64,000 nt of DNA from assembly GCA_017408485.1 (NCBI GenBank), contig JAFQUM010000030.1, positions 1 through 64,000 on the forward strand, in the 5' to 3' direction. The notes below the pieces were generated by a model. The model saw nothing but the letters and a program-made list of their open reading frames with translations. It ran no database searches and was not told the origin of the DNA. A program made the translations under genes and the position numbers. This document shows, piece by piece, positions 1 to 64,000 of the stretch (its first letter is position 1; each line of letters begins with the position of its first letter). This stretch comes from Clostridia bacterium. Lineage in GTDB: Bacteria > Bacillota > Clostridia > Oscillospirales > Butyricicoccaceae.

Positions 1-127
1 CCATTTTGATAACTCAAAATGGCGCGACACTCATTGCAATGGTTATTGTCGGATTTTCAAAGAAAATCCGTTACCAAATCTTTGATTTGGTGTTGAAACA
101 GTTGATACATCAACTGTTTCAACTAAC
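1..127. repeat. Array of consecutive palindromes (stem-loop cluster)
   Basis: Seen directly: 1-9/14-22 form a 9-bp stem; 26-30/47-51 (CGACA/TGTCG) enclose the palindrome CATTGCAATG at 32-41; 50-58/62-70 form a 9-bp stem with loop AAA; 73-80/84-91 form an 8-bp stem with loop TTT; 92-106/109-123 form a perfect 15-bp stem. The hairpins follow one another almost without spacers. There is no coding frame. The array lies upstream of a terminator, so it may be the 3' untranslated region of a gene beyond the left edge or a chromosomal palindromic repeat. It may continue outside the window. Confidence 0.75.
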
Positions 128-143
128 TACAACCATTATAAAT

Positions 144-174
144 AAAGCTGTCGAATAAAAATCGGCAGCTTTTT
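144..174 (+). terminator. Rho-independent terminator
   Basis: An 11-bp stem (144-154 with 162-172, one G-T pair) is followed by a T run. It ends a plus-strand transcript entering from the left edge and isolates the arg promoter. Confidence 0.8.
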
Positions 175-213
175 AATTTATATACATCTTTATGCATAAA
201 AACTCAGGTGAGA

Positions 214-227
214 TGAATATTTGTGCA
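214..227 (+). promoter_or_regulatory. Candidate distal ArgR box
   Basis: TGAATATTTGTGCA matches the classic ARG box core TGAATWWWWATTCA at 12 of 14 positions. It lies 76 bp upstream of the argG -35 element. Binding is inferred from similarity only. Confidence 0.4.
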
Positions 228-289
228 AAAATACATAAAAGTCCTTGCAAAATATTGAAAAAACTGATAAAATCTTTAGGTAAAAAGTA

Positions 290-318
290 TTGACAAGAGT
301 GTTTTACGGTTGTATAAT
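290..318 (+). promoter_or_regulatory. Sigma-A promoter of the arg operon
   Basis: TTGACA (290-295), a 17-nt spacer, and TATAAT (313-318): a perfect consensus promoter. The expected start of transcription is near 325. Confidence 0.9.
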
Positions 319-328
319 TAAACACAAC

Positions 329-346
329 ATTGAAAAAATATTCACA
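329..346 (+). promoter_or_regulatory. Candidate ArgR operator at the arg transcription start
   Basis: TGAAAAAATATTCA (331-344) matches the ARG box core at 13 of 14 positions. It sits between the -10 element and the argG ribosome binding site, over the predicted start of transcription, where bound ArgR would block initiation. No argR gene is in the window. Confidence 0.6.
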
Positions 347-358
347 AGGAGAATACAC

Positions 359-1579
359 ATGAACAAGAGTGACATCAAAAAAGTAGTATTGGCTTATTCC
401 GGAGGTCTTGACACTTCCATCATTATCCCTTGGCTTAAGGAAAACTATAATAATCCCGAGATAATCGCTGTTTCCGGCAACGTCGGTCAGGCTGATGAGC
501 TTGAAGGTCTTGAGGAAAAGGCTCTTAAGACCGGTGCTTCCAAGCTTTACATCGAAGATCTTACCGATGAGTTCGTTGATGATTTTATCGTTCCTTCCCT
601 CAAGGCGGGCGCGGTTTACGAAGACTATCTGCTTGGTACATCCTTTGCACGTCCCGTTATTGCAAAGCGTCTTGTTGAGATCGCTCTTGCTGAGGGCGCA
701 GATGCTATCTGCCACGGTTGCACAGGTAAGGGCAACGATCAGGTTCGTTTTGAGCTGACCATCAAGCACTTTGCTCCCGGTATGAAGATCATCGCTCCTT
801 GGCGTGAGTGGGATATCAAGTCCCGTGACGAAGAGATCGATTATGCAGAGGCACACAACATTCCTCTTAAGATAAGCCGTGAGACCAACTATTCCAAGGA
901 TAAGAACCTGTGGCATTTGTCCCACGAGGGTATGGATCTTGAAGATCCCGCAAACGAGCCTCAGTACGAAAAGCCCGGCTTCCTTGAAATGAGTGTATCT
1001 CCTCTTAAGGCTCCCGATAAGCCTACATATGTAACCATCGACTTTGAAAAGGGAGCACCTGTTGCTCTTAATGGCGAGAAGATGAGCGCTAAAAATATCA
1101 TCCTTGCTCTGAACGAGATCGGTGGCAAGAACGGTATCGGTATCCTTGACATCGTTGAAAACAGATTGGTCGGTATGAAGAGCCGCGGCGTTTATGAGAC
1201 TCCCGGTGGCACCATCCTTTACAAGGCTCACGCAGTTCTGGAGACCATCTGCCTTGACAAGATGACCGCTCATAAGAAGGCTGAGATCGCACTGACCTAT
1301 GCGGACCTTGTTTACAACGGACAGTGGTATACTCCTCTCCGTGAGGCACTGGATGCATTCGTTGACAAAACTCAGGAGAATGTTACAGGTAGCGTAACCC
1401 TTAAGCTTTATAAGGGCAATATGATCAACGCAGGCGTAAAGAGCCCCTATTCACTCTACAGTGAAGAGCTGGCTTCCTTCGGCGAGAGCGATTACAACCA
1501 GAAGGATTCCGAAGGCTTTATCAACCTCTACGGTCTGCCCATCACTGTTCAGGCTATACTGAGAGACAAGAGAAAATAA
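359..1579 (+). CDS. argG: Argininosuccinate synthase
   Basis: Joins citrulline and aspartate using ATP, giving argininosuccinate: the seventh step of arginine synthesis, cytosolic. The N-terminus carries the ATP-pyrophosphatase P-loop [10 protein letters not shown] near residue 11, and the 406-aa length is normal for the family. The ATG at 359 is chosen because AAGGAG lies at 346-351; an upstream in-frame start at 290 falls inside the promoter. It is the first gene of the operon, 11 bp before argH, and is likely repressed by arginine through the ArgR-like box over its start of transcription. Confidence 0.97.
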
Positions 1580-1590
1580 GGAGAATCATA

Positions 1591-2964
1591 ATGGGAAAAA
1601 TGTGGGCAGGCAGGTTCGCCAAAGAACTTGACTCCACTGCCGACGATTTCAATTCTTCCATTAGCTTTGACAAAAGAATGTTCCGTCAGGATATCCGTGG
1701 CTCTATTGCCCACGCATCCATGCTCGGAGCACAGGGTATAATCTCTGCAACCGACTCCGCCGCTATCACGGCGGAGCTTGGCATTATATTGGAAGACTTA
1801 GAAAACGGCAAATTGGAGATAGACGAAAGCTGTGAAGATATACATATGTTTGTCGAGCAGGTGCTTACCGAGCGCCTTGGCGATGTGGGCAAGCGCCTTC
1901 ACACCGCCCGTTCGAGAAACGATCAGGTTGCTACCGATCTGCGCCTTTGGGTCAGGGACGAAAGCGGCAAGGTGGAGCAGGGCATCAAGTCACTGCTTGA
2001 GGCTATATTGGATCAGGCAAAGAAAAATACCGAGACTATAATGCCCGGTTATACACATCTGCAGAGAGCACAGCCTGTCACCTTTGCCCATTATTTGATG
2101 GCATACGCAATGATGCTCACCCGTGATCTGGGCAGATTGCAGGATGCGATAAAGAGAATGAATGTCTGTCCCTTGGGCTCTTGCGCGTTGGCAGGCACAA
2201 CCTTTGATCTTGACAGAGCAATGACCGCAAGCAAGCTTGGCTTTGACAGCTATTGCCTCAATAGCCTTGACGGTGTTTCCGACCGTGATTTCTGCGTTGA
2301 GACCATTTCCGCTCTTGCAACACTTATGATGCATCTTTCCCGCCTTTCCGAAGAAGTAATTCTTTGGGCAAGCTGGGAGTTCAAGTTTATTGAGCTTGAC
2401 GATTCATACACCACGGGCTCATCCATTATGCCGCAGAAAAAGAACCCCGATATGGCAGAGCTTGTCCGCGGAAAGACGGGCAGAGTATACGGCGACCTTA
2501 TAGCAATGCTCACAGCGCTTAAGGGTCTGCCCTTGGCATATAACAAGGATATGCAAGAAGACAAGGAAGCCATCTTTGATGCATTCGACACAGCGGAGAT
2601 GTGCCTCGATGTTCTTGCACCCATGATAAAGACAATGAAGTCTTGCCCCGCAAATATGAAAGCGGCGGCACAAAAGGGCTTTATCAATGCAACCGACCTT
2701 GCAGACTATCTGGTCAAGAAGGGAATGCCCTTCCGCGCTGCTTACAAGGTGGTAGGACAGATGGTAGGTCAGTGTATTTTAAGCGGTAAGGTGCTTGAAG
2801 ACCTTACGCTGGCAGAGTTTAAAGAGCATTCAGAGCTTTTTGATACCGATGTATATGAGGCTATCGCATTGGAGACCTGCGTAAACAAGCGCATTTCCAA
2901 GGGAGGACCTACCAAAGCATCGGTGGAAGAGCAAATAGCATATGTAACGGAGTTTTTAAAATGA
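1591..2964 (+). CDS. argH: Argininosuccinate lyase
   Basis: Splits argininosuccinate into arginine and fumarate, the last step of the pathway. It is 457 aa, typical for the fumarase/aspartase superfamily. The signature loop GSSIMPQKKNPD near residue 275 holds the catalytic serine, and TARSRNDQ near residue 107 is the substrate-binding segment. The start has a GGAG site just after the argG stop. Its end overlaps argC by 4 bp (ATGA), which suggests coupled translation. Confidence 0.97.
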   Translation: MGKMWAGRFAKELDSTADDFNSSISFDKRMFRQDIRGSIAHASMLGAQGIISATDSAAITAELGIILEDLENGKLEIDESCEDIHMFVEQVLTERLGDVGKRLHTARSRNDQVATDLRLWVRDESGKVEQGIKSLLEAILDQAKKNTETIMPGYTHLQRAQPVTFAHYLMAYAMMLTRDLGRLQDAIKRMNVCPLGSCALAGTTFDLDRAMTASKLGFDSYCLNSLDGVSDRDFCVETISALATLMMHLSRLSEEVILWASWEFKFIELDDSYTTGSSIMPQKKNPDMAELVRGKTGRVYGDLIAMLTALKGLPLAYNKDMQEDKEAIFDAFDTAEMCLDVLAPMIKTMKSCPANMKAAAQKGFINATDLADYLVKKGMPFRAAYKVVGQMVGQCILSGKVLEDLTLAEFKEHSELFDTDVYEAIALETCVNKRISKGGPTKASVEEQIAYVTEFLK

Positions 2965-3887
2965 CAAAGATTTTTATAGACGGTAAAGAAGGAACAACAG
3001 GACTGCGGATATATGAGCGTATTTCAGGCAGAGAAGACTTGGAGCTTATACTGCTCAGCGATGAAGAGCGAAAAGATCCCGCTGCCCGCAAAAAGGCACT
3101 GAACTCTTGTGATATAGCCTTTCTCTGTCTGCCCGACGCGGCAGCAAGAGAAGCGGTAGCAATGGTAGAAAACCCCGATGTAACGGTCATCGATGCTTCC
3201 ACCGCACACCGAACTGACAGCAGATTTGTTTACGGTCTGCCCGAGCTTTCAAAGGAACAGTTTGCAAAGATCGCAGCTTCCAAGCGTATTGCAGTACCCG
3301 GCTGTCACGCAGGCGGATTTGTGGCACTTGTTGCTCCCTTGACCGCGGCGGGAGTTATCTCCAAGGACACCGCGCTGACCTGCTTCTCACTTACCGGCTA
3401 TAGCGGCGGCGGGAAAAAGATGATCGCCGAGTACGAGAGCGAGGGAAGGGATACTTTGCTTGACTCTCCCCGACAGTACGGCGTTTCCCAAAACCACAAG
3501 CATCTGCCCGAGATGGCGTATGTAACGGGACTTACCACCGCTCCTATTTTCTGCCCCATAGTCGCTGACTTCTACAGCGGTATGGAGGTCACAGTGCCCC
3601 TCTTTGCCAAGGATGTAAAGGGCGGAGTGGAGGCGATCAAAGAGGTCTACAAGAGCCTCTATACCGGTCCCGTTATCTCCTATAAGGAAAATGGCGGCGA
3701 GGGCGGCTTGCTTGCGTCCAACGCATTCAGCGGCAAGGATTGTATGGAAGTCACAGTGCTGGGCAATGAAGACAGAATATTGCTTGTTGCGCGTTTTGAT
3801 AATCTCGGCAAAGGTGCATCGGGCGCGGCAGTCGAGTGTATGAATATAGCATTGGGCAAGGAGCCCACTTGCGGACTTGAGGTGTAA
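2961..3887 (+). CDS. argC: N-acetyl-gamma-glutamyl-phosphate reductase (short, type 2)
   Basis: Reduces N-acetylglutamyl phosphate to the semialdehyde with NADPH, the third step of the pathway. At 308 aa it belongs to the shorter ArgC class rather than the usual 340-350 aa form. The catalytic cysteine lies in VPGCHAGG near residue 113. The N-terminus FIDGKEGTTGLRI is the nucleotide-binding start typical of the short class. It overlaps argH by 4 bp and ends 1 bp before argJ. Confidence 0.93.
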   Translation: MTKIFIDGKEGTTGLRIYERISGREDLELILLSDEERKDPAARKKALNSCDIAFLCLPDAAAREAVAMVENPDVTVIDASTAHRTDSRFVYGLPELSKEQFAKIAASKRIAVPGCHAGGFVALVAPLTAAGVISKDTALTCFSLTGYSGGGKKMIAEYESEGRDTLLDSPRQYGVSQNHKHLPEMAYVTGLTTAPIFCPIVADFYSGMEVTVPLFAKDVKGGVEAIKEVYKSLYTGPVISYKENGGEGGLLASNAFSGKDCMEVTVLGNEDRILLVARFDNLGKGASGAAVECMNIALGKEPTCGLEV

Positions 3888-3888
3888 T

Positions 3889-5103
3889 ATGAAGATTATA
3901 GAAGGCGGCGTATGTGCCGCAAAGGGATTTAAAGCAAACGGAATCCATTGCGGGATCCGCCATAATAAAGCAAAAAAAGATCTGGCGCTTATCGTCAGCG
4001 AGGTGCCCGCTTCCGCAGCGGCTGTATATACACAGAATCTTGTTAAGGGCGCGCCTATCACCGTTACAAAGAACAATCTCAAAAACGGCATCGCTCAGGC
4101 GGTCATCTGTAACAGCGGAAATGCAAATACCTGCAATGCGAACGGTGTTGAGATCGCTGAAAAGATGTGCGAGCTCGTAGCTCAATATACAGGTGTCAAG
4201 TCTACCAATGTCATCGTCGGCTCCACCGGTGTTATCGGTCAGCCTCTCAGCATCGAGCCTATTGCAAATGGTATGAAGGAGCTTGCCGACGGTCTTTGCA
4301 GCTGCAAGAGTGATGATGCCGCGGCGGCAATTATGACCACCGACCTCGTTAAGAAGGAGGTTGCTGTCTCTTTTGAGATAGGTGGAGTTGAATGCAAAAT
4401 GGGCGGCATTGCCAAGGGCTCGGGTATGATAAACCCCAATATGGCAACAATGCTTATTTATATAACTTCTGATGTTGCAATATCTCCCGCATTGCTCAAG
4501 GAAGCACTCTCCGAAGATGTCAAGGATAGCTTCAATATGATAAGCGTTGACGGCGACACCTCCACTAACGATATGCTTTCCATTATGTGCAATGGTATGG
4601 CGGGCAATAAGTGCATCGAGACCGCAGGCGAGGATTATGAGGAGTTTAAAAAGGCCTTGGCTTTTGTTACCAAGACCCTTAGCCGCAAGATAGCAGGGGA
4701 TGGCGAAGGTGCAACCAAGCTGCTTGAATGCAATGTATGCGGAGCTGAGACAAAGCAGACTGCTCGAACAGTTGCAAAGTCGGTTATTTCCTCCAGCCTT
4801 CTGAAGGCTGCAATGTTCGGCGCAGATGCCAACTGGGGAAGAGTCCTTTGCGCCATCGGTTACAGCGGTGCAGATGTTGATGTTACCAAGATATCGGTTG
4901 CATTTGCATCCGACAAGGGCGAGATAAAGGTCTGTGAAAACGGCGCAGGCGTGCCTTTCTCCGAGGAGATAGCAAAAGAGATACTTCTCGAAAAAGAAAT
5001 ACAGATCAACATCGGTCTTAACGCGGGCAATGAGTTTGCAACCGCTTGGGGATGCGATCTGACATATGACTATGTCAAGATAAACGGCGATTACAGAAGC
5101 TGA
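3889..5103 (+). CDS. argJ: Glutamate N-acetyltransferase / amino-acid acetyltransferase (ArgJ)
   Basis: Moves the acetyl group from N-acetylornithine to glutamate, recycling acetate; some ArgJ proteins also use acetyl-CoA. It is made as a precursor that cleaves itself before a threonine into two chains. The site is visible in KGSGMINPNMATML, where the Thr of ATML becomes the nucleophile. The 404-aa length is normal. The ATG at 3889 is chosen over an in-frame start 12 bp upstream because GAGGTG precedes it. Its presence means the cyclic pathway; neither argA nor argE is present here. Confidence 0.95.
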   Translation: MKIIEGGVCAAKGFKANGIHCGIRHNKAKKDLALIVSEVPASAAAVYTQNLVKGAPITVTKNNLKNGIAQAVICNSGNANTCNANGVEIAEKMCELVAQYTGVKSTNVIVGSTGVIGQPLSIEPIANGMKELADGLCSCKSDDAAAAIMTTDLVKKEVAVSFEIGGVECKMGGIAKGSGMINPNMATMLIYITSDVAISPALLKEALSEDVKDSFNMISVDGDTSTNDMLSIMCNGMAGNKCIETAGEDYEEFKKALAFVTKTLSRKIAGDGEGATKLLECNVCGAETKQTARTVAKSVISSSLLKAAMFGADANWGRVLCAIGYSGADVDVTKISVAFASDKGEIKVCENGAGVPFSEEIAKEILLEKEIQINIGLNAGNEFATAWGCDLTYDYVKINGDYRS

Positions 5104-5112
5104 GGTGTGATT

Positions 5113-5976
5113 ATGCAGATAAGTAATGCAGAAAGAGCAGAAGTATTAATCAAGGCGCTGCCTTATATACAGAATTACAGCAATAAGATAATTGTTGTAA
5201 AATACGGCGGCAACGCAATGATAAACGAAGACCTTAAGGTCGCAGTTATGGGTGATCTGGTATTGCTTTCCCTTATCGGTGTCAAGGTGGTTCTTGTCCA
5301 CGGCGGCGGTCCCGAGATCAGCGATATGCTCAAGCGCGTGGGCAAAAAGAGTGAGTTCGTCAATGGTCTTCGCGTCACCGACGAAGAGACTGTAGACATC
5401 GTTCAAATGGTTTTGGCAGGCAAGGTCAACAAGAGTCTTGTAAATCTGCTCCAGAACACGGGAGGCAAGGCGATCGGTCTTTGCGGTACCGACGGACATA
5501 TGATAGAAGCCAAGCAGCTCGACCCCGCTTTGGGATATGTTGGTGAAATAACCAAGGTGGACACCACCCCCATTATCGACCTGCTTGACAAGGGATATAT
5601 TCCCGTTGTTTCCACCATCGGCTGTGACAGTGAGGGCAATGTATATAATATCAATGCTGACACCGCCGCCGCAAGGATTGCGGGCGAGCTTAAGGCAGAA
5701 AGCCTCATCTCTATGACCGACATCGCGGGTATTCTCCGCGATAAGGATGACCCATCAACCCTTATTCCCAAAATACTTGCTTCCGAGGCACCCGAGCTTA
5801 TGCGTGAGGGCATCATTTCGGGCGGTATGATCCCCAAGGTAGATTGCTGTATCGAAGCAATTCGCCGCGGAGTTAAAAAGGTATTTATCATTGACGGAAG
5901 AATTCCTCATGCCATCATTATTGAAACACTCACCGATGAAGGTATCGGTACTATGTTTGTAGGTGCAGACGCATGA
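5113..5976 (+). CDS. argB: Acetylglutamate kinase
   Basis: Phosphorylates N-acetylglutamate. The glycine-rich VVKYGGNAM and VLVHGGGPEI segments are the amino-acid kinase nucleotide and substrate sites. The protein has an N-terminal helix of about 20 residues before the first strand and is 287 aa long. That form is known from hexameric, arginine-inhibited kinases; the short E. coli type lacks it. Feedback inhibition by arginine is therefore likely, by inference. The ATG at 5113 follows GAGGTG; a GTG 6 bp upstream is inside that site. It overlaps argD by 4 bp. Confidence 0.95.
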   Translation: MQISNAERAEVLIKALPYIQNYSNKIIVVKYGGNAMINEDLKVAVMGDLVLLSLIGVKVVLVHGGGPEISDMLKRVGKKSEFVNGLRVTDEETVDIVQMVLAGKVNKSLVNLLQNTGGKAIGLCGTDGHMIEAKQLDPALGYVGEITKVDTTPIIDLLDKGYIPVVSTIGCDSEGNVYNINADTAAARIAGELKAESLISMTDIAGILRDKDDPSTLIPKILASEAPELMREGIISGGMIPKVDCCIEAIRRGVKKVFIIDGRIPHAIIIETLTDEGIGTMFVGADA

Positions 5977-7133
5977 ATATAAAAGAATTAGATAAAAAAT
6001 ACGTTATGGGCACATACGGCAGATTCCCCGTTACCATCGTTTCGGGTAAAGGCTCGTTGCTCTATGACGATGAAGGAAAAGAATATATAGATATGGGAAG
6101 CGGAATCGCCGTAAATATCTTCGGCGCCGCTGATGATGAGTGGGCAAAGGCTGTAACCGCTCAGCTTATGCAGATACAGCATACCTCCAATCTTTATTAC
6201 ACAGAGCCTTGCGCCAAGCTTGCCCAGATGATCTGTGAGCGAAGCGGAATGAAGAAGGTATTCTTCTGCAATTCAGGAGCAGAGGCAAACGAGGGTGCTA
6301 TAAAAGCCGCTCGCCGTTGGTCAAGAGAAAAATACGGCGACGGAAGATATACCATCATCACGTTGAAGAACAGCTTCCACGGCAGAACCATAACCACCCT
6401 TGCCGCTTGCGGTCAGGATAAGCTGCATACCGATTTTATGCCCTTCACCGAAGGATTTGTTTATGCAGACCCCACTGAGATTGGCTCGGTCAAGAAGTTG
6501 GCAGATGAGCATAACTGCTGTGCCATTATGCTTGAAGTAGTTCAGGGCGAGGGCGGTGTAAACACACTTAGCCCCGAGTTTATCGATGAGATAAAGGCTG
6601 TTGCAAAAGAAAAAGACCTGCTCATCCTCGTTGATGAGGTGCAGACAGGTAACGGCAGAACCGGTCAGCTTTACGGCTTTATGAATGTTGGCATTCAGCC
6701 CGACATCTTCACCACCGCAAAGGGCTTGGGCGGCGGCCTTCCCATCGGCGCTGTGGTATTTTCTGAAAAGACCGAAAATGCCCTCGTTCCCGGCACCCAC
6801 GGCTCGACCTTTGGCGGTAACCCCGTATGCGCCGCAGGTGCTTGCAATGTAATGGAGAGAATAGACGAAGAACTGCTCAGCGGTGTTCGTGAGCGTTCTG
6901 AATATATTATAAATGAGCTCAAGGGTGCAAAGGGCGTCAAGAGCGTTACCGGTATGGGACTTATGCTGGGCATCGACCCGGAAAAGCCGGTTGCTGATAT
7001 CGTTGCGGCTTGCCGCGAAAAGGGTGTGCTTGTGCTGACCGCAAAGACCAAGGTCAGACTTCTTCCGCCCCTCAATATCCCCATGGAGCAGCTGAAAAAA
7101 GCAGTTGCCGTAATTAAGGAGGTACTTGCATGA
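5973..7133 (+). CDS. argD: Acetylornithine aminotransferase
   Basis: A PLP enzyme that transfers the amino group of glutamate to N-acetylglutamate semialdehyde. It is 386 aa, a class III aminotransferase. The PLP lysine is in TTAKGLGGGLP, LVDEVQTGNGRTG supplies the cofactor aspartate, and NSGAEANEGAIK is the phosphate-binding loop. ArgD often also acts in the DAP pathway as succinyl-DAP aminotransferase; nothing in the sequence settles this. It overlaps both argB and argF by 4 bp. Confidence 0.95.
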   Translation: MNIKELDKKYVMGTYGRFPVTIVSGKGSLLYDDEGKEYIDMGSGIAVNIFGAADDEWAKAVTAQLMQIQHTSNLYYTEPCAKLAQMICERSGMKKVFFCNSGAEANEGAIKAARRWSREKYGDGRYTIITLKNSFHGRTITTLAACGQDKLHTDFMPFTEGFVYADPTEIGSVKKLADEHNCCAIMLEVVQGEGGVNTLSPEFIDEIKAVAKEKDLLILVDEVQTGNGRTGQLYGFMNVGIQPDIFTTAKGLGGGLPIGAVVFSEKTENALVPGTHGSTFGGNPVCAAGACNVMERIDEELLSGVRERSEYIINELKGAKGVKSVTGMGLMLGIDPEKPVADIVAACREKGVLVLTAKTKVRLLPPLNIPMEQLKKAVAVIKEVLA

Positions 7134-8032
7134 AACATTTATTAAAGCTTATGGATTTAAGTCAGGCAGAGATCGCGGATATCCTCAACCTTGCCGATCA
7201 GCTTAAGTATGAAAAGAAAAACGGAATCGAGCATCATCTGCTCAAGGGCAAGACTTTGGGAATGATCTTCCAAAAGTCTTCCACAAGAACAAGAGTCTCC
7301 TTTGAAGTAGGTATGGCTGACCTCGGCGGTCACGCACTGTTCCTTTCTTCAAGAGATCTGCAGATAGGCAGAGGCGAGCCTGTTCAGGATACCGCTCGCG
7401 TTCTGTCAAGATACCTTGACGGTATTATGATCCGTACCTTCGAGCAGAAGGAAGTTGAAATGCTTGCCGAGTATGGCACTATTCCCATCATCAATGGTCT
7501 GACCGACTATTGCCATCCTTGTCAGGTTCTTGCCGACCTTATGACCATTCGTGAGCATAAGGGAATGCTCAAGGGCAAGAAGCTTTGCTATATCGGCGAC
7601 GGCAATAATATGGCAAATTCCCTTATCGTCGGTTGCATCAAGATGGGAATGAGCGTTGCCATCGGTTGCCCCGATACATATCAGCCCGATGCTGAGATTA
7701 TGAAGTGGGCAAAGGAAAACGGAGATTTCCTTTGCACCTCCGACATATTTGAAGCCGCAAAGGATGCTGACGCTGTTTATACCGATGTATGGGCATCTAT
7801 GGGTCAAGAGGGCGAAGCCGCAGAGCGCCAGAAGGTATTTAAGTCCTATCAGGTCAGCTCCGAGCTGATGAAGGTTGCAAAGCCCGATGCAATGGTGCTT
7901 CACTGCCTGCCCGCACACAGAGGCGAAGAGATCACCGAAGAGGTGCTTGAGGCTCACGCAAACGAAATATTTGATGAGGCAGAGAACCGCCTGCACGCAC
8001 AGAAGGCAGTTCTTGTTAAGTGTATGGCTTAA
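7130..8032 (+). CDS. argF: Ornithine carbamoyltransferase
   Basis: Condenses ornithine with carbamoyl phosphate to give citrulline. SSTRTRVSFEVG is the carbamoyl-phosphate loop and HCLPAHRGEE is the ornithine-binding loop, which identify it as an OTCase and not aspartate carbamoyltransferase. It is 300 aa. It ends the contiguous arg genes and is followed within 10 bp by a strong terminator, with the carbamoyl-phosphate synthase gene directly beyond. Confidence 0.96.
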   Translation: MKHLLKLMDLSQAEIADILNLADQLKYEKKNGIEHHLLKGKTLGMIFQKSSTRTRVSFEVGMADLGGHALFLSSRDLQIGRGEPVQDTARVLSRYLDGIMIRTFEQKEVEMLAEYGTIPIINGLTDYCHPCQVLADLMTIREHKGMLKGKKLCYIGDGNNMANSLIVGCIKMGMSVAIGCPDTYQPDAEIMKWAKENGDFLCTSDIFEAAKDADAVYTDVWASMGQEGEAAERQKVFKSYQVSSELMKVAKPDAMVLHCLPAHRGEEITEEVLEAHANEIFDEAENRLHAQKAVLVKCMA

Positions 8033-8040
8033 AGCTTATG

Positions 8041-8067
8041 GGCGCAGGGGAATCCCTGCGCCTTTTT
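8041..8067 (+). terminator. Intrinsic terminator between argF and carB-dapF
   Basis: A 9-bp GC-rich stem (8041-8049 with 8054-8062), loop GAAT, and five T. Only 28 bp separate it from the next start codon, leaving no room for a downstream promoter. Confidence 0.88.
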
Positions 8068-8095
8068 AAAGAAAACCCCACTAAGGAGACAATTT

Positions 8096-11000
8096 ATGCC
8101 AATTAATAAAGATATAAAAAAGGTACTTGTCATAGGCTCAGGTCCCATCGTCATAGGTCAGGCTGCAGAGTTTGATTATGCTGGAGCGCAGGCTTGCCGC
8201 GTCCTTAAAGATGCGGGTGTTAATGTTGTGCTTGTCAACTCCAACCCTGCAACCATTATGACCGATAAGGCGCTTGCCGATGAGATATACCTTGAACCCC
8301 TGACTCTGCAGAGTGTAAAGCGTATTATAGAAAAAGAAAAGCCCGACGGTATTCTCGGCTCCTTGGGCGGTCAGACGGGACTTACTCTTGCTATGCAGCT
8401 TTCCAAGGAAGGCTTTTTAGATAAAATGGGTGTCAAGCTTTTGGGCACCAATGCTGAGACTATAGATAGGGCAGAGGACAGAAAACTTTTCAAAGAGATG
8501 ATGGAATCCATCGGTCAGCCCTGCATTCCCTCAGATGTTGCAAATACAGTGGAGGATTGCCTCAAGATAGCCGAAAAAATAGGCTATCCCGTTATTGTTC
8601 GCCCCGCCTTTACATTGGGCGGCAGCGGCGGCGGTGTTGCAAACACCAAAGGGGAGCTTGAGATAATTGCCGCAACGGGAATCGATCTGTCGCCTATTTC
8701 TCAGGTGCTTATCGAGAAGTATATTTACGGCTGGAAAGAGATCGAGTTTGAGACCATGCGCGACGCTACCGGTGATGCGGTCGCCGTTTGCAGTATGGAA
8801 AATGTTGACCCCGTCGGTGTACACACGGGTGACAGTATAGTTGTTGCACCTGCGCTTACTCTGTCGGATCACGACTATGAGATGCTTCGTCAGGCATCCC
8901 TTAAGATCGTCAGCGCATTGGGCATCATTGGCGGCTGTAACTGTCAGTTTGCTTTAGATCCTCATTCCTCACAGTATGCGGTCATTGAGGTAAATCCACG
9001 CGTTTCCCGTTCCTCCGCATTGGCAAGTAAGGCGACGGGATATCCCATTGCAAAGGTAACCACCAAGCTTGCTTTGGGATATACATTAGCAGAAATAAAG
9101 AATGAAAAAACGGGCAAAAGCTGTGCAGGCTTTGAGCCTCAGGTTGAATATATCGTCTGCAAGTTCCCCAAATGGCCCTTTGATAAGTTTGTCGGTGCAA
9201 GCCGTAAGCTGGGCACACAGATGAAGGCTACTGGCGAAGTAATGAGCATTGCGCCCACCTTTGAAATGGCACTTATGAAGGCTGTTCGCGGCGCTGAGAT
9301 AGGACTTGATACGCTCAATGCTCCCGCTCTTGACGGCAGATCGGTGACACAGCGCCTTGCCGATTGCGACGACCGCCGTATATTTACAGTCTTTGAAGCC
9401 ATAAAAAGTGGAATAAGTATTGAAGAAATACATAATATAACAAAAATAACCCCTTGGTTCTTAGAAAAAATTAAGGGCTTGGCTGATTTCGAGGCAAAAA
9501 TTGCCGCCGAAGGTCTGTCGGGCAATTATGAGCAAGGTAAGCTTCTTGGCTATACCGATGCCGCGTTGGAGCGCATTTCGGGTGAAAAGTGTGAGCATAA
9601 GTCTTGCGTTTACAAGACAGTTGATACCTGTGCCGAGGAGTTCTCGGTCGAGACCCCGTATTTCTACTCCATCCGCGGCGAAAAGTGCGAAGCAGCACCT
9701 CGTGTTGCCAAGGATAAAAAACGCATACTCGTTCTCGGCTCAGGTCCTATCCGCATCGGTCAGGGCATAGAGTTTGACTATTCCTCGGTCCATTGCGTAT
9801 GGACCTTGCAAAAGCTTGGCTACGAGGTAGCCATAATCAATAATAACCCCGAGACGGTATCCACAGACTACGACACCGCAGACAGACTTTATTTCGAGCC
9901 CCTGTGCCCCGAAGATGTTATGGATGTCATTTCGGTAGAGCAGCCTGAGGGTGTTGTTGTGGCTTTTGGTGGACAGACTGCTATAAAGCTTACGCAGTTC
10001 CTTGATAAGCAGGGTATAAAGATTTTGGGAACCTCTGCAGAGGGAATCGACCTTGCAGAGGATAGAGAACGCTTTGACGGACTTTTGGAAAGCTGCGGAA
10101 TCAAGCGCCCCAAGGGAATGGGTGTCAAGACCACTCAGCAGGCTCTTGACGCGGCAAATAGCCTGGGCTATCCCGTATTGCTTCGTCCTTCCTATGTCAT
10201 CGGCGGTCAGAATATGACCATCGCTCACGACGACAAGGCGGTGGAGACATATATGGCTCGCATACTCGCCCAAAAGATAGAAAATCCCGTTCTTGTTGAC
10301 AAATATATGATGGGCACAGAGCTTGAAGTGGATGTTATATCTGACGGCAAGTCGGTGCTTATCCCCGGAATTATGGAGCATATCGAGCGTGCAGGCGTTC
10401 ACAGCGGTGACTCAATTGCTGTATATCCGCCCTATAGCATTTCCGATAAGATGACACAGACTATCTGCGAATGCTCCGAAAAACTTGCCCTTTCCTTGGG
10501 TACAAAGGGACTTGTCAATATTCAGTATCTCATCTACCACGGAGATTTGTATGTTATAGAGGTCAACCCCCGCGCATCCCGCACTATTCCTTATATCAGC
10601 AAGGTAACGGGTGTGCCTATGGTAGATTTAGCCGCAAGGGTCATGACGGGTGAAAGCCTCGAAAGCCTCGGCTACGGCACGGGACTTTACAAAACACCCC
10701 CGTATTTTGCAGTTAAAGTGCCCGTATTCTCATTTGAAAAGCTCAACGATGTAAACTCCTACCTCGGTCCCGAAATGAAATCCACGGGCGAGGTTTTAGG
10801 CGTAGGCAAGACACTCACCGAAGCACTTTTCAAGGGTCTGTGTGCGGCGGGAATCAAACTTGCATCACCCAAGCGCGGCGGCGCAAACGGTGTCTTTATC
10901 AGTGTTGATGAGCACGATCACCTTGAGATAGTCACCCTTGCAAAAAAGCTTGATGATCTTGGTATGAAGCTTTATGCCACCGAGGGTACTGCCAAAGCCA

Positions 11001-12124
11001 TCGAAAAGCTTGGTATCGATGTTGAAAAGGTGGATCACATCGGTGAAAGTGATGAAGCCTTCAAGCTTATTGAGAGCGGCAATATCAGCTATATCGTCTA
11101 TACGGGCGCGGTTTACGACTCGACACATGACCATTATATAGCATTGCACCGCAGAGCATTGCAGCTGTCTATCGCTTGCCTCACATCTCTTGATACGGCA
11201 AATGCATTGGCTGATATAATTGCTAGCGGCTATACTCAGACGAATACCGAGCTTGTTGATATCAATAATATGCGTGAGAAACGCAGTCTGCTGCATTTTT
11301 CAAAAATGCACGGCTCGGGAAATGATTATATCTTCATTGAAAACTTTGACGGTAAGATTACTTGCCCCGAATCACTGTGCATCACTCTATGCGACAGAAA
11401 CTACGGAGCAGGCGGTTGTGGCATCGTTCTTATTGAAAAATCCGATATAGCCGATGCAAAAATGCGTATCTACAACAGCGATGGTAGTGAGGGCAGAATG
11501 GCAGGTAACAGTATACGCTGTGTAGGTAAATACCTTTATGACAAAGGCTTTACAAATAAGGAAAACCTGACTATTGAAACTGCCAGCGGAGTAAAGCAGC
11601 TTTCACTCTATACACGCAACGGAAAGGTCAGCTCGGTGTCGGTAGATATGGGCAAGGCATCACTGCATGCCGCTGATATTCCTACAAAAATTGGTAGTGA
11701 CACTGTAGTGGATATCCCCGTCAAAATAGGAGAGAATGAATATAATATCACTTGTGTCTCTATGGGCAACCCACATTGCGTCATATTCACCGATCGGGTT
11801 GACAATGCTCCCGTTGAAAGCGTGGGAAGGCAGTTCGAGCATTCTGAGCTTTTCCCCGAAGGTGTAAATACCGAGTTTATTCGTGTTGTAAATAAAAGCA
11901 CGATAAAAATGCGTGTATGGGAACGCGGTAACGGGGAAACCACCGCCTGCGGTACGGGCGCTTGTGCTGCAGTGGTTGCGGCGACAGAGAATGGACTTTG
12001 TGAAAAGGGTACCGATGTTACCGTCAAGCTTCGCGGAGGAGATGTTACCGTCAACTATACCGATGAGCGGGTAGTGCTTACCGGAGATGCCGTATTAGTT
12101 TATGACGGTGTTACAGAATATTAA
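8096..12124 (+). CDS. carB: Fused carbamoyl-phosphate synthase large subunit and diaminopimelate epimerase
   Basis: One 1342-aa frame. Residues 1 to about 1060 are a complete CarB: a first ATP-grasp half starting VLVIGSGPIVIGQ, a second starting VLGSGPIRIGQGIEFD near residue 547, and a regulatory MGS-like domain ending ELVDINN. It makes carbamoyl phosphate for arginine and pyrimidines. From about 1065 the frame runs without a linker into DapF (KMHGSGNDY near 1071), which converts LL- to meso-diaminopimelate for lysine and peptidoglycan. The second catalytic Cys is in TTACGTGACA (Cys1285); the first is replaced by Ala1136 (MAGN instead of MCGN). An internal ATG at 11270 has no ribosome binding site. 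The start follows AAGGAG. carA is not nearby. Confidence 0.9.
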   Translation: MPINKDIKKVLVIGSGPIVIGQAAEFDYAGAQACRVLKDAGVNVVLVNSNPATIMTDKALADEIYLEPLTLQSVKRIIEKEKPDGILGSLGGQTGLTLAMQLSKEGFLDKMGVKLLGTNAETIDRAEDRKLFKEMMESIGQPCIPSDVANTVEDCLKIAEKIGYPVIVRPAFTLGGSGGGVANTKGELEIIAATGIDLSPISQVLIEKYIYGWKEIEFETMRDATGDAVAVCSMENVDPVGVHTGDSIVVAPALTLSDHDYEMLRQASLKIVSALGIIGGCNCQFALDPHSSQYAVIEVNPRVSRSSALASKATGYPIAKVTTKLALGYTLAEIKNEKTGKSCAGFEPQVEYIVCKFPKWPFDKFVGASRKLGTQMKATGEVMSIAPTFEMALMKAVRGAEIGLDTLNAPALDGRSVTQRLADCDDRRIFTVFEAIKSGISIEEIHNITKITPWFLEKIKGLADFEAKIAAEGLSGNYEQGKLLGYTDAALERISGEKCEHKSCVYKTVDTCAEEFSVETPYFYSIRGEKCEAAPRVAKDKKRILVLGSGPIRIGQGIEFDYSSVHCVWTLQKLGYEVAIINNNPETVSTDYDTADRLYFEPLCPEDVMDVISVEQPEGVVVAFGGQTAIKLTQFLDKQGIKILGTSAEGIDLAEDRERFDGLLESCGIKRPKGMGVKTTQQALDAANSLGYPVLLRPSYVIGGQNMTIAHDDKAVETYMARILAQKIENPVLVDKYMMGTELEVDVISDGKSVLIPGIMEHIERAGVHSGDSIAVYPPYSISDKMTQTICECSEKLALSLGTKGLVNIQYLIYHGDLYVIEVNPRASRTIPYISKVTGVPMVDLAARVMTGESLESLGYGTGLYKTPPYFAVKVPVFSFEKLNDVNSYLGPEMKSTGEVLGVGKTLTEALFKGLCAAGIKLASPKRGGANGVFISVDEHDHLEIVTLAKKLDDLGMKLYATEGTAKAIEKLGIDVEKVDHIGESDEAFKLIESGNISYIVYTGAVYDSTHDHYIALHRRALQLSIACLTSLDTANALADIIASGYTQTNTELVDINNMREKRSLLHFSKMHGSGNDYIFIENFDGKITCPESLCITLCDRNYGAGGCGIVLIEKSDIADAKMRIYNSDGSEGRMAGNSIRCVGKYLYDKGFTNKENLTIETASGVKQLSLYTRNGKVSSVSVDMGKASLHAADIPTKIGSDTVVDIPVKIGENEYNITCVSMGNPHCVIFTDRVDNAPVESVGRQFEHSELFPEGVNTEFIRVVNKSTIKMRVWERGNGETTACGTGACAAVVAATENGLCEKGTDVTVKLRGGDVTVNYTDERVVLTGDAVLVYDGVTEY

Positions 12125-12196
12125 GTTGCAAAGTTCGACATTATGTGTTAATATGAATTCAGCGAATGGAAAAACTCCCGAATGGAGGTAGGAAGG

Positions 12197-12382
12197 ATGC
12201 ATTCAGACAAGTTTGAAGGAGCTCTTGACGCTTTTCTTGAGAGCCCCGAGTACGACAGAGTAGAGGAAGCTATCTATCAGCTTGCACGCGCTGCTTTTGA
12301 AGCCGGCTGGAACGCAGCAGGCGGAGAAAAAGCAACCGATGGTGGAAAGATCGTAGAGATAATCCGCAACTCTGAAAATTGA
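12197..12382 (+). CDS. Small hypothetical protein, 61 aa
   Basis: Not recognised as a named family. It is an acidic, helical 61-aa protein with no signal peptide or membrane segment; the middle reads as an amphipathic helix (EEAIYQLARAAFEAGWNAA). The ATG at 12197 is chosen because GGAGGT lies 6 bp upstream; an ATG at 12182 falls at the edge of that site. A terminator follows. It lies 72 bp after carB-dapF and could share its transcript. Confidence 0.65.
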   Translation: MHSDKFEGALDAFLESPEYDRVEEAIYQLARAAFEAGWNAAGGEKATDGGKIVEIIRNSEN

Positions 12383-12386
12383 GCCG

Positions 12387-12419
12387 AAATGAGGAAAACA
12401 TTTTGTTTTCCTCATTTTT
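12387..12419 (+). terminator. Rho-independent terminator
   Basis: A 13-bp stem (12387-12399 with 12405-12417) followed by T residues, closing the carB-dapF/small-gene unit. Confidence 0.85.
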
Positions 12420-12439
12420 GTTTTTATGTGATTTTATCA

Positions 12440-12467
12440 CTGAAAGCTTGCGGAGATGTGGTATACT
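12440..12467 (+). promoter_or_regulatory. Extended -10 promoter of trxA
   Basis: TGGTATACT (12459-12467) is an extended -10 element; CTGAAA at 12440-12445 is a weak -35, 16 bp upstream. Confidence 0.6.
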
Positions 12468-12506
12468 ATGATTACAAAATAAAAACACTAAAAGGAGATA
12501 ATAACT

Positions 12507-12815
12507 ATGGCAGTATTAAAGGTTAATAAAGAGGTTTTTGAAAAAGAGATAGTATCCAGTGAAAAAACTGTATTACTGGACTTTTGGGCACCTTGGTGCG
12601 GTCCCTGCAGAATGGTAGGACCCATCATTGATGAGATCGCCGAAGAAAATGAAGATATTTTAGTCGGCAAGGTCAATGTGGATGAGGAGACTGCATTGGC
12701 GGCGGCCTTTGGAATTATGAGTATTCCCACCCTTGCCATTATCAAAAACGGCGAGGTCGTCAATAAGGTGGTTGGTGCAAGACCCAAGCAGGATATTTTG
12801 AGTTTGCTTAAATAA
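12507..12815 (+). CDS. trxA: Thioredoxin
   Basis: A small cytosolic disulfide reductase, reduced by thioredoxin reductase (not in the window). It is 102 aa with the active site WAPWCGPCRMVGP near residue 32 and the conserved cis-proline loop MSIPTL. The start follows AAAGGAG with good spacing. It is transcribed alone, between its own promoter and a two-way terminator. Confidence 0.95.
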   Translation: MAVLKVNKEVFEKEIVSSEKTVLLDFWAPWCGPCRMVGPIIDEIAEENEDILVGKVNVDEETALAAAFGIMSIPTLAIIKNGEVVNKVVGARPKQDILSLLK

Positions 12816-12823
12816 AACCGATA

Positions 12824-12859
12824 AAAATCCCCATACAGCATACGCTGTATGGGGATTTT
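12824..12859. terminator. Bidirectional terminator between trxA and the DUF4432 gene
   Basis: A perfect 16-bp stem (12824-12839 with 12844-12859), loop ATAC, with A and T runs at the two ends. It serves both converging genes. Confidence 0.88.
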
Positions 12860-12872
12860 ACTTTACAGTATT

Positions 12873-13877
12873 TTATAGGTCATATATGCCAAAAATGACC
12901 TTGTGTTCAATAGATTCGTATGGTGCGATGGATCTCATCGTGCCCTTTTCTTTTTCCTTAACTATGCCGCAGAGGGTGTTGTTCGAAGGCTCGACTGCCA
13001 AGGTGTAAACACCGGGTTGTACGCATTTCCACTCGTTGAAGTAGGGAAGTGTATCTTTGCGCGCTTTAATATAAACGCCAAAACCGCGGTTGGGACTTTC
13101 CACTCTAACAGTTGCAAATCCGTCATCATCTGCCTCAACATCAAGAATATAATTGCGTTCGGGCACTGCTTCGGGCGGGCAGAACTCCTTGTGGCTGTCA
13201 ACGGTCTGCTTGTCAAACTCAAAGAATGGGGATATTTCATAAGGCTTGTCGATTATGATGTGCGCCTTCTCATCCACAAAGGGAAATCCCATATTGATAT
13301 GATACAGCAGAGCGAAGTCCTGAGTAAAGCATTCGGGGTTTTCAATTGTATCGGTGATGACTATTTCATTGGAGTCCATTTGGGTCTCTATCTTGCGGTG
13401 CATAATGAGAGAGGTCTCGATCATACTGTCGTGTATATCTCCGCCAATCTCAAACTTTAACTGATTATCGCTTACCCAATCGGACTTTGTATAGCCTGCA
13501 GTGGCGGGTATGCAATGCACTCTGCCGTGCTGAGGATACCATACTCCGTCTATCTCACCCGGGTTACCCGTGTTACGGATACCTGCAGTAAAGAACAGAC
13601 CACCCGCCATAATTGTGTCAAAACCAAGGGGATTTGGATAAAAATACTTTGAAGAAACGAGGCCGTTTCTTGTTACAAAAGAAAGGTTTGTGCCTTTGTA
13701 AGTGGCTTCAAAAATATCCAATGCGCGGTCTTTAAGAACAGTAAACTCAAGACCTGAGCCTGTTTTAACGCGGTATGCCGAAACGCCGTCCGCCTTTCCG
13801 TCGGTATAGGTGAAGGGGGTGATACCCGCGTATTGGGAGATCATTCCCGTTCTTTTAAGAAGTTCGGTCTTATTCAT
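12873..13877 (-). CDS. DUF4432 / aldose 1-epimerase-like protein
   Basis: A galactose-mutarotase-fold protein of 334 aa, probably cytosolic (no signal peptide). It resembles the DUF4432 family: LEFTVLKDRALDI near the N-terminus, MAGGLFFTAGIRNTG, YPQHGRVHCIPA with a likely catalytic His, and the C-terminal EWKCVQPGVYTLAVEPSN. The natural substrate of this family is uncertain, and no sugar operon surrounds it. The ATG at 13877 is chosen because AAGGAG precedes it; an in-frame start at 13904 lacks a site. Confidence 0.8.
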   Translation of the reverse strand: MNKTELLKRTGMISQYAGITPFTYTDGKADGVSAYRVKTGSGLEFTVLKDRALDIFEATYKGTNLSFVTRNGLVSSKYFYPNPLGFDTIMAGGLFFTAGIRNTGNPGEIDGVWYPQHGRVHCIPATAGYTKSDWVSDNQLKFEIGGDIHDSMIETSLIMHRKIETQMDSNEIVITDTIENPECFTQDFALLYHINMGFPFVDEKAHIIIDKPYEISPFFEFDKQTVDSHKEFCPPEAVPERNYILDVEADDDGFATVRVESPNRGFGVYIKARKDTLPYFNEWKCVQPGVYTLAVEPSNNTLCGIVKEKEKGTMRSIAPYESIEHKVIFGIYDL

Positions 13878-13891
13878 AACACAGCTCCTTA

Positions 13892-13920
13892 TTGTAAAAT
13901 CCAAATCATTGTGATATAAT
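13892..13920 (+). promoter_or_regulatory. Promoter of the DEAD-box helicase
   Basis: TTGTAA (13892-13897), 17 nt, and TATAAT (13915-13920), 41 bp before the start codon. Confidence 0.75.
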
Positions 13921-13960
13921 TATACAAGTTTTGAGTTTCTTTTTCAATAGGAGAGTAAAA

Positions 13961-15415
13961 ATGAGTGAAAAATCTTTTGCATCCCTCGGTCTCAGCGCCG
14001 AGCTGATGCGTGCAATAGAGGATGCGGGATATACGCAGATGACCGATATACAGGCTGAAGCCATTCCCCATATCCTTGCAGGAGAAGACATTATCGGTCA
14101 ATCCAGCACAGGAACGGGAAAGACTGCCGCTTTCGGTATCCCTGCCATTGAAAGGCTTGATATGAGTGAGACCGAGGACCCTCAGGTTCTGGTTCTTTGC
14201 CCGACCCGTGAGCTTGCAATGCAGGTCAGCGATGAGCTTCGAAAGTTCTCCAAGTATAAAGAGGGTGTTCGTATTGTTGCGGTCTACGGCGGACAGAATA
14301 TCGATCAGCAGATCCGTGCGCTTAAGAGTAGTAGCATCGTTGTAGGTACACCCGGCAGAGTGATTGACCATCTGCACCGCAGGACACTTGATTTGAGAAA
14401 GGTCAAGTATGTCATCCTCGACGAAGCTGATGAAATGCTCGATATGGGCTTTTTGGACGATATTCGATACATATTGGGTGCAGTGCCCGAGCAGCGTCAG
14501 ACAGCTCTTTTCTCGGCAACCATGCCTTCGCCGATCCTGCGTATATCTCAGCGTTTTCAAAAGAATCCCCATCACATCAAGGGTGATGACGGAAATACTG
14601 CATTTGAGCTTATTCAGCAGTATTATTGTGAGGTTCCCAAGAACAAAAAGGCGGGCTGTGCAGGTCTGCTCTTCAAGCAGTCGGGGGCACATCGCGGACT
14701 CATATTCTGCAATACCAAGGTGATGGTAGACATCCTTACCCGCCGCCTTTGCGAAATGGGTCTTGCCGCCTGCTCCATTCACGGAGATATGCGTCAGGGC
14801 GCAAGAACTCAGGTTATGAGCGGTTTTAAATCAGGCAAGGTGAATCTGCTTGTCGCCACTGATGTTGCGGCACGCGGTATTGATGCCAGCGGTGTTGATA
14901 TAATCATCAATTATGATATTCCGGAGGATGTAGACTTCTATGTTCACCGTATAGGCAGAACCGGCAGAGCAGGCAACGAAGGCGCCGCATATACCCTTAT
15001 TGCGGGCAGCGGTGAGTTCTTTGATATGGCAAATGTTCAAGAGAAGACCGGAGTCCAAATGAAGGAATATATCCTTGAGGGTATCGATGAGCTTGAAGAG
15101 GACAAAAAGCGCGTTGTTCCTGAAAAGAAAGGCTCCGGAGGATCGGATCGCGGCGCTAAAGCTTCTGCTGATGGCAAGCCTATGGTGCTGTCAATAGATG
15201 TAGGTTCTGTACACGATATAACCGAGGAGCATATCATTGAGTCACTCACAAGCAACTGCAGACTGCGCCGTGAGGATATTGCAAAGATCGATATCCGCGA
15301 AAATGAGACCCGTGTGACCCTGCCCGGTGACAAGGCAATTGCCGCAGAAAAGGCTATGATAGCCAATAATGCCACAGTTGATGATTTCCTTGTAATTTGC
15401 AAAATAGTCAAATAA
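13961..15415 (+). CDS. DEAD-box ATP-dependent RNA helicase (DeaD/CshA-like)
   Basis: Unwinds RNA in ribosome assembly or RNA decay. All helicase motifs are visible in order: GTGKTAAF (Walker A), PTRELAMQV, GTPGRVIDH, DEADEMLDMGF, SATMPS, and HRIGRTGRAG in the second RecA domain. After a short basic glycine/serine linker near residue 395, the C-terminus (about 410-484) resembles a DbpA-type RNA-binding domain, which suggests targeting to a structured RNA such as 23S rRNA. The start at 13961 follows GGAG; a frame opening at 13931 lacks a ribosome site. Confidence 0.93.
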   Translation: MSEKSFASLGLSAELMRAIEDAGYTQMTDIQAEAIPHILAGEDIIGQSSTGTGKTAAFGIPAIERLDMSETEDPQVLVLCPTRELAMQVSDELRKFSKYKEGVRIVAVYGGQNIDQQIRALKSSSIVVGTPGRVIDHLHRRTLDLRKVKYVILDEADEMLDMGFLDDIRYILGAVPEQRQTALFSATMPSPILRISQRFQKNPHHIKGDDGNTAFELIQQYYCEVPKNKKAGCAGLLFKQSGAHRGLIFCNTKVMVDILTRRLCEMGLAACSIHGDMRQGARTQVMSGFKSGKVNLLVATDVAARGIDASGVDIIINYDIPEDVDFYVHRIGRTGRAGNEGAAYTLIAGSGEFFDMANVQEKTGVQMKEYILEGIDELEEDKKRVVPEKKGSGGSDRGAKASADGKPMVLSIDVGSVHDITEEHIIESLTSNCRLRREDIAKIDIRENETRVTLPGDKAIAAEKAMIANNATVDDFLVICKIVK

Positions 15416-15420
15416 CACAA

Positions 15421-15447
15421 ATACCGCACAGCATAACTGTGCGGTAT
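15421..15447 (+). terminator. Hairpin after the helicase gene
   Basis: An 11-bp perfect stem (15421-15431 with 15437-15447). The following T content is modest (ATTCTTAT), so termination may be incomplete. Confidence 0.6.
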
Positions 15448-15453
15448 ATTCTT

Positions 15454-15493
15454 ATAAAAAAGGCTTGGTAGTTTATATAAACTGCCAAGCCTT
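15454..15493 (-). terminator. Terminator of the hom-lysC-asd operon
   Basis: A 16-bp stem (15460-15475 with 15478-15493) just after the asd stop; the minus strand continues with a run of T (plus 15456-15461 A-rich). Confidence 0.85.
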
Positions 15494-15497
15494 GATT

Positions 15498-16517
15498 TTA
15501 TTTATTCATCAATTCGATGTACTTTTGAGCTATCTGAACTGCGTTGGTTGCTGCACCCTTGCGGATGTTATCAGCAACACACCACATATTCAGGCTGTTC
15601 TCGCAAGAGCGATCGATACGCACACGACCTACAAAAACTTCGTCCTTATCGGCAGCATCTGCAGCCAGGGGGTACTTCTTATTCTTGACATCATCCACAA
15701 GAACAACACCCTCGGAAGAAGCAAGCAGAGCCTTGATATCCTCGATTTCAAAGGGATTCTCAAGGGTCAGGTTAATGCTTTCACTGTGGCTTGCAAATAC
15801 GGGGACACGAACACAGGTTGCGGTTACCGCCATATCAGGCACACCTAAGATCTTGCGGGTCTCGTTGACCATCTTGAGCTCTTCTTTGGTGTAATCATCC
15901 TCATCAAAGACATCTATCTGGGGAATACAGTTGCAGAAGATGGGATAATCGAACTTCTTGGGAGCGGGGGTCTCTCTGCCTGCGGCATATGCCTTTGCAC
16001 CTTCGTCAAGGTCGTTTATGCCTGCTGCGCCTGCACCTGAAACAGCCTGATAAGTAGAATAGATAACGCGCTTAATGCCGTACTTCTTCTGAATGGGGGA
16101 AAGCACCACCATCGCCTGAATAGTAGAGCAGTTGGGGTTTGCGATTATTCCCTTGTGCTTTAAAATATCCTGAGGGTTGACCTCGGGCACAACGAGGGGA
16201 ACATTGGGGTCCATACGCCAGCATGAGGAGTTGTCTATAACAAGGCAACCACTTTTAGCGGCAATGGGCGCATAATGCTTGGAGGTCTCACCGCCGGCTG
16301 AGAACAGTGCAATGTCAAAGCCTGCAGAGATAGCCTCTTCGGTAAGAAGCTGAACGGTATAGTCTTCGTCCATAAAGCGTACAGTGCTGCCCGCACTGCG
16401 CTGAGAAGCAAAAAGGGTATAGCTTTCGGCGGGAAGCTTGCGCTCTTCCAAAACCTTCAAAAAGCTTCTGCCTACGACACCTGTAGCGCCGACAACGGCA
16501 ATTTTATATTTTTTCAT
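15498..16517 (-). CDS. asd: Aspartate-semialdehyde dehydrogenase
   Basis: Reduces aspartyl phosphate to the semialdehyde, the branch point to lysine/DAP and threonine/methionine. The N-terminal VVGATGVVG is the NADP site, NPNCSTIQ holds the catalytic cysteine, and a His follows in VPVFASHSE. It is 339 aa. The ATG at 16517 is chosen with GGAGAG at 16527-16532; a GTG at 16526 overlaps the lysC stop. It lies 5 bp after lysC and is last in the operon. Confidence 0.95.
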   Translation of the reverse strand: MKKYKIAVVGATGVVGRSFLKVLEERKLPAESYTLFASQRSAGSTVRFMDEDYTVQLLTEEAISAGFDIALFSAGGETSKHYAPIAAKSGCLVIDNSSCWRMDPNVPLVVPEVNPQDILKHKGIIANPNCSTIQAMVVLSPIQKKYGIKRVIYSTYQAVSGAGAAGINDLDEGAKAYAAGRETPAPKKFDYPIFCNCIPQIDVFDEDDYTKEELKMVNETRKILGVPDMAVTATCVRVPVFASHSESINLTLENPFEIEDIKALLASSEGVVLVDDVKNKKYPLAADAADKDEVFVGRVRIDRSCENSLNMWCVADNIRKGAATNAVQIAQKYIELMNK

Positions 16518-16522
16518 AGTTA

Positions 16523-17728
16523 TCACTCTCCAAAAAATGCTCCGTGTACTGCGACCAATGCGCGATGACCTTCATCGGCATCAACAACAACGGAAAGCTT
16601 AAGTTCACTGGTGGAAATCATACGAATGTTTACATTTGCCTCGGTAAGGGCAGTAAACATCTGTGCGGGGATCTTGGGGTTTTCCATAATACCCGAACCG
16701 ATGATGGAAACCTTTGCAACATCCTTAAGGCAGTCTATGCGGACAGCGCCAAGCTCCTTACGAAGCTTGTTGATGATATACAGAGCCTTGTCTGCATTAT
16801 TGCTGTGTACTGTGAAAGAAATGTTCCAAGAGTTATCCGAGCCTAAGGACTGGGTGATCATATCGGGGGTAATATCGTTTTCGGTAAGTGCAATAAACAG
16901 CTTTGATGCAAGGCCGGGGATGTTGGAAATACCAACTACGGATATTTCAGCAATGTCCTTATCACAGGCGGCGCCGCGAATCTTTACATTTTCCAAGGGA
17001 AATCTCTCCTTTATCATAGTTCCGGGATTATCGGTAATACTCGAACGCACCTCGAGGGGAACGCCGAATTTTTTTGCAAGCTTAATGGAGCGGTTGTGCA
17101 TAACGCCCGCGCCTAAGGAAGCCATTTCAAACATTTCATCATAGGAAATGCCTTCTAATTTTTGGGCAGATTTTACTATGCGGGGATCTGCGGTATAAAC
17201 ACCGTCAACATCGGTATAGATGCGGCAGGTGGAAGCGTTAAGGGCGGCGGCGAGAGCAACAGCACTTGTATCTGAGCCGCCGCGTCCCAATGTGGTTATA
17301 TCACCATCACTGATGCCCTGAAATCCTGCAACGATGACCGCCTTGCCCTCGTCCAGAGCTTTTTGCACACGGTCAATCTCGAGATGATCTATTCGGGCAG
17401 AGCCGAAGCTACCGTTGGTGACAAAGCCTGCCTGCCAACCGGACATAGCAATTGAAGGAACGCCTTGAGCGGCGACAGCCATAGCAAGAAGGGAACAGGA
17501 TATCTGTTCACCTGCGCTCAAAAGGGCATCCATTTCGCGAAGCTCGGGCTTTTCGTTAATGTCCTGTGCCTTGGCTATAAGCTCATCGGTGAACTTACCC
17601 TGCGCAGAAACAACTGCAACAACACCTCTGCCGCGGCGATGCTCTGCCGCTATTTTTTCTGCAGCGGCAATCATACGGTCGTTATTTTTAACCGATGTAC
17701 CGCCGAATTTCATTACGGTAATTTCCAT
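16523..17728 (-). CDS. lysC: Aspartokinase
   Basis: Phosphorylates aspartate, the committed step of the aspartate family pathway. VMKFGGTSV at the N-terminus is the kinase signature, and GRGGSDTSAVALA is the aspartate/ATP region. The C-terminal 140 residues form two ACT domains (VVGISNIPG and SIIGSGIMENP), which bind the inhibiting amino acid. At 401 aa it is a monofunctional enzyme of the B. subtilis LysC type. A GGAG site precedes the start, and hom lies 5 bp upstream. Confidence 0.95.
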   Translation of the reverse strand: MEITVMKFGGTSVKNNDRMIAAAEKIAAEHRRGRGVVAVVSAQGKFTDELIAKAQDINEKPELREMDALLSAGEQISCSLLAMAVAAQGVPSIAMSGWQAGFVTNGSFGSARIDHLEIDRVQKALDEGKAVIVAGFQGISDGDITTLGRGGSDTSAVALAAALNASTCRIYTDVDGVYTADPRIVKSAQKLEGISYDEMFEMASLGAGVMHNRSIKLAKKFGVPLEVRSSITDNPGTMIKERFPLENVKIRGAACDKDIAEISVVGISNIPGLASKLFIALTENDITPDMITQSLGSDNSWNISFTVHSNNADKALYIINKLRKELGAVRIDCLKDVAKVSIIGSGIMENPKIPAQMFTALTEANVNIRMISTSELKLSVVVDADEGHRALVAVHGAFFGE

Positions 17729-17733
17729 TTGTG

Positions 17734-18744
17734 TCAGCTCCTATATTCGGGCAGTGAATCATCCTGCCAAGGGGATATAACAAGTTTTTCGCCGGTCCAA
17801 GCACATTCGCCGGAGTATTCGGGACGCTTGACAGCTTCTACAACGTCTGCAAGTATTGCGGACGCGGTGGGAATAGCACCCGCGCCGACTCCAAAATATG
17901 CAGTTTCCATACTGCCTGCTCCGCGGACAACGATTCCGTTGCGGTCGGAGGGAACACAAGTGAGAACATCACCCTCGGGAAGAAGTACGGGACTTACCTC
18001 CGCACATACCTTGCCATCATTGATGCAGGCACGGGCAAGCAGCTTAACTCTGCCGCCGCAGGTGTCTTTGAGTTTGGTAATGCCCACTGTGCGTATATCA
18101 TCGGGGCTTGCCTTTTTACCGGTGATCATTGAGAGAATGATGGAAAGCTTGCGTACCGAGTCGATTCCGTCAACATCTGCAGAAGGGTCGGCCTCGGCAT
18201 AGCCGCGAACCTGTGCTTCCTTGACAGCTTCGTCGTAGGTGGAGCCCTTGTCCATTTCGCTCAATATAAAGTTGGAAGTGGCATTAAGAATGCCATATAC
18301 ATAGTTTATGTCGGTAGAGGTGAGGCAGGTGCGTATGGGACGGATAATGGGCATTCCGCCGCCGCAAGCTGCTTCAAAAAGGAAGGGAACATTATTCTCC
18401 TTTGCAAGAGCGTGGAGGATATCACCCTTTTCGGCAACCAGTGCCTTGTTTGCGGTAATAAATGCTTTGCCCGCCTTGAGAGCGCGGCAAGCTATTTCAA
18501 AGGGAGCATCCACACCGCCGATAGCCTCAACAACTATGCTGATGGAAGGATCGTTCTCTATATCAGAAAAATCTGTAGTCATAAGATGGGCATATTCGCT
18601 GTCTGTCTTTATAGAGCGGACAAGCACTGCGCCGAGGGTGATTTCTTCGCCCGTGTTATTCATTAAAACTTTACGATTATCGGTCAGCAGACGTGCAACA
18701 CCACCGCCGACAGTTCCCAGACCTGCAATTGCGATCTTTTTCAT
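17734..18744 (-). CDS. hom: Homoserine dehydrogenase, short form without ACT domain
   Basis: Reduces aspartate semialdehyde to homoserine for threonine and methionine. IAGLGTVGGGV is the NAD(P) fold, ITANKALVAEKG carries a catalytic lysine, and GYAEADPSADVDG is the substrate signature. At 336 aa it stops after the catalytic domain. Most bacterial Hom proteins are about 430 aa and end in a threonine-sensing ACT domain that is missing here, so feedback by threonine through that domain is not possible. It is first in hom-lysC-asd, with AAAGGAG before the start. Confidence 0.93.
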   Translation of the reverse strand: MKKIAIAGLGTVGGGVARLLTDNRKVLMNNTGEEITLGAVLVRSIKTDSEYAHLMTTDFSDIENDPSISIVVEAIGGVDAPFEIACRALKAGKAFITANKALVAEKGDILHALAKENNVPFLFEAACGGGMPIIRPIRTCLTSTDINYVYGILNATSNFILSEMDKGSTYDEAVKEAQVRGYAEADPSADVDGIDSVRKLSIILSMITGKKASPDDIRTVGITKLKDTCGGRVKLLARACINDGKVCAEVSPVLLPEGDVLTCVPSDRNGIVVRGAGSMETAYFGVGAGAIPTASAILADVVEAVKRPEYSGECAWTGEKLVISPWQDDSLPEYRS

Positions 18745-18779
18745 TAGGTCAACTCCTTTGCTGTGCGCTTATAACATAC

Positions 18780-18808
18780 AAAATACCATTTTTTCAGCAG
18801 AAATGCAA
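18780..18808 (-). promoter_or_regulatory. Promoter of hom-lysC-asd
   Basis: On the minus strand: TTGCAT (18808-18803), 17 nt, and TATTTT (18785-18780), about 36 bp before the hom start. Confidence 0.6.
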
Positions 18809-18849
18809 TAGTTATTTGAAAAATAATTTGAAAATTAGCAAAAAAGATG

Positions 18850-18881
18850 AAAAAAACGGGATAAATGCCCGATAAATCGGG
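18850..18881 (-). promoter_or_regulatory. Competing hairpins resembling an attenuator or small-RNA terminator
   Basis: On the minus strand a 6-bp hairpin (18876-18881 with 18868-18873) and a second stem (18868-18871 with 18857-18860) share 18868-18871 and cannot form together. The second is followed by seven T (18856-18850), as in an intrinsic terminator. A minus promoter candidate lies just upstream at 18902-18929. The rest of 18882-19003 shows no gene. Confidence 0.4.
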
Positions 18882-18901
18882 GTTTGCGAGAATGCCGAAA
18901 A

Positions 18902-18929
18902 AATGTAACTAATATTTTATTGTTTACAA
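18902..18929 (-). promoter_or_regulatory. Weak minus-strand promoter candidate
   Basis: TTGTAA (18929-18924), 16 nt, and TACATT (18907-18902) in an AT-rich stretch. It would yield a leader or a short RNA of about 50 nt ending at the 18850 T run. Low support. Confidence 0.3.
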
Positions 18930-19003
18930 GCTTGATGTTAATGTCCGATTTAAGTGGACAAATGACCGCAAAAAGTTGATTGAGATAACACGGCAGGAAA
19001 TAC

Positions 19004-19032
19004 TTGCATTCCTATATATTTAATGGTAAAAT
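19004..19032 (+). promoter_or_regulatory. Promoter of the methyltransferase-ecf operon
   Basis: TTGCAT (19004-19009), 17 nt, and TAAAAT (19027-19032), upstream of a roughly 65-nt leader. Confidence 0.6.
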
Positions 19033-19104
19033 ATATTGTTAGAATATGATATATGTCCCGCATTGTGTCCTTTTGTTGATATGACGGGTGATGAGGTAGA
19101 TATT

Positions 19105-19965
19105 ATGTATTACAGTGATAAATGGCAGGATTACAGGCTTATAGATTGCGGCGGCGGCAGACGGCTTGAAAGCTGGAGCGGCAAGATCCTTGTGCGTCCC
19201 GATCCTCAGGCAATGTGGGATGAGGCAGGTTCTCCGTTGTGGAAAAAAGCCAATGCGGTCTATCATCGTTCTAACGAGGGTGGTGGAAGCTGGGAGGTTC
19301 GCGACCTTCCCGCCAGCTGGCAGGTGAAGTACCGCGATCTGACCTTTGCTATCAAGCCTATGAGCTTCAAGCATACGGGAATTTTTCCTGAGCAGGCTGC
19401 CAACTGGGATTTTATCACGGAAAAGATAAGGAGCCGCGGCGGCAAAAAGGTAGAGGTACTCAATCTTTTTGCATATACCGGTGCGGCAACTATGGCGGCG
19501 GCAAAGGCGGGCGCTTCGGTCTGTCATGTTGACGCGGCAAGGGGAATGGTAACCTGGGCAAAGGAAAATGCCGCCCTTTGCGGTCTTGAGTCTGCCCCCA
19601 TCAGATATATCGTTGACGATTGCCGAAAGTTCATTCGCCGCGAGATAAACCGTGGCAGAAAATATGGCGGCATCATTATGGATCCGCCATCCTACGGAAG
19701 AGGGCCTTCCGGTGAGGTTTGGCGCTTTGAAGAGGGAATAGGCGAGCTGATTTCTCTTTGTGCACAGCTTTTGTCCGATGATCCTTTGTTCTTTGTCATC
19801 AGCTCCTATACCGCAGGCGTATCTCCCTCTGTTCCCGCATATATTCTGGGCAGAGAGCTTGTACCCCGTTTTGGAGGCAAGGTGGAGGCAAAGGAATTGG
19901 GACTCAAGGTGGAATCAACAGGTCTTATGCTGCCCTGCGGCGCATCTACAAGGTGGGAAAGATAA
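19105..19965 (+). CDS. Class I SAM-dependent methyltransferase (RlmI/RlmK-like)
   Basis: 286 aa. The SAM-binding motif VLNLFAYTGAATMAAAKAGA near residue 120 and the catalytic motif MDPPSYGRG near residue 195 fit the rRNA cytosine methyltransferase group (Methyltrans_SAM family). No N-terminal PUA domain is present, unlike full-length RlmI, so the exact target is open. The ATG at 19105 is chosen because GAGGT (19093-19097) precedes it at proper spacing; upstream TTG and ATG options at 19036 and 19081 lack a site. Its stop overlaps ecfA1 by 1 bp. Confidence 0.8.
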   Translation: MYYSDKWQDYRLIDCGGGRRLESWSGKILVRPDPQAMWDEAGSPLWKKANAVYHRSNEGGGSWEVRDLPASWQVKYRDLTFAIKPMSFKHTGIFPEQAANWDFITEKIRSRGGKKVEVLNLFAYTGAATMAAAKAGASVCHVDAARGMVTWAKENAALCGLESAPIRYIVDDCRKFIRREINRGRKYGGIIMDPPSYGRGPSGEVWRFEEGIGELISLCAQLLSDDPLFFVISSYTAGVSPSVPAYILGRELVPRFGGKVEAKELGLKVESTGLMLPCGASTRWER

Positions 19966-20792
19966 TGATAAAAATAGACAATCTGCATTTTGCCTATCCT
20001 GTTGACGATGGCGAAGAGCAAAAAGAGGCTATACGCGGAATCAGCCTTGAAATAAAACGGGGTGAGTTTGTCGCCCTTTTGGGTCATAACGGAAGCGGAA
20101 AATCCACCCTTGCAAAGCTGCTTAACGGTATTCTTATCCCCGTATCGGGCGCCGTTTATGTGGACGGAATGAATACCGCTGATGAAGATAAGCTTTTGGA
20201 AATAAGAAAAAAGGCGGGAATGGTCTTCCAAAATCCCGATAATCAGATAGTTGCCACCGTAGTGGAAGAGGATGTGGCTTTTGCTTGTGAGAATATGGGC
20301 TTGCCCTCCGAGGAGATCAGGCGGCGAGTTGATACAGCCCTTGAAACAGTTGGAATGAGCGAGTTTAAGCTTCACGCACCCCATCTTCTGTCGGGTGGAC
20401 AAAAGCAGCGTGTTGCCATTGCTGGAGTGCTGGCAATGGAGCCTGAGATAATTATTCTCGACGAGCCTACCGCAATGCTTGACCCCAAGGGCAGGCAGGA
20501 GGTTATGAAGGCAATAACTGCATTGAATCGCGAAAAGGGAATGACCATCGTGCTTATCACCCATCATATGGACGAGGCGGCGCAGGCAAGCAGAGTGGTT
20601 ATTATCGACCAAGGCAAAGCGGTACTTGATGATACCCCCGAAAAGGTCTTTTCGCAGGTTGAAGAAATGCGTAGTCATAGCCTTGATGTACCACAGACAG
20701 TTGAGCTTATGCATCTGTTGGGCGACGGACTTGACCTGACTAAAATATCGGTAGCTCAGTGCGCCGATGAGATCGAAAAATACCTTTCTTAA
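19965..20792 (+). CDS. ecfA1: ECF transporter ATPase EcfA1
   Basis: One of two ATPases driving the shared ECF module that serves several vitamin-binding S components. GHNGSGKST (Walker A), VFQNPDNQ (Q-loop), LSGGQKQRVA (signature) and ILDEPTAMLDP (Walker B) are all intact, and THH is the H-loop. It is 275 aa. The ATG at 19965 overlaps the methyltransferase stop in TAATG. No S-component gene is present, as expected for a group II system with scattered S components. Confidence 0.93.
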   Translation: MIKIDNLHFAYPVDDGEEQKEAIRGISLEIKRGEFVALLGHNGSGKSTLAKLLNGILIPVSGAVYVDGMNTADEDKLLEIRKKAGMVFQNPDNQIVATVVEEDVAFACENMGLPSEEIRRRVDTALETVGMSEFKLHAPHLLSGGQKQRVAIAGVLAMEPEIIILDEPTAMLDPKGRQEVMKAITALNREKGMTIVLITHHMDEAAQASRVVIIDQGKAVLDDTPEKVFSQVEEMRSHSLDVPQTVELMHLLGDGLDLTKISVAQCADEIEKYLS

Positions 20793-20815
20793 AACACTTT
20801 CTAAGGAGAAACCCC

Positions 20816-21676
20816 GTGAGCGAGATTCTTAAAGTTGAGAGCTTGACACATACATACAGTGAGGGAACGCCTTTTGAAAAAAAGGCGGTAGATAATATTT
20901 CCTTTTCGGTAAGTGAGGGTGAGTTTATAGGACTCATCGGTCATACCGGAAGCGGAAAATCCACCCTTATACAGCATCTCAATGGTTTACTTAAGCCTAC
21001 CTCGGGCAAAATATTTGTCGGAGGAGAGGACATACATTCATCAAAAGAGAATACAAGAGCTGCCCGTTTTGCGGTAGGTCTGGTTTTCCAATATCCCGAA
21101 TATCAGCTTTTTGAAGAGACCGTACGTGCTGATATCGCCTTCGGCCCTAAGAATATGGGACTTGACAAAGAAGAGATAGACCGCCGCGTGCTTGAAGCTG
21201 CCGAAGCGGTAGGTCTGTCAAAAGAGCAGCTTGACAAGTCACCCTTTGAGCTTTCGGGTGGACAAAAGCGCCGTGCCGCATTGGCAGGTGTACTGGCAAT
21301 GGAGCCGCAGATATTGGTGCTTGACGAGCCTATGGCGGGACTTGACCCCGAGGGCAGAAAAGCCATAATGGGTTATGTCAAGGAATATCATAAAAAATAC
21401 GGAACAACAGTAATTTTTGTTACCCACAGTATGGAGGACGCCGCACAAAGCGCACAACGGCTGATAGTAATGTCAGGCGGAAGGATACTTATGCAAGGCT
21501 CGCCAGAGCAGGTGTTTGAGAGGGCAGAGGAGCTGCGTGCTTCGGGTCTTGATACTCCTCAGATAACAGATCTGTTTACCGAGCTTAAAAGGCGCGGCTT
21601 GGATGTTCCTACATCGGTCTACACCGTTGAACAGGCGGCAGAATATCTCCGCAAGCTGAAGGGAGGTATAGCCTGA
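20816..21676 (+). CDS. ecfA2: ECF transporter ATPase EcfA2
   Basis: The partner of EcfA1, 286 aa. GHTGSGKST, VFQYPEYQLFEETV, LSGGQKRRAALAG and LDEPMAGLDPEG are the ABC motifs; the Q-loop form with PEYQLF is typical of EcfA2. It begins with GTG at 20816, preceded by AAGGAG. It ends in a 1-bp overlap with ecfT. Confidence 0.93.
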   Translation: MSEILKVESLTHTYSEGTPFEKKAVDNISFSVSEGEFIGLIGHTGSGKSTLIQHLNGLLKPTSGKIFVGGEDIHSSKENTRAARFAVGLVFQYPEYQLFEETVRADIAFGPKNMGLDKEEIDRRVLEAAEAVGLSKEQLDKSPFELSGGQKRRAALAGVLAMEPQILVLDEPMAGLDPEGRKAIMGYVKEYHKKYGTTVIFVTHSMEDAAQSAQRLIVMSGGRILMQGSPEQVFERAEELRASGLDTPQITDLFTELKRRGLDVPTSVYTVEQAAEYLRKLKGGIA

Positions 21677-22482
21677 TGATAAAGGATATCACCTTAGGTC
21701 AATACTTTCCAGGTAACAGCTTCATTCACCGACTTGACCCGAGAATAAAGCTCATCGCCCTTGTGGTATTTATTGTATCCATCTTTTTTGCAGAGGGACT
21801 TGTTTCCTACGGCCTGTGCATAGGCTTTACTGTGGCTATGGTGGCTATCTCAAAGATAAAGCCAAAGCTTATTTTGCGCTCACTGAGGGCAATAATCATA
21901 ATAGTCATTTTTACCGCCTTGCTTAATATGCTCTACACTCCGGGCAAGGAAATAGTGTCCTTCTGGATATTCAAAATAACTTGGGAAGGCATATATGCGG
22001 GCTTTGCAATGGCTGTGCGGGTCATTTTGCTTGTTACGGTCAGCGCACTGCTTACCTATACCACATCGCCTATGGCATTGACGGACGGACTTGAAAAACT
22101 GCTCTTACCCCTTAAAAAGATAAAGATTCCCGTCCACGAGTTTGCAATGATGATGACCATTGCACTGAGATTTATCCCCACCCTCATAGAAGAGACCGAC
22201 AAAATAATGTCTGCTCAAAAGGCACGCGGCGCCGACTTTGAAAGCGGAAATATCATAAAGCGGGCAAAGGCGCTTATTCCCGTGCTTGTCCCATTGTTTG
22301 TGTCCTCCTTCCGCCGTGCCGACGAGCTGGCTACCGCAATGGAATGCCGTCTTTATCACGGTGGCAGCGGACGCACAAGGCTTAAGAGCCTGCGTTACGG
22401 CAAGATAGATGCCATCGGCACGATCATTCTTGTACTTGTTTGTGCGGGAATCATCGTGTTGGCAAAGGTGTTCGGTTTATGA
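21676..22482 (+). CDS. ecfT: ECF transporter transmembrane protein EcfT
   Basis: The membrane coupling subunit that links the two ATPases to substrate-binding S proteins. It is 268 aa with about five or six hydrophobic segments. The cytoplasmic coupling helices carry AQKARGADFE near residue 180, the first Ala-Arg-Gly motif, and AMECRLYHGG near 220, where the second motif is degenerate (ECR for EAR). It overlaps truA by 4 bp. The ecfA1-ecfA2-ecfT-truA order is common in Firmicutes, normally after ribosomal protein genes, which are absent here. Confidence 0.92.
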   Translation: MIKDITLGQYFPGNSFIHRLDPRIKLIALVVFIVSIFFAEGLVSYGLCIGFTVAMVAISKIKPKLILRSLRAIIIIVIFTALLNMLYTPGKEIVSFWIFKITWEGIYAGFAMAVRVILLVTVSALLTYTTSPMALTDGLEKLLLPLKKIKIPVHEFAMMMTIALRFIPTLIEETDKIMSAQKARGADFESGNIIKRAKALIPVLVPLFVSSFRRADELATAMECRLYHGGSGRTRLKSLRYGKIDAIGTIILVLVCAGIIVLAKVFGL

Positions 22483-23237
22483 AAAAGGCATTGGTTTTGT
22501 CCTATTTGGGCAGTAATTATCACGGCTGGCAAAGACAGAAAAATGCCGCCACCATTCAGCAGACGATTGAAGAGGCGATTGAGCGCCTGACGGGAAAAAG
22601 CGTATATGTTTCGGGCTGCGGAAGAACCGATGCCGGTGTCCACGCTCGCTACTATGTTGCATCGGTGGAGCTTGACACCACCATACCCGATGAGCGTATG
22701 CCTGCGGCACTCAATGCCCATCTGCCGGAGGATATTGCAGTGCATAAATGCGTAACGGTTCCCGATGATTTTGATGCGCGTTTTTCTTGCATTTCAAAGG
22801 AATACACCTATGTGATACACAACAGCCGCACACGCAATCCGTTTCTTAAGAATCAGGCCTGTTTTTATCCTCAACAGCTTGATGCAGAAGCAATGAACGA
22901 GGCGGCAAAGTATATTATAGGTAAGCACGATTTTGCGGCGCTGAAAAGCGAGGGAACACCTGTAAAAAGCACAGTCCGTACAGTGCTTGAATGCTCGGCA
23001 GAGCGGGATGGAGATATCGTTCGAATTAAGGCGCGTGCCGACGGATTTTTATATAATATGGTTCGCACGATTGCGGGAACCCTTATGTATGTGGGTATCG
23101 GCAAGCTTAAGCCTGAGGATATTCCAAAGGTTATTGAATCCAAAGATCGCGAGCAAGCAGGGCCTACCGCACCTGCCTGCGGACTATATATGACTTCGAT
23201 ATGCTATGGCATGGAGGAACTTGATGGAAAAGGATAA
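22479..23237 (+). CDS. truA: tRNA pseudouridine(38-40) synthase TruA
   Basis: Converts uridines 38-40 in the anticodon arm of tRNAs to pseudouridine. The catalytic aspartate is in GCGRTDAGVHA near residue 52, and ISKEYTYVI and RADGFLYNMVR are conserved core segments. It is 252 aa from the ATG at 22479, which overlaps ecfT (ATGA). A longer in-frame start at 22440 lies within ecfT and is not favoured. It overlaps the next gene by 14 bp. Confidence 0.95.
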   Translation: MKKALVLSYLGSNYHGWQRQKNAATIQQTIEEAIERLTGKSVYVSGCGRTDAGVHARYYVASVELDTTIPDERMPAALNAHLPEDIAVHKCVTVPDDFDARFSCISKEYTYVIHNSRTRNPFLKNQACFYPQQLDAEAMNEAAKYIIGKHDFAALKSEGTPVKSTVRTVLECSAERDGDIVRIKARADGFLYNMVRTIAGTLMYVGIGKLKPEDIPKVIESKDREQAGPTAPACGLYMTSICYGMEELDGKG

Positions 23238-24384
23238 TGTCGTAAGAATAACAAGAGATTACCGCCTTACCGTTATTGCGGTAGTGCGTTCTCTTGCGCT
23301 GCTAGGACTGCTTGTCTTAGCGGTATTTTCTGTATGGCATTACCGCGATGACTTTAACGAGGCATCGATAAAACAGCTTGTTGCATATATAAGATCAGCA
23401 TCGTATAGCGATGTACTGTTTGAAAAATATGAGACCGACAGCGGTCTTGAAACAGTATGTCAGCCCTTGGGAGTAGGAATGGCAGTGGTGGAAAGTGATT
23501 TCTATCATTATGTGGCGGGCAATGGAAGAATGGAGTTTTCCCATCAGCTTAAGTATAAAGCACCGGTCATTTTAGCTCAGGACGATTGGGCACTTATATA
23601 TGATTCGGGCAATACGGGTTATTCGGTGGTTACGGGATATGCCGTTACCAAAAGCGGACAGACCGATGGCGCAATCATAACGGGCGCAGTCAGCGAAAGC
23701 GGAAATTACGCCGTTGTAGCAAAAACCTCGGGATACCGCTCGGGAATTACCGTTTATTCCAAAAAGCATAAAGAATTGTGCAGTTGGGACACTCCCTCTG
23801 AATATATTATGATGGCAAGTCTTTCTCCCGATGGTGACAGGGTGGTGTGTCTTTCTGTTTCCTCAAACGGAGCAGAGATGGTTTATCGCCTTACCTGCCG
23901 CAATGTTGAAACGGGTGAGCTTATCTACGACAAAAAAATTGATTATAATGAAATATACTCAATAAAGCATACCGAGAGCGGCAATTTGATGATCTTTTCC
24001 GATACCGCGGTTGCGGTACTGAACGAAAAAGGGAAGACTAAGTCAGAGCACAAGCTTGCAGGACAAACGCTGATGGGCTTTTCACACTATGAACAGGGCG
24101 ATTGCTTGGTGGTTTTCAAGGGAAAGGAGATCAATCAACTGCAAGCAGTGGTTTTTGACGAATCCTGCAATGAGGTCTATAGTGAGACTGTATATGGTTC
24201 ATATATAGATTGTGACTGTAGAGAAGGCACTGTTTCAGTCTTGCTTGATTCCAAGCTCATATGGAAGGGCAAGTCGGGCGGTGGAGCTATAGAAGATATT
24301 AATGCTCGCGGAGTTATAAGCGGTGCTGATGGCGTACCGGTGCTTATTTACACCGACAGTATAGAAAGGATCGAGGTGCAATGA
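23224..24384 (+). CDS. DUF5711-like membrane-anchored protein
   Basis: Function unknown. It is 386 aa with one N-terminal transmembrane helix (about residues 15-39, rich in V, A and L) and a large outside domain with repeated beta-strand patterns (ALIYDSGNTGYSV, MASLSPDGDRVVC), like a beta-propeller. This fits the clostridial DUF5711 group, an assignment made from memory of the family. The ATG at 23224 follows GGAGG. It is coupled to truA upstream and to cvpA downstream by a 4-bp overlap. Confidence 0.65.
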   Translation: MEKDNVVRITRDYRLTVIAVVRSLALLGLLVLAVFSVWHYRDDFNEASIKQLVAYIRSASYSDVLFEKYETDSGLETVCQPLGVGMAVVESDFYHYVAGNGRMEFSHQLKYKAPVILAQDDWALIYDSGNTGYSVVTGYAVTKSGQTDGAIITGAVSESGNYAVVAKTSGYRSGITVYSKKHKELCSWDTPSEYIMMASLSPDGDRVVCLSVSSNGAEMVYRLTCRNVETGELIYDKKIDYNEIYSIKHTESGNLMIFSDTAVAVLNEKGKTKSEHKLAGQTLMGFSHYEQGDCLVVFKGKEINQLQAVVFDESCNEVYSETVYGSYIDCDCREGTVSVLLDSKLIWKGKSGGGAIEDINARGVISGADGVPVLIYTDSIERIEVQ

Positions 24385-25076
24385 ATTACAGCTGGATAGT
24401 TGACCTTGCCTTTTTGGCAATAATCGTAGTGACAATAGTTTTATGTACCAAGCGAGGGCTTTTTAAATCCATCTCAGGTATTGCGGGAACTGTTATTGGC
24501 TTTATAGGAGCGCGAATGCTTGGCTCAGCGGTTGCCCAGCCTATTGCCGCACTCATCAAGCCGGTGTTCGAATCGGTATTCAACAGTGAAAAGGTACAGC
24601 AGGCATTCGCAAACCTTGCAGCCAAAGCCGCCGAGGGAATAACCGATATTTATGATGTACTCGTCGAGTCGGGACTCAAAGAAAAAACGGCCGAGCTTAT
24701 AAGCGGCGCTTTTGAGCGTATGGGCGGCTCCATAGTTGATTTCGCATCACACTATGCCGACGGCACATTGGCTGAGTCATTAGCGGCATCTGCCGCGGCG
24801 GCTATTGCCCCCGTAATTGCATTCATTCTTTTGTTTATTGTGATCAAGCTGTTGGTGTCCTTGCTTTGCAAGTTGCTTTCGGCTAATATCCCCGTATTGC
24901 GAACCTTGAATAAGATGGGCGGTTTTATTTTAGGTGCAGTTTCGGCGCTTTTGATAGTAGTCCTTCTTTGTTGGGGCATTGTGATATTTGCTCCCGAAGA
25001 GTCGGTAGGATTTTTCAGTTTGCAGACTTTAGAGAACAGTATAATAGGCGGTTTTATAACCGGTATTTTTTGGTGA
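24381..25076 (+). CDS. CvpA family membrane protein
   Basis: 231 aa with N-terminal hydrophobic helices (WIVDLAFLAIIVVTIVL and SGIAGTVIGFIGARMLG) and a C-terminal pair (APVIAFILLFIVIKLL and LGAVSALLIVVLLCWG). The topology and the GLFKSISGIAG segment match the CvpA family, named for colicin V production but of uncertain general role in the envelope. It overlaps the DUF5711 gene by 4 bp. Confidence 0.8.
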   Translation: MNYSWIVDLAFLAIIVVTIVLCTKRGLFKSISGIAGTVIGFIGARMLGSAVAQPIAALIKPVFESVFNSEKVQQAFANLAAKAAEGITDIYDVLVESGLKEKTAELISGAFERMGGSIVDFASHYADGTLAESLAASAAAAIAPVIAFILLFIVIKLLVSLLCKLLSANIPVLRTLNKMGGFILGAVSALLIVVLLCWGIVIFAPEESVGFFSLQTLENSIIGGFITGIFW

Positions 25077-25082
25077 TTTGAT

Positions 25083-25637
25083 ATGACGATACCTAATGTT
25101 TTATCCATTTTCAGAATACTGCTTGTTCCGGTATTCATAATAGTAGTACTCAGCGATACGCAAAACGCAAATCTTTACGGAATGCTTGTGTTTATCCTTG
25201 CAGGCATTACCGACATACTTGACGGACAGATTGCCCGAAAGTATAACTGCACATCTGTGCTTGGAAAGATACTTGATCCTTTAGCTGACAAGATGATGGT
25301 TGCATCAGCACTTGTTTGTGCGTCCATAAAGGGTCTCGTTCCTCTGTGGCTCAGCATCATCTATGTGGTGAAGGAGCTTATTCAGGGAATAGGCGGCTTC
25401 ATGTTCTACAATAAGGTCAAGGATATGATGCCATCCAATTGGCTGGGCAAGGCAGCCACGGTTATGTTTTATCTGACTATTTTCAGCGCATTTATGTTTA
25501 CGGGTATGCCTGAACTGGTCAAAGACATAATGGTCTTTATATGTGCCGGATTTTTGCTTGCAACACTTATTGTGTATGTGAGAATAGGCGTAAAGCTTGC
25601 TAAGAAACAACCCAAGGAGAACCAAGATGAAATTTGA
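25083..25637 (+). CDS. pgsA: CDP-diacylglycerol-glycerol-3-phosphate phosphatidyltransferase
   Basis: Makes phosphatidylglycerol phosphate in the membrane, the route to phosphatidylglycerol and so to lipoteichoic-acid precursors. The CDP-alcohol phosphotransferase signature is complete: DG at the start of DGQIARKYN, then G in LGKILDPLADK with both metal-binding aspartates. It is 184 aa with about four or five membrane helices. The C-terminus overlaps the Clp gene by 11 bp. Confidence 0.93.
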   Translation: MTIPNVLSIFRILLVPVFIIVVLSDTQNANLYGMLVFILAGITDILDGQIARKYNCTSVLGKILDPLADKMMVASALVCASIKGLVPLWLSIIYVVKELIQGIGGFMFYNKVKDMMPSNWLGKAATVMFYLTIFSAFMFTGMPELVKDIMVFICAGFLLATLIVYVRIGVKLAKKQPKENQDEI

Positions 25638-27954
25638 ACTTTGCGGAAGATGCAAAAAAGGCCCTGCAGTGCTTTATATCACAAAGGTGGATAAGGACGG
25701 CAATAAGACTCGTGAGGGAATATGCCCCGCTTGTGCTGCAGAGCTTAATATACAACCCTTTGCCGATATGATAAAAAGTATGGGTATAACCGCCGAGGAT
25801 CTGCGCGCCGCTATGGAAAACGGCGAGGGCGGCGAAATGATGATAAGCCCCGAAATGCTAAATGGTATGATCGCTCCCGCAGCTCCCGATGAGCAGCCCG
25901 ACGAACAACCCGACGAGCCTGCAAGAGCGCCCGCGCTGTCTATATTCAATATATTCAAGCGTGCCGCAAATTCCGAGGAGCAAGAGCAGGAAGACGACAC
26001 TCCCGATGCCAGGGAGAAAAAGCGCCGTAAGCAGGCTGAAAAGAAGAAGACTCTTTCCCAGTTCGCAACCGACCTTACCGCTAAGGCAAGAGAGGGAAAG
26101 GTCGACCGTGTCATTGGCAGAGAGCCTGAGATACAGCGTGTTATTCAGATACTCAATCGTAGACAGAAGAACAATCCTTGCCTCATCGGTGAACCCGGTG
26201 TAGGTAAGACCGCCGTAGCCGAGGGTCTTGCCAAACGCATTGCCGACAAGACAGTACCACAACGTCTGCTTGATAAAGAGGTGTGGCTGCTTGATATGTC
26301 TGCCCTTGTTGCAGGCACACAGTTCAGAGGTCAGTTTGAAGCGAGAGTAAAAAAGCTGATCGATGAAGTAAATGCATTGGGCAATGTCATTCTCGTTATC
26401 GATGAGGTGCATACCCTTGTTGGCACGGGCGATGCTGAAGGCGGAATGAATGCGGCAAATATCCTAAAGCCCGCACTTTCCCGCGGCGAGATTCAGGTCA
26501 TCGGTGCTACCACCTTTAAGGAGTACAGAAAATATATCGAAAAGGACAGTGCCTTAGAGCGTCGTTTCCAACCCGTCACCATTGCCGAGCCTTCGGCAGA
26601 AGAAACGGTGGAGATTCTGCTGGGCGTCAAGGGCTACTATGAGACCTTCCACGGTGTTATAGCTCCCGAAGCTATTATTGCAAAGGCAGTCTATCTTGCG
26701 GACAGATATATAAATGACCGCTTTATGCCCGACAAGGCAATTGACCTGCTTGATGAGGCTTGCTCGGCATTGAATCTGCGTTCTCCACACATTGCACAGA
26801 TACCTCTGCTTCAAGCGGAGCTTGATGAAAGAATGGATCAGCAAATGCAACTTGAGCAGGGAGAGCAGACTGAGGATATCTATGCCCGTATTGCGGAAAA
26901 TAAGAGCCGTATGCTGCAGCTTGAAGACAAGCTTTCAAGCCTTCGCGCTCTGCCTCCTCCCGTATTAACAATAGATGATCTTGCTCAGGTCATTGAAATA
27001 TGGACAAAGATCCCCGCAAGCAGAATTAGAGAAGACGAATATCAGCGCCTTATAAATCTTGCGGATAATCTTAAAGCGCACATAATCGGGCAGGATGAAG
27101 CCTGCGACAGCGCTGCGTCGGCAATACGCCGCAGACGGGCAGGACTGTCCGACCGCAGAAAGCCTGTTTCTTTCATTTTTGCGGGCCCTACAGGCGTTGG
27201 AAAGACCGAACTGGTAAAACAACTCGCCAACGAGCTTTTTGCGTCACACGACGCTTTAATTCGCCTTGATATGAGTGAGTATATGGAGCCTCACAGTGTT
27301 TCTAAGCTCATCGGCGCACCTCCGGGATATGTAGGCTATGACGAGGCAGGACAGCTTACCGAAAAGCTTCGCCGCCGTCCCTATAGTGTGGTGCTTTTTG
27401 ATGAAATAGAAAAGGCTCATCACGATGTGCTGAATATGCTGCTGCAGATTCTTGATGAGGGCAGAATAACCGATGCTCAGGGCAGATATGTCAGCTTTGA
27501 AAATGCCGTAGTTGTTATGACCTCCAATGCAGGCTCTGATGAAGCCTCTGCGGCGGTTGGATTCGGCGGCACACAGTCAAGTCAAAATAAAGACAAGACT
27601 ATGAAGGCACTCAAAAAGATAATGCGCCCCGAGTTCTTAAACCGCGTTGACGAGATCATCGCATTTAATCATCTCAACGAAGATGATATAGTCAAAATAT
27701 GTGACCTTATGCTCAATGAGCTTAAGACCGAGATGGCAAAGAACGGACTGGAGCTTTCTTGGACAGAGGATGCTAAAAACCTTCTTGCAAAGAAAGGTTT
27801 CTCGGTCACCTATGGTGCAAGAAATCTGCGTAGGATCATCGAAAAAGAGGTCGAGGACAAAGCAGCAATGCTTATTATCCAAGGCTACGAAAACCCCGTC
27901 AGCCGCATAATCGTCACAACAGAAAACGACGAGATCAAGATCTCAGCTGAATAA
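25627..27954 (+). CDS. Clp ATPase with N-terminal zinc finger (ClpE-like)
   Basis: A 775-aa AAA+ unfoldase, likely working with ClpP. The N-terminus has Cys6/Cys9 and Cys33/Cys36, a four-cysteine zinc site as in ClpE and McsA. Residues 75-140 are an acidic, low-complexity linker in place of the usual Clp N domain. The first AAA module starts [11 protein letters not shown] with Walker A GEPGVGKT (188-195). A short coiled-coil middle domain (about 400-445) follows, then the second module with GPTGVGKT (520-527). The ATG at 25627 follows AAGGAG. No CtsR-like direct repeat or mcsAB genes are present, unlike usual Firmicutes clp operons. Confidence 0.88.
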
Positions 27955-27962
27955 AAGATAAA

Positions 27963-27998
27963 AATCCCTGCAAGTAAACCTTGCAGGGATTATTTTCT
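27963..27998 (+). terminator. Terminator after the Clp gene
   Basis: A 12-bp perfect stem (27963-27974 with 27980-27991) then a T-rich tail. It ends the long plus-strand unit that starts near 19.1 kb. Confidence 0.85.
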
Positions 27999-28019
27999 TG
28001 TTTCGTGATGTCGGTTAAT

Positions 28020-29465
28020 TTAGTGTTCGAATACGACCCATTCCTTGCTGTCTCTAATATATTTTACATGCTCTGCTTTAACACCTGGATAAATATATCC
28101 TTTTGCGCTTTCGCGTTCGAAAGCATTATCCAATGGCTTATAATCTGCAGTAGTATATGTCAAGGTGGGAATGTCAATATAGCAGGTTTTGTGACGAAGA
28201 TTCTGCTCTACATCGTAGTCGCTGATAATGACTGTTTTGCCGTCCGCGCTGACATCTACCGAAGTTCCACGGCTGCCCTGAATGCTACCCTCGATACCAA
28301 CTGCTTTTGTAAAATCCACGGCGAAAGTAATTTCTTTTTTATTAAGATCATAGCCGAATAAACCGATGCTGCCATAGAAGATGATGAAGTCATCGCTTTC
28401 GTAGGCAAGCTCAACACCCACATTTGTACTCGCATTCAGGTCTATCTTATCAATTGCAATTTCGGGAAGATTAGATTGCGCTGAAGCGGATCTTGGAATA
28501 GCAGATTTAGGATCAGCAGAAAGACAAGCCGTCAATCCCATACATAAAATAAGTGCTAAGATTATGATAATAAAAGTCGGTTTTTTATACTTCATAATGT
28601 TTTTTATCCTTTCTTTTGTGTCTCCCTCGCCAAAGGCAAGGGGCGAGCCGATTATTATTTTTTTGTCGGTAGAGAATTGTAACAGTAGTGAGGAATAGTC
28701 AGCGCGGATATCCTTGCCGATCTGTTTCATTACTGCCTCATCGCAGGACATTTCCATATCCTTACCTGCTAATATAAAAGCGATCCAAACAAGGGGATTA
28801 AACCAATGCACGCATACTGCCGCAAAAGCAAACAGCTTGATGATATTATCTCCCCTGCGTATATGGTGCTTTTCGTGAAGAATGATATACGCTTGCTCGG
28901 TATCAGAGAGAGAAGAGGGAAGATATATCCTGGGGCGTAACAATCCCATAACAAACGGGGTGGAAATGTGATCTGCAATGTAGATGTTTTTATCCAACGG
29001 GATAGCACCGATCAGCTTGCTACGAAGCTGTAAGAACTGCACGATGTTGAATATTAGCATCGCGGTTGCTCCGCAGAGCCAAAGAATACTTAGCCAAAAT
29101 ACGGGAGAAGTAAAGGTATTACCTGCAGGCGCATCATCCAAAGAAGGCTTTGCAGCTTGCTCGGGCGTTTGATTGAGATCGGGCGAGGCTATTATGACGG
29201 ATGGGGTGCCAGTGTTGTTTGAATCCAAGGCTACAAACTCAATTCTTCCGCTATTAGAGACGGGAGCTTTCAACACGCCCATTAAGGAGAGATCCGATTT
29301 TAATGAGATGGGGCATAGCAGACGAAACAATACTACAGCCCAAAGCACATAGGAGAATATCTTAGGTACGTTTTTTAAAAGAAGCCTTGCTAAAAGTACA
29401 GCAATAATTACGATACTTGCAGTGATCGACATATTAAGCACCGAAATAAAAATCGTGTGCATCAT
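28020..29465 (-). CDS. M56 family (BlaR1/MecR1-like) membrane peptidase
   Basis: 481 aa. The N-terminal half has four hydrophobic segments and the zinc-protease motif ILHEKHHIRRGD near residue 195, followed by EMSCDEAVMKQIG, as in BlaR1. A hydrophobic helix near 300 ends in LTACLS. The C-terminal 165 residues are probably extracellular and beta-rich and do not look like the penicillin-binding domain of BlaR1, so the signal sensed is unknown. It would cleave the BlaI-type repressor encoded 4 bp upstream in the same operon. Confidence 0.85.
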   Translation of the reverse strand: MMHTIFISVLNMSITASIVIIAVLLARLLLKNVPKIFSYVLWAVVLFRLLCPISLKSDLSLMGVLKAPVSNSGRIEFVALDSNNTGTPSVIIASPDLNQTPEQAAKPSLDDAPAGNTFTSPVFWLSILWLCGATAMLIFNIVQFLQLRSKLIGAIPLDKNIYIADHISTPFVMGLLRPRIYLPSSLSDTEQAYIILHEKHHIRRGDNIIKLFAFAAVCVHWFNPLVWIAFILAGKDMEMSCDEAVMKQIGKDIRADYSSLLLQFSTDKKIIIGSPLAFGEGDTKERIKNIMKYKKPTFIIIILALILCMGLTACLSADPKSAIPRSASAQSNLPEIAIDKIDLNASTNVGVELAYESDDFIIFYGSIGLFGYDLNKKEITFAVDFTKAVGIEGSIQGSRGTSVDVSADGKTVIISDYDVEQNLRHKTCYIDIPTLTYTTADYKPLDNAFERESAKGYIYPGVKAEHVKYIRDSKEWVVFEH

Positions 29466-29469
29466 ATCG

Positions 29470-29826
29470 TCACCTCATTTCATCTATTAATCTTTTTAGC
29501 TCCTCAATTTCCGAATCGGATAGTTTTTTACGTGTCGAAAAAGCGGCTAAAAACTTAGGCAAGGATCCATTGAACGTTTCTTCAACAAACTTTTCACTTT
29601 GCGCAGCATTAAACTCGTCCTTTGATATGAGAGAGGTAACCACACCGTTTATGTTTTGGAATATGCCCCTCTCGCACAGGCGACGCAAAATAGTATACGT
29701 TGTTGACTTTTTCCAACTCAATTCCTTTTCACAGAGCTTTACAAGCTCACCGGATGATATTGGCTCATTGTTCCATATCAGGTCGGCAAAATGTGTTTCT
29801 ACCACACCAAGCTTCGTATCATGCAT
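29470..29826 (-). CDS. BlaI/MecI/CopY family repressor
   Basis: 118 aa, cytosolic winged-helix protein. LVKLCEKELSWKKSTTYTILRRLCERGIF is the recognition region (seen as SWKKSTTYTILRRL) and the C-terminal helices should dimerise, with a cleavage site for the M56 partner expected between. The ATG at 29826 gives the usual N-terminus for the family; an ATG at 29838 abuts the AAAGGG site directly. It likely represses its own operon through two operators upstream. No beta-lactamase or PBP2a gene lies alongside. Confidence 0.9.
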   Translation of the reverse strand: MHDTKLGVVETHFADLIWNNEPISSGELVKLCEKELSWKKSTTYTILRRLCERGIFQNINGVVTSLISKDEFNAAQSEKFVEETFNGSLPKFLAAFSTRKKLSDSEIEELKRLIDEMR

Positions 29827-29852
29827 AAAATTAAACATCCCTTTCTAAATTG

Positions 29853-29910
29853 GTCTACTTATTGTAAACCTTTATGTACTTAGTTTACAATGAGTAGACT
29901 AATTTGTCAA
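29853..29910 (-). promoter_or_regulatory. Promoter with twin BlaI-type operators
   Basis: Minus-strand promoter TTGACA (29910-29905), 17 nt, TAAACT (29887-29882). Two 17-bp dyads of the form GTYTAC-N5-GTARAC lie at 29883-29899 (between and over the -35/-10 elements) and 29853-29869 (downstream of the start of transcription). Their centres are 30 bp apart, about three helical turns, which fits two repressor dimers on one DNA face. Confidence 0.85.
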
Positions 29911-29966
29911 CAGTTTTTTTAACTTGATACAAGATTTTTTTTAGCCTCTTTTTATTAAAAGAATAA

Positions 29967-30006
29967 AAGACCCGTCTGTTTCTCATTTAGAAAGCAGACG
30001 GGTCTT
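29967..30006 (-). terminator. Terminator of cysE
   Basis: A 12-bp stem (29967-29978 with 29995-30006) with a further inner pairing; the minus strand continues T-rich. Confidence 0.8.
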
Positions 30007-30028
30007 ACTCATATGTAGCATTATAAAA

Positions 30029-30829
30029 TTACTTTACCTTTGCGGGGATGGATTGGGTGATAAAAGCGTTACCGCCTACGGTCACATTGTCACCGATGAC
30101 TGTCTCACCGCCAAGAATGGTAGCACCTGCATAAATAGTTACGCCGTTTCCAATGGTGGGATGACGCTTTGCACCCTCAAGCTTTCTGCCACCGCGGGTG
30201 GAAAGTGCACCGATGGTGACACCCTGATAGATCTTGACATTGTCACCGATTATAGTTGTCTCACCGATTACAACGCCGGTAGCGTGGTCGATAAAGAAAT
30301 ATTTACCGATAGTAGCACCCGCGTGAATATCCACACCGGTCTGACTATGCGCATACTCGGTCATAATGCGGGGAATGTATGGCACACCGAGTCTGTAAAG
30401 CTCGTGAGCTATACGGTAAACAAAGATGGCATAAAGACCGGGATAGCAAAAAATAACCTCCTCGGGAGCTGCTGCTGCGGGGTCGCCTACGTATCCTGCT
30501 TCAACATCAAGCAGTAATGTTTTCTGCACCTCGGGCAGACCTTCGACAAAAGCTCGGCAGATATCTTCTGCGTTGATATCTATGCCGCGAAGCTTTGCGG
30601 CAGCGTCTATCTGACAACAGAGTCTTGAGCATACAGAAGAAACAAGATGACCGAGTGAATACTCATCGGTTATCTTTCCAAAATATCCGGGAAAAATAAT
30701 TGCCTGAAGATCATCAATGATGGATATAATGACCGCTTTGTCGGGCATTATTCTTTGACTGGAGATCATTGGCTCGCTTTGTCTGTTTTCTTCAAGCTTT
30801 TGTACGGTATTTCTTATCATATCCTGCAT
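30029..30829 (-). CDS. cysE: Serine O-acetyltransferase (EpsC/CysE type)
   Basis: Acetylates serine with acetyl-CoA, giving the precursor of cysteine. It is 266 aa: an N-terminal helical domain (about 1-135), then a left-handed beta-helix of hexapeptide repeats ([25 protein letters not shown]). The catalytic His/Asp pair is in FIDHATG. The ATG at 30829 follows AAAGGAG with 8 bp spacing. It ends without the long C-terminal tail that in other CysE proteins binds cysteine synthase. No cysK is adjacent. It may ride on the glycolytic transcript upstream. Confidence 0.9.
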
Positions 30830-30876
30830 AACAAGCACTCCTTTCAGCTTTCAAAAGAGGGGATATCAGGGGGCAA

Positions 30877-30905
30877 AATGCGCTCCGTATTTTGCGGAGC
30901 GCATT
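30877..30905. terminator. GC-rich hairpin between the L,D-transpeptidase gene and cysE
   Basis: An 11-bp stem (30877-30887 with 30895-30905). On the minus strand only four T follow, so it is a weak terminator or an RNA-processing or stability hairpin. Confidence 0.5.
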
Positions 30906-30916
30906 GAGTTTTGCTT

Positions 30917-34715
<3,799 letters not shown>

Positions 34716-34747
34716 TAATTAACTCTCCTTTAATAATGGCTTTTCAG

Positions 34748-34812
34748 GTAGTTTATGCAATAATCGCATAAACTCTACCCCAAAAAGCAATATGTTCAGT
34801 TTTTTTCTGAAC
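34748..34812. repeat. Two hairpins between tpiA and gpmI
   Basis: A 9-bp stem (34750-34758 with 34766-34774) and a 6-bp stem (34794-34799 with 34807-34812) directly after the tpiA stop. Neither has a clean T run on the minus strand. They may set differential mRNA stability within the operon. Confidence 0.5.
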
Positions 34813-35580
34813 TTAAGCCTTAGAAGCTTCAACAATAGCGGCAAATGCGTCGGGCTTTAAGGAAGCGCCGCCGATAAGACCGCCGTCAATGTGGGGCATA
34901 GCCAACAGAGCCTTTGCATTCTTCTCGTTCATGCTGCCGCCGTAAAGGATGGAGATGGAGCGGGAAGGACGTGCACCATAGAGCTCACGAAGGCAGGTGC
35001 GGATAAGCTTGCAGACTTCGTTTGCATCTTCGGGGGTTGCGGTGTTGCCTGTGCCGATTGCCCAAATGGGCTCGTATGCTACTACTATCTTGCGGAAATC
35101 ATCTGCAGAAAGTCCGTAGACAGCAGATTTGATCTGAACGCGAATGATCTCTTCGGTTACGCCCTGCTTGCGCTGCTCTTCGGTCTCACCGACACAAAGA
35201 ATGGGGCGAAGTCCTGCTGCTATAGCAGAAGCGATCTTCTTGCGAACGATCTCGTCGGTGTCACCGAACATGCTTCTGCGCTCGGAGTGACCGATGATAA
35301 CATACTTTGCACCTGCATCGATCAGCATTTCGGGGGAGATCTCACCGGTGAAAGCGCCCTTGCTTTCAAAATGGCAGTTCTGACCGCCAACAGCAATTCT
35401 GGTCTGGCGGAGTGTGCGCTTAACGGTGGTAATATCAATAGCGGGTACGCAGAGTACAATAGAAGTGTCCTTTACTGCGGAAAGGGGAAGAAGTGCGGTA
35501 GTAAGCTTTTTAGCCTCGGAAGGTGTAATATTCATCTTCCAATTTCCTGCGATGATTGTTTTGCGGTAACGTCTGTCCAT
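34813..35580 (-). CDS. tpiA: Triosephosphate isomerase
   Basis: Interconverts dihydroxyacetone phosphate and glyceraldehyde 3-phosphate. It is 255 aa. IIAGNWKMN holds the active-site Asn and Lys, IIGHSERR the electrophilic His, and VAYEPIWAIGTG the catalytic Glu and flexible loop. It lies 2 bp after pgk, with its GGAGG site inside the end of pgk. Confidence 0.97.
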   Translation of the reverse strand: MDRRYRKTIIAGNWKMNITPSEAKKLTTALLPLSAVKDTSIVLCVPAIDITTVKRTLRQTRIAVGGQNCHFESKGAFTGEISPEMLIDAGAKYVIIGHSERRSMFGDTDEIVRKKIASAIAAGLRPILCVGETEEQRKQGVTEEIIRVQIKSAVYGLSADDFRKIVVAYEPIWAIGTGNTATPEDANEVCKLIRTCLRELYGARPSRSISILYGGSMNEKNAKALLAMPHIDGGLIGGASLKPDAFAAIVEASKA

Positions 35581-35582
35581 TT

Positions 35583-36761
35583 TTATTTATCCTCCAAGCA
35601 AGCTACGCCGGGGAGGTTCTTGCCTTCGAGGAATTCGAGGGATGCGCCACCACCGGTGGAAATATGATCTATCTTATCTGCAAGGCCCATCAGTTCAACT
35701 GCGGAAGCGGAATCGCCGCCACCGATGATAGTAAATGCCTTGCTGTCAGCCATTGCCTGAGCAATAGCGCGTGTGCCGGTTGAGAAGTTGCTCATCTCAA
35801 AGACACCTGCAGGACCGTTCCATACGACTGTACCGCTGGAAAGAACCTTGTCACCAAAGAGCTTTGCGGTTTCGGGACCGATATCCATTCCCATCCAGCC
35901 TTCGGGGGTCTGACCTGCCTTGGCAGTCTTACGATTTGCTTCGTTATCAAACTTATCAGCAATAACATCATCAACGGGAAGCATGATCTTGCCTTCAGCC
36001 TTTGCAAGCAGAGCGCGCAGATCATCGATCTTCTCAGCATCACAGAGAGAAGCGCCGATCTCACCGCCCAGAGCCTTCTGGAAGGTGTAGGACATACCGC
36101 CTACGATAAGTATGTTGTCGCACTTGGGGAGCAGGTTCTCAATAAGAGCCAGCTTATCGGAGATCTTTGCACCGCCGAGAACAGCAGTGAAGGGACGAGC
36201 GGGGTTAGCAAGAGCCTTGCCCAGAACCTCAAGCTCGCGCTCCATAAGGAAACCGCAATATGCGGGGAGATACTTAGAAACGCCTTCTGTAGAAGCGTGT
36301 GCACGGTGAGCGGCACCGAATGCATCGTTGACATAAAGGTCAGCGCCTTCTGCCAAAGCCTTTGCAAATTCGGGATCGTTCTTTTCCTCACGTGCATCGT
36401 AGCGGACGTTTTCGATCAGCACAGCCTGACCGGGCTTGCAAGCAGCGCGGACAGCCTTTGCGCTTTCGCCGATAACATCGTCAGCCAAAATAACCTCCTG
36501 CTCAAGCAGCTCACTGAGACGCTTTGCAACGGGAGCAAGGGAATACTTGGGGTTGACTTCGCCCTTAGGTCTGCCCATATGGGAGCAGAGAGTAACTGCT
36601 GCGCCATTTTCAAGCAGATAACGGACTGTGGGAAGGGCAGATACTATGCGGCGATCATCCTGTATAACACCGTCCTTCATGGGAACGTTGAAGTCACATC
36701 TTACTAAAACTTTCTTACCTTCGAGAGAGATGTCTCTTGGAGTCTTCTTGGAATAGTTCAT
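35583..36761 (-). CDS. pgk: Phosphoglycerate kinase
   Basis: Transfers phosphate from 1,3-bisphosphoglycerate to ADP. It is 392 aa. VLVRCDFNVPMKDG is the family signature, and the C-terminal FTIIGGGDSASAV is the nucleotide loop. The ATG at 36761 follows AAGGAGG; an in-frame ATG at 36791 lies near the promoter. First gene of pgk-tpiA-gpmI-eno-L,D-transpeptidase. In many Firmicutes gap precedes pgk; here it is absent. Confidence 0.97.
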   Translation of the reverse strand: MNYSKKTPRDISLEGKKVLVRCDFNVPMKDGVIQDDRRIVSALPTVRYLLENGAAVTLCSHMGRPKGEVNPKYSLAPVAKRLSELLEQEVILADDVIGESAKAVRAACKPGQAVLIENVRYDAREEKNDPEFAKALAEGADLYVNDAFGAAHRAHASTEGVSKYLPAYCGFLMERELEVLGKALANPARPFTAVLGGAKISDKLALIENLLPKCDNILIVGGMSYTFQKALGGEIGASLCDAEKIDDLRALLAKAEGKIMLPVDDVIADKFDNEANRKTAKAGQTPEGWMGMDIGPETAKLFGDKVLSSGTVVWNGPAGVFEMSNFSTGTRAIAQAMADSKAFTIIGGGDSASAVELMGLADKIDHISTGGGASLEFLEGKNLPGVACLEDK

Positions 36762-36800
36762 GTAAACTTCCTCCTTAAAATCAAAATTCATACATTTTCT

Positions 36801-36829
36801 ATTATATATCCGTTTTTGTCAAATTTCAA
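36801..36829 (-). promoter_or_regulatory. Promoter of the glycolytic operon
   Basis: Minus strand: TTGAAA (36829-36824), 17 nt, TATAAT (36806-36801). A TTGACA further in is too close to the -10 to act with it. Confidence 0.75.
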
Positions 36830-36912
36830 GAACTAATTAGACCAAAACAGCCTTATTTTTCAAGGAGAAATGGGACTTTTTCTGTGTAAAATATGCAAAA
36901 ACCCGAAAAAAC

Positions 36913-36947
36913 AAAAAAAGCCATCGAGATAATGCCTATCTCGATGG
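36913..36947 (-). terminator. Terminator of the deoC unit
   Basis: An 11-bp perfect stem (36921-36931 with 36937-36947) with seven T on the minus strand (36919-36913). Confidence 0.9.
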
Positions 36948-36962
36948 TCTTAAAGTGTGTAC

Positions 36963-38012
36963 TTATTGTTGAAGGTCTCTTCTCAAATAGGGAATCAAAG
37001 AGGGGTCGGTAGGGTTACCGTGCTCTTTGTCGTATTCCCATTTAAGCTGATATACATTGAAATCAAGTATTTTTTCTATTTCATCATCAACATTTTCGCC
37101 CTTGTCTCTCAGTGCTACAAGGCGCTCATATTCAGCCTTTCTGCGCTGAACTTCTATAGCGACTGCTCTGTCGCGTTCATAATGCTCATTGATATAGTTT
37201 GCTACCTTGTCGGCGTGCTCCCAAAAGTTGACGATATCAGCTTCATCTGCCCATTGCTTTTCCTCAGCTATCTCCTGCTCTGCAATTGCAACACTGCGGC
37301 TGCAGCCGATTCGTGCACAGCCTGCGGCGGCAAATGCGCGGGCATCCTCCAAGGTTCTGATCCCGCCTGCGGCCTTGATACTGCAACGCTCGCCAACCGT
37401 TTCGCGGATGATCTTAATATCTTCAAGGGTAGCGCCGCCGGAAGAAAAGCCGGTAGAGGTCTTGACAAAGTCAACACCGGTCTCGGCACAAAGCTTAGAG
37501 ATATAGACCTTTTCCTCGTCGGTCAGCTGACAGCATTCTATAATGAGTTTGAGAATAACATGTCTTCCGCATACCTTGACAAGACTTTTGAGTTCATTTT
37601 CAAGCAGGGAAGTGGAGCGTTGCTTTATCCAACCGATGTTGACAACCACATCGATCTCATCAGCGCCCTCTATAATTGCGTCACGGGCGGCAAAGACCTT
37701 AGAGGAGGTGGATTCGTTGCCGTGTGGAAAACCAATAACGGTGCAGATTCTGGGTGCACCCGCCTGATAAAGCTTGCGCTTGCATAGGGGAATCCAGCAA
37801 GGCGCAACACAGACCGAGGCAAAGCCGTACTCCAAAGCCTCCTCGCAAAGCTGGCTTATCTGCTCGCTTGTTGCTGTAGGGTCAAGCTGAGTATGGTCAA
37901 TGCAGGTACGCACACGGTAACGCAGATGCGCAGGAAGAGAGGCCTTGCGATCTTCGAGGGGATCATCTAAAAAGGTAACATTTTTCATTCCGAAAAAGTC
38001 TGATTTACTCAT
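36963..38012 (-). CDS. deoC: Deoxyribose-phosphate aldolase with C-terminal extension
   Basis: Splits 2-deoxyribose 5-phosphate into acetaldehyde and glyceraldehyde 3-phosphate in nucleoside salvage. CIDHTQLDPTAT begins the TIM barrel near residue 37. DFVKTSTGFSSGGAT holds the Schiff-base lysine and SIKAAGGIRT the second lysine. The barrel ends near residue 245; about 100 highly charged, helical residues follow (NEHYERDRAVAIEVQRRK), not normally part of DeoC (220-260 aa). AGGAGG precedes the start. It overlaps the 131-aa gene upstream by 8 bp. Confidence 0.92.
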   Translation of the reverse strand: MSKSDFFGMKNVTFLDDPLEDRKASLPAHLRYRVRTCIDHTQLDPTATSEQISQLCEEALEYGFASVCVAPCWIPLCKRKLYQAGAPRICTVIGFPHGNESTSSKVFAARDAIIEGADEIDVVVNIGWIKQRSTSLLENELKSLVKVCGRHVILKLIIECCQLTDEEKVYISKLCAETGVDFVKTSTGFSSGGATLEDIKIIRETVGERCSIKAAGGIRTLEDARAFAAAGCARIGCSRSVAIAEQEIAEEKQWADEADIVNFWEHADKVANYINEHYERDRAVAIEVQRRKAEYERLVALRDKGENVDDEIEKILDFNVYQLKWEYDKEHGNPTDPSLIPYLRRDLQQ

Positions 38013-38400
38013 TGATTTCCTCCTCTGTATCTGCCGTATTTAAAGAGTTTTTATATTCATCAAGCTTGTCTGCAAAGTCACTCTGTGACAACTTTTCATA
38101 GGTAAAAGAACTAAACTCAGAAGGCTTCATAAACACATTCCAGGCAGTCATAAGCTGATTATTTTCAGCCGCAAACTCCTTGCCGTTCTTATAAAGCATC
38201 AGATCGTCCTTCACCTTAAGCATGCAGGGGTAAGCTATAACCTTACCCAACTGGTATACCTCTATCCACATTGCGCTGACCTGCTCAGCGGCATTCGCTC
38301 CATAATAGTAGCAGGCATCGCCGCGATTGCTGACTATAAAGCCCATAAGTCCCTTACTGCGCTTTATTTCCTTTACCAAAGCGGGTGCGTAGGTATTCAT
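38005..38400 (-). CDS. Hypothetical protein, 131 aa
   Basis: Not recognised. No signal peptide or membrane helix. It contains a compact alpha/beta pattern (GFIVSNRGDACYYYGANA and MWIEVYQLGKVIAYPCMLKV) and an acidic C-terminal tail. It overlaps deoC by 8 bp, so the two are translated together, which hints at a shared role. A promoter lies upstream at 38421-38449. Confidence 0.7.
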   Translation of the reverse strand: MNTYAPALVKEIKRSKGLMGFIVSNRGDACYYYGANAAEQVSAMWIEVYQLGKVIAYPCMLKVKDDLMLYKNGKEFAAENNQLMTAWNVFMKPSEFSSFTYEKLSQSDFADKLDEYKNSLNTADTEEEINE

Positions 38401-38420
38401 TGCATAATCATTCCTTTAAA

Positions 38421-38449
38421 AACATAGTCTTTACTGATTATTTTACCAA
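38421..38449 (-). promoter_or_regulatory. Promoter of the 131-aa gene and deoC
   Basis: Minus strand: TTGGTA (38449-38444), 17 nt, TATGTT (38426-38421). Confidence 0.5.
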
Positions 38450-38485
38450 CGAAGAGGCGGTTTGTCAAATAGGAGGCTGAAAACC

Positions 38486-39064
38486 GTGATAATGACTGTG
38501 GTTATCGTAATAATGCTTGGAGCGTCCTTGATTTTTGGAGCTGTAACAGGGCAGATAGCGCAGGTCTCGCAGGCTACAGTTTCGGGAGCGAAGGAGGCGG
38601 TGCAGCTTCTTTTGAATATATGCGGCACTATATGTCTCTGGAGCGGCTTGCTTGAAATAATGAATCGGTCGGGACTTGCCGCAAAAATAGCAAAGCTTTT
38701 ACGCCCCGTTATAAAGCTGCTTTTCGGTAAATATGCCCAAGATGAAGAGGCATGCAGATATATCGGGCAGAATATGGCATCCAACCTCTTGGGGCTTGGC
38801 AGTGCTGCAACCCCCTCGGGACTCAAAGCGGCAAAAAGATTGAATCAGCTTTCAAAGCAAAGGGGAGAGAGTCCACACGCGGTTTTTCTGCTCATAATAA
38901 TCAATACCGCGTCGCTTCAGCTGTTGCCCACCACTATAGCGGCGGTTCGAGCGGCAGAGGGAAGTGCCGCTCCCTATGATATTTTGCCCGCAGTTTGGCT
39001 TTCCAGTATAGTTTCGGTGCTTGTGGGTGTTACTGCGGCAAAGCTGATGAGGGGGAAGAAATGA
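38486..39064 (+). CDS. spmA: Spore maturation protein A
   Basis: A membrane protein needed in B. subtilis for proper spore core dehydration. It is 192 aa. The nucleoside-recognition (Gate-like) fold is visible in GAKEAVQLLLNICGTICLWSGLLEI and NMASNLLGLGSAATPSGLKA. A GTG at 38486 is preferred because AGGAGG (38471-38476) lies 9 bp upstream; an ATG at 38492 is the alternative. It overlaps spmB by 4 bp. It indicates a genome with sporulation ability. Confidence 0.9.
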   Translation: MIMTVVIVIMLGASLIFGAVTGQIAQVSQATVSGAKEAVQLLLNICGTICLWSGLLEIMNRSGLAAKIAKLLRPVIKLLFGKYAQDEEACRYIGQNMASNLLGLGSAATPSGLKAAKRLNQLSKQRGESPHAVFLLIIINTASLQLLPTTIAAVRAAEGSAAPYDILPAVWLSSIVSVLVGVTAAKLMRGKK

Positions 39065-39570
39065 CAAATTATATAGTGCCTGCCCTTATGCTTGTTATTG
39101 TACTATACGGAGCATTAAAAAAGGTAGATGTCTTCGGTGCGTTCAGCGACGGAATAAAAGAAGGGCTAAAGGTCTGCAAGGGGATATTTCCTGCGATACT
39201 TGTAATGCTTACCGCCGTATCTATGCTAAGAGCAAGCGGCGTTATAGATATTATAACCAATCTCGCCGCACCTATATGTAATTGGCTGGGAATACCCGAG
39301 GAATGCCTGCCTCTTGCACTGCTGCGTCCCTTTACGGGCGGCGGCGCGTTGTCTATAGGCAGTGAGATAATCAAGAATAATGGGCCCGATAGCCTGACAG
39401 GAAGAATAGCTGCGGTAATGCTTGGAGCGAGTGAAACAAGCTTTTATACCATAGCTGTTTACTCGGCGTATCTTGGAATTAAGAATACCCGATATACTCT
39501 CGGTGCGGCACTTTCTGCCGATGCCGCCGCATTTATTATGTCGGGAATCGCGGTGCGGCTGCTGATGTGA
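39061..39570 (+). CDS. spmB: Spore maturation protein B
   Basis: The partner of SpmA in the spore-forming cell, 169 aa with about four or five membrane helices. LRPFTGGGALSIGSEIIKNNG and MLGASETSFYTIAVY are family-typical. The ATG at 39061 overlaps the spmA stop (ATGA). A terminator follows at once. Confidence 0.92.
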   Translation: MTNYIVPALMLVIVLYGALKKVDVFGAFSDGIKEGLKVCKGIFPAILVMLTAVSMLRASGVIDIITNLAAPICNWLGIPEECLPLALLRPFTGGGALSIGSEIIKNNGPDSLTGRIAAVMLGASETSFYTIAVYSAYLGIKNTRYTLGAALSADAAAFIMSGIAVRLLM

Positions 39571-39574
39571 TAAA

Positions 39575-39610
39575 AATCCTCGGCTTTCAAAGTAAGCCGA
39601 GGATTTTTTT
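39575..39610. terminator. Bidirectional terminator between spmB and the LTA synthase gene
   Basis: A 12-bp perfect stem (39575-39586 with 39594-39605), seven T on the plus strand and A's on the other side. Confidence 0.9.
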
Positions 39611-41681
39611 ATTTCTTATATTTTATAGTATTTGTCTCGCTGAGTATCTCTTTTTTACTGCTCATCTGACCGACAACGATGGGGTCACCGTTTTCGGGAA
39701 GGTCTGTTGTGGAAAGTGTATTACTGTCTATAAACTTAGTATTTGTACGCTTTCCGTCAATGAGTATACAGCTGTATTCGGTGAAGTTTTCACCGGTGAC
39801 ATAAAATACATCATCTTCCATATACATTCCGTCAATAGTAATGTCCTTAATACCCATTTTGATCTCTGTAGGCTGATAGGGAGTACCCAAAGCGTAGTTT
39901 TCGCCGTAAAGCATATCATACTCTATCATAACAAGATCCTCGTGGGGAAGGTCTGCTTGATGGATACGGGAAACGATTCCACCACTGCCGCCGAGACATT
40001 CAAGCACATAGGAATAAAGCTCATAAGCATACAGGTCAACACGTTCGGTAGAAATGCCCGTGTCATAATTAGACCATATTACATATTCTGTCTGGAAGAG
40101 ATTTTTATTGGAAAGATCTCTTTCCTCAAACTCAAAGCCGGGAAGGTGGTCACCATACATTACAACAATGGTTTCTTCGTCGCGATTGCTGAGTTCTTCC
40201 AGTAATTCGCCTATGAACAGGTCCACCTCATAGAGTTGGTTGACATAGTACTCAAAGCCGTCGATCTCAAGATCGCTGATATACTCGGATACATCGATGA
40301 GATTGTTGTCTGAAACGGGTGTGGAGGGGTACTTTCCGTGTGCCTGAACAGAAATGGTATAAACAAAGTCGTTACCCTCGGAGCTGTCAAGGCAAAGAAG
40401 TATCTCTTCGGTAAGCATACCATCGATTGCCCAACCCAAAGGATTGCGCTCAACATCGCTCATATAATCCAAGGAGATAAAAGAGTCAAAGTTCAGATTG
40501 CTGAAAACTGTATTTCTGTCATAGAAATTACCCACATTGTTGTGGATAGCGTGGCAGGTAAAGCCATATTTTTTGAGATAGGTGTTGATGCTTTCACTGG
40601 TTGTATCTTGCAAGACGGTCTTATAAGGATATTCACCTGTACCAAAATCGTGTATGCTCATACCTGTAATACACTCAAACTCGGTGTTTGCAGTACCTGC
40701 GCTGATGGAAGGAACTGTCAAAAATCCCGAGGGGTATTTTTCCTTAAGTGAACGGAAAATAGGTGTGGCATCCTGAGAAAGCTTAGCACCGTTGATATAC
40801 TCAACATCAAAGAAGGATTCAAGCTGCAAAAATATAATGTTGGGGAAACTTTCGGGAGCGGTCTCATTGGGAAGCTTATTCATTATTTCTTCGATAGCGT
40901 CAGCGGAGTATTCGGAGGGTTTATCGATACCGCGGTCAACTACCGATGCTGAGAAGCAATAGGTAAAACCGTAATCCTCATAAGCCTGAGCAAGATTGGG
41001 CAATTCGGTAGCAACAGTGTTTGTAGCGATACACAAGGCAGTAGTGCCATAGGTTACAATTCCCATCACAACGATTGCCGCAATGGAGCGCAAATAGTTG
41101 ACCTTGTATTTAAAGCATTTTATCCAAATATAAACAAGCAGGGCAATGGCTGCCACAAAAGCGAGACCGATAAGAATGAGGTGCCATACCTTCATATATA
41201 CCTCTATAATATCGGAAACCGAGCTGAGAAGCAGTATATCGACCATTCCAAGGGGAGTAATGCGGTTGCTGAGTACAATTCCGTTGGCAACACCCAACCC
41301 AAACCATACCGCGCCGATGAAGGTGACAAAGAAATAACGCTTGCTGAAAAGGAAGCAGGGGGTAAAGGTCAAGCCGATAATTATCGCGTTATATAAAAAC
41401 ACGTGGGGAGTAAGAAAAACAAAGCCCAAGGCGCTGATAAGCGAATGACGGCTGATTGTTTCTATAACAAAAACTAAGAGCATAGCAATGATGGCAATAT
41501 GCAAAATAGGCTTTTTTGCAAGAGCCGCGTGAGATTTCTTCATCCACCTGAGAGCAATGCATGCCCAATCATAAAGCTTGCGAAGTACCTTGTTTTTGGG
41601 TGGCTTTATTTCGCGTACCTTCTTTTCACGAGCAGGCGTTTCCTGCTCGGCTTTTTTAGGTTTATTAAAAAGTTTGATCAT
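39609..41681 (-). CDS. LTA synthase family sulfatase-fold protein
   Basis: 690 aa. Five N-terminal membrane helices (about 60-215) precede an extracellular sulfatase-fold domain. SAGTANTEFECITG near residue 330 carries the catalytic threonine of LtaS-type enzymes, and VVMYGDHLPGF near 525 is the metal site. It would polymerise glycerol phosphate from phosphatidylglycerol into lipoteichoic acid, or act as a related phosphoglycerol transferase. The C-terminal 80 residues form an extra beta-rich domain beyond classical LtaS. A consensus promoter lies upstream. Confidence 0.88.
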   Translation of the reverse strand: MIKLFNKPKKAEQETPAREKKVREIKPPKNKVLRKLYDWACIALRWMKKSHAALAKKPILHIAIIAMLLVFVIETISRHSLISALGFVFLTPHVFLYNAIIIGLTFTPCFLFSKRYFFVTFIGAVWFGLGVANGIVLSNRITPLGMVDILLLSSVSDIIEVYMKVWHLILIGLAFVAAIALLVYIWIKCFKYKVNYLRSIAAIVVMGIVTYGTTALCIATNTVATELPNLAQAYEDYGFTYCFSASVVDRGIDKPSEYSADAIEEIMNKLPNETAPESFPNIIFLQLESFFDVEYINGAKLSQDATPIFRSLKEKYPSGFLTVPSISAGTANTEFECITGMSIHDFGTGEYPYKTVLQDTTSESINTYLKKYGFTCHAIHNNVGNFYDRNTVFSNLNFDSFISLDYMSDVERNPLGWAIDGMLTEEILLCLDSSEGNDFVYTISVQAHGKYPSTPVSDNNLIDVSEYISDLEIDGFEYYVNQLYEVDLFIGELLEELSNRDEETIVVMYGDHLPGFEFEERDLSNKNLFQTEYVIWSNYDTGISTERVDLYAYELYSYVLECLGGSGGIVSRIHQADLPHEDLVMIEYDMLYGENYALGTPYQPTEIKMGIKDITIDGMYMEDDVFYVTGENFTEYSCILIDGKRTNTKFIDSNTLSTTDLPENGDPIVVGQMSSKKEILSETNTIKYKK

Positions 41682-41728
41682 AAATATCCCTCATTATTTA
41701 AAGCAAGTTTAAACAACACAACAGTATA

Positions 41729-41757
41729 ATTATACTACTAAAACTCATTTATGTCAA
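41729..41757 (-). promoter_or_regulatory. Promoter of the LTA synthase gene
   Basis: Minus strand: TTGACA (41757-41752), 17 nt, TATAAT (41734-41729), a perfect consensus. The interval 41758-41854 shows nothing else. Confidence 0.88.
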
Positions 41758-41854
41758 CTTAGGTCGAAATATAACGAGTATGATCGGATGCTAAAAGTGT
41801 AAAGATATTCCATTTTACATTCTATGAAAAATAAATAAAAAATTGCCAAAACAA

Positions 41855-41879
41855 AACCCTGTCCGTAGTGGACAGGGTT
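41855..41879 (-). terminator. Terminator of the NlpC/P60 gene
   Basis: A 10-bp stem (41855-41864 with 41870-41879) followed on the minus strand by TTGTTTT. Confidence 0.85.
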
Positions 41880-41895
41880 GATTTTTCGGTATTAC

Positions 41896-42855
41896 TTATT
41901 TGAACATTGTGCCGCTGCCAACATAGGCATTCTTGTAATAAGTAGTGCTAAGAGATGCATACTCAACATTCTTGCCTGTTCTGGGAGCGTGGATAAACAT
42001 TCCGTCACCTACATAGATACCAACATGACCGACATCGTTGCCTGTATCAGCACGAGTGAAGAATACTAAGTCACCGATCTCAAGCTGAGATTTGCTGATC
42101 TTCTTAACGCTGGTGTGGTACTGTTCATAGGATGTACGGCAAATGCTGATGCCAAAGTGATTATAAACATACTTGACCAAGCCGGAGCAGTCAAAGCCCT
42201 TAGGAGTGGTTCCGCCCCAAACATAGGGAACACCCAAGAAGGTCTCAGCATAATCAACGATCTGCTGACGAAGCTTCATCTCTGAGGAAACGCCGCTACC
42301 CGCAGTGCTTGAAGAACTACCGGAAGAGGAGTTGCCGGAGTTGCTTCCACCGGAATTGCTGCTTGTAACGGTAAGGAACTTACCCACATTAACATAGAGG
42401 GGACTTACATAGCCCTTGATTCCTTTGTATTTGATCTTGAACCAACCGTCATTTATACCGATGATCTCTGCAGTCTCACCTTTGGGTATAGAAGTAAGGA
42501 TCTTATAAGAGGTGCTGGGTCCGGAACGGACATTGAGGGAAGAAGCTGTGATCTGTACACTACCTGCCTCAACATTCATAATAGGCTGAAGATCAACATA
42601 GTCAATATGAATATAACCTACAGTTCCCTCATAAGAGACCTTGTAGAAGTTGGTGTGCTTGGACAAAACCGCAACTCTTTCTCCATCATAGAGCCTGTCC
42701 AGAATCTTGGAAGATGTGTTGGGCATCTGGCGAAGATTGACTGCTGAGTTTACATCTATTGTACCACCCTGAATATCGAATGCAAAAGCAGATATCGACA
42801 TAAGAGCAACAAGCACAAAAGTCAGCAGAAGGTATTTAATAAATGACGACTTCAT
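41896..42855 (-). CDS. Secreted SH3b-NlpC/P60 peptidoglycan hydrolase
   Basis: 319 aa: signal peptide (1-25, cut after AFA), two bacterial SH3 domains (about 30-95, 98-165; NLRQMPNTSSKIL and LNVRSGPSTSYKIL), a Ser/Gly linker (about 168-190), and a C-terminal NlpC/P60 peptidase. The catalytic Cys is in GFDCSGLVKYVY and the His in GHVGIYVGDG. It would cut D-glutamyl-diamino acid stem-peptide bonds during growth or separation. GGAGG precedes the start. Confidence 0.93.
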   Translation of the reverse strand: MKSSFIKYLLLTFVLVALMSISAFAFDIQGGTIDVNSAVNLRQMPNTSSKILDRLYDGERVAVLSKHTNFYKVSYEGTVGYIHIDYVDLQPIMNVEAGSVQITASSLNVRSGPSTSYKILTSIPKGETAEIIGINDGWFKIKYKGIKGYVSPLYVNVGKFLTVTSSNSGGSNSGNSSSGSSSSTAGSGVSSEMKLRQQIVDYAETFLGVPYVWGGTTPKGFDCSGLVKYVYNHFGISICRTSYEQYHTSVKKISKSQLEIGDLVFFTRADTGNDVGHVGIYVGDGMFIHAPRTGKNVEYASLSTTYYKNAYVGSGTMFK

Positions 42856-42888
42856 AGTTTATCCTCCATCGTTTTTGAGATGCTTGAC

Positions 42889-43173
42889 TTATTTGGGAGC
42901 AAGAGCCCTTTCAAGCCAAACCGAAGCTAAATCCACTGCTGCGAACAATCCTATACGCTCTGCCGATTTGACAATGCGGTCCTTTGCGCTTATATCAGGG
43001 TCAGTAAACTGAAGCTGAACAAGCACTTTACCCGAAAGCTTAAGATCCTCCAGGGGAGAAGAGGACAAGATCTGCATCATTATAATATATTTGTCAGCCA
43101 TGCTGCCGTAATATATTATATTGTCTTTCCGCATCAGCGGACGTCCCTTATAAGTCAGTGGTAATTGATTCAT
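42889..43173 (-). CDS. Hypothetical protein, 94 aa
   Basis: Not recognised by name. It begins NQLPLTYKGRPLMRKDNIIYYG and continues with a regular strand-helix pattern, without signal peptide. The ATG at 43173 is chosen because GGAGG directly precedes it; an ATG at 43185 overlaps that site. It lies 33 bp before the NlpC/P60 gene and probably shares its promoter. It may be a small regulator or enzyme subunit; nothing decides. Confidence 0.7.
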   Translation of the reverse strand: MNQLPLTYKGRPLMRKDNIIYYGSMADKYIIMMQILSSSPLEDLKLSGKVLVQLQFTDPDISAKDRIVKSAERIGLFAAVDLASVWLERALAPK

Positions 43174-43189
43174 AATAGCCTCCATTGAT

Positions 43190-43218
43190 ATAATAACTTA
43201 AAAGATTACAAAAGTCAA
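43190..43218 (-). promoter_or_regulatory. Promoter of the 94-aa gene and NlpC/P60 unit
   Basis: Minus strand: TTGACT (43218-43213), 17 nt, TATTAT (43195-43190). An inverted pair GTTAC/GTAAC lies just upstream at 43228-43243. Confidence 0.75.
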
Positions 43219-43310
43219 ACAAAAAAGTTACAAAAGAGTAACAGCGGAATGCACAAAGTTTTCGCTGCTATTTTATGCAATATATACAAAAAATGCGTGT
43301 TTTGACCAAT

Positions 43311-43336
43311 AAAGCCCCGTTTTTCCACGGAGCTTT
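43311..43336 (-). terminator. Hairpin downstream of ireB
   Basis: A 10-bp stem (43311-43320 with 43327-43336, one G-T pair); no strong T run on the minus strand. Confidence 0.45.
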
Positions 43337-43354
43337 ATCTCATTTTTGACATAA

Positions 43355-43384
43355 ATTGTTACAATTTGTAATATTTGTAACAAT
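43355..43384. repeat. Inverted repeat at the ireB stop codon
   Basis: Perfect 10-bp arms ATTGTTACAA (43355-43364) and TTGTAACAAT (43375-43384). The same GTTAC motif recurs upstream of the 94-aa gene. It may be an RNA hairpin or a protein-binding site. Confidence 0.5.
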
Positions 43385-43629
43385 CACTTTGTGAGATAGC
43401 TGCGAACAAGTTCTCTAAGCAGCTCGTCGCGGTCAAGCTTGCGAACGAGTGCACGGGCATCCTTATAATTGGTGATATAGGTGGGGTCCTCCGAAAGGAT
43501 ATAGCCGACGATCTGATTGATGGAGTTATAACCCTTTTCTTCAAGAGCGTCGTAAACCTTGCGAAGAATGATCTTATTCTGATCGATGACTTCGTTTTCG
43601 AGATTAAAGACCTGAGTTCCGTCGAGCAT
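43384..43629 (-). CDS. ireB: IreB family regulatory phosphoprotein (UPF0297)
   Basis: 81 aa. In Enterococcus, IreB is phosphorylated by the PASTA kinase IreK and lowers cephalosporin resistance. The sequence is nearly textbook: [38 protein letters not shown], and [15 protein letters not shown]. The ATG at 43629 follows GGGAGG; upstream in-frame Met codons belong to the leader. It usually neighbours alaS and ruvX in Firmicutes; here it stands alone with its own promoter. Confidence 0.95.
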
Positions 43630-43700
43630 AATTTTACCTCCCATACCTAAAAAACGATAAAACTGCAGGGCAAATGTACCCATAATTACCATCTTAAGAA

Positions 43701-43729
43701 ATTATAGCATAATTTAACTCGGGTGTAAA
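43701..43729 (-). promoter_or_regulatory. Promoter of ireB
   Basis: Minus strand: TTTACA (43729-43724), 17 nt, TATAAT (43706-43701) preceded by TGC, an extended -10. Confidence 0.85.
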
Positions 43730-43756
43730 GTGATTTTCTTGTCACTTTTTGCATAA

Positions 43757-43787
43757 AACAAGGACAGATATCATATCTGTCCTTGTT
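43757..43787 (-). terminator. Terminator of pheST
   Basis: A perfect 14-bp stem (43757-43770 with 43774-43787), loop TCA, just after the pheT stop. Confidence 0.85.
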
Positions 43788-43813
43788 TAGCATCTTGTTG
43801 AGTATTTGTGTTA

Positions 43814-46210
43814 TTAGCCTCTGAGTACTGCTCCCAATTCATCTGCAAGAGAAGTGAGAATATTGCTCAAGGCTTTGTCTGCCTCTTCACCGGTCAGTGA
43901 GCGGTCATCAGCACGGAGAACAAGGTTAAAAGCAACGGACTTTTTGCCGTCGTCAATGCCCTTGCCGCGATAGATGTCAAAGAGCTTGACATCCTTAAGC
44001 AGACCCTTTGAAGCCTTCTTTATGACCTTTTCAAGTTCACCCACAGTAACTGCTTCGTCGCAGACCACTGCAATGTCACGGGTGAGGGAGGGGAATTTGG
44101 GCAGAGGTACATATTCGGGGTCAGCACCCTTTACGCTCATCAGCTTGTCAAAGCTGAGCTCGGCGCAATAAAGCTCGCCGTCAACACCATAGTTGCGGGC
44201 AACAAGGGGATGAATCTGTCCCAATACACCGATGCATTCACCCTTTGCGTAGACATTTGCACATCTGCCTGGGTGGTAAGAGGGATTGTCAGTGCAAGGC
44301 TCGTAGCTTATCTCATCAGCGCGTATATCTTCAAGAAGAGCCTGAATATGACCTTTCAGTGCAAAGAAGTCCATATCGTCGCCGTAGGCGCCCATAGAAA
44401 GAATCTTTGCTTCATTTGCAAGACCGTCGCCGTTTCCTGCAAGGTAGATCCTGCCTATCTCATAAAGCTTGACATTTTTGTTGCGGTAATTGTAGTTACG
44501 GGTAAGTATCTCAAGCATTGAGGGAAGAACAGTGGTACGCATAATAGAGGTATCTTCACCCAAGGGGTTAAGTATCTTAAAGGATGCGCGACGCTTATCG
44601 TCCTCTGCCCATCGGATCTTGTCATAGTAGGAGGGAGAGATAAAGGAGTAGGTGATTATCTCGTCATATCCGCAACTGCGGCAAAGTGTGCCGAGGCGGT
44701 TTTCCAACTGCTGTTCCGGATTGTAGCCGCCCTTGGTGGTCTGACCGCGCATAAGTGTGCAGGGAATATTGTTGTATCCGTAGAAGCGGGCAACCTCTTC
44801 TGCAAGGTCAGCCATACGGAGAACATCACTGCGCCAAGAGGGAACGGCAACAGCATCACCCTCTACGCCAAAGCCTACCTTGGTGAGAATGTTCTGCATA
44901 GTAGCCATATCCAGATCTGTACCTAAAAGTCCGTTGATCTTTTCGGGCTCAAGCTTGAGGACAGTTATAGAGGGGGTAAAGTTGATAATATCGATAGTTC
45001 CGTCAAGCACTTCACCTGCGTCAAGCATTTCAACCAGCTCACAAGCGCGATCAACTGCGGGAAGCGTATTCATAGGATCGAGACCCTTTTCAAACTTTGC
45101 GGAAGCCTCGGTACGCATACCGAGAGAAAGAGCGCCCTTGCGGATGCAAGTGCCGTCAAAGCAAGCGGACTCAAAAACAACATCGACGGTATCTTCAACG
45201 ATCTCAGAATTAAGGCCGCCCATAATACCTGCAAGACCCACGGCACGATCCTTGTCGGCAATGACCAAATGATCTGCATTCAGCTTGCGTACATTTCCGT
45301 CGAGAGTAGTCAGCTCTTCACCTTCTGCAGCGCGGCGGACGATGATCTTTCCGCCCTTAACATAGCGGTAGTCAAAAGCGTGCATGGGCTGACCGTATTC
45401 CAGCATTACATAGTTGGTAATATCAACGATATTATTGATAGGACGAACACCCATTGCGCGCAGACGCTCACGCATCCATTTGGGAGAAGGTCCAATTTTT
45501 ACATTGCGAACCATACGGGCAGAGTAGCGGGGGCAAAGCTCGGGGTCGGAAGTCTCAACTGTAAGCAGATCGGAAAGGCTGCCTTCAGCGCCACCCTTTA
45601 CAACGGGTGTATGAAGAGTAAGTTCTGTATCAAAGGTTGCAGCTGCCTCACGGGCAAGACCGATAACAGAAAGACAGTCAGGTCTGTTGGGGGTTATCTC
45701 AAACTCCACAACGTGATCATCTAAACCTACAGCCTCGCGGATGTCCTGACCGACCTTGACATCAAGCTCACTGTCGTCAGAAAGGATCCAAATGCCGTCC
45801 TCGAAAGCAGCGGGAAAGTCACGCTGATCAAGACCAAGCTCTTTAAATGAGCAAAGCATACCATTGGAAACCTCGCCGCGAAGCTTGCCCTTTTCGATCT
45901 TGATGCCGCCGGGAAGTGTGGACTTGTGCAAAGCAACGGGAACAAGGTCGCCCTCCTTCACATTCTGTGCACCGGTGACTATCTGGGTGGGTTCGCCTTC
46001 GCCTACATCTACCATACATACCCACATATGGTCGGAGTTTTCGTGGCGCTTCATAGTGAGGACCTTACCGACTACAACATTGGTGATCTCTGCACCTGTA
46101 TCAACGGTGACTTCCACCTTAGAGCCGGAAAGGGTCATTGCCTCGGCAAATTCCTTATCGGAGGCAGTAACCTTTACAAATTCATTAAGCCATTTTCTGC
46201 TGAGATTCAT
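43814..46210 (-). CDS. pheT: Phenylalanyl-tRNA synthetase beta subunit
   Basis: 798 aa, full length. Domains in order: N-terminal B1, an EMAP-like tRNA-binding domain (about 40-150, VVVGKVLTMKRHENSDH), B3/B4 editing region, B5 (about 400-475), the core, and the anticodon-binding FDX-ACB domain at the C-terminus (PSLTRDIAVVCDE near 710). It pairs with PheS as a heterotetramer that charges tRNA-Phe. AAAGGAG precedes the start, 18 bp after pheS. Confidence 0.97.
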   Translation of the reverse strand: MNLSRKWLNEFVKVTASDKEFAEAMTLSGSKVEVTVDTGAEITNVVVGKVLTMKRHENSDHMWVCMVDVGEGEPTQIVTGAQNVKEGDLVPVALHKSTLPGGIKIEKGKLRGEVSNGMLCSFKELGLDQRDFPAAFEDGIWILSDDSELDVKVGQDIREAVGLDDHVVEFEITPNRPDCLSVIGLAREAAATFDTELTLHTPVVKGGAEGSLSDLLTVETSDPELCPRYSARMVRNVKIGPSPKWMRERLRAMGVRPINNIVDITNYVMLEYGQPMHAFDYRYVKGGKIIVRRAAEGEELTTLDGNVRKLNADHLVIADKDRAVGLAGIMGGLNSEIVEDTVDVVFESACFDGTCIRKGALSLGMRTEASAKFEKGLDPMNTLPAVDRACELVEMLDAGEVLDGTIDIINFTPSITVLKLEPEKINGLLGTDLDMATMQNILTKVGFGVEGDAVAVPSWRSDVLRMADLAEEVARFYGYNNIPCTLMRGQTTKGGYNPEQQLENRLGTLCRSCGYDEIITYSFISPSYYDKIRWAEDDKRRASFKILNPLGEDTSIMRTTVLPSMLEILTRNYNYRNKNVKLYEIGRIYLAGNGDGLANEAKILSMGAYGDDMDFFALKGHIQALLEDIRADEISYEPCTDNPSYHPGRCANVYAKGECIGVLGQIHPLVARNYGVDGELYCAELSFDKLMSVKGADPEYVPLPKFPSLTRDIAVVCDEAVTVGELEKVIKKASKGLLKDVKLFDIYRGKGIDDGKKSVAFNLVLRADDRSLTGEEADKALSNILTSLADELGAVLRG

Positions 46211-46228
46211 ATTTCTGCACTCCTTTCA

Positions 46229-47254
46229 TTAAAACTGCTCGAGGAAGCGGACATCGTTTTCAAATATCAAACGAAGGTCTGCTATCTTAAAGCGGCGCAT
46301 TGCGGTACGCTCAAGGCCAATACCGAATGCCCAACCGGAATATACATTAGTGTCAATACCTGCCATCTCCAAAACTCTGGGATGGATCATACCTGCACCC
46401 AAAAGCTCTATCCAGCCTTCGCCCTTACAGGTGGGACAGCCTACGCCGCCGCACTTGTGGCACTGAACATCCATTTCGCAAGAAGGCTCGGTAAAGGGAA
46501 AGTGATGGGGACGGAAGCGGGTCTTGGTGCCCTTGCCGTAAAGCTGCTCAACAACAGTGTTAAGTGTGCCCTTAAGGTCAGCCATAGTAACGCCCTTGTC
46601 GATGACCATACCCTCCACCTGATGGAACATAGGAGAGTGGGTAGCATCAACCTCATCCTTGCGGTAAACTCTGCCGGGAGCGACGATACGAATGGGCAGT
46701 TCCATAGTGTCCATAGCGCGTACCTGCATAGGAGAAGTCTGGGAGCGAAGCATAACCTTGCTGTCTTTATCAAAATAGAATGTATCGGACCAGTCACGAG
46801 AGGGATGTCCCTCGTCTGCATTCAGACGGTCAAAGTTTAGCTCTGCAAACTCAATCTCAGGTCCATCAAGAACCGTAAAGCCCATACCTATGAATATTTC
46901 CTTGATCTCATCAAGGGCAATGTACATAGGATGACGATGTCCTACAGAGACTTCCTTTCCGGGAATGGTAACGTCAACCTTTTCAGCCTTGAGCTGTTGC
47001 TCCAAAGCTGCTTCTGCAAGCTTGACCGATGCGTCATCAATGGCCTTTTCAAGCTCTGCACGAACCTCGTTTGCCAGCTGACCGACTATGGGGCGTTCTT
47101 CAGCGCTCAAAGTGCCCATTCCGCGAAGAATTGCGGTAAGCTCGCCCTTTTTGCCAAGATACTTTACTCGGGCATTTTCAAGTTCTTCGCGGCTTGTTGC
47201 AGCGTTGATAACTTCCAGTGCCTGAGCAAGGATGTTTTTGAGTTGTTCCTTCAT
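46229..47254 (-). CDS. pheS: Phenylalanyl-tRNA synthetase alpha subunit
   Basis: 341 aa, the catalytic class II subunit. Motif 2 surrounds FHQVEGMVID, and motif 3 is WAFGIGLERTAMRRF at the C-terminus; the N-terminal 90 residues form the tRNA-binding coiled coil. GAGGTG precedes the start. Expression is controlled by the T-box leader upstream. Confidence 0.97.
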   Translation of the reverse strand: MKEQLKNILAQALEVINAATSREELENARVKYLGKKGELTAILRGMGTLSAEERPIVGQLANEVRAELEKAIDDASVKLAEAALEQQLKAEKVDVTIPGKEVSVGHRHPMYIALDEIKEIFIGMGFTVLDGPEIEFAELNFDRLNADEGHPSRDWSDTFYFDKDSKVMLRSQTSPMQVRAMDTMELPIRIVAPGRVYRKDEVDATHSPMFHQVEGMVIDKGVTMADLKGTLNTVVEQLYGKGTKTRFRPHHFPFTEPSCEMDVQCHKCGGVGCPTCKGEGWIELLGAGMIHPRVLEMAGIDTNVYSGWAFGIGLERTAMRRFKIADLRLIFENDVRFLEQF

Positions 47255-47289
47255 TTTTGCACCTCTGTATGGTTATATTTTTAACATTT

Positions 47290-47535
47290 TAAAATAAAAA
47301 AAGCCTCCGTCCTTAATAGGGACGAAAGCAAACTTCCGCGGTACCACCCTGATTTTCCGCCATAAGCGGAACACTCTTCATCGCCTTGACGCGGCGGCTT
47401 CGGTATCTGCCTACCCACAAACGCTTCAGCAGAACTGCTCCAAAGTGAACTTCACGCAAACCCTTCGCAAAACGGCTTCCAGCCTATGACCGTCTCTCTC
47501 TGTACGGCAGATATACGCTACTCTCTCTATCAACG
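47290..47535 (-). ncRNA. T-box leader, phenylalanine specific
   Basis: The conserved T-box AGGGTGGTACCGCGG reads on the minus strand at 47350-47336. Downstream is a terminator stem with seven T before pheS. Upstream, Stem I starts with the AGTAG bulge region near 47522, and the specifier loop reads GTGAAGTTCACTTTGG with codon TTC (Phe) at 47449-47447. Uncharged tRNA-Phe would pair with the specifier and the T-box bulge and favour the antiterminator, raising pheST expression. This matches the downstream genes. Confidence 0.95.
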
Positions 47536-47537
47536 CA

Positions 47538-47567
47538 TTTATAAGATATATAACACATTTGCGTCAA
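47538..47567 (-). promoter_or_regulatory. Promoter of the pheST T-box transcript
   Basis: Minus strand: TTGACG (47567-47562), 18 nt, TATAAA (47543-47538). Confidence 0.7.
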
Positions 47568-47632
47568 AAATGCAAGAGATAAAATACATATATGGCACAA
47601 AAATCACATAGATTTGGACAAGAGGTGATTTT

Positions 47633-48169
47633 TTGAAGAGGATTTTTGCTATCGGAATGATATTGCTTGTTCTTTTCGGTTGTAAGGAGAAGGATAATAC
47701 CAAGGATATATCGGCACTCTATGATGGAGATATATCTTGTACAGTGCGTATAGAGGTGCAAAGTGAGCCTGCGGCGGAGTATATCATTTCTTTCAAGCGG
47801 GAAGCACAGCGTGATACGGTGGAGATACTTTCTCCCGCTTCGGTTGACGGAATAACCGCGCAGATAGAGAGAGGCAGTGCGGCTATTTCCTATAACGGAA
47901 AATATCTACAGACTTTGCTTCCATCATATTGGGGCGCTTCGCCTGCCGATGTAATGAGCGCGGTCTTTGACGACCTTGCCACATCCACACCCCAAAGAAC
48001 AGTGACTGATGAGCAGATAATGCTTGAATATAAGGAACTTACCGAAAGTGCAGAAATGTACCGATACGTATACCTCAATAAGGACACTCTTGCCTTTGAA
48101 AGGGCAGAAATAGAAATCGACGGCGAGGTGCTTTTGCGGGTAAACTGCACAAGCTTTCAAGCATATTGA
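47633..48169 (+). CDS. Small lipoprotein, unknown function
   Basis: 178 aa. The lipobox is LVLFGC (Cys17) after a basic start MKRIF. The mature part is beta-rich (SCTVRIEVQSEPAAEYIISF), which may be an LolA-like or outer-surface fold; this is a guess from the strand pattern. A TTG start at 47633 is used because GAGGTG sits just upstream and no other start fits. It converges on the 211-aa gene with only 6 bp between, without a clear terminator. Confidence 0.75.
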   Translation: MKRIFAIGMILLVLFGCKEKDNTKDISALYDGDISCTVRIEVQSEPAAEYIISFKREAQRDTVEILSPASVDGITAQIERGSAAISYNGKYLQTLLPSYWGASPADVMSAVFDDLATSTPQRTVTDEQIMLEYKELTESAEMYRYVYLNKDTLAFERAEIEIDGEVLLRVNCTSFQAY

Positions 48170-48175
48170 GGTTGT

Positions 48176-48811
48176 TTATTTTGTGATCTCCGCAGCATAA
48201 AGATTATGTAAGCTTTTAATAGAAGAGGGAATACAGTTCAGTGTTTCATCGTTGGGGAATATCTCGCGGAGAAAGGCAGCACCCTGTTCGACTCCTTCCA
48301 TAAAAGCTACGGCGGCTGTGGATAATATCATATCATCGTGGTAATCAAAAATGTTCTGAAAATACTCTTTGTACTCGGTGCAGATATCTTCCGACTCTAT
48401 ACCCATATACAATGAAAGCATCTCTCTTTCCGCGTCGCAATAATCGGCATTCTGCTCTGCGTCACCTGCTTCAAAAAGTTTTTCAGTAACAAGACGATCA
48501 AAAGAGTTATAAGGCAGATCGCGAATATAGAACTTCTCAAAAGCCGCACAGACCCCTCGCTTGAAAGAAAAAGACATTGAGTATCTGCAGCATTTTAGTG
48601 AGAGCTCTTCGATCTTTGAAATGATCTCCGCTTGCTCGGATGATAGTATTTTTTTGAGCGTGTTTACGCTTTTATTGTAAAGGTTAAAGCTGCTTAAAAA
48701 GGGATGATCGATCTTTCTTAATTCTTCCTCGGCTCTTTTGTAAATATCAATAAAAACTTCTTCAGAGAGGTGTGACTCTATTAATCTTGAAAGGATGGAC
48801 TTCTTTTTCAT
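48176..48811 (-). CDS. Hypothetical helical protein, 211 aa
   Basis: Not recognised. It is almost entirely alpha-helical and acidic, with no membrane segment, and has several Cys residues (LSLKCCRYSMSF). A strong promoter whose -10 enters a 15-bp inverted repeat controls it, and two XRE regulators are transcribed in the opposite direction from the same gap. It is AT-richer than most of the window. The layout suggests an inducible gene controlled by its neighbours; possible links are stress or mobile-element functions, without direct support. Confidence 0.75.
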   Translation of the reverse strand: MKKKSILSRLIESHLSEEVFIDIYKRAEEELRKIDHPFLSSFNLYNKSVNTLKKILSSEQAEIISKIEELSLKCCRYSMSFSFKRGVCAAFEKFYIRDLPYNSFDRLVTEKLFEAGDAEQNADYCDAEREMLSLYMGIESEDICTEYKEYFQNIFDYHDDMILSTAAVAFMEGVEQGAAFLREIFPNDETLNCIPSSIKSLHNLYAAEITK

Positions 48812-48827
48812 AATTGAACCCCTTTAT

Positions 48828-48885
48828 ATAATTTATGGTGGCAATGCTACCATAAATTATAATTGCATCGCCGTGTTTATGTCAA
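48828..48885 (-). promoter_or_regulatory. Promoter and inverted-repeat operator of the 211-aa gene
   Basis: Minus strand: TTGACA (48885-48880), 18 nt, TATAAT (48861-48856). The 15-bp inverted repeat 48828-48842 / 48846-48860 begins inside the -10 and covers the start of transcription, as expected for a repressor site; the nearby XRE proteins are candidates. A second small repeat, CTATTA/TAATAG, lies at 48891-48909 towards the XRE genes. Confidence 0.65.
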
Positions 48886-48942
48886 TAGTGCTATTACATA
48901 AACTAATAGTATAGCAATGAATTAAAAAAAGGCGGTGATAAT

Positions 48943-49287
48943 ATGCGAGTTAAAAAAGAAGAAAACATTCAATTGGGAAATGAGATCAGAATTGCAAGAG
49001 AAAGAGCCGGACTTACTCAGGAGCAGTTTGGAGAGATCGTATCACTTGGGGCTAAAAATGTATCGGACATAGAACGGGGAGTGACCGGTATAACTGTTTC
49101 CACATTGAAAAGAATATGTGAAAAACTCTCTGTGTCACCTGATGTTATTCTGTTCGGAAATCGTGACAAAAACGATGTGCAGTTTATCAGTGAAAGATTG
49201 GAGCGCCTATCACCGGAAGACTATAAGCCTATTGAGGTCTTTTTGAATCAGTATTTTCTCTTGATCGCAAGAAAAGGCAAAGATTAA
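48943..49287 (+). CDS. XRE family transcriptional regulator
   Basis: 114 aa. The helix-turn-helix spans about residues 10-65: LGNEIRIARERAGLTQEQFGEIV and NVSDIERGVTGITVSTLKRIC. The C-terminal 45 residues (LSPEDYKPIEVFLNQYF) likely dimerise. A GGCGGTG site precedes the start. It is followed 4 bp later by a second, unrelated XRE gene and faces the 211-aa gene. Confidence 0.9.
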   Translation: MRVKKEENIQLGNEIRIARERAGLTQEQFGEIVSLGAKNVSDIERGVTGITVSTLKRICEKLSVSPDVILFGNRDKNDVQFISERLERLSPEDYKPIEVFLNQYFLLIARKGKD

Positions 49288-49291
49288 GCAT

Positions 49292-49597
49292 ATGAAAGAT
49301 ATACTTCAAGAAATAACAAGGCTCAGAATGAAGCGCGGTTGGAGTGAATATGAGTTAGCAAAATACTCAGGACTGACTCAATCTACAATTTCTACTTGGT
49401 ATTCAAAAAATCAAATGCCCACAATTCCATCCTTGCAGAAGATTTGTGATGGGTTGGGGATAACTATGTCACAGTTTTTTGCAGAAGACGAAGACTTGAT
49501 ATCACTTACAAAAGAGCGGAGAGAAGTTCTTGATGATTGGTCTTCGTTGAATTTTCAACAGCAGAAGATAGTAAAAGACCTAATGAAAAATATGTGA
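49292..49597 (+). CDS. Second XRE family transcriptional regulator
   Basis: 101 aa. HTH about residues 5-62: LRMKRGWSEYELAKYSGLTQSTISTW with the recognition helix near STISTWYSKN, then a helical tail. It differs clearly from the first XRE protein, so it is not a recent duplicate. It ends at a terminator. Confidence 0.9.
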   Translation: MKDILQEITRLRMKRGWSEYELAKYSGLTQSTISTWYSKNQMPTIPSLQKICDGLGITMSQFFAEDEDLISLTKERREVLDDWSSLNFQQQKIVKDLMKNM

Positions 49598-49618
49598 GAG
49601 CATAATTATTTTTTTATA

Positions 49619-49644
49619 AAAACTCCTTCTACCGAGGGAGTTTT
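49619..49644 (+). terminator. Terminator after the XRE pair
   Basis: An 11-bp stem (49619-49629 with 49634-49644, one G-T pair) then T residues. Confidence 0.85.
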
Positions 49645-49726
49645 TTGTAATAGTACATTTTTTGATACTACTGTAGAGATAGTAAAAAAGGGTATTAATT
49701 CCAACTTATATATTATAAATATGTGC

Positions 49727-49755
49727 TTGCAAGGTACTATCTCTTGTGCTATAAT
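49727..49755 (+). promoter_or_regulatory. Promoter of the mazF transcript
   Basis: TTGCAA (49727-49732), 17 nt, TATAAT (49750-49755). The stretch 49645-49726 before it shows no gene. Confidence 0.8.
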
Positions 49756-49761
49756 TAACAA

Positions 49762-49927
49762 TGTATAGAACCAATCACAAGGTTTTGCGTTTTTGAATAG
49801 TATGTGTAGAGGACTTCGCCTTTCTTTGCGGTGGCGAAAATCCCGACACAGGTGATTAAAAACCGTCCCCGCGTGGAAAGATAAGATTGCGGATATGTCC
49901 GACAATTTCCTGCGGAGAGTGATATGA
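49762..49927 (+). other. Structured leader of about 165 nt upstream of mazF
   Basis: The leader runs from the predicted start of transcription to the mazF start. It contains TTCGCC/GGCGAA pairing around 49812-49840 and a hairpin CGGA-TATG-TCCG around 49893-49904. It has short frames only: an 11-codon one from about 49768, a 17-codon one near 49802 (basic, starting MCRGLRLSL), and a 10-codon one near 49895. No known riboswitch or small RNA was recognised, and no MazE-sized frame exists. Confidence 0.4.
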
Positions 49928-50308
49928 TTGGAACTTAATGTAAGACGCGGAGAAATATATTATGCCGACCTGAGTCCCGTAGTAGGCAGTGAGCAAGGCG
50001 GTATGCGGCCTGTACTTATCGTTCAGAATGATGTTGGTAATCGTCACAGTCCTACCGTTATTGCGGCGGCTATAACTTCTCAGCAAAATAAAACGCGCTT
50101 GCCGACCCATATCGAGATTTCTGCCCGAGATTACGGACTTTCGAGAAAATCGGTGGTCCTGCTCGAACAGATACGAACCCTCGACAAGCGAAGACTCAGA
50201 GAAAGAATGGGCTGTTTGGACACTGCCCTGATGCAACGGGTTGATGATGCCATAGCGGTCAGCTTTGGCCTTACAGAAAGTAAAAGTGAATCCACAGTGG
50301 AGGGATAA
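49928..50308 (+). CDS. mazF: MazF/NdoA-type mRNA interferase (PemK family)
   Basis: 126 aa. It cuts single-stranded mRNA at short sites; in B. subtilis the enzyme recognises UACAU. RRGEIYYADLSPVVGSEQGG and RPVLIVQND hold the conserved strand and the catalytic Arg, and AAITSQQNKTRLPTHIEI is a further core segment. It resembles B. subtilis NdoA along its whole length. A TTG start at 49928 is used with GGAG at 49914-49917. No antitoxin gene precedes it. It is followed 5 bp later by an unrelated membrane protein. Confidence 0.92.
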   Translation: MELNVRRGEIYYADLSPVVGSEQGGMRPVLIVQNDVGNRHSPTVIAAAITSQQNKTRLPTHIEISARDYGLSRKSVVLLEQIRTLDKRRLRERMGCLDTALMQRVDDAIAVSFGLTESKSESTVEG

Positions 50309-50313
50309 TAGAT

Positions 50314-50955
50314 ATGAACAAAAAGAAATGGACGATCACCCTTTCGGCAATACTGCTTGTGCTACTTTCGGTAGCGGGTTATTTTGCAATTGCTGCAGAG
50401 TACGGCACGCAGGAAGATCCCCTTGTTACACTCAGTTATGTAAATAATGTTCTTTCGCCTCAGGTAATGCAAAAGCTGCAGCAGGAGCTTGATGCAAAGG
50501 CAGGCGAGGTTTCCGCAGAGATAGATACCAAGGTCAAGGCTGCAAGTGATGAGATCGACAAGAAGATCGCTGAGTATCAGGCGGCTGCCGCAAGCGGAAC
50601 GCTGAGCGAGGAGATGATAAATTCCATCGCCGATGCAGTTATCGCTAAGATGCAGGCAGAAAAGGACGACGAAGAAACTGCAAAGGCTCCCGTTTGGGAA
50701 CTTGTCACCCTCAAAAAGGGTCAGCAGATCAATTTCCGTCTTGGCTGTGAGTTCGTTCTTCGTATCGGCGAAGCCACCTGCGTATCAAGCGGAACTACCG
50801 GTCCCATCAGTCTCAGTGATGCAACGGTAATCGGCCCCGGTAAAAACTATGTTACCAATCATCTCTATTTGGTAACCATTGACACAGGCAGAGGCCTCAA
50901 GGCAGTCAGTGACACCGTTAAGGTGCTTGTCTGCGGCGATTATACCATTCAGTAA
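50314..50955 (+). CDS. Membrane-anchored coiled-coil protein, unknown
   Basis: 213 aa. A single N-terminal hydrophobic helix (about 7-27, signal or anchor), a coiled-coil stretch (about 55-125, LQQELDAKAGEVSAEIDTKV), then a C-terminal beta-rich domain (about 130-213, LVTLKKGQQINFRLGCEFVL). No family was recognised. The C-terminal part resembles small beta domains found in clostridial envelope proteins. GGAGG precedes the start. It is cotranscribed with mazF and ends at a two-way terminator before sigE. Confidence 0.75.
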   Translation: MNKKKWTITLSAILLVLLSVAGYFAIAAEYGTQEDPLVTLSYVNNVLSPQVMQKLQQELDAKAGEVSAEIDTKVKAASDEIDKKIAEYQAAAASGTLSEEMINSIADAVIAKMQAEKDDEETAKAPVWELVTLKKGQQINFRLGCEFVLRIGEATCVSSGTTGPISLSDATVIGPGKNYVTNHLYLVTIDTGRGLKAVSDTVKVLVCGDYTIQ

Positions 50956-50971
50956 TTTACAGATAGAATAA

Positions 50972-51004
50972 AAAACACTGTTTCGATCATTGAAACAGTG
51001 TTTT
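50972..51004. terminator. Bidirectional terminator between the coiled-coil gene and sigE
   Basis: A 13-bp stem (50972-50984 with 50992-51004) flanked by A and T runs. Confidence 0.9.
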
Positions 51005-51009
51005 TTATT

Positions 51010-51732
51010 TTACATTACCTTTGCCATATCGCGGCGCAGTCGATTTATGATCTTCTTTTCAAGACGGGATATGTAGGATTGAGAAATGCCCAAACTGTCG
51101 GCAACCTCCTTTTGGGTCATCTCATCCTTGCCACCCAAGCCATATCGCATAGTAATAATAGTCTGCTCACGCTTGGATAGCTTGCCAAGCAGACTGAGAA
51201 GGAGCGCTTTTTCTGCGTCATCTTCAACGGGTCGTATAACACAATCGGGATCGGTGCCCAATATATCTGAAAGTAGTAGTTCGTTTCCGTCCCAATCGGT
51301 GTTTAATGGTTCGTCAATGGATACCTCTGCACGCTGATTCACTGTTTTACGCAAATGCATTAGTATCTCGTTTTCAATACAACGGGACGCGTAGGTGGCA
51401 AGCTTGGTATTCTTGTCCGCACGGAAGGTGTTGACCGCTTTTATCAGCCCGATGGTTCCTATAGAGACCAAGTCTTCAGTGCCCACCCCCGTATTGTCAA
51501 ACTTTTTGGCAATATAGACTACCAGCCGCAGATTGTGTTCAATCAACTCGGTGCGAATACTTTGCTGCTCACCGGTGTAGCCTTCCAAAAGCTCCGCTTC
51601 CCGCTCAGGGGAAAGGGGAGGCGGTAGTGAATCGGGTCCGCCAATATAATGAATGCCGTCACGACGGGAAAAGCCGAGTTTTTGCAAGATATGCCGCAAT
51701 TTTTCACGCATTTTTGCCAATAAAAGCCTCAT
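51010..51732 (-). CDS. sigE: RNA polymerase sporulation sigma factor sigma-E
   Basis: The early mother-cell sigma factor, made as an inactive precursor and cut by SpoIIGA. It is 240 aa. An N-terminal pro-sequence (about 1-27) is followed by [13 protein letters not shown], the conserved stretch at the cleavage region. Region 2 holds [18 protein letters not shown], and region 4 holds [17 protein letters not shown] and the [17 protein letters not shown]. It follows spoIIGA by 2 bp, the standard arrangement. Confidence 0.96.
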
Positions 51733-51734
51733 AT

Positions 51735-52577
51735 TTATACTCCTATAATGGCGCGGCAGTTTCCTGCCGCGTTTATTTCTGTGCCGCTGATACCTAATAT
51801 GTAATCTTGTTTTGTCCCGTTTACCAATACTGTATCAGGTTTAAAGGTCAGCATAAGTCCGTTGTCCGATGCCGTTGAATATGGAATAAGCGAAAACCTG
51901 CCCGGATAAATTTCAGCAAGCTTTTTAAACATATCGGAAGCGCTCTCACCGCTGGTCAGTATGTCCTGCATAGTCTTTGGGAAAAGGTCTACGCATTGGT
52001 TAGCGCCTATAACGATAACGGACTTTCCCGTGTAAGGTTCGCACAGATTATTTCCGCTGTCCTGCAAAGCTCGTATTTTTATATTTCGGCTTCCGTGGGT
52101 TATCTCAACATCCGAGCTTTTCCCACCCTGCACCGCATCACCATGACCGAAGATAAGCCTGATAACACAATAGGCAAGTAGGGTGGCGGCAATCATCATC
52201 GGTACTGAGAGGTTAGCATAAACGGTGGCTCCTTGCACGCTTATTCCGTCGGAGACACCGAGCCAACATAAAACGCTGACCGCTCCGGCAAAGGCAAAGG
52301 ACATAGCGGTGAAAAGGGTACACACTCCGCCAAGCTTTTTTGCTCCAAAGGTTATAAGGCAAACAAGTGCGCAAACTACAGCCTTTGCTATAAATGATCC
52401 GTAAACGCCAAAAGATACAAAGTAGAGAGGAATTGCCGCCAATGCGGCAAAGACCGAGCCGAGAATGAGCCGAAAGCGTTTTGGATATCTGCCCCAAAGT
52501 ATTCCTGTAAGCCGCAAAAGCAGATAGTCGGGTATTAAGTTTACAATAAAGAGAACATCTATGTAAATAATCTTCAT
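51735..52577 (-). CDS. spoIIGA: Sigma-E processing peptidase SpoIIGA
   Basis: A membrane aspartic protease that matures sigma-E after asymmetric division. It is 280 aa. Five hydrophobic segments fill residues 1-150, and the cytosolic protease domain carries [16 protein letters not shown], where the DSG is the active-site motif. It is coupled to sigE. No clear ribosome site is visible; in B. subtilis transcription depends on Spo0A, but no clean 0A box was found here. Confidence 0.93.
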
Positions 52578-52588
52578 AGCAAGATTTT

Positions 52589-52617
52589 ACTATGTCCACA
52601 TATGAGAAAAAAGTCAA
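52589..52617 (-). promoter_or_regulatory. Candidate promoter of spoIIGA-sigE
   Basis: Minus strand: TTGACT (52617-52612), 17 nt, CATAGT (52594-52589). The -10 is weak, as expected for an activated promoter. Confidence 0.4.
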
Positions 52618-53132
52618 AAGAGGGGGACGGGTATATTATTTTCATCTATGCAAAAGACGGCATAAGGTCTGCCTTGTACATCGAAAACCGTCAGGCAGAA
52701 GAAGAATGCCGACATAGGACTGTCTTTTGCGGTATCAAAAGGGAAATATACATATCTTTTGCCTTTATAAACAGCAGTGTAGGCTGAGTTTTGCCTTATA
52801 AGGCATTGCCGCAAAAGCTCATCCTTTACAAAATCGCATTGCATAACAGAAGCTCCGTGAGATATGGCAAAGGGCAAGGGGAAAGCTGATACTTCACCGG
52901 GACGGCTTCGCAGTATTTCGGCATATTGCCATTTGCTTAGATCGAACTCACCCCGTTTTTCCAAAACAAAAAGGTCTCCTTGTGGCATCATAACACCCAA
53001 AGGCATACATTGCTCACCAACAAGCTCCAATCGGTATATATAATCCTTGTTTATCGGACAGCGTGCAGTAATTCCCGAGCCTGTCCTTTGCAAAGTGCCT
53101 ACCTTTTCTCCGCATAGGTAAATAGGAAGCAT
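52614..53132 (-). CDS. Hypothetical protein, 172 aa
   Basis: Not recognised. No signal peptide; mixed alpha/beta with several Cys. The start MLPIYLCGEKVGTLQRTGSGITARCPI suggests strands of a small beta-barrel. It ends 36 bp before spoIIGA and is preceded by the terminator of the upstream gene, so it may open the spoIIGA-sigE transcript or have an independent role. Confidence 0.7.
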   Translation of the reverse strand: MLPIYLCGEKVGTLQRTGSGITARCPINKDYIYRLELVGEQCMPLGVMMPQGDLFVLEKRGEFDLSKWQYAEILRSRPGEVSAFPLPFAISHGASVMQCDFVKDELLRQCLIRQNSAYTAVYKGKRYVYFPFDTAKDSPMSAFFFCLTVFDVQGRPYAVFCIDENNIPVPLF

Positions 53133-53167
53133 AAAAAACCACCTCGGCTATATTTATTCCGAGGTGG
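53133..53167 (-). terminator. Terminator at the 3' end of the O-antigen-ligase-like gene
   Basis: A 9-bp stem (53139-53147 with 53159-53167) that includes the gene's last codons; six T follow on the minus strand (53138-53133). Confidence 0.85.
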
Positions 53168-54647
53168 CTTCGTTTATTCTGATTTTTCGTTTGATGGGCA
53201 CTTTGTCCGCAAATCCCAAAAATAGCCAAAAATACGGAGCGGTAATGGATATGCTGAAAAGGAAAAATGCCTGAACCACATATCCCAAAACGGCAATAGC
53301 ACAAACCTCCCGCAAAGGCTTTTTCTTTTTGAGCAATACTGCGGCAATGGCGACCACAAAGGGAACAAGACCGATAATGCCTACAGTAACAAGAAGGTTG
53401 AGATACTCATTATGGGCGGTGTCAACACCGGTGCGCAAGGTGCGTTGCCAGATGGGAGAGAACCTCTCAAATATAATATTAAATCGCATAACACCCGTAT
53501 CGGGACCGCTGCCAAGCAGAGGATATTCTTTGAACATCTCAATGCAGCGTTTCCATATCCTTATGCGGTTTGAACCAAACTCATCCTGCAGGTTTCCGTG
53601 CATGACCTGATTGAGCTCATACACAAAGCCGCTCTGCGCATCACTGTTGTAGATATATATTATGCCGACAATTAAAACAAGCACCAACACGCCGAGCATA
53701 ACCGCCCGAAGAAGCTTTGCATTTACGGGAAAATTGACCTTTCTCAAAAGCCAACCGCCTAAAGCAAGCAAAGCGGCAAAGGCCAAAAGCGGGATAAGCA
53801 TTCCGCCCTCGCGGAATGAAAAAGAAAAGTCGGGGTGGTTATAAACGGGAACTAAAAAATAACTTACGGCAGTTCCAAAAACCAACACTGCAACAGCCGT
53901 GAGGGTGCGGCAGATGCGGTTTTTGTCGGTCAGCATAAAGACTATGCATAAAAGGATCGCGGCGGCAACACCTATCTTTGCTCCCGATATATCGGAGAAC
54001 ATCAATAGGAAGAATGCACTAGTCAAGGGGATGAGGATGAGATAGTCATACCTCTTTTTGCCCGTGATGAACCAAGCAAAAAACAGAGGAATAATGACCG
54101 ATAAAAACGCACCCGCAATTCCTGCATTGCCGATAGTGCCAATAAAGGGTGCGGTGTAGACATCCATTGCGGCATAGTAATAATATACATCGGGATACAG
54201 TCCCAACGGATTGAGATTACATATCTGTAAAATACCTATTACCGAAAATCCCACCGCGGCAAGAGCAAGAGGGAGTATATGACGGCGCTTGAAGCTTATT
54301 CCAACACCGCAGAAAAAGGTGAGACAGTAAAAAAATACAGTCAGCACACCCTCATTTCGAGCCAAGCCTAAGAATGTACCTTCATAGGGCGAAGCCAACG
54401 CCGAAATGCAGGTTGCAAGCAGATATACAAGCACCGCCCACTGTGCTACAGTGTGGGGGTATGGAAAGCGTTTGTCAAGCAAACAGCATACAAATCTGAA
54501 CAAGGCAAAAACGGCTGTAACCACCATAAAAAACACCATTTTTGTCTTGGTGATGTCGGAATAACCATTTGGCGAGAATACTAACGGAAAGGCAAACAGC
54601 ATAAGCCATATATAGATCTCGCCGCCGATGTTTTTAACCTTGGTCAT
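53154..54647 (-). CDS. O-antigen ligase/polymerase (Wzy/WaaL-like) membrane protein
   Basis: 497 aa with about 12 membrane helices. A large loop near residues 350-410 contains RIRIWKRCIEMFKEYPLLGSGPDTG and later VDTAHNEYLNLLVTVGIIGL, the motif pair of the Wzy_C/O-antigen ligase family. It likely polymerises or transfers a surface glycan, although no glycosyltransferase genes lie next to it. Neither an ATG at 54647 nor one at 54671 has a clear ribosome site; the first 14 bp overlap the phosphorylase gene, so coupling probably drives translation. Confidence 0.8.
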   Translation of the reverse strand: MTKVKNIGGEIYIWLMLFAFPLVFSPNGYSDITKTKMVFFMVVTAVFALFRFVCCLLDKRFPYPHTVAQWAVLVYLLATCISALASPYEGTFLGLARNEGVLTVFFYCLTFFCGVGISFKRRHILPLALAAVGFSVIGILQICNLNPLGLYPDVYYYYAAMDVYTAPFIGTIGNAGIAGAFLSVIIPLFFAWFITGKKRYDYLILIPLTSAFFLLMFSDISGAKIGVAAAILLCIVFMLTDKNRICRTLTAVAVLVFGTAVSYFLVPVYNHPDFSFSFREGGMLIPLLAFAALLALGGWLLRKVNFPVNAKLLRAVMLGVLVLVLIVGIIYIYNSDAQSGFVYELNQVMHGNLQDEFGSNRIRIWKRCIEMFKEYPLLGSGPDTGVMRFNIIFERFSPIWQRTLRTGVDTAHNEYLNLLVTVGIIGLVPFVVAIAAVLLKKKKPLREVCAIAVLGYVVQAFFLFSISITAPYFWLFLGFADKVPIKRKIRINEATSE

Positions 54648-55398
54648 TTGCAATGAGTATACGAATAGCATTGACCGCGGCGGTTATTGCGTCAATGGTA
54701 TTGTGCTTTTGTTCTTCAACAATGCCCGCGGCGGCGCGTTCCTGATTCCATATTGTGTGGAATACAGCACCCGCTCTTGCGCCCAAAATAGATGCAATGA
54801 CAAACAATGCGCCCGATTCCATTTCGCTGGCAAGGACCCCTGCCTTTTTCCAAGCATCCCATTTGTTCAAAAGCTCCGCGGCGGCAGGCATTCTGTTGGG
54901 GGAATGCTGACCGTAGAAGGAATCCTTTGCCTGAACGATACCAAGATGGTGAGGTTTTTCCATAGCTTTTGCGGCTTGACGAAGAGCCAGAACAACATCG
55001 GGGTCGGCAACAGCGGGAAACTCGATGGGAACATACTGAGTTGTTGTACCATCCTGTCTGACCGCGCCCGTTGCAATAACAAGATCACCGGGACAGACCT
55101 TTTGATTGATTCCGCCGCAGGTGCCTATGCGGATAAATGTATCAACACCGCACTCAAACAGTTCTTCAACTGCGATAGCGGCAGAAGGAGCGCCGATACC
55201 GGTAGAGCAAACCGAAACGGATACACCGTCAAGCTTACCGGTAAAGGTCACAAACTCGCGGTTTTGTGCAATAAACTTAGGCTCGTCAAAAAGAGCCGCT
55301 ATCTTTTCGCATCTGCCGGGGTCGCCGGGAAGTATGCAATATCTTCCCACATCGCCTTTTGTGATACCGATGTGCATTTGTTTACCGTTAACCAGCAT
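54634..55398 (-). CDS. udp: Nucleoside phosphorylase (uridine phosphorylase type)
   Basis: Cleaves a nucleoside with phosphate to base and ribose 1-phosphate. It is 254 aa. ILPGDPGRCEKIA holds the phosphate site, IRIGTCGGI is the second glycine-rich segment, and LASEMESGALFVIA the ribose-binding Met-Glu. The pattern fits uridine phosphorylase best; purine specificity is the alternative. AAAGGAG precedes the start. Confidence 0.88.
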   Translation of the reverse strand: MLVNGKQMHIGITKGDVGRYCILPGDPGRCEKIAALFDEPKFIAQNREFVTFTGKLDGVSVSVCSTGIGAPSAAIAVEELFECGVDTFIRIGTCGGINQKVCPGDLVIATGAVRQDGTTTQYVPIEFPAVADPDVVLALRQAAKAMEKPHHLGIVQAKDSFYGQHSPNRMPAAAELLNKWDAWKKAGVLASEMESGALFVIASILGARAGAVFHTIWNQERAAAGIVEEQKHNTIDAITAAVNAIRILIANDQG

Positions 55399-55438
55399 AA
55401 AAACTCTCCTTTGGGATATTTTAAATATTGTTTATATA

Positions 55439-55466
55439 ATTATATCACATAGATGGCAGTTTGCAA
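55439..55466 (-). promoter_or_regulatory. Promoter of the udp/O-ligase unit
   Basis: Minus strand: TTGCAA (55466-55461), 16 nt, TATAAT (55444-55439). Confidence 0.75.
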
Positions 55467-55528
55467 GTCAAGTTCTGCAAAACTGCTGCATATAGATGTA
55501 GAGCAATCAAAAAATAGGAGGTAAAGAA

Positions 55529-56440
55529 ATGTCACAGGGCAAATATCTTCCCGAAGGCAGAATAGGAAATAAATGTACCACCTTTGATTCTCTTGAAAGG
55601 GCAATGCGGGAAGGAACGGTGACAGAAGGAAGAGCAGTAAGATGTACCGACCGTCACGAATTGATCATAGATATAAACGGTATCAAGGGGATAATTCCCA
55701 GAGAAGAAGCGGCAATGGGGATAGACAGCGGAAAAACCAAAGAAATAGCTATTCTTTCACGGGTCGGAAAGAATATCTGTTTTAAGGTAACGGGCAGAGA
55801 GGGCGACACTTTTATTCTTTCTCGCAGAGCCGCTCAGGAGGAAGCACTTTCATACTATATGAACAATGTTCAGATAGGTGAAGTCATCGAGTGCAGAGTT
55901 ACCCACATAGAGCCCTTCGGAGCATTTGTAGATATCGGTTGCGGGGTCATATCTATGATAGGCATTGAAAATATTTCGGTATCCCGTATCGGTCATCCCG
56001 ATGAGCGCTTTTATCCCAAGCAGGACATATATGCCGTTGTTTCGGGAAAAGACCGCAAAGAGGGAAGAATACTGCTTTCTCACAAAGAGCTACTGGGTAC
56101 ATGGGAACAGAATAGTGAATTGCTCCGCGCAGGGGAAACGGTCAGCGGAATAGTTCGTGGAGTGGAGGATTACGGCATTTTTGTTGAGCTTGCGCCAAAC
56201 CTTTCAGGTCTTGCTGAGCGCAAGGAAGGAATTGAATGCGGAATGAATGTTTCTGTATTTATAAAGTCTATAACCCCCGAGCGAATGAAGATAAAACTGA
56301 TAATTATCGACAGCGAGGAACAGGAATACTATGAGCCGATAAGCGAGGATGACTATTACATCACCGATGGTATACTCTGCTCGTGGCGGTATAGCCCTAT
56401 TTGCTGCCGAAGCAAGCTGATCGAAACAGTGTTTTCATAA
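55529..56440 (+). CDS. S1-domain RNA-binding protein (ribosomal protein S1-like)
   Basis: 303 aa. Three S1-like repeats: about 30-100 (GTVTEGRAVRC), 115-190 (GEVIECRVTHIEPFGAFVDIG), and 200-265 (GETVSGIVRGVEDYGIFVELA). These bind single-stranded RNA. It is shorter than full S1 (four to six repeats) and fits the truncated S1 proteins of Firmicutes. The third repeat and the C-terminal 40 residues are divergent. An AGGAGGT site precedes the start, and a long terminator follows. Confidence 0.88.
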   Translation: MSQGKYLPEGRIGNKCTTFDSLERAMREGTVTEGRAVRCTDRHELIIDINGIKGIIPREEAAMGIDSGKTKEIAILSRVGKNICFKVTGREGDTFILSRRAAQEEALSYYMNNVQIGEVIECRVTHIEPFGAFVDIGCGVISMIGIENISVSRIGHPDERFYPKQDIYAVVSGKDRKEGRILLSHKELLGTWEQNSELLRAGETVSGIVRGVEDYGIFVELAPNLSGLAERKEGIECGMNVSVFIKSITPERMKIKLIIIDSEEQEYYEPISEDDYYITDGILCSWRYSPICCRSKLIETVFS

Positions 56441-56478
56441 AATAATACCTGTTTGGATTCATCCAAACAGGTATTATT
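56441..56478. terminator. Bidirectional terminator between the S1 gene and the DUF6125 gene
   Basis: A perfect 18-bp stem (56441-56458 with 56461-56478) with only two loop bases, flanked by A/T runs on both strands. Confidence 0.9.
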
Positions 56479-57000
56479 TTATTCATTTAAGGTGAAGACC
56501 CATTTGCAGGCACAACTGTTATCTGTTATTTCAGGGTAACAGCTGCAGCAAGAACATGTGATGCGATCATCAATGGTCTTTGCAAAGCCGCTGTATTCGG
56601 AAATTCCCACCGATTTGCAAGGGTGAAAATCCATACCCTTTCTTGTGCGGGCAGATTGGACTCGGCAATCGATGACGGTATATGTGAGAGTGTTGCCCTC
56701 GAGTTTTATGTCGTGCTTGTTGATATTTGCATAAAGCCTGAGTGACAATGCCTTTGCAAGACCTTCAAGCCCTGCTCTTTCGGGTAACCTTAAAAAGTCC
56801 TTTATCTTTTTGGCTTCGATGACCGTAAACTTTGTCCAAGCGTTTATGTCGTGCTCCATAGCCTCATCCATACCAAGCTTTTGCTCTATGGATTGAAACC
56901 ATACTCCGTCGTGAGCTAACCAATTTTTAGAGTATATTTCAATCAGTTCGATAAGCTCATCTTTTGAATAGGCGGATAGTACATCATAATTGTTGTTCAT
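56479..57000 (-). CDS. DUF6125-like cysteine-rich cytosolic protein
   Basis: 173 aa. LIEIYSKNWLAHDGVWFQSIEQ and GMDEAMEHDINAWTKFTVIEA resemble the DUF6125 group, of unknown role. The C-terminus is rich in cysteine (ITCSCCSCYPE), which suggests metal binding. Its start overlaps the MATE gene by 17 bp, so the two are made together; a link between export and redox or metal stress is a guess. Confidence 0.7.
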   Translation of the reverse strand: MNNNYDVLSAYSKDELIELIEIYSKNWLAHDGVWFQSIEQKLGMDEAMEHDINAWTKFTVIEAKKIKDFLRLPERAGLEGLAKALSLRLYANINKHDIKLEGNTLTYTVIDCRVQSARTRKGMDFHPCKSVGISEYSGFAKTIDDRITCSCCSCYPEITDNSCACKWVFTLNE

Positions 57001-58393
57001 TGTTGCACCTCATTTCGCGAAGAACCTTTCTGAATTGGAAGGTAAAAAGTATCGCTGTAAAGCTGACCGCCAAAAAGTCTGCAATTGGCTCTGCGGTGTA
57101 TACAGCATTTGTTTTATCATTGGTAAGTATCTCAGGCATTATATATATCAGCGGGAGCAAAAGTACAAACTTTCTCATTACCGCAACGATAACCGAGCAA
57201 CCTGCTTTGCCGAGAGAGACAAAGGTCATCTGGCAAGCAATCTGAACACCAAATACGCAAAGCACGGCACAGTATACACGCAGTGCAGATGCAGCGAAGC
57301 TTACCAAAGCCCCATCGGAAGAAAACAGCGAAGCAAAGGTACGAGGGGAAAACATAACAGCGCCCCAAAGGATGAAGGAATAGCATACGGATATTCCAAG
57401 CAGCATAAAGAAGGTCTTTTTGACCCGCTTTTCATTACCTGCTCCGTAATTATAGCTTATTATAGGCTGAGCGCCTTGGGCAAGACCTTGAAGGGGCATC
57501 ATTGCAAACTGCATAACACTTGTGAGAATGGTCATAGCACCTACAGCGATATCTCCGCCGTATTTGAGCAGTGATGCATTGAAGCATACCGAAATAACAC
57601 TTTCGCTTGACTGCATTACAAAGGGTGCAAGACCGAGTGCAATGCAGGGGAGGATCACTTTCGGGACGACCTTCATATTGCTCGGCTTGAGCTTCAGCAT
57701 AGTTTTCTTTCCCAAAAGAAACAAAATTACCCAAGTGCATGATATGCCCTGCGAAATGATTGTGGCAAGCGCCGCGCCTTTTACTCCCATATCCAACGCA
57801 AAAATGAAAACGGGATCTAAGATTATATTGCAAACGGCACCTATGAGTACAGTGTACATACCGATCTTTGTAAAGCCTTGGGCGGTTATAAATGCATTAA
57901 GTCCTAAGGTCATTTGAACGAATATGGTGCCCAAAGCATATATTTCCATATAGCCGGCAGCATAGCCAATGGTATTTTTGCTGGCGCCAAATATCATCAG
58001 CAATGGCTTGCCCCAAATCAAAAGAGCAAAGGTAAGAATTACCGATATGATGATCTGCAGAGTGAAACAAGAGCCGAGAATTTTTTCTGCGCTGTCATTG
58101 TCGCCCTTGCCCATATATATTGAAGCGCGGGGTGCACCGCCTGAGCCGACAAGGGCGGCAAATGCCGAAACGATCATAATGATCGGCAGACATACGCCGA
58201 CACCGGTCAATGCGAGATCTCCGTTATTGGGCATATGTCCGATATAGATACGGTCTACAATATTATAAAGCATATTAATAAGCTGAGCTAAGATGGTGGG
58301 AATAGCCAGCTTGAAAAGTAAAGGTCCTAAAGGTGCTGTACCTAAAAACTTATTGTCCTGAGTCAAAAAAACACTTCCTTTTGCATAATACAT
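56984..58393 (-). CDS. MATE family efflux transporter
   Basis: About 469 aa with 12 membrane helices in two related halves (KLAIPTILAQLINMLYNIVDRIYIG and VILPCIALGLAPFVMQSSESVI). It would export cationic drugs or metabolites using Na+ or H+. Possible starts: ATG 58393 with GGAG at long spacing, or a TTG nine codons on that follows AAAGGA; the latter gives an N-terminus TQDNKFLGTAPLG typical of clostridial relatives. It is followed by the overlapping DUF6125 gene. Confidence 0.9.
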   Translation of the reverse strand: MYYAKGSVFLTQDNKFLGTAPLGPLLFKLAIPTILAQLINMLYNIVDRIYIGHMPNNGDLALTGVGVCLPIIMIVSAFAALVGSGGAPRASIYMGKGDNDSAEKILGSCFTLQIIISVILTFALLIWGKPLLMIFGASKNTIGYAAGYMEIYALGTIFVQMTLGLNAFITAQGFTKIGMYTVLIGAVCNIILDPVFIFALDMGVKGAALATIISQGISCTWVILFLLGKKTMLKLKPSNMKVVPKVILPCIALGLAPFVMQSSESVISVCFNASLLKYGGDIAVGAMTILTSVMQFAMMPLQGLAQGAQPIISYNYGAGNEKRVKKTFFMLLGISVCYSFILWGAVMFSPRTFASLFSSDGALVSFAASALRVYCAVLCVFGVQIACQMTFVSLGKAGCSVIVAVMRKFVLLLPLIYIMPEILTNDKTNAVYTAEPIADFLAVSFTAILFTFQFRKVLREMRCNNEQQL

Positions 58394-58435
58394 ATTGATT
58401 TTACTCCAAATATAAAAATATATCAAGTGTGCCTA

Positions 58436-58473
58436 TTGACATTTTATGGGAATAATGATATCATTTTGATATC
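58436..58473 (+). promoter_or_regulatory. Promoter of SPFH-arc with a palindrome over the -10
   Basis: TTGACA (58436-58441), 17 nt, TATCAT (58459-58464). A 7-bp inverted repeat GATATCA-TTT-TGATATC (58457-58473) covers the -10 and is a plausible operator. Confidence 0.75.
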
Positions 58474-58496
58474 AAGTTAATATAGGAGGAATAAAA

Positions 58497-59519
58497 ATGA
58501 CAGAAAAAGTAATTACCACAAAGAAGAATGGTATGGCCGTTATGCTTATTACCATTCTTGTATTGATCGCATCGATCGTCGGTGTTATTTTTGGTGGTAT
58601 AATGATGGATGAGGGGGAAAGCCCTGTTTTATTTATCGCATCACTTATCATCCTTTGCATAGGCTGGCTGCCCTTGTGCGGACTTCGTGTGCTTAAGCCT
58701 CAGGAGGCGCTGGTCATCACTCTTTTCGGTAAGTATAAGGGAACACTCAAGGGCGACGGATTTTACTTCATTAATCCCTTCTCTTCAAGCTTTAATCCTG
58801 CTGCACACACTAAGTTGAGTCAGAGTGGGGATGTAAGCACTCCTTCAGTTCTTGGCGCGATCGCAACAGCGGGAACAAATGGTGCAGTTAATGTCGACCT
58901 TACGGGCAACAAGATATCCCTTAAGATAATGACTCTCAATAATGCCCGCCAAAAGATCAACGATTGTCTTGGCAATCCCGTAGAGATAGGAATCGCGGTA
59001 ACTTGGCGAATTGTTGATACTGCAAAGGCTGTTTTCAATGTGGATAACTACAAAGAGTTCCTTTCCTTGCAGTGTGACAGTGCGTTGAGAAATGTAGTCC
59101 GCATCTATCCCTATGATGTAGCACCCAATGTAGATACTACGGGAGACGGCGAGGCTGACGACGGCAGCCTGCGCGGTTCAAGCGAAGTGGTTGCAGACAG
59201 AATTCGCAAGGAAATTCAGGCAAGGGTTGACGAAGCAGGCATCGAGATAGTAGAAGCTCGAATTACATATCTTGCATATGCTCCTGAAATTGCCGCTGTA
59301 ATGCTTCAGCGTCAGCAGGCATCGGCTATTATTGATGCCCGCAAGATGATAGTTGATGGTGCTGTGGGTATGGTTGAAATGGCGCTTGACAGACTGAATA
59401 AAAATAATACCGTTCAGCTTGACGAAGAGCGAAAGGCGGCAATGGTTTCCAATCTGTTGGTCGTGCTTTGCGGAAATCGCGATGCTCAGCCTATAGTAAA
59501 CTCCGGAAGCCTGTATTGA
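58497..59519 (+). CDS. SPFH/Band 7 family membrane protein
   Basis: 340 aa. Two hydrophobic helices near the N-terminus (about 13-35 and 43-63) are followed by an SPFH domain (about 65-250; [30 protein letters not shown]) and a C-terminal helical part. Flotillin-like proteins of this type organise membrane microdomains or scaffold proteases. AGGAGG precedes the start. The small Arc-type gene follows 4 bp after. Confidence 0.88.
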
Positions 59520-59523
59520 TGCT

Positions 59524-59727
59524 ATGAATGAGTCGCAGAAGAAGCAGGTACCATTACGATTGTCTCCAAAGCTTTATGCTGCAATTGCAGGCTGGGCGGA
59601 GGATGATTTTCGCTCGGTAAACGGACAGATAGAATATCTGCTTACCGAATGCGTCCGTCAGCGTAAAAAGAACGGCGCACCAGTTCCACATGATCTTGAT
59701 GAGCCGATAGAATTAGATATCGAATAA
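59524..59727 (+). CDS. Arc-type ribbon-helix-helix protein
   Basis: 67 aa. [38 protein letters not shown] is the pattern of an Arc/MetJ ribbon-helix-helix DNA-binding domain (key strand VPLRL, helix from [10 protein letters not shown]), with an acidic C-terminal tail. It pairs with the SPFH gene and could repress that promoter through the palindrome at 58457-58473; this is inference. No toxin partner is present. Confidence 0.85.
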
Positions 59728-59731
59728 AAAT

Positions 59732-59759
59732 AAGGCGATGACCGTTTGGTCATCGCCTT
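59732..59759. terminator. Bidirectional terminator between arc and the HAD gene
   Basis: A perfect 12-bp stem (59732-59743 with 59748-59759), loop GTTT, flanked by A and T residues. Confidence 0.9.
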
Positions 59760-59765
59760 TTCATA

Positions 59766-60482
59766 TCAGAGAGTATTTATATATTCCATAAGTTCGGCAA
59801 ATCCGCCGTGGGGATATTGATTTATATCCACATCTTTTTTATTGATCAGGCAATCGGTGAGCAGAAATACCTTCATACCCAGCTCTCGCGTTACCATATC
59901 GTCACCTACATCATTGCCCACCATAAGGCATTCTTCAGCTTTTAGTTTGCATTTTGCCATTATCTCACGATAATAGTCAAGATTCGGCTTGCAATAGCTT
60001 GAGTTTTCGTAGGTTGTATAATGCTCAAAGCTTGATATATCAAGGCCTGCCCAACGGACTCGGCTTTGAGTGGCAATAGCGGGAAAGATTGGGTTTGTGG
60101 CAAGAATAAGGCGGAGGCCTTTTTCTTTGAGAGCATTTATAGTTTCTGCAGCAACTGGGTCAAAGCCGCAGACATCCTTTACGCTCTGAAAGTCTGTTTT
60201 GTAGTATTCTTCAAAGATCGGCTCGTCCTTTCGGGCATCTTTGCCGAACTTTTTGCAGAATACATTCCAAAATGCGGTCTCATTGGAGCAACTGCCGTTG
60301 TTGGTTATCATTGCGCCCGTGCCCATCCAAATAGCATCTATCAGCTCTTTGGGGTCATATCCGTGAGGTGCGAGCTTGACGGCAAGCTTTTTAAAATATG
60401 CGGCAACAAATACATCCTGATCCATAGGGAGAAGTGTGCCGTCAAGGTCAAACAAAACTGTGGTAATAGCCGTAAAGATCAT
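59766..60482 (-). CDS. HAD-superfamily hydrolase
   Basis: 238 aa. VLFDLDGTLLP is motif I with the nucleophilic aspartate, LRLILATNPIFP is motif II, and CKPNLDYYREIM with VGNDVGDDMV supply motifs III and IV. The inserted helical cap (about 20-100) is of the C1 type. The substrate is a small phosphorylated metabolite, not identifiable from sequence. The AAAGG site abuts the ATG at 60482 closely. Confidence 0.88.
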   Translation of the reverse strand: MIFTAITTVLFDLDGTLLPMDQDVFVAAYFKKLAVKLAPHGYDPKELIDAIWMGTGAMITNNGSCSNETAFWNVFCKKFGKDARKDEPIFEEYYKTDFQSVKDVCGFDPVAAETINALKEKGLRLILATNPIFPAIATQSRVRWAGLDISSFEHYTTYENSSYCKPNLDYYREIMAKCKLKAEECLMVGNDVGDDMVTRELGMKVFLLTDCLINKKDVDINQYPHGGFAELMEYINTL

Positions 60483-60508
60483 CCTTTCTGTGTGAATACC
60501 ATAAAACT

Positions 60509-60537
60509 ATTCTACCACATAATCACAATTCGAACAA
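60509..60537 (-). promoter_or_regulatory. Promoter of the HAD hydrolase gene
   Basis: Minus strand: TTGTTC (60537-60532), 17 nt, TAGAAT (60514-60509). Confidence 0.55.
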
Positions 60538-60542
60538 TAAAA

Positions 60543-60570
60543 AATCTCCCGAGAGATATCTCGGGAGATT
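60543..60570 (-). terminator. Terminator of the SLH surface protein gene
   Basis: A perfect 12-bp stem (60543-60554 with 60559-60570); the minus strand continues TTTTATTG. Confidence 0.88.
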
Positions 60571-60575
60571 GTAAA

Positions 60576-63500
60576 TTATTCAGCAATTTTTGAAATATAG
60601 CGTGAAACTGTTGCGGCAATATGGCATCTTTCTGCAGTACCGATGGGGTTTAATGTGTTGTCATCATTGCCTTGGATAAGACCGACAGCTACTGCCCACT
60701 CCATAGCGGGTCTTGCCCAGCTTGCCACCTTATCTGCATCGCTGAAGCTACTGAGATCAGCCTTTTCGCTTGTGTCATAGCCTTTATAGCCTGCGTATCT
60801 GTAAAGAACGACTGCAAGCTCTTGACGGGTGACGCTCTTATCGGGAGCAAATGTTCCGTCATCATAGCCTTCGAAGATTCCGTTGGCAGTTGACCAAGCA
60901 ATAGCATCGGAATACCAAACACCCTGCTTGACATCGGGGAAGGATGCGTTGAAGGAAACTGCAGGTTTTCCGTCCATTCTGTAAAGGATGGTGGCTATCA
61001 TAGCGCGGCTGGTATTTCCGTGGGGGTCAAAGGCGGTTGCGGAAACGCCCTCCATAATTTTGTTTGCGATCACATAATCAATATAGCCGTGATACCACTT
61101 GCTTGTGTCAATGTCTGTATAGATTGAAGCATTGCAATCCTTGCCGCCGTCGCAGATCGTTTCGAACTCCGCCTTCACGATGACCGAGGTGGCGGGCATT
61201 TTAAATGTGTATGTGTCAGTGCCTGTTGCCTTGGGGGTAACATCAAAACCTTGATAGTGCTTTACCGTTATGCTTTTCAATGTGTAGCCGGCATCCGGCT
61301 TGACTGTAATGGTAATTGCTTTGGCGTATTGGGAAGCGGTAGGCACCTCAACCGAACCATTGCCCTTTATTTCGGTAGTGATGGCAAACTCGGTAGCCTT
61401 GGAGGACATAAACTCCCACTGTGCATAAAATACCATATCGGTGGTGGCGGTAGCGGATATCTCCTCAAAGGGTCCGTCGCCGCCTTCTTCGGCAGTAAAC
61501 CAACCGAGGAACTTATAAGCGGGGCGGGTGACATTATAGGGAAGCTTTGCACCGATGCCTTCCTTATATTGGGTGAGATCGCCTTCGTTTATGGTGCCGC
61601 CGCAAACATTCAAGGTAACAGTGTGATATACTGTAGGCTTCCACTTTGCAATAAAGGTCTTATCGCCACTGTCAGTTGAAGAAATGGCTGAGACTGCAGC
61701 CATAGTCGAGTCGCCCTCTAAGTACCAGCCTTCGAAGACCTCGTTGGTCTTTGAATATGTGGGGAGTGTAACTTCCTGACCGTAATAATAGGCGGAAGGA
61801 GCAAGCTCAAGTGTGGTATCGTCCATGTAGGTAACAGCAAACTTTCTGTAAAGTGTTGTCGCGGTGGGGAGAGCATCGGAGAACTTATCATAATCCTTTA
61901 CAGTGTTGCCGCTGATATGACCAAATATCATATCGCTTGAGAAAGAGGATGTACGACTTTCGTTAAGAGCCTTGGGGGTGGTCAGCTTTAAAAGACCGGT
62001 GCAGCCTGAAGTTACGCCGGTGAAGGAGCCGCTTGCGCTAACACCTGATGTATCAAAGCTGCTGAGATCAAGCTCGGTAAGAGAAACACAGTCCTTGAAT
62101 ATATAACTCATGTTAGCGAGCGAAGTGGTTACAAATCCGCTCATATCCAAGGAAGAGAGAGCCTCACACCCCTTGAACATATCCTTCATGGAGGTGACAG
62201 CGGATGTGTCAAAGTTGTCAAAGCTTGCAGATGTGAGGCCCAAATAATCCTCAAATAATTCAGCAAGGCTTTCGGGGGCAGAGATAGTTCCGCCTGCGTA
62301 GAAAACCACATCATAAGAGCTTTCGTTTTGCTTATAAGCACCGCAGAGCAGTCCTGATGTTGCAAAGTTGATGCTCATATCGGTAACATATCCCGCGGGA
62401 GCGGTGGAGGATCTGATAAATGCTACACTGCCGAGAGTGCTCTTGGTTAAAGTGCTTCCTGCAAGGGATTTAAGATTGGTCAGCATATTTTCGGCATCAA
62501 AGGTTGCATCGCCGGTAGGAACTGTAGTAATCTTCTCCCACTGTGCAAAATATTCCACATCGGTATTAGCATCTGTTCCAATGGCGGTTACAGGACCTTC
62601 GCCGCCATCTTTGGCGGTAAACCATCCCTTAAATGTGTATCCGTCACGGGTAACATCAGTGGGAAGGGTAGCCCCAACACCTTCTTCATATTGGGTGATA
62701 TTTCCTGCGTTTATAGTACCCTCGCAGGGGTCAAGGGTGACATTGTGATAAACGGGAACAGAAGGAACAGAGCCTGTGATCTTTGCAGAAAAAGTCTTAT
62801 CGCCACTGTCGGTTGCAGTGATAGCGGTAACAATAGTTTCGTTTGTGTCGTCTGTGAGATACCAACCCTCAAAGCCTGCCTTGGAATACACGGGCAGGGT
62901 AGCACCGCTACCAAAGTAGTAGCAATCGGGAACAAGGTCGAGGGATGTAGAGCCATCCTGATATGTAATGGCAAACTTTCTGTAAAGAGTAGTTGCGGTG
63001 GGCATATTAGAAGAGATCTTGTCAAAGTCAATGATCTCATTTCCGTTATTATAGCCTAAAACTACAGACAAAGAAGACGTACGGCTTGCATTAAGAGCCT
63101 TGGGAGTGACAAACTTCAAAAGGGAGGTGCATTTGTTGAGCACACCGGTGAATGAACTGCTTACAGTTACTCCTGTTGTGTCAAAGCTACTCATATCAAG
63201 CTCGGTCAAAGATGAGCAGTTATAGAACATATTGTTCATCTTGGTCAGCTTGGTTGTGTTGAAGCTCTTAATATTTACTGTTTTCAGTGCTGTACAGCCT
63301 GAGAACATTGTTCCCATATTTGTAACGTTAGATGTGTCAAAGCCTGACAGATCAACATTTGTCAGCGTGGAGCAAGAATGGAACATCGCACTCATTGAGG
63401 TGACGCAGGATGTGTTGAAGTTTATAAAGCTGATCTTTGCCAGACCGCTATACTCCTTAAAAGCGTTGTCCATGCTTTCGGGAGCATAGATATCCTGCGA

Positions 63501-63818
63501 AGAGTAGAGAACTACATCATAGGTGGTTCCGTCAGTCTTGTATGCACCGTAAATATTACCCTGAGATGCAAAGTTTACGGCATCGTTAGCGGTGTATCCG
63601 TCGGGAGCGGTTGCTGTCTTTATAAAAGAAAGACCTACAACATTTTTCTTTGCGACGGTTTTACCAACGAGAGATTTAATGTTGTTGAGCAAGCTTGCAG
63701 CGTCATATACGGCTGCCCCTGCGGGGTATTCTGCAGCCGAGACGCTGATTGCCATTCCCGATATGAGGGAAAATGCCATACACAGTGCAAGCATAAAACT
63801 GAAAACGCGTTTTTTCAT
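60576..63818 (-). CDS. Large SLH-domain surface protein with BspA-like and InlB-like repeats
   Basis: 1080 aa. Signal peptide 1-28. Two related modules, about 36-429 and 437-802, each hold BspA/DUF285-type leucine-rich units (LTNVDLSGFDTSNVTNMGTMF) and two InlB/Flg_new-type beta repeats (GYTFKGWFTAKDGGEGPV). The first module has four MxxMFxxC units and the second three. A further divergent beta domain follows (about 808-885). Three SLH domains at 898-1080 (each with W and TRQE- or SRAM-like ends) anchor it non-covalently to secondary wall polymers. It likely acts in adhesion. GGAGG precedes the start. Confidence 0.92.
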   Translation of the reverse strand: MKKRVFSFMLALCMAFSLISGMAISVSAAEYPAGAAVYDAASLLNNIKSLVGKTVAKKNVVGLSFIKTATAPDGYTANDAVNFASQGNIYGAYKTDGTTYDVVLYSSQDIYAPESMDNAFKEYSGLAKISFINFNTSCVTSMSAMFHSCSTLTNVDLSGFDTSNVTNMGTMFSGCTALKTVNIKSFNTTKLTKMNNMFYNCSSLTELDMSSFDTTGVTVSSSFTGVLNKCTSLLKFVTPKALNASRTSSLSVVLGYNNGNEIIDFDKISSNMPTATTLYRKFAITYQDGSTSLDLVPDCYYFGSGATLPVYSKAGFEGWYLTDDTNETIVTAITATDSGDKTFSAKITGSVPSVPVYHNVTLDPCEGTINAGNITQYEEGVGATLPTDVTRDGYTFKGWFTAKDGGEGPVTAIGTDANTDVEYFAQWEKITTVPTGDATFDAENMLTNLKSLAGSTLTKSTLGSVAFIRSSTAPAGYVTDMSINFATSGLLCGAYKQNESSYDVVFYAGGTISAPESLAELFEDYLGLTSASFDNFDTSAVTSMKDMFKGCEALSSLDMSGFVTTSLANMSYIFKDCVSLTELDLSSFDTSGVSASGSFTGVTSGCTGLLKLTTPKALNESRTSSFSSDMIFGHISGNTVKDYDKFSDALPTATTLYRKFAVTYMDDTTLELAPSAYYYGQEVTLPTYSKTNEVFEGWYLEGDSTMAAVSAISSTDSGDKTFIAKWKPTVYHTVTLNVCGGTINEGDLTQYKEGIGAKLPYNVTRPAYKFLGWFTAEEGGDGPFEEISATATTDMVFYAQWEFMSSKATEFAITTEIKGNGSVEVPTASQYAKAITITVKPDAGYTLKSITVKHYQGFDVTPKATGTDTYTFKMPATSVIVKAEFETICDGGKDCNASIYTDIDTSKWYHGYIDYVIANKIMEGVSATAFDPHGNTSRAMIATILYRMDGKPAVSFNASFPDVKQGVWYSDAIAWSTANGIFEGYDDGTFAPDKSVTRQELAVVLYRYAGYKGYDTSEKADLSSFSDADKVASWARPAMEWAVAVGLIQGNDDNTLNPIGTAERCHIAATVSRYISKIAE

Positions 63819-63862
63819 ATCTCTACTCCTCCGTTTTTGAGGTTTTTATAGTCGTTGCTTAT

Positions 63863-63891
63863 ATCATAACATATACTTCGACAAAATACAA
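63863..63891 (-). promoter_or_regulatory. Promoter of the SLH surface protein gene
   Basis: Minus strand: TTGTAT (63891-63886), 17 nt, TATGAT (63868-63863), 45 bp before the start codon. Confidence 0.6.
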
Positions 63892-63938
63892 AATAAGTTG
63901 AAAAAGTTTTTGAAAAAGCAAAGAAAAGCGTCCATTGG

Positions 63939-63966
63939 TTGACATCTGTTTTTAGAGTGATATAAT
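63939..63966 (+). promoter_or_regulatory. Promoter of a gene beyond the right edge
   Basis: TTGACA (63939-63944), 16 nt, TATAAT (63961-63966), then a GAAAGG-like ribosome site close to the window end. The gene itself is outside. Confidence 0.75.
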
Positions 63967-64000
63967 TAAGGTTAATGAAAATAAAATCGAAAGGTAGCGT

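Follow-up and report, generated by a model that had tools for sequence, protein, structure and literature searches.

Two XRE regulators face a gene for a predicted helical protein on a small AT-rich islet of a Clostridia bacterium

Two tandem genes for XRE-type regulators (X1 and X2) and a divergent gene for a 211-aa protein (T) raise the question of whether the three form a regulatory unit and, if so, what T contributes to it. They lie within a stretch of 64,000 nucleotides from a Clostridia bacterium (hereafter, the window), where a preliminary description, made from the sequence alone, had proposed that they constitute a compact switch. Gene positions and orientations are as given there, with T facing both regulators, and all three reading frames are open and intact. 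The features referred to below are the following:

48170 to 49774, no strand assigned: AT-rich islet between a lipoprotein gene (ending at 48169) and the conserved leader of mazF, delimited by blastn/tblastn against 16 mazF loci and by GC content
48176 to 48811, minus strand: T, 211 aa, predicted all-helical, probable distant DUF6809 relative
48827 to 48861, no strand assigned: candidate operator O1, TATAATTTATGGTGGCA-A-TGCTACCATAAATTATA, over the −10 box and start of T
48856 to 48885, minus strand: promoter of T, TTGACA-18 nt-TATAAT, 12 of 12 consensus bases
48891 to 48909, no strand assigned: candidate operator O2, CTATTA-CATAAAC-TAATAG (7-nt spacer), upstream of X1; the same element is present in G417:C45
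48943 to 49287, plus strand: X1, 114 aa, XRE (HTH_3) regulator
49292 to 49597, plus strand: X2, 101 aa, XRE (HTH_3/HTH_26) regulator, starting 4 nt past X1
49618 to 49645, plus strand: inverted repeat AAAAACTCCTTC/GAGGGAGTTTTT followed by thymine, likely terminator of X1-X2, closing the islet

Extra DNA between a lipoprotein gene and mazF

The GC content of positions 48176 to 49645 is 37.5%, compared with 46.4% for the window, and falls into the lowest 0.8% among segments of equal size, which bears out the deviating base composition noticed earlier. Homology to relatives upstream of mazF begins at 49775 (16 mazF loci compared). Two relatives, G005 and G015, likewise have a lipoprotein-gene homolog (47633 to 48169 in the window) ahead of mazF, with a gap between the two genes of 70 and 229 bp, respectively, whereas it is 1,759 bp in the window. 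Because the flanking genes are so much closer to each other in these two relatives, the stretch is, as judged by this comparison, extra DNA, and probably a small acquired islet in the chromosome of this gut bacterium. In G001 and G003, which belong to the same genus and contain mazF, another gene precedes it, and an exact empty site was not seen in the nearest kin. Exact repeats of 8–14 nt common to both islet ends (48100 to 48230 and 49590 to 49870) were not found, thus no target-site duplication was seen. Among the neighbors of the islet, pheS, pheT, the lipoprotein gene, and a sporulation sigma factor were recognized by eye from the sequence and mazF by Pfam, which returned no match for the lipoprotein gene. 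An Rfam search within the islet yielded nothing near gathering scores, and the repeat at 49618 to 49645 was absent from the list of a separate terminator scan.

Two leaders flank this region. A T-box leader (47315 to 47542, minus strand, 118 bits) lies upstream of the pheS- and pheT-like genes (assigned by eye). The leader upstream of mazF (49775 to 49927), common to G001, G003, G004, G005, and G015, stands behind an extended −10 promoter (49727 to 49755) and has 27 invariant columns in six sequences, with CGTGGAAA-N-ATA and GCGG...CCGAC; it matches no Rfam family and is possibly an unannotated regulatory RNA.

The T family and its XRE neighbors

Against DUF6809 (PF20648), T scored 20.6 bits, which is below the Pfam gathering cut-off of 27, so that it is not a member by this measure. 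The T-family member L065, at 33.4 bits, exceeds the cut-off, and a T profile aligned with a profile of eight DUF6809 sequences over 44 columns (E 7e-6, probability 84). From these matches, T appears to be a distant DUF6809 relative, a family for which a literature search found no paper. T is ∼2.5 times as long as DUF6809, and its halves align with each other at E 8e-4 (with a probability of only 25); it perhaps consists of two degenerate copies. A model built from nine sequences, providing the fold that the preliminary description had called for, is all-helical (pLDDT 78). Foldseek with this model retrieved no solved or viral structure at E under 0.2, and the T sequence profile retrieved nothing from the PDB at E ≤ 10; a fold match by VIA-align (best Z 7.2) was discarded as lying within the chance range for helical bundles. 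In the alignment of the nine sequences, E68 is the sole invariant charged residue. As few polar positions are conserved, an enzymatic role is disfavored, though possible, and T is probably not an enzyme.

The T family is rare in the genomes searched: 10 loci were found in eight genomes, six of them among 87 genomes of the same family and two further ones among 394 of the order, a count drawn from overlapping sets (99, 394, 87, 394, and 391 genomes) and leaving out G721:C107, a weak partial match (73 positions, E 3e-5) that was the only one besides the window in 391 genomes of the class. Two further candidates, G022:C81 and G094:C12 (E 4e-4 and 6e-4, within frames of ∼730 aa), were dropped because the searches with the larger alignment A2 no longer recovered them, although only part of the genomes without a match are named there. 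A first scan of GTDB contigs returned nothing, and the scans together only two loci, both from ‘Candidatus Butyricicoccus avicola’, with a protein matching the two G052 loci.

An XRE gene lies ≤170 bp from T in eight of the 10 loci (the window, G382:C127, G382:C45, G036, G431, G028, G377, and G052:C48). In G340, the nearest one is 2.2 kb away; at G052:C38, none is present in the stretch read. T and the XRE gene are divergent in six of the eight close loci and point in one direction in G377 and G382:C45, in the latter of which an X2-like gene and T are separated by 1 nt, as expected for proteins made together. All T-adjacent XRE proteins submitted (eight from seven loci) exceeded the HTH_3 cut-off, as did the two of the window. 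Based on HTH_3 counts, 2–3% of loci would have such a neighbor by chance, and the probability of at least eight of 10 loci within 250 bp is ∼4e-12 if the loci are treated as independent (HTH_3 density in the eight genomes), which they are not entirely, as two of the eight genomes hold two T loci each. When the same XRE profile was applied to controls within ∼1.5 kb, one of 16 mazF loci and five of 30 DUF6809 loci were positive; this profile was built in part from T neighbors and is to that extent circular, which is why Pfam served as a check. Across these genomes, the association of T with XRE genes is beyond chance.

What is kept is the pairing, not the set. The exact T-X1-X2 triad, for which a search of other genomes had been proposed, occurred only in the window among the searches made, and the XRE type beside T varies (X1, X2, and other kinds). 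Freely varying neighbors had been named as an observation that would speak against a switch; the outer neighbors of T loci do differ between genomes, whereas an XRE gene stays with T. In G377:C2 (L087, 3429 to 3902), a gene that is MazF/PemK-like as judged from its sequence adjoins T, as mazF lies near T in the window, which is perhaps a coincidence.

X1 and X2 are members of the XRE/Cro-CI group (HTH_3: 44.0 and 41.8 bits, respectively; Pfam cut-off 23), and neither found the other by phmmer among the ORFs scanned at E ≤ 10, in agreement with their having been called unlike. X1 relatives were found at 28 places in 87 genomes (E ≤ 1e-10, the window included). Among these 28, the nearest (72% identity) adjoins a T gene in G382:C127; for X2, the relative in the tree set with the highest identity (67%) adjoins T in G382:C45. 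By identity, the closest kin of both regulators are thus T neighbors in one genome. The X2 relative nearest by tree path (G082, 65%) has no T partner within the stretch read. The X2 tree has 24 rows, of which six are T-linked (three from one locus), 10 are linked to SLOG-like genes, and eight have an absent or unassigned partner, some of them near contig ends. The T-linked rows require three changes, and three of 500 shuffles were as low, in a tree most branches of which are unsupported.

A control region shared with YpsA/SLOG-like partners

The 131-nt gap between T and X1 contains, as claimed earlier, a strong promoter and two repeats. O1 was correctly placed over the start of T, and its length has to be revised from 15 bp: each arm has 17 bp, with a single mismatch and a 1-nt spacer. 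The −10 box of T lies at the outer end of O1, which spans the transcription start expected from the promoter. This arrangement, in which regulator and target genes diverge and an inverted repeat covers the promoter of the target, is one of the features expected of an XRE repressor module. None of 1,000 dinucleotide shuffles of the gap reached the O1 score. Because several other repeats in the window score as high, more weight falls on where O1 lies, across the promoter. The O1 core (≤1 mismatch) occurs once in G000 (1.33 Mb, assembly 64% complete), so control by this candidate operator looks local. The second, smaller repeat is O2.

The gap aligns nearly end to end with that of G417:C45 (score 117, where the best of 500 shuffles scored 42). 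Common to both are the −35 and −10 boxes of the facing gene, the half-site ATGCTACC, and O2. The other O1 half is not, and the full palindrome (≤1 mismatch) is absent from G417 and G382. The gaps of G431 and G382:C127, both with T, also align with each other (94 versus 44 in shuffles). Between the window and the X2-SLOG gap of G049, there is no clear kinship (24 of 500 shuffles as good), and the X2-type site, by pattern a CGT...ACG repeat over the partner's −10 box in four SLOG loci, was not seen in the window gap.

X1 and X2 relatives face YpsA/SLOG-like genes more often than T. For X2, these are found in G049, G008, G017, G001, G032, and G070, in the viral contig L146, and in the phage records L148–L150; for X1, in G417 (weak YpsA match), G011, G028:C11, and G015. 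The partner in L148 matches YpsA clearly (88 bits, above cut-off), a match that our SLOG profile missed; all other SLOG labels rest on that profile or on weak Pfam scores, such as the weak YpsA scores of the partners in L039 and L110. Such divergent pairs, present in the same families and in phages, resemble the window in having an X1- or X2-like regulator opposite the partner gene, at times two tandem XRE genes (L144, G417), and, in G417, the control region. They differ in the partner: T is predicted to be helical and had no YpsA match in Pfam at E ≤ 1, a search in which proteins of the kind of Bacillus subtilis YpsA, which occupy the place of T elsewhere, showed no sequence kinship to it. 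SLOG-like proteins have been described as enzymes acting on nucleotides or sensors of them (PMC9503650). Among titles and the opening lines of abstracts, a literature search revealed no recognizable description of XRE-SLOG pairs.

A tentative generalization would be that Oscillospirales possess a transferable XRE control region with an exchangeable facing “output” slot, usually occupied by a YpsA/SLOG-like protein and here by the helical T, which might then be a sensor or anti-repressor of a class not yet described, performing the job of SLOG proteins by different chemistry. The locus stands above the ordinary through the T family and this apparent partner exchange on a common control region. 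If the slot is indeed exchangeable, it offers a route to the role that SLOG/YpsA proteins have next to XRE repressors, because the same task would fall to two unrelated proteins.

A self-repressed switch and competing readings

The locus is a real, coherent regulatory islet and a variant of a common kind; what it does beyond this anatomy, we infer. The earlier proposal of a compact XRE-controlled switch gains support from the XRE genes beside T in eight of 10 loci and from the conservation of the control region in another genome. Our favored reading, in which we have moderate confidence, is that a small acquired islet carries an XRE switch of its own that represses itself, and that T is either the output kept under tight control by this switch or its partner in regulation. 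X1, together with X2 from the same transcript, would shut the strong T promoter by binding O1 over the −10 box and start, and would limit its own operon through O2; loss of the repressors' grip, upon some signal, would release a burst of T. Outside T loci, only G417 has a clearly similar control region, and as this is an X1 locus, T is most likely repressed by X1. X2 may work together with X1, at O2, or on T itself. T, helical and probably non-enzymatic, would fill the slot of YpsA/SLOG-like proteins in related modules, and it is from this place only that its role can be deduced: most likely, it binds a partner, which would be either the XRE proteins, with T serving as sensor or anti-repressor, or a host target whose engagement slows growth. 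Within this reading, the XRE-binding and the growth-modulating role appear about equally probable. Because a regulator, a promoter, and a candidate operator can be assigned to this family without described function, its function is approachable with one small construct.

That T is a toxin, neutralized as a protein and repressed by X1 and/or X2, we consider rather unlikely. Such a module would account for a strong T promoter under a candidate operator and for the abutting, co-directional X2 and T genes in G382:C45. Among the NCBIfam matches of X1 are HipB-like antitoxins, all scoring well under the cut-off, and overproduction of YpsA, a SLOG protein of the kind found in the place of T elsewhere, disrupts FtsZ assembly and blocks cell division, according to PMC6459960. 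However, T has no match to a toxin family in Pfam, NCBIfam, or PADLOC, one of 10 T genes has no XRE neighbor within the stretch read and another is 2.2 kb from an XRE gene, and the type of repressor beside T varies. In the window, T is also divergent from X1-X2, whereas toxin and antitoxin of a type II system are in one operon.

More doubtful still is a remnant of a lysogeny or conjugative-element control region, with X1 and X2 as cast-off immunity repressors and T as a leftover early gene without present function. ImmA is an anti-repressor protease, and no ImmA-type gene was recognized at the islet, nor did Pfam find a metalloprotease among the six proteins scanned from the islet and the adjoining DNA. 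In these respects the locus differs from ICEBs1, in which the Xre-family repressor ImmR is paired with ImmA (PMC8960796). In favor of this reading, the ICEBs1 regulator is the only solved relative of X1 at the limit used, and X1 resembles the HTH domain of ImmR (7t8i, E 3e-5). Gut phages contain X2-like genes, and the T locus of G028 adjoins type I restriction and recombinase-like genes (by eye). Speaking against decay, the promoter and the repeats are undamaged, as are the three genes; by eye, neither an integrase nor a phage gene was recognized next to the islet in the window, and T had no homolog in the phage collection, the plasmid collection, or viral contigs. The “phage-like” character suggested earlier is weakly supported, by the X2-like regulators present in phage records (30–52% identity) but not by T.

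Arrays of XRE genes recur elsewhere: two tandem X1-like genes stand opposite a weakly YpsA-like gene, with a window-like control region, in G417:C45 (L128/L136), three XRE genes are arrayed in G028 and three in L052, and a Monoglobus plasmid (L154, 1539 to 3294) carries four in tandem, the last of which is X2-like.
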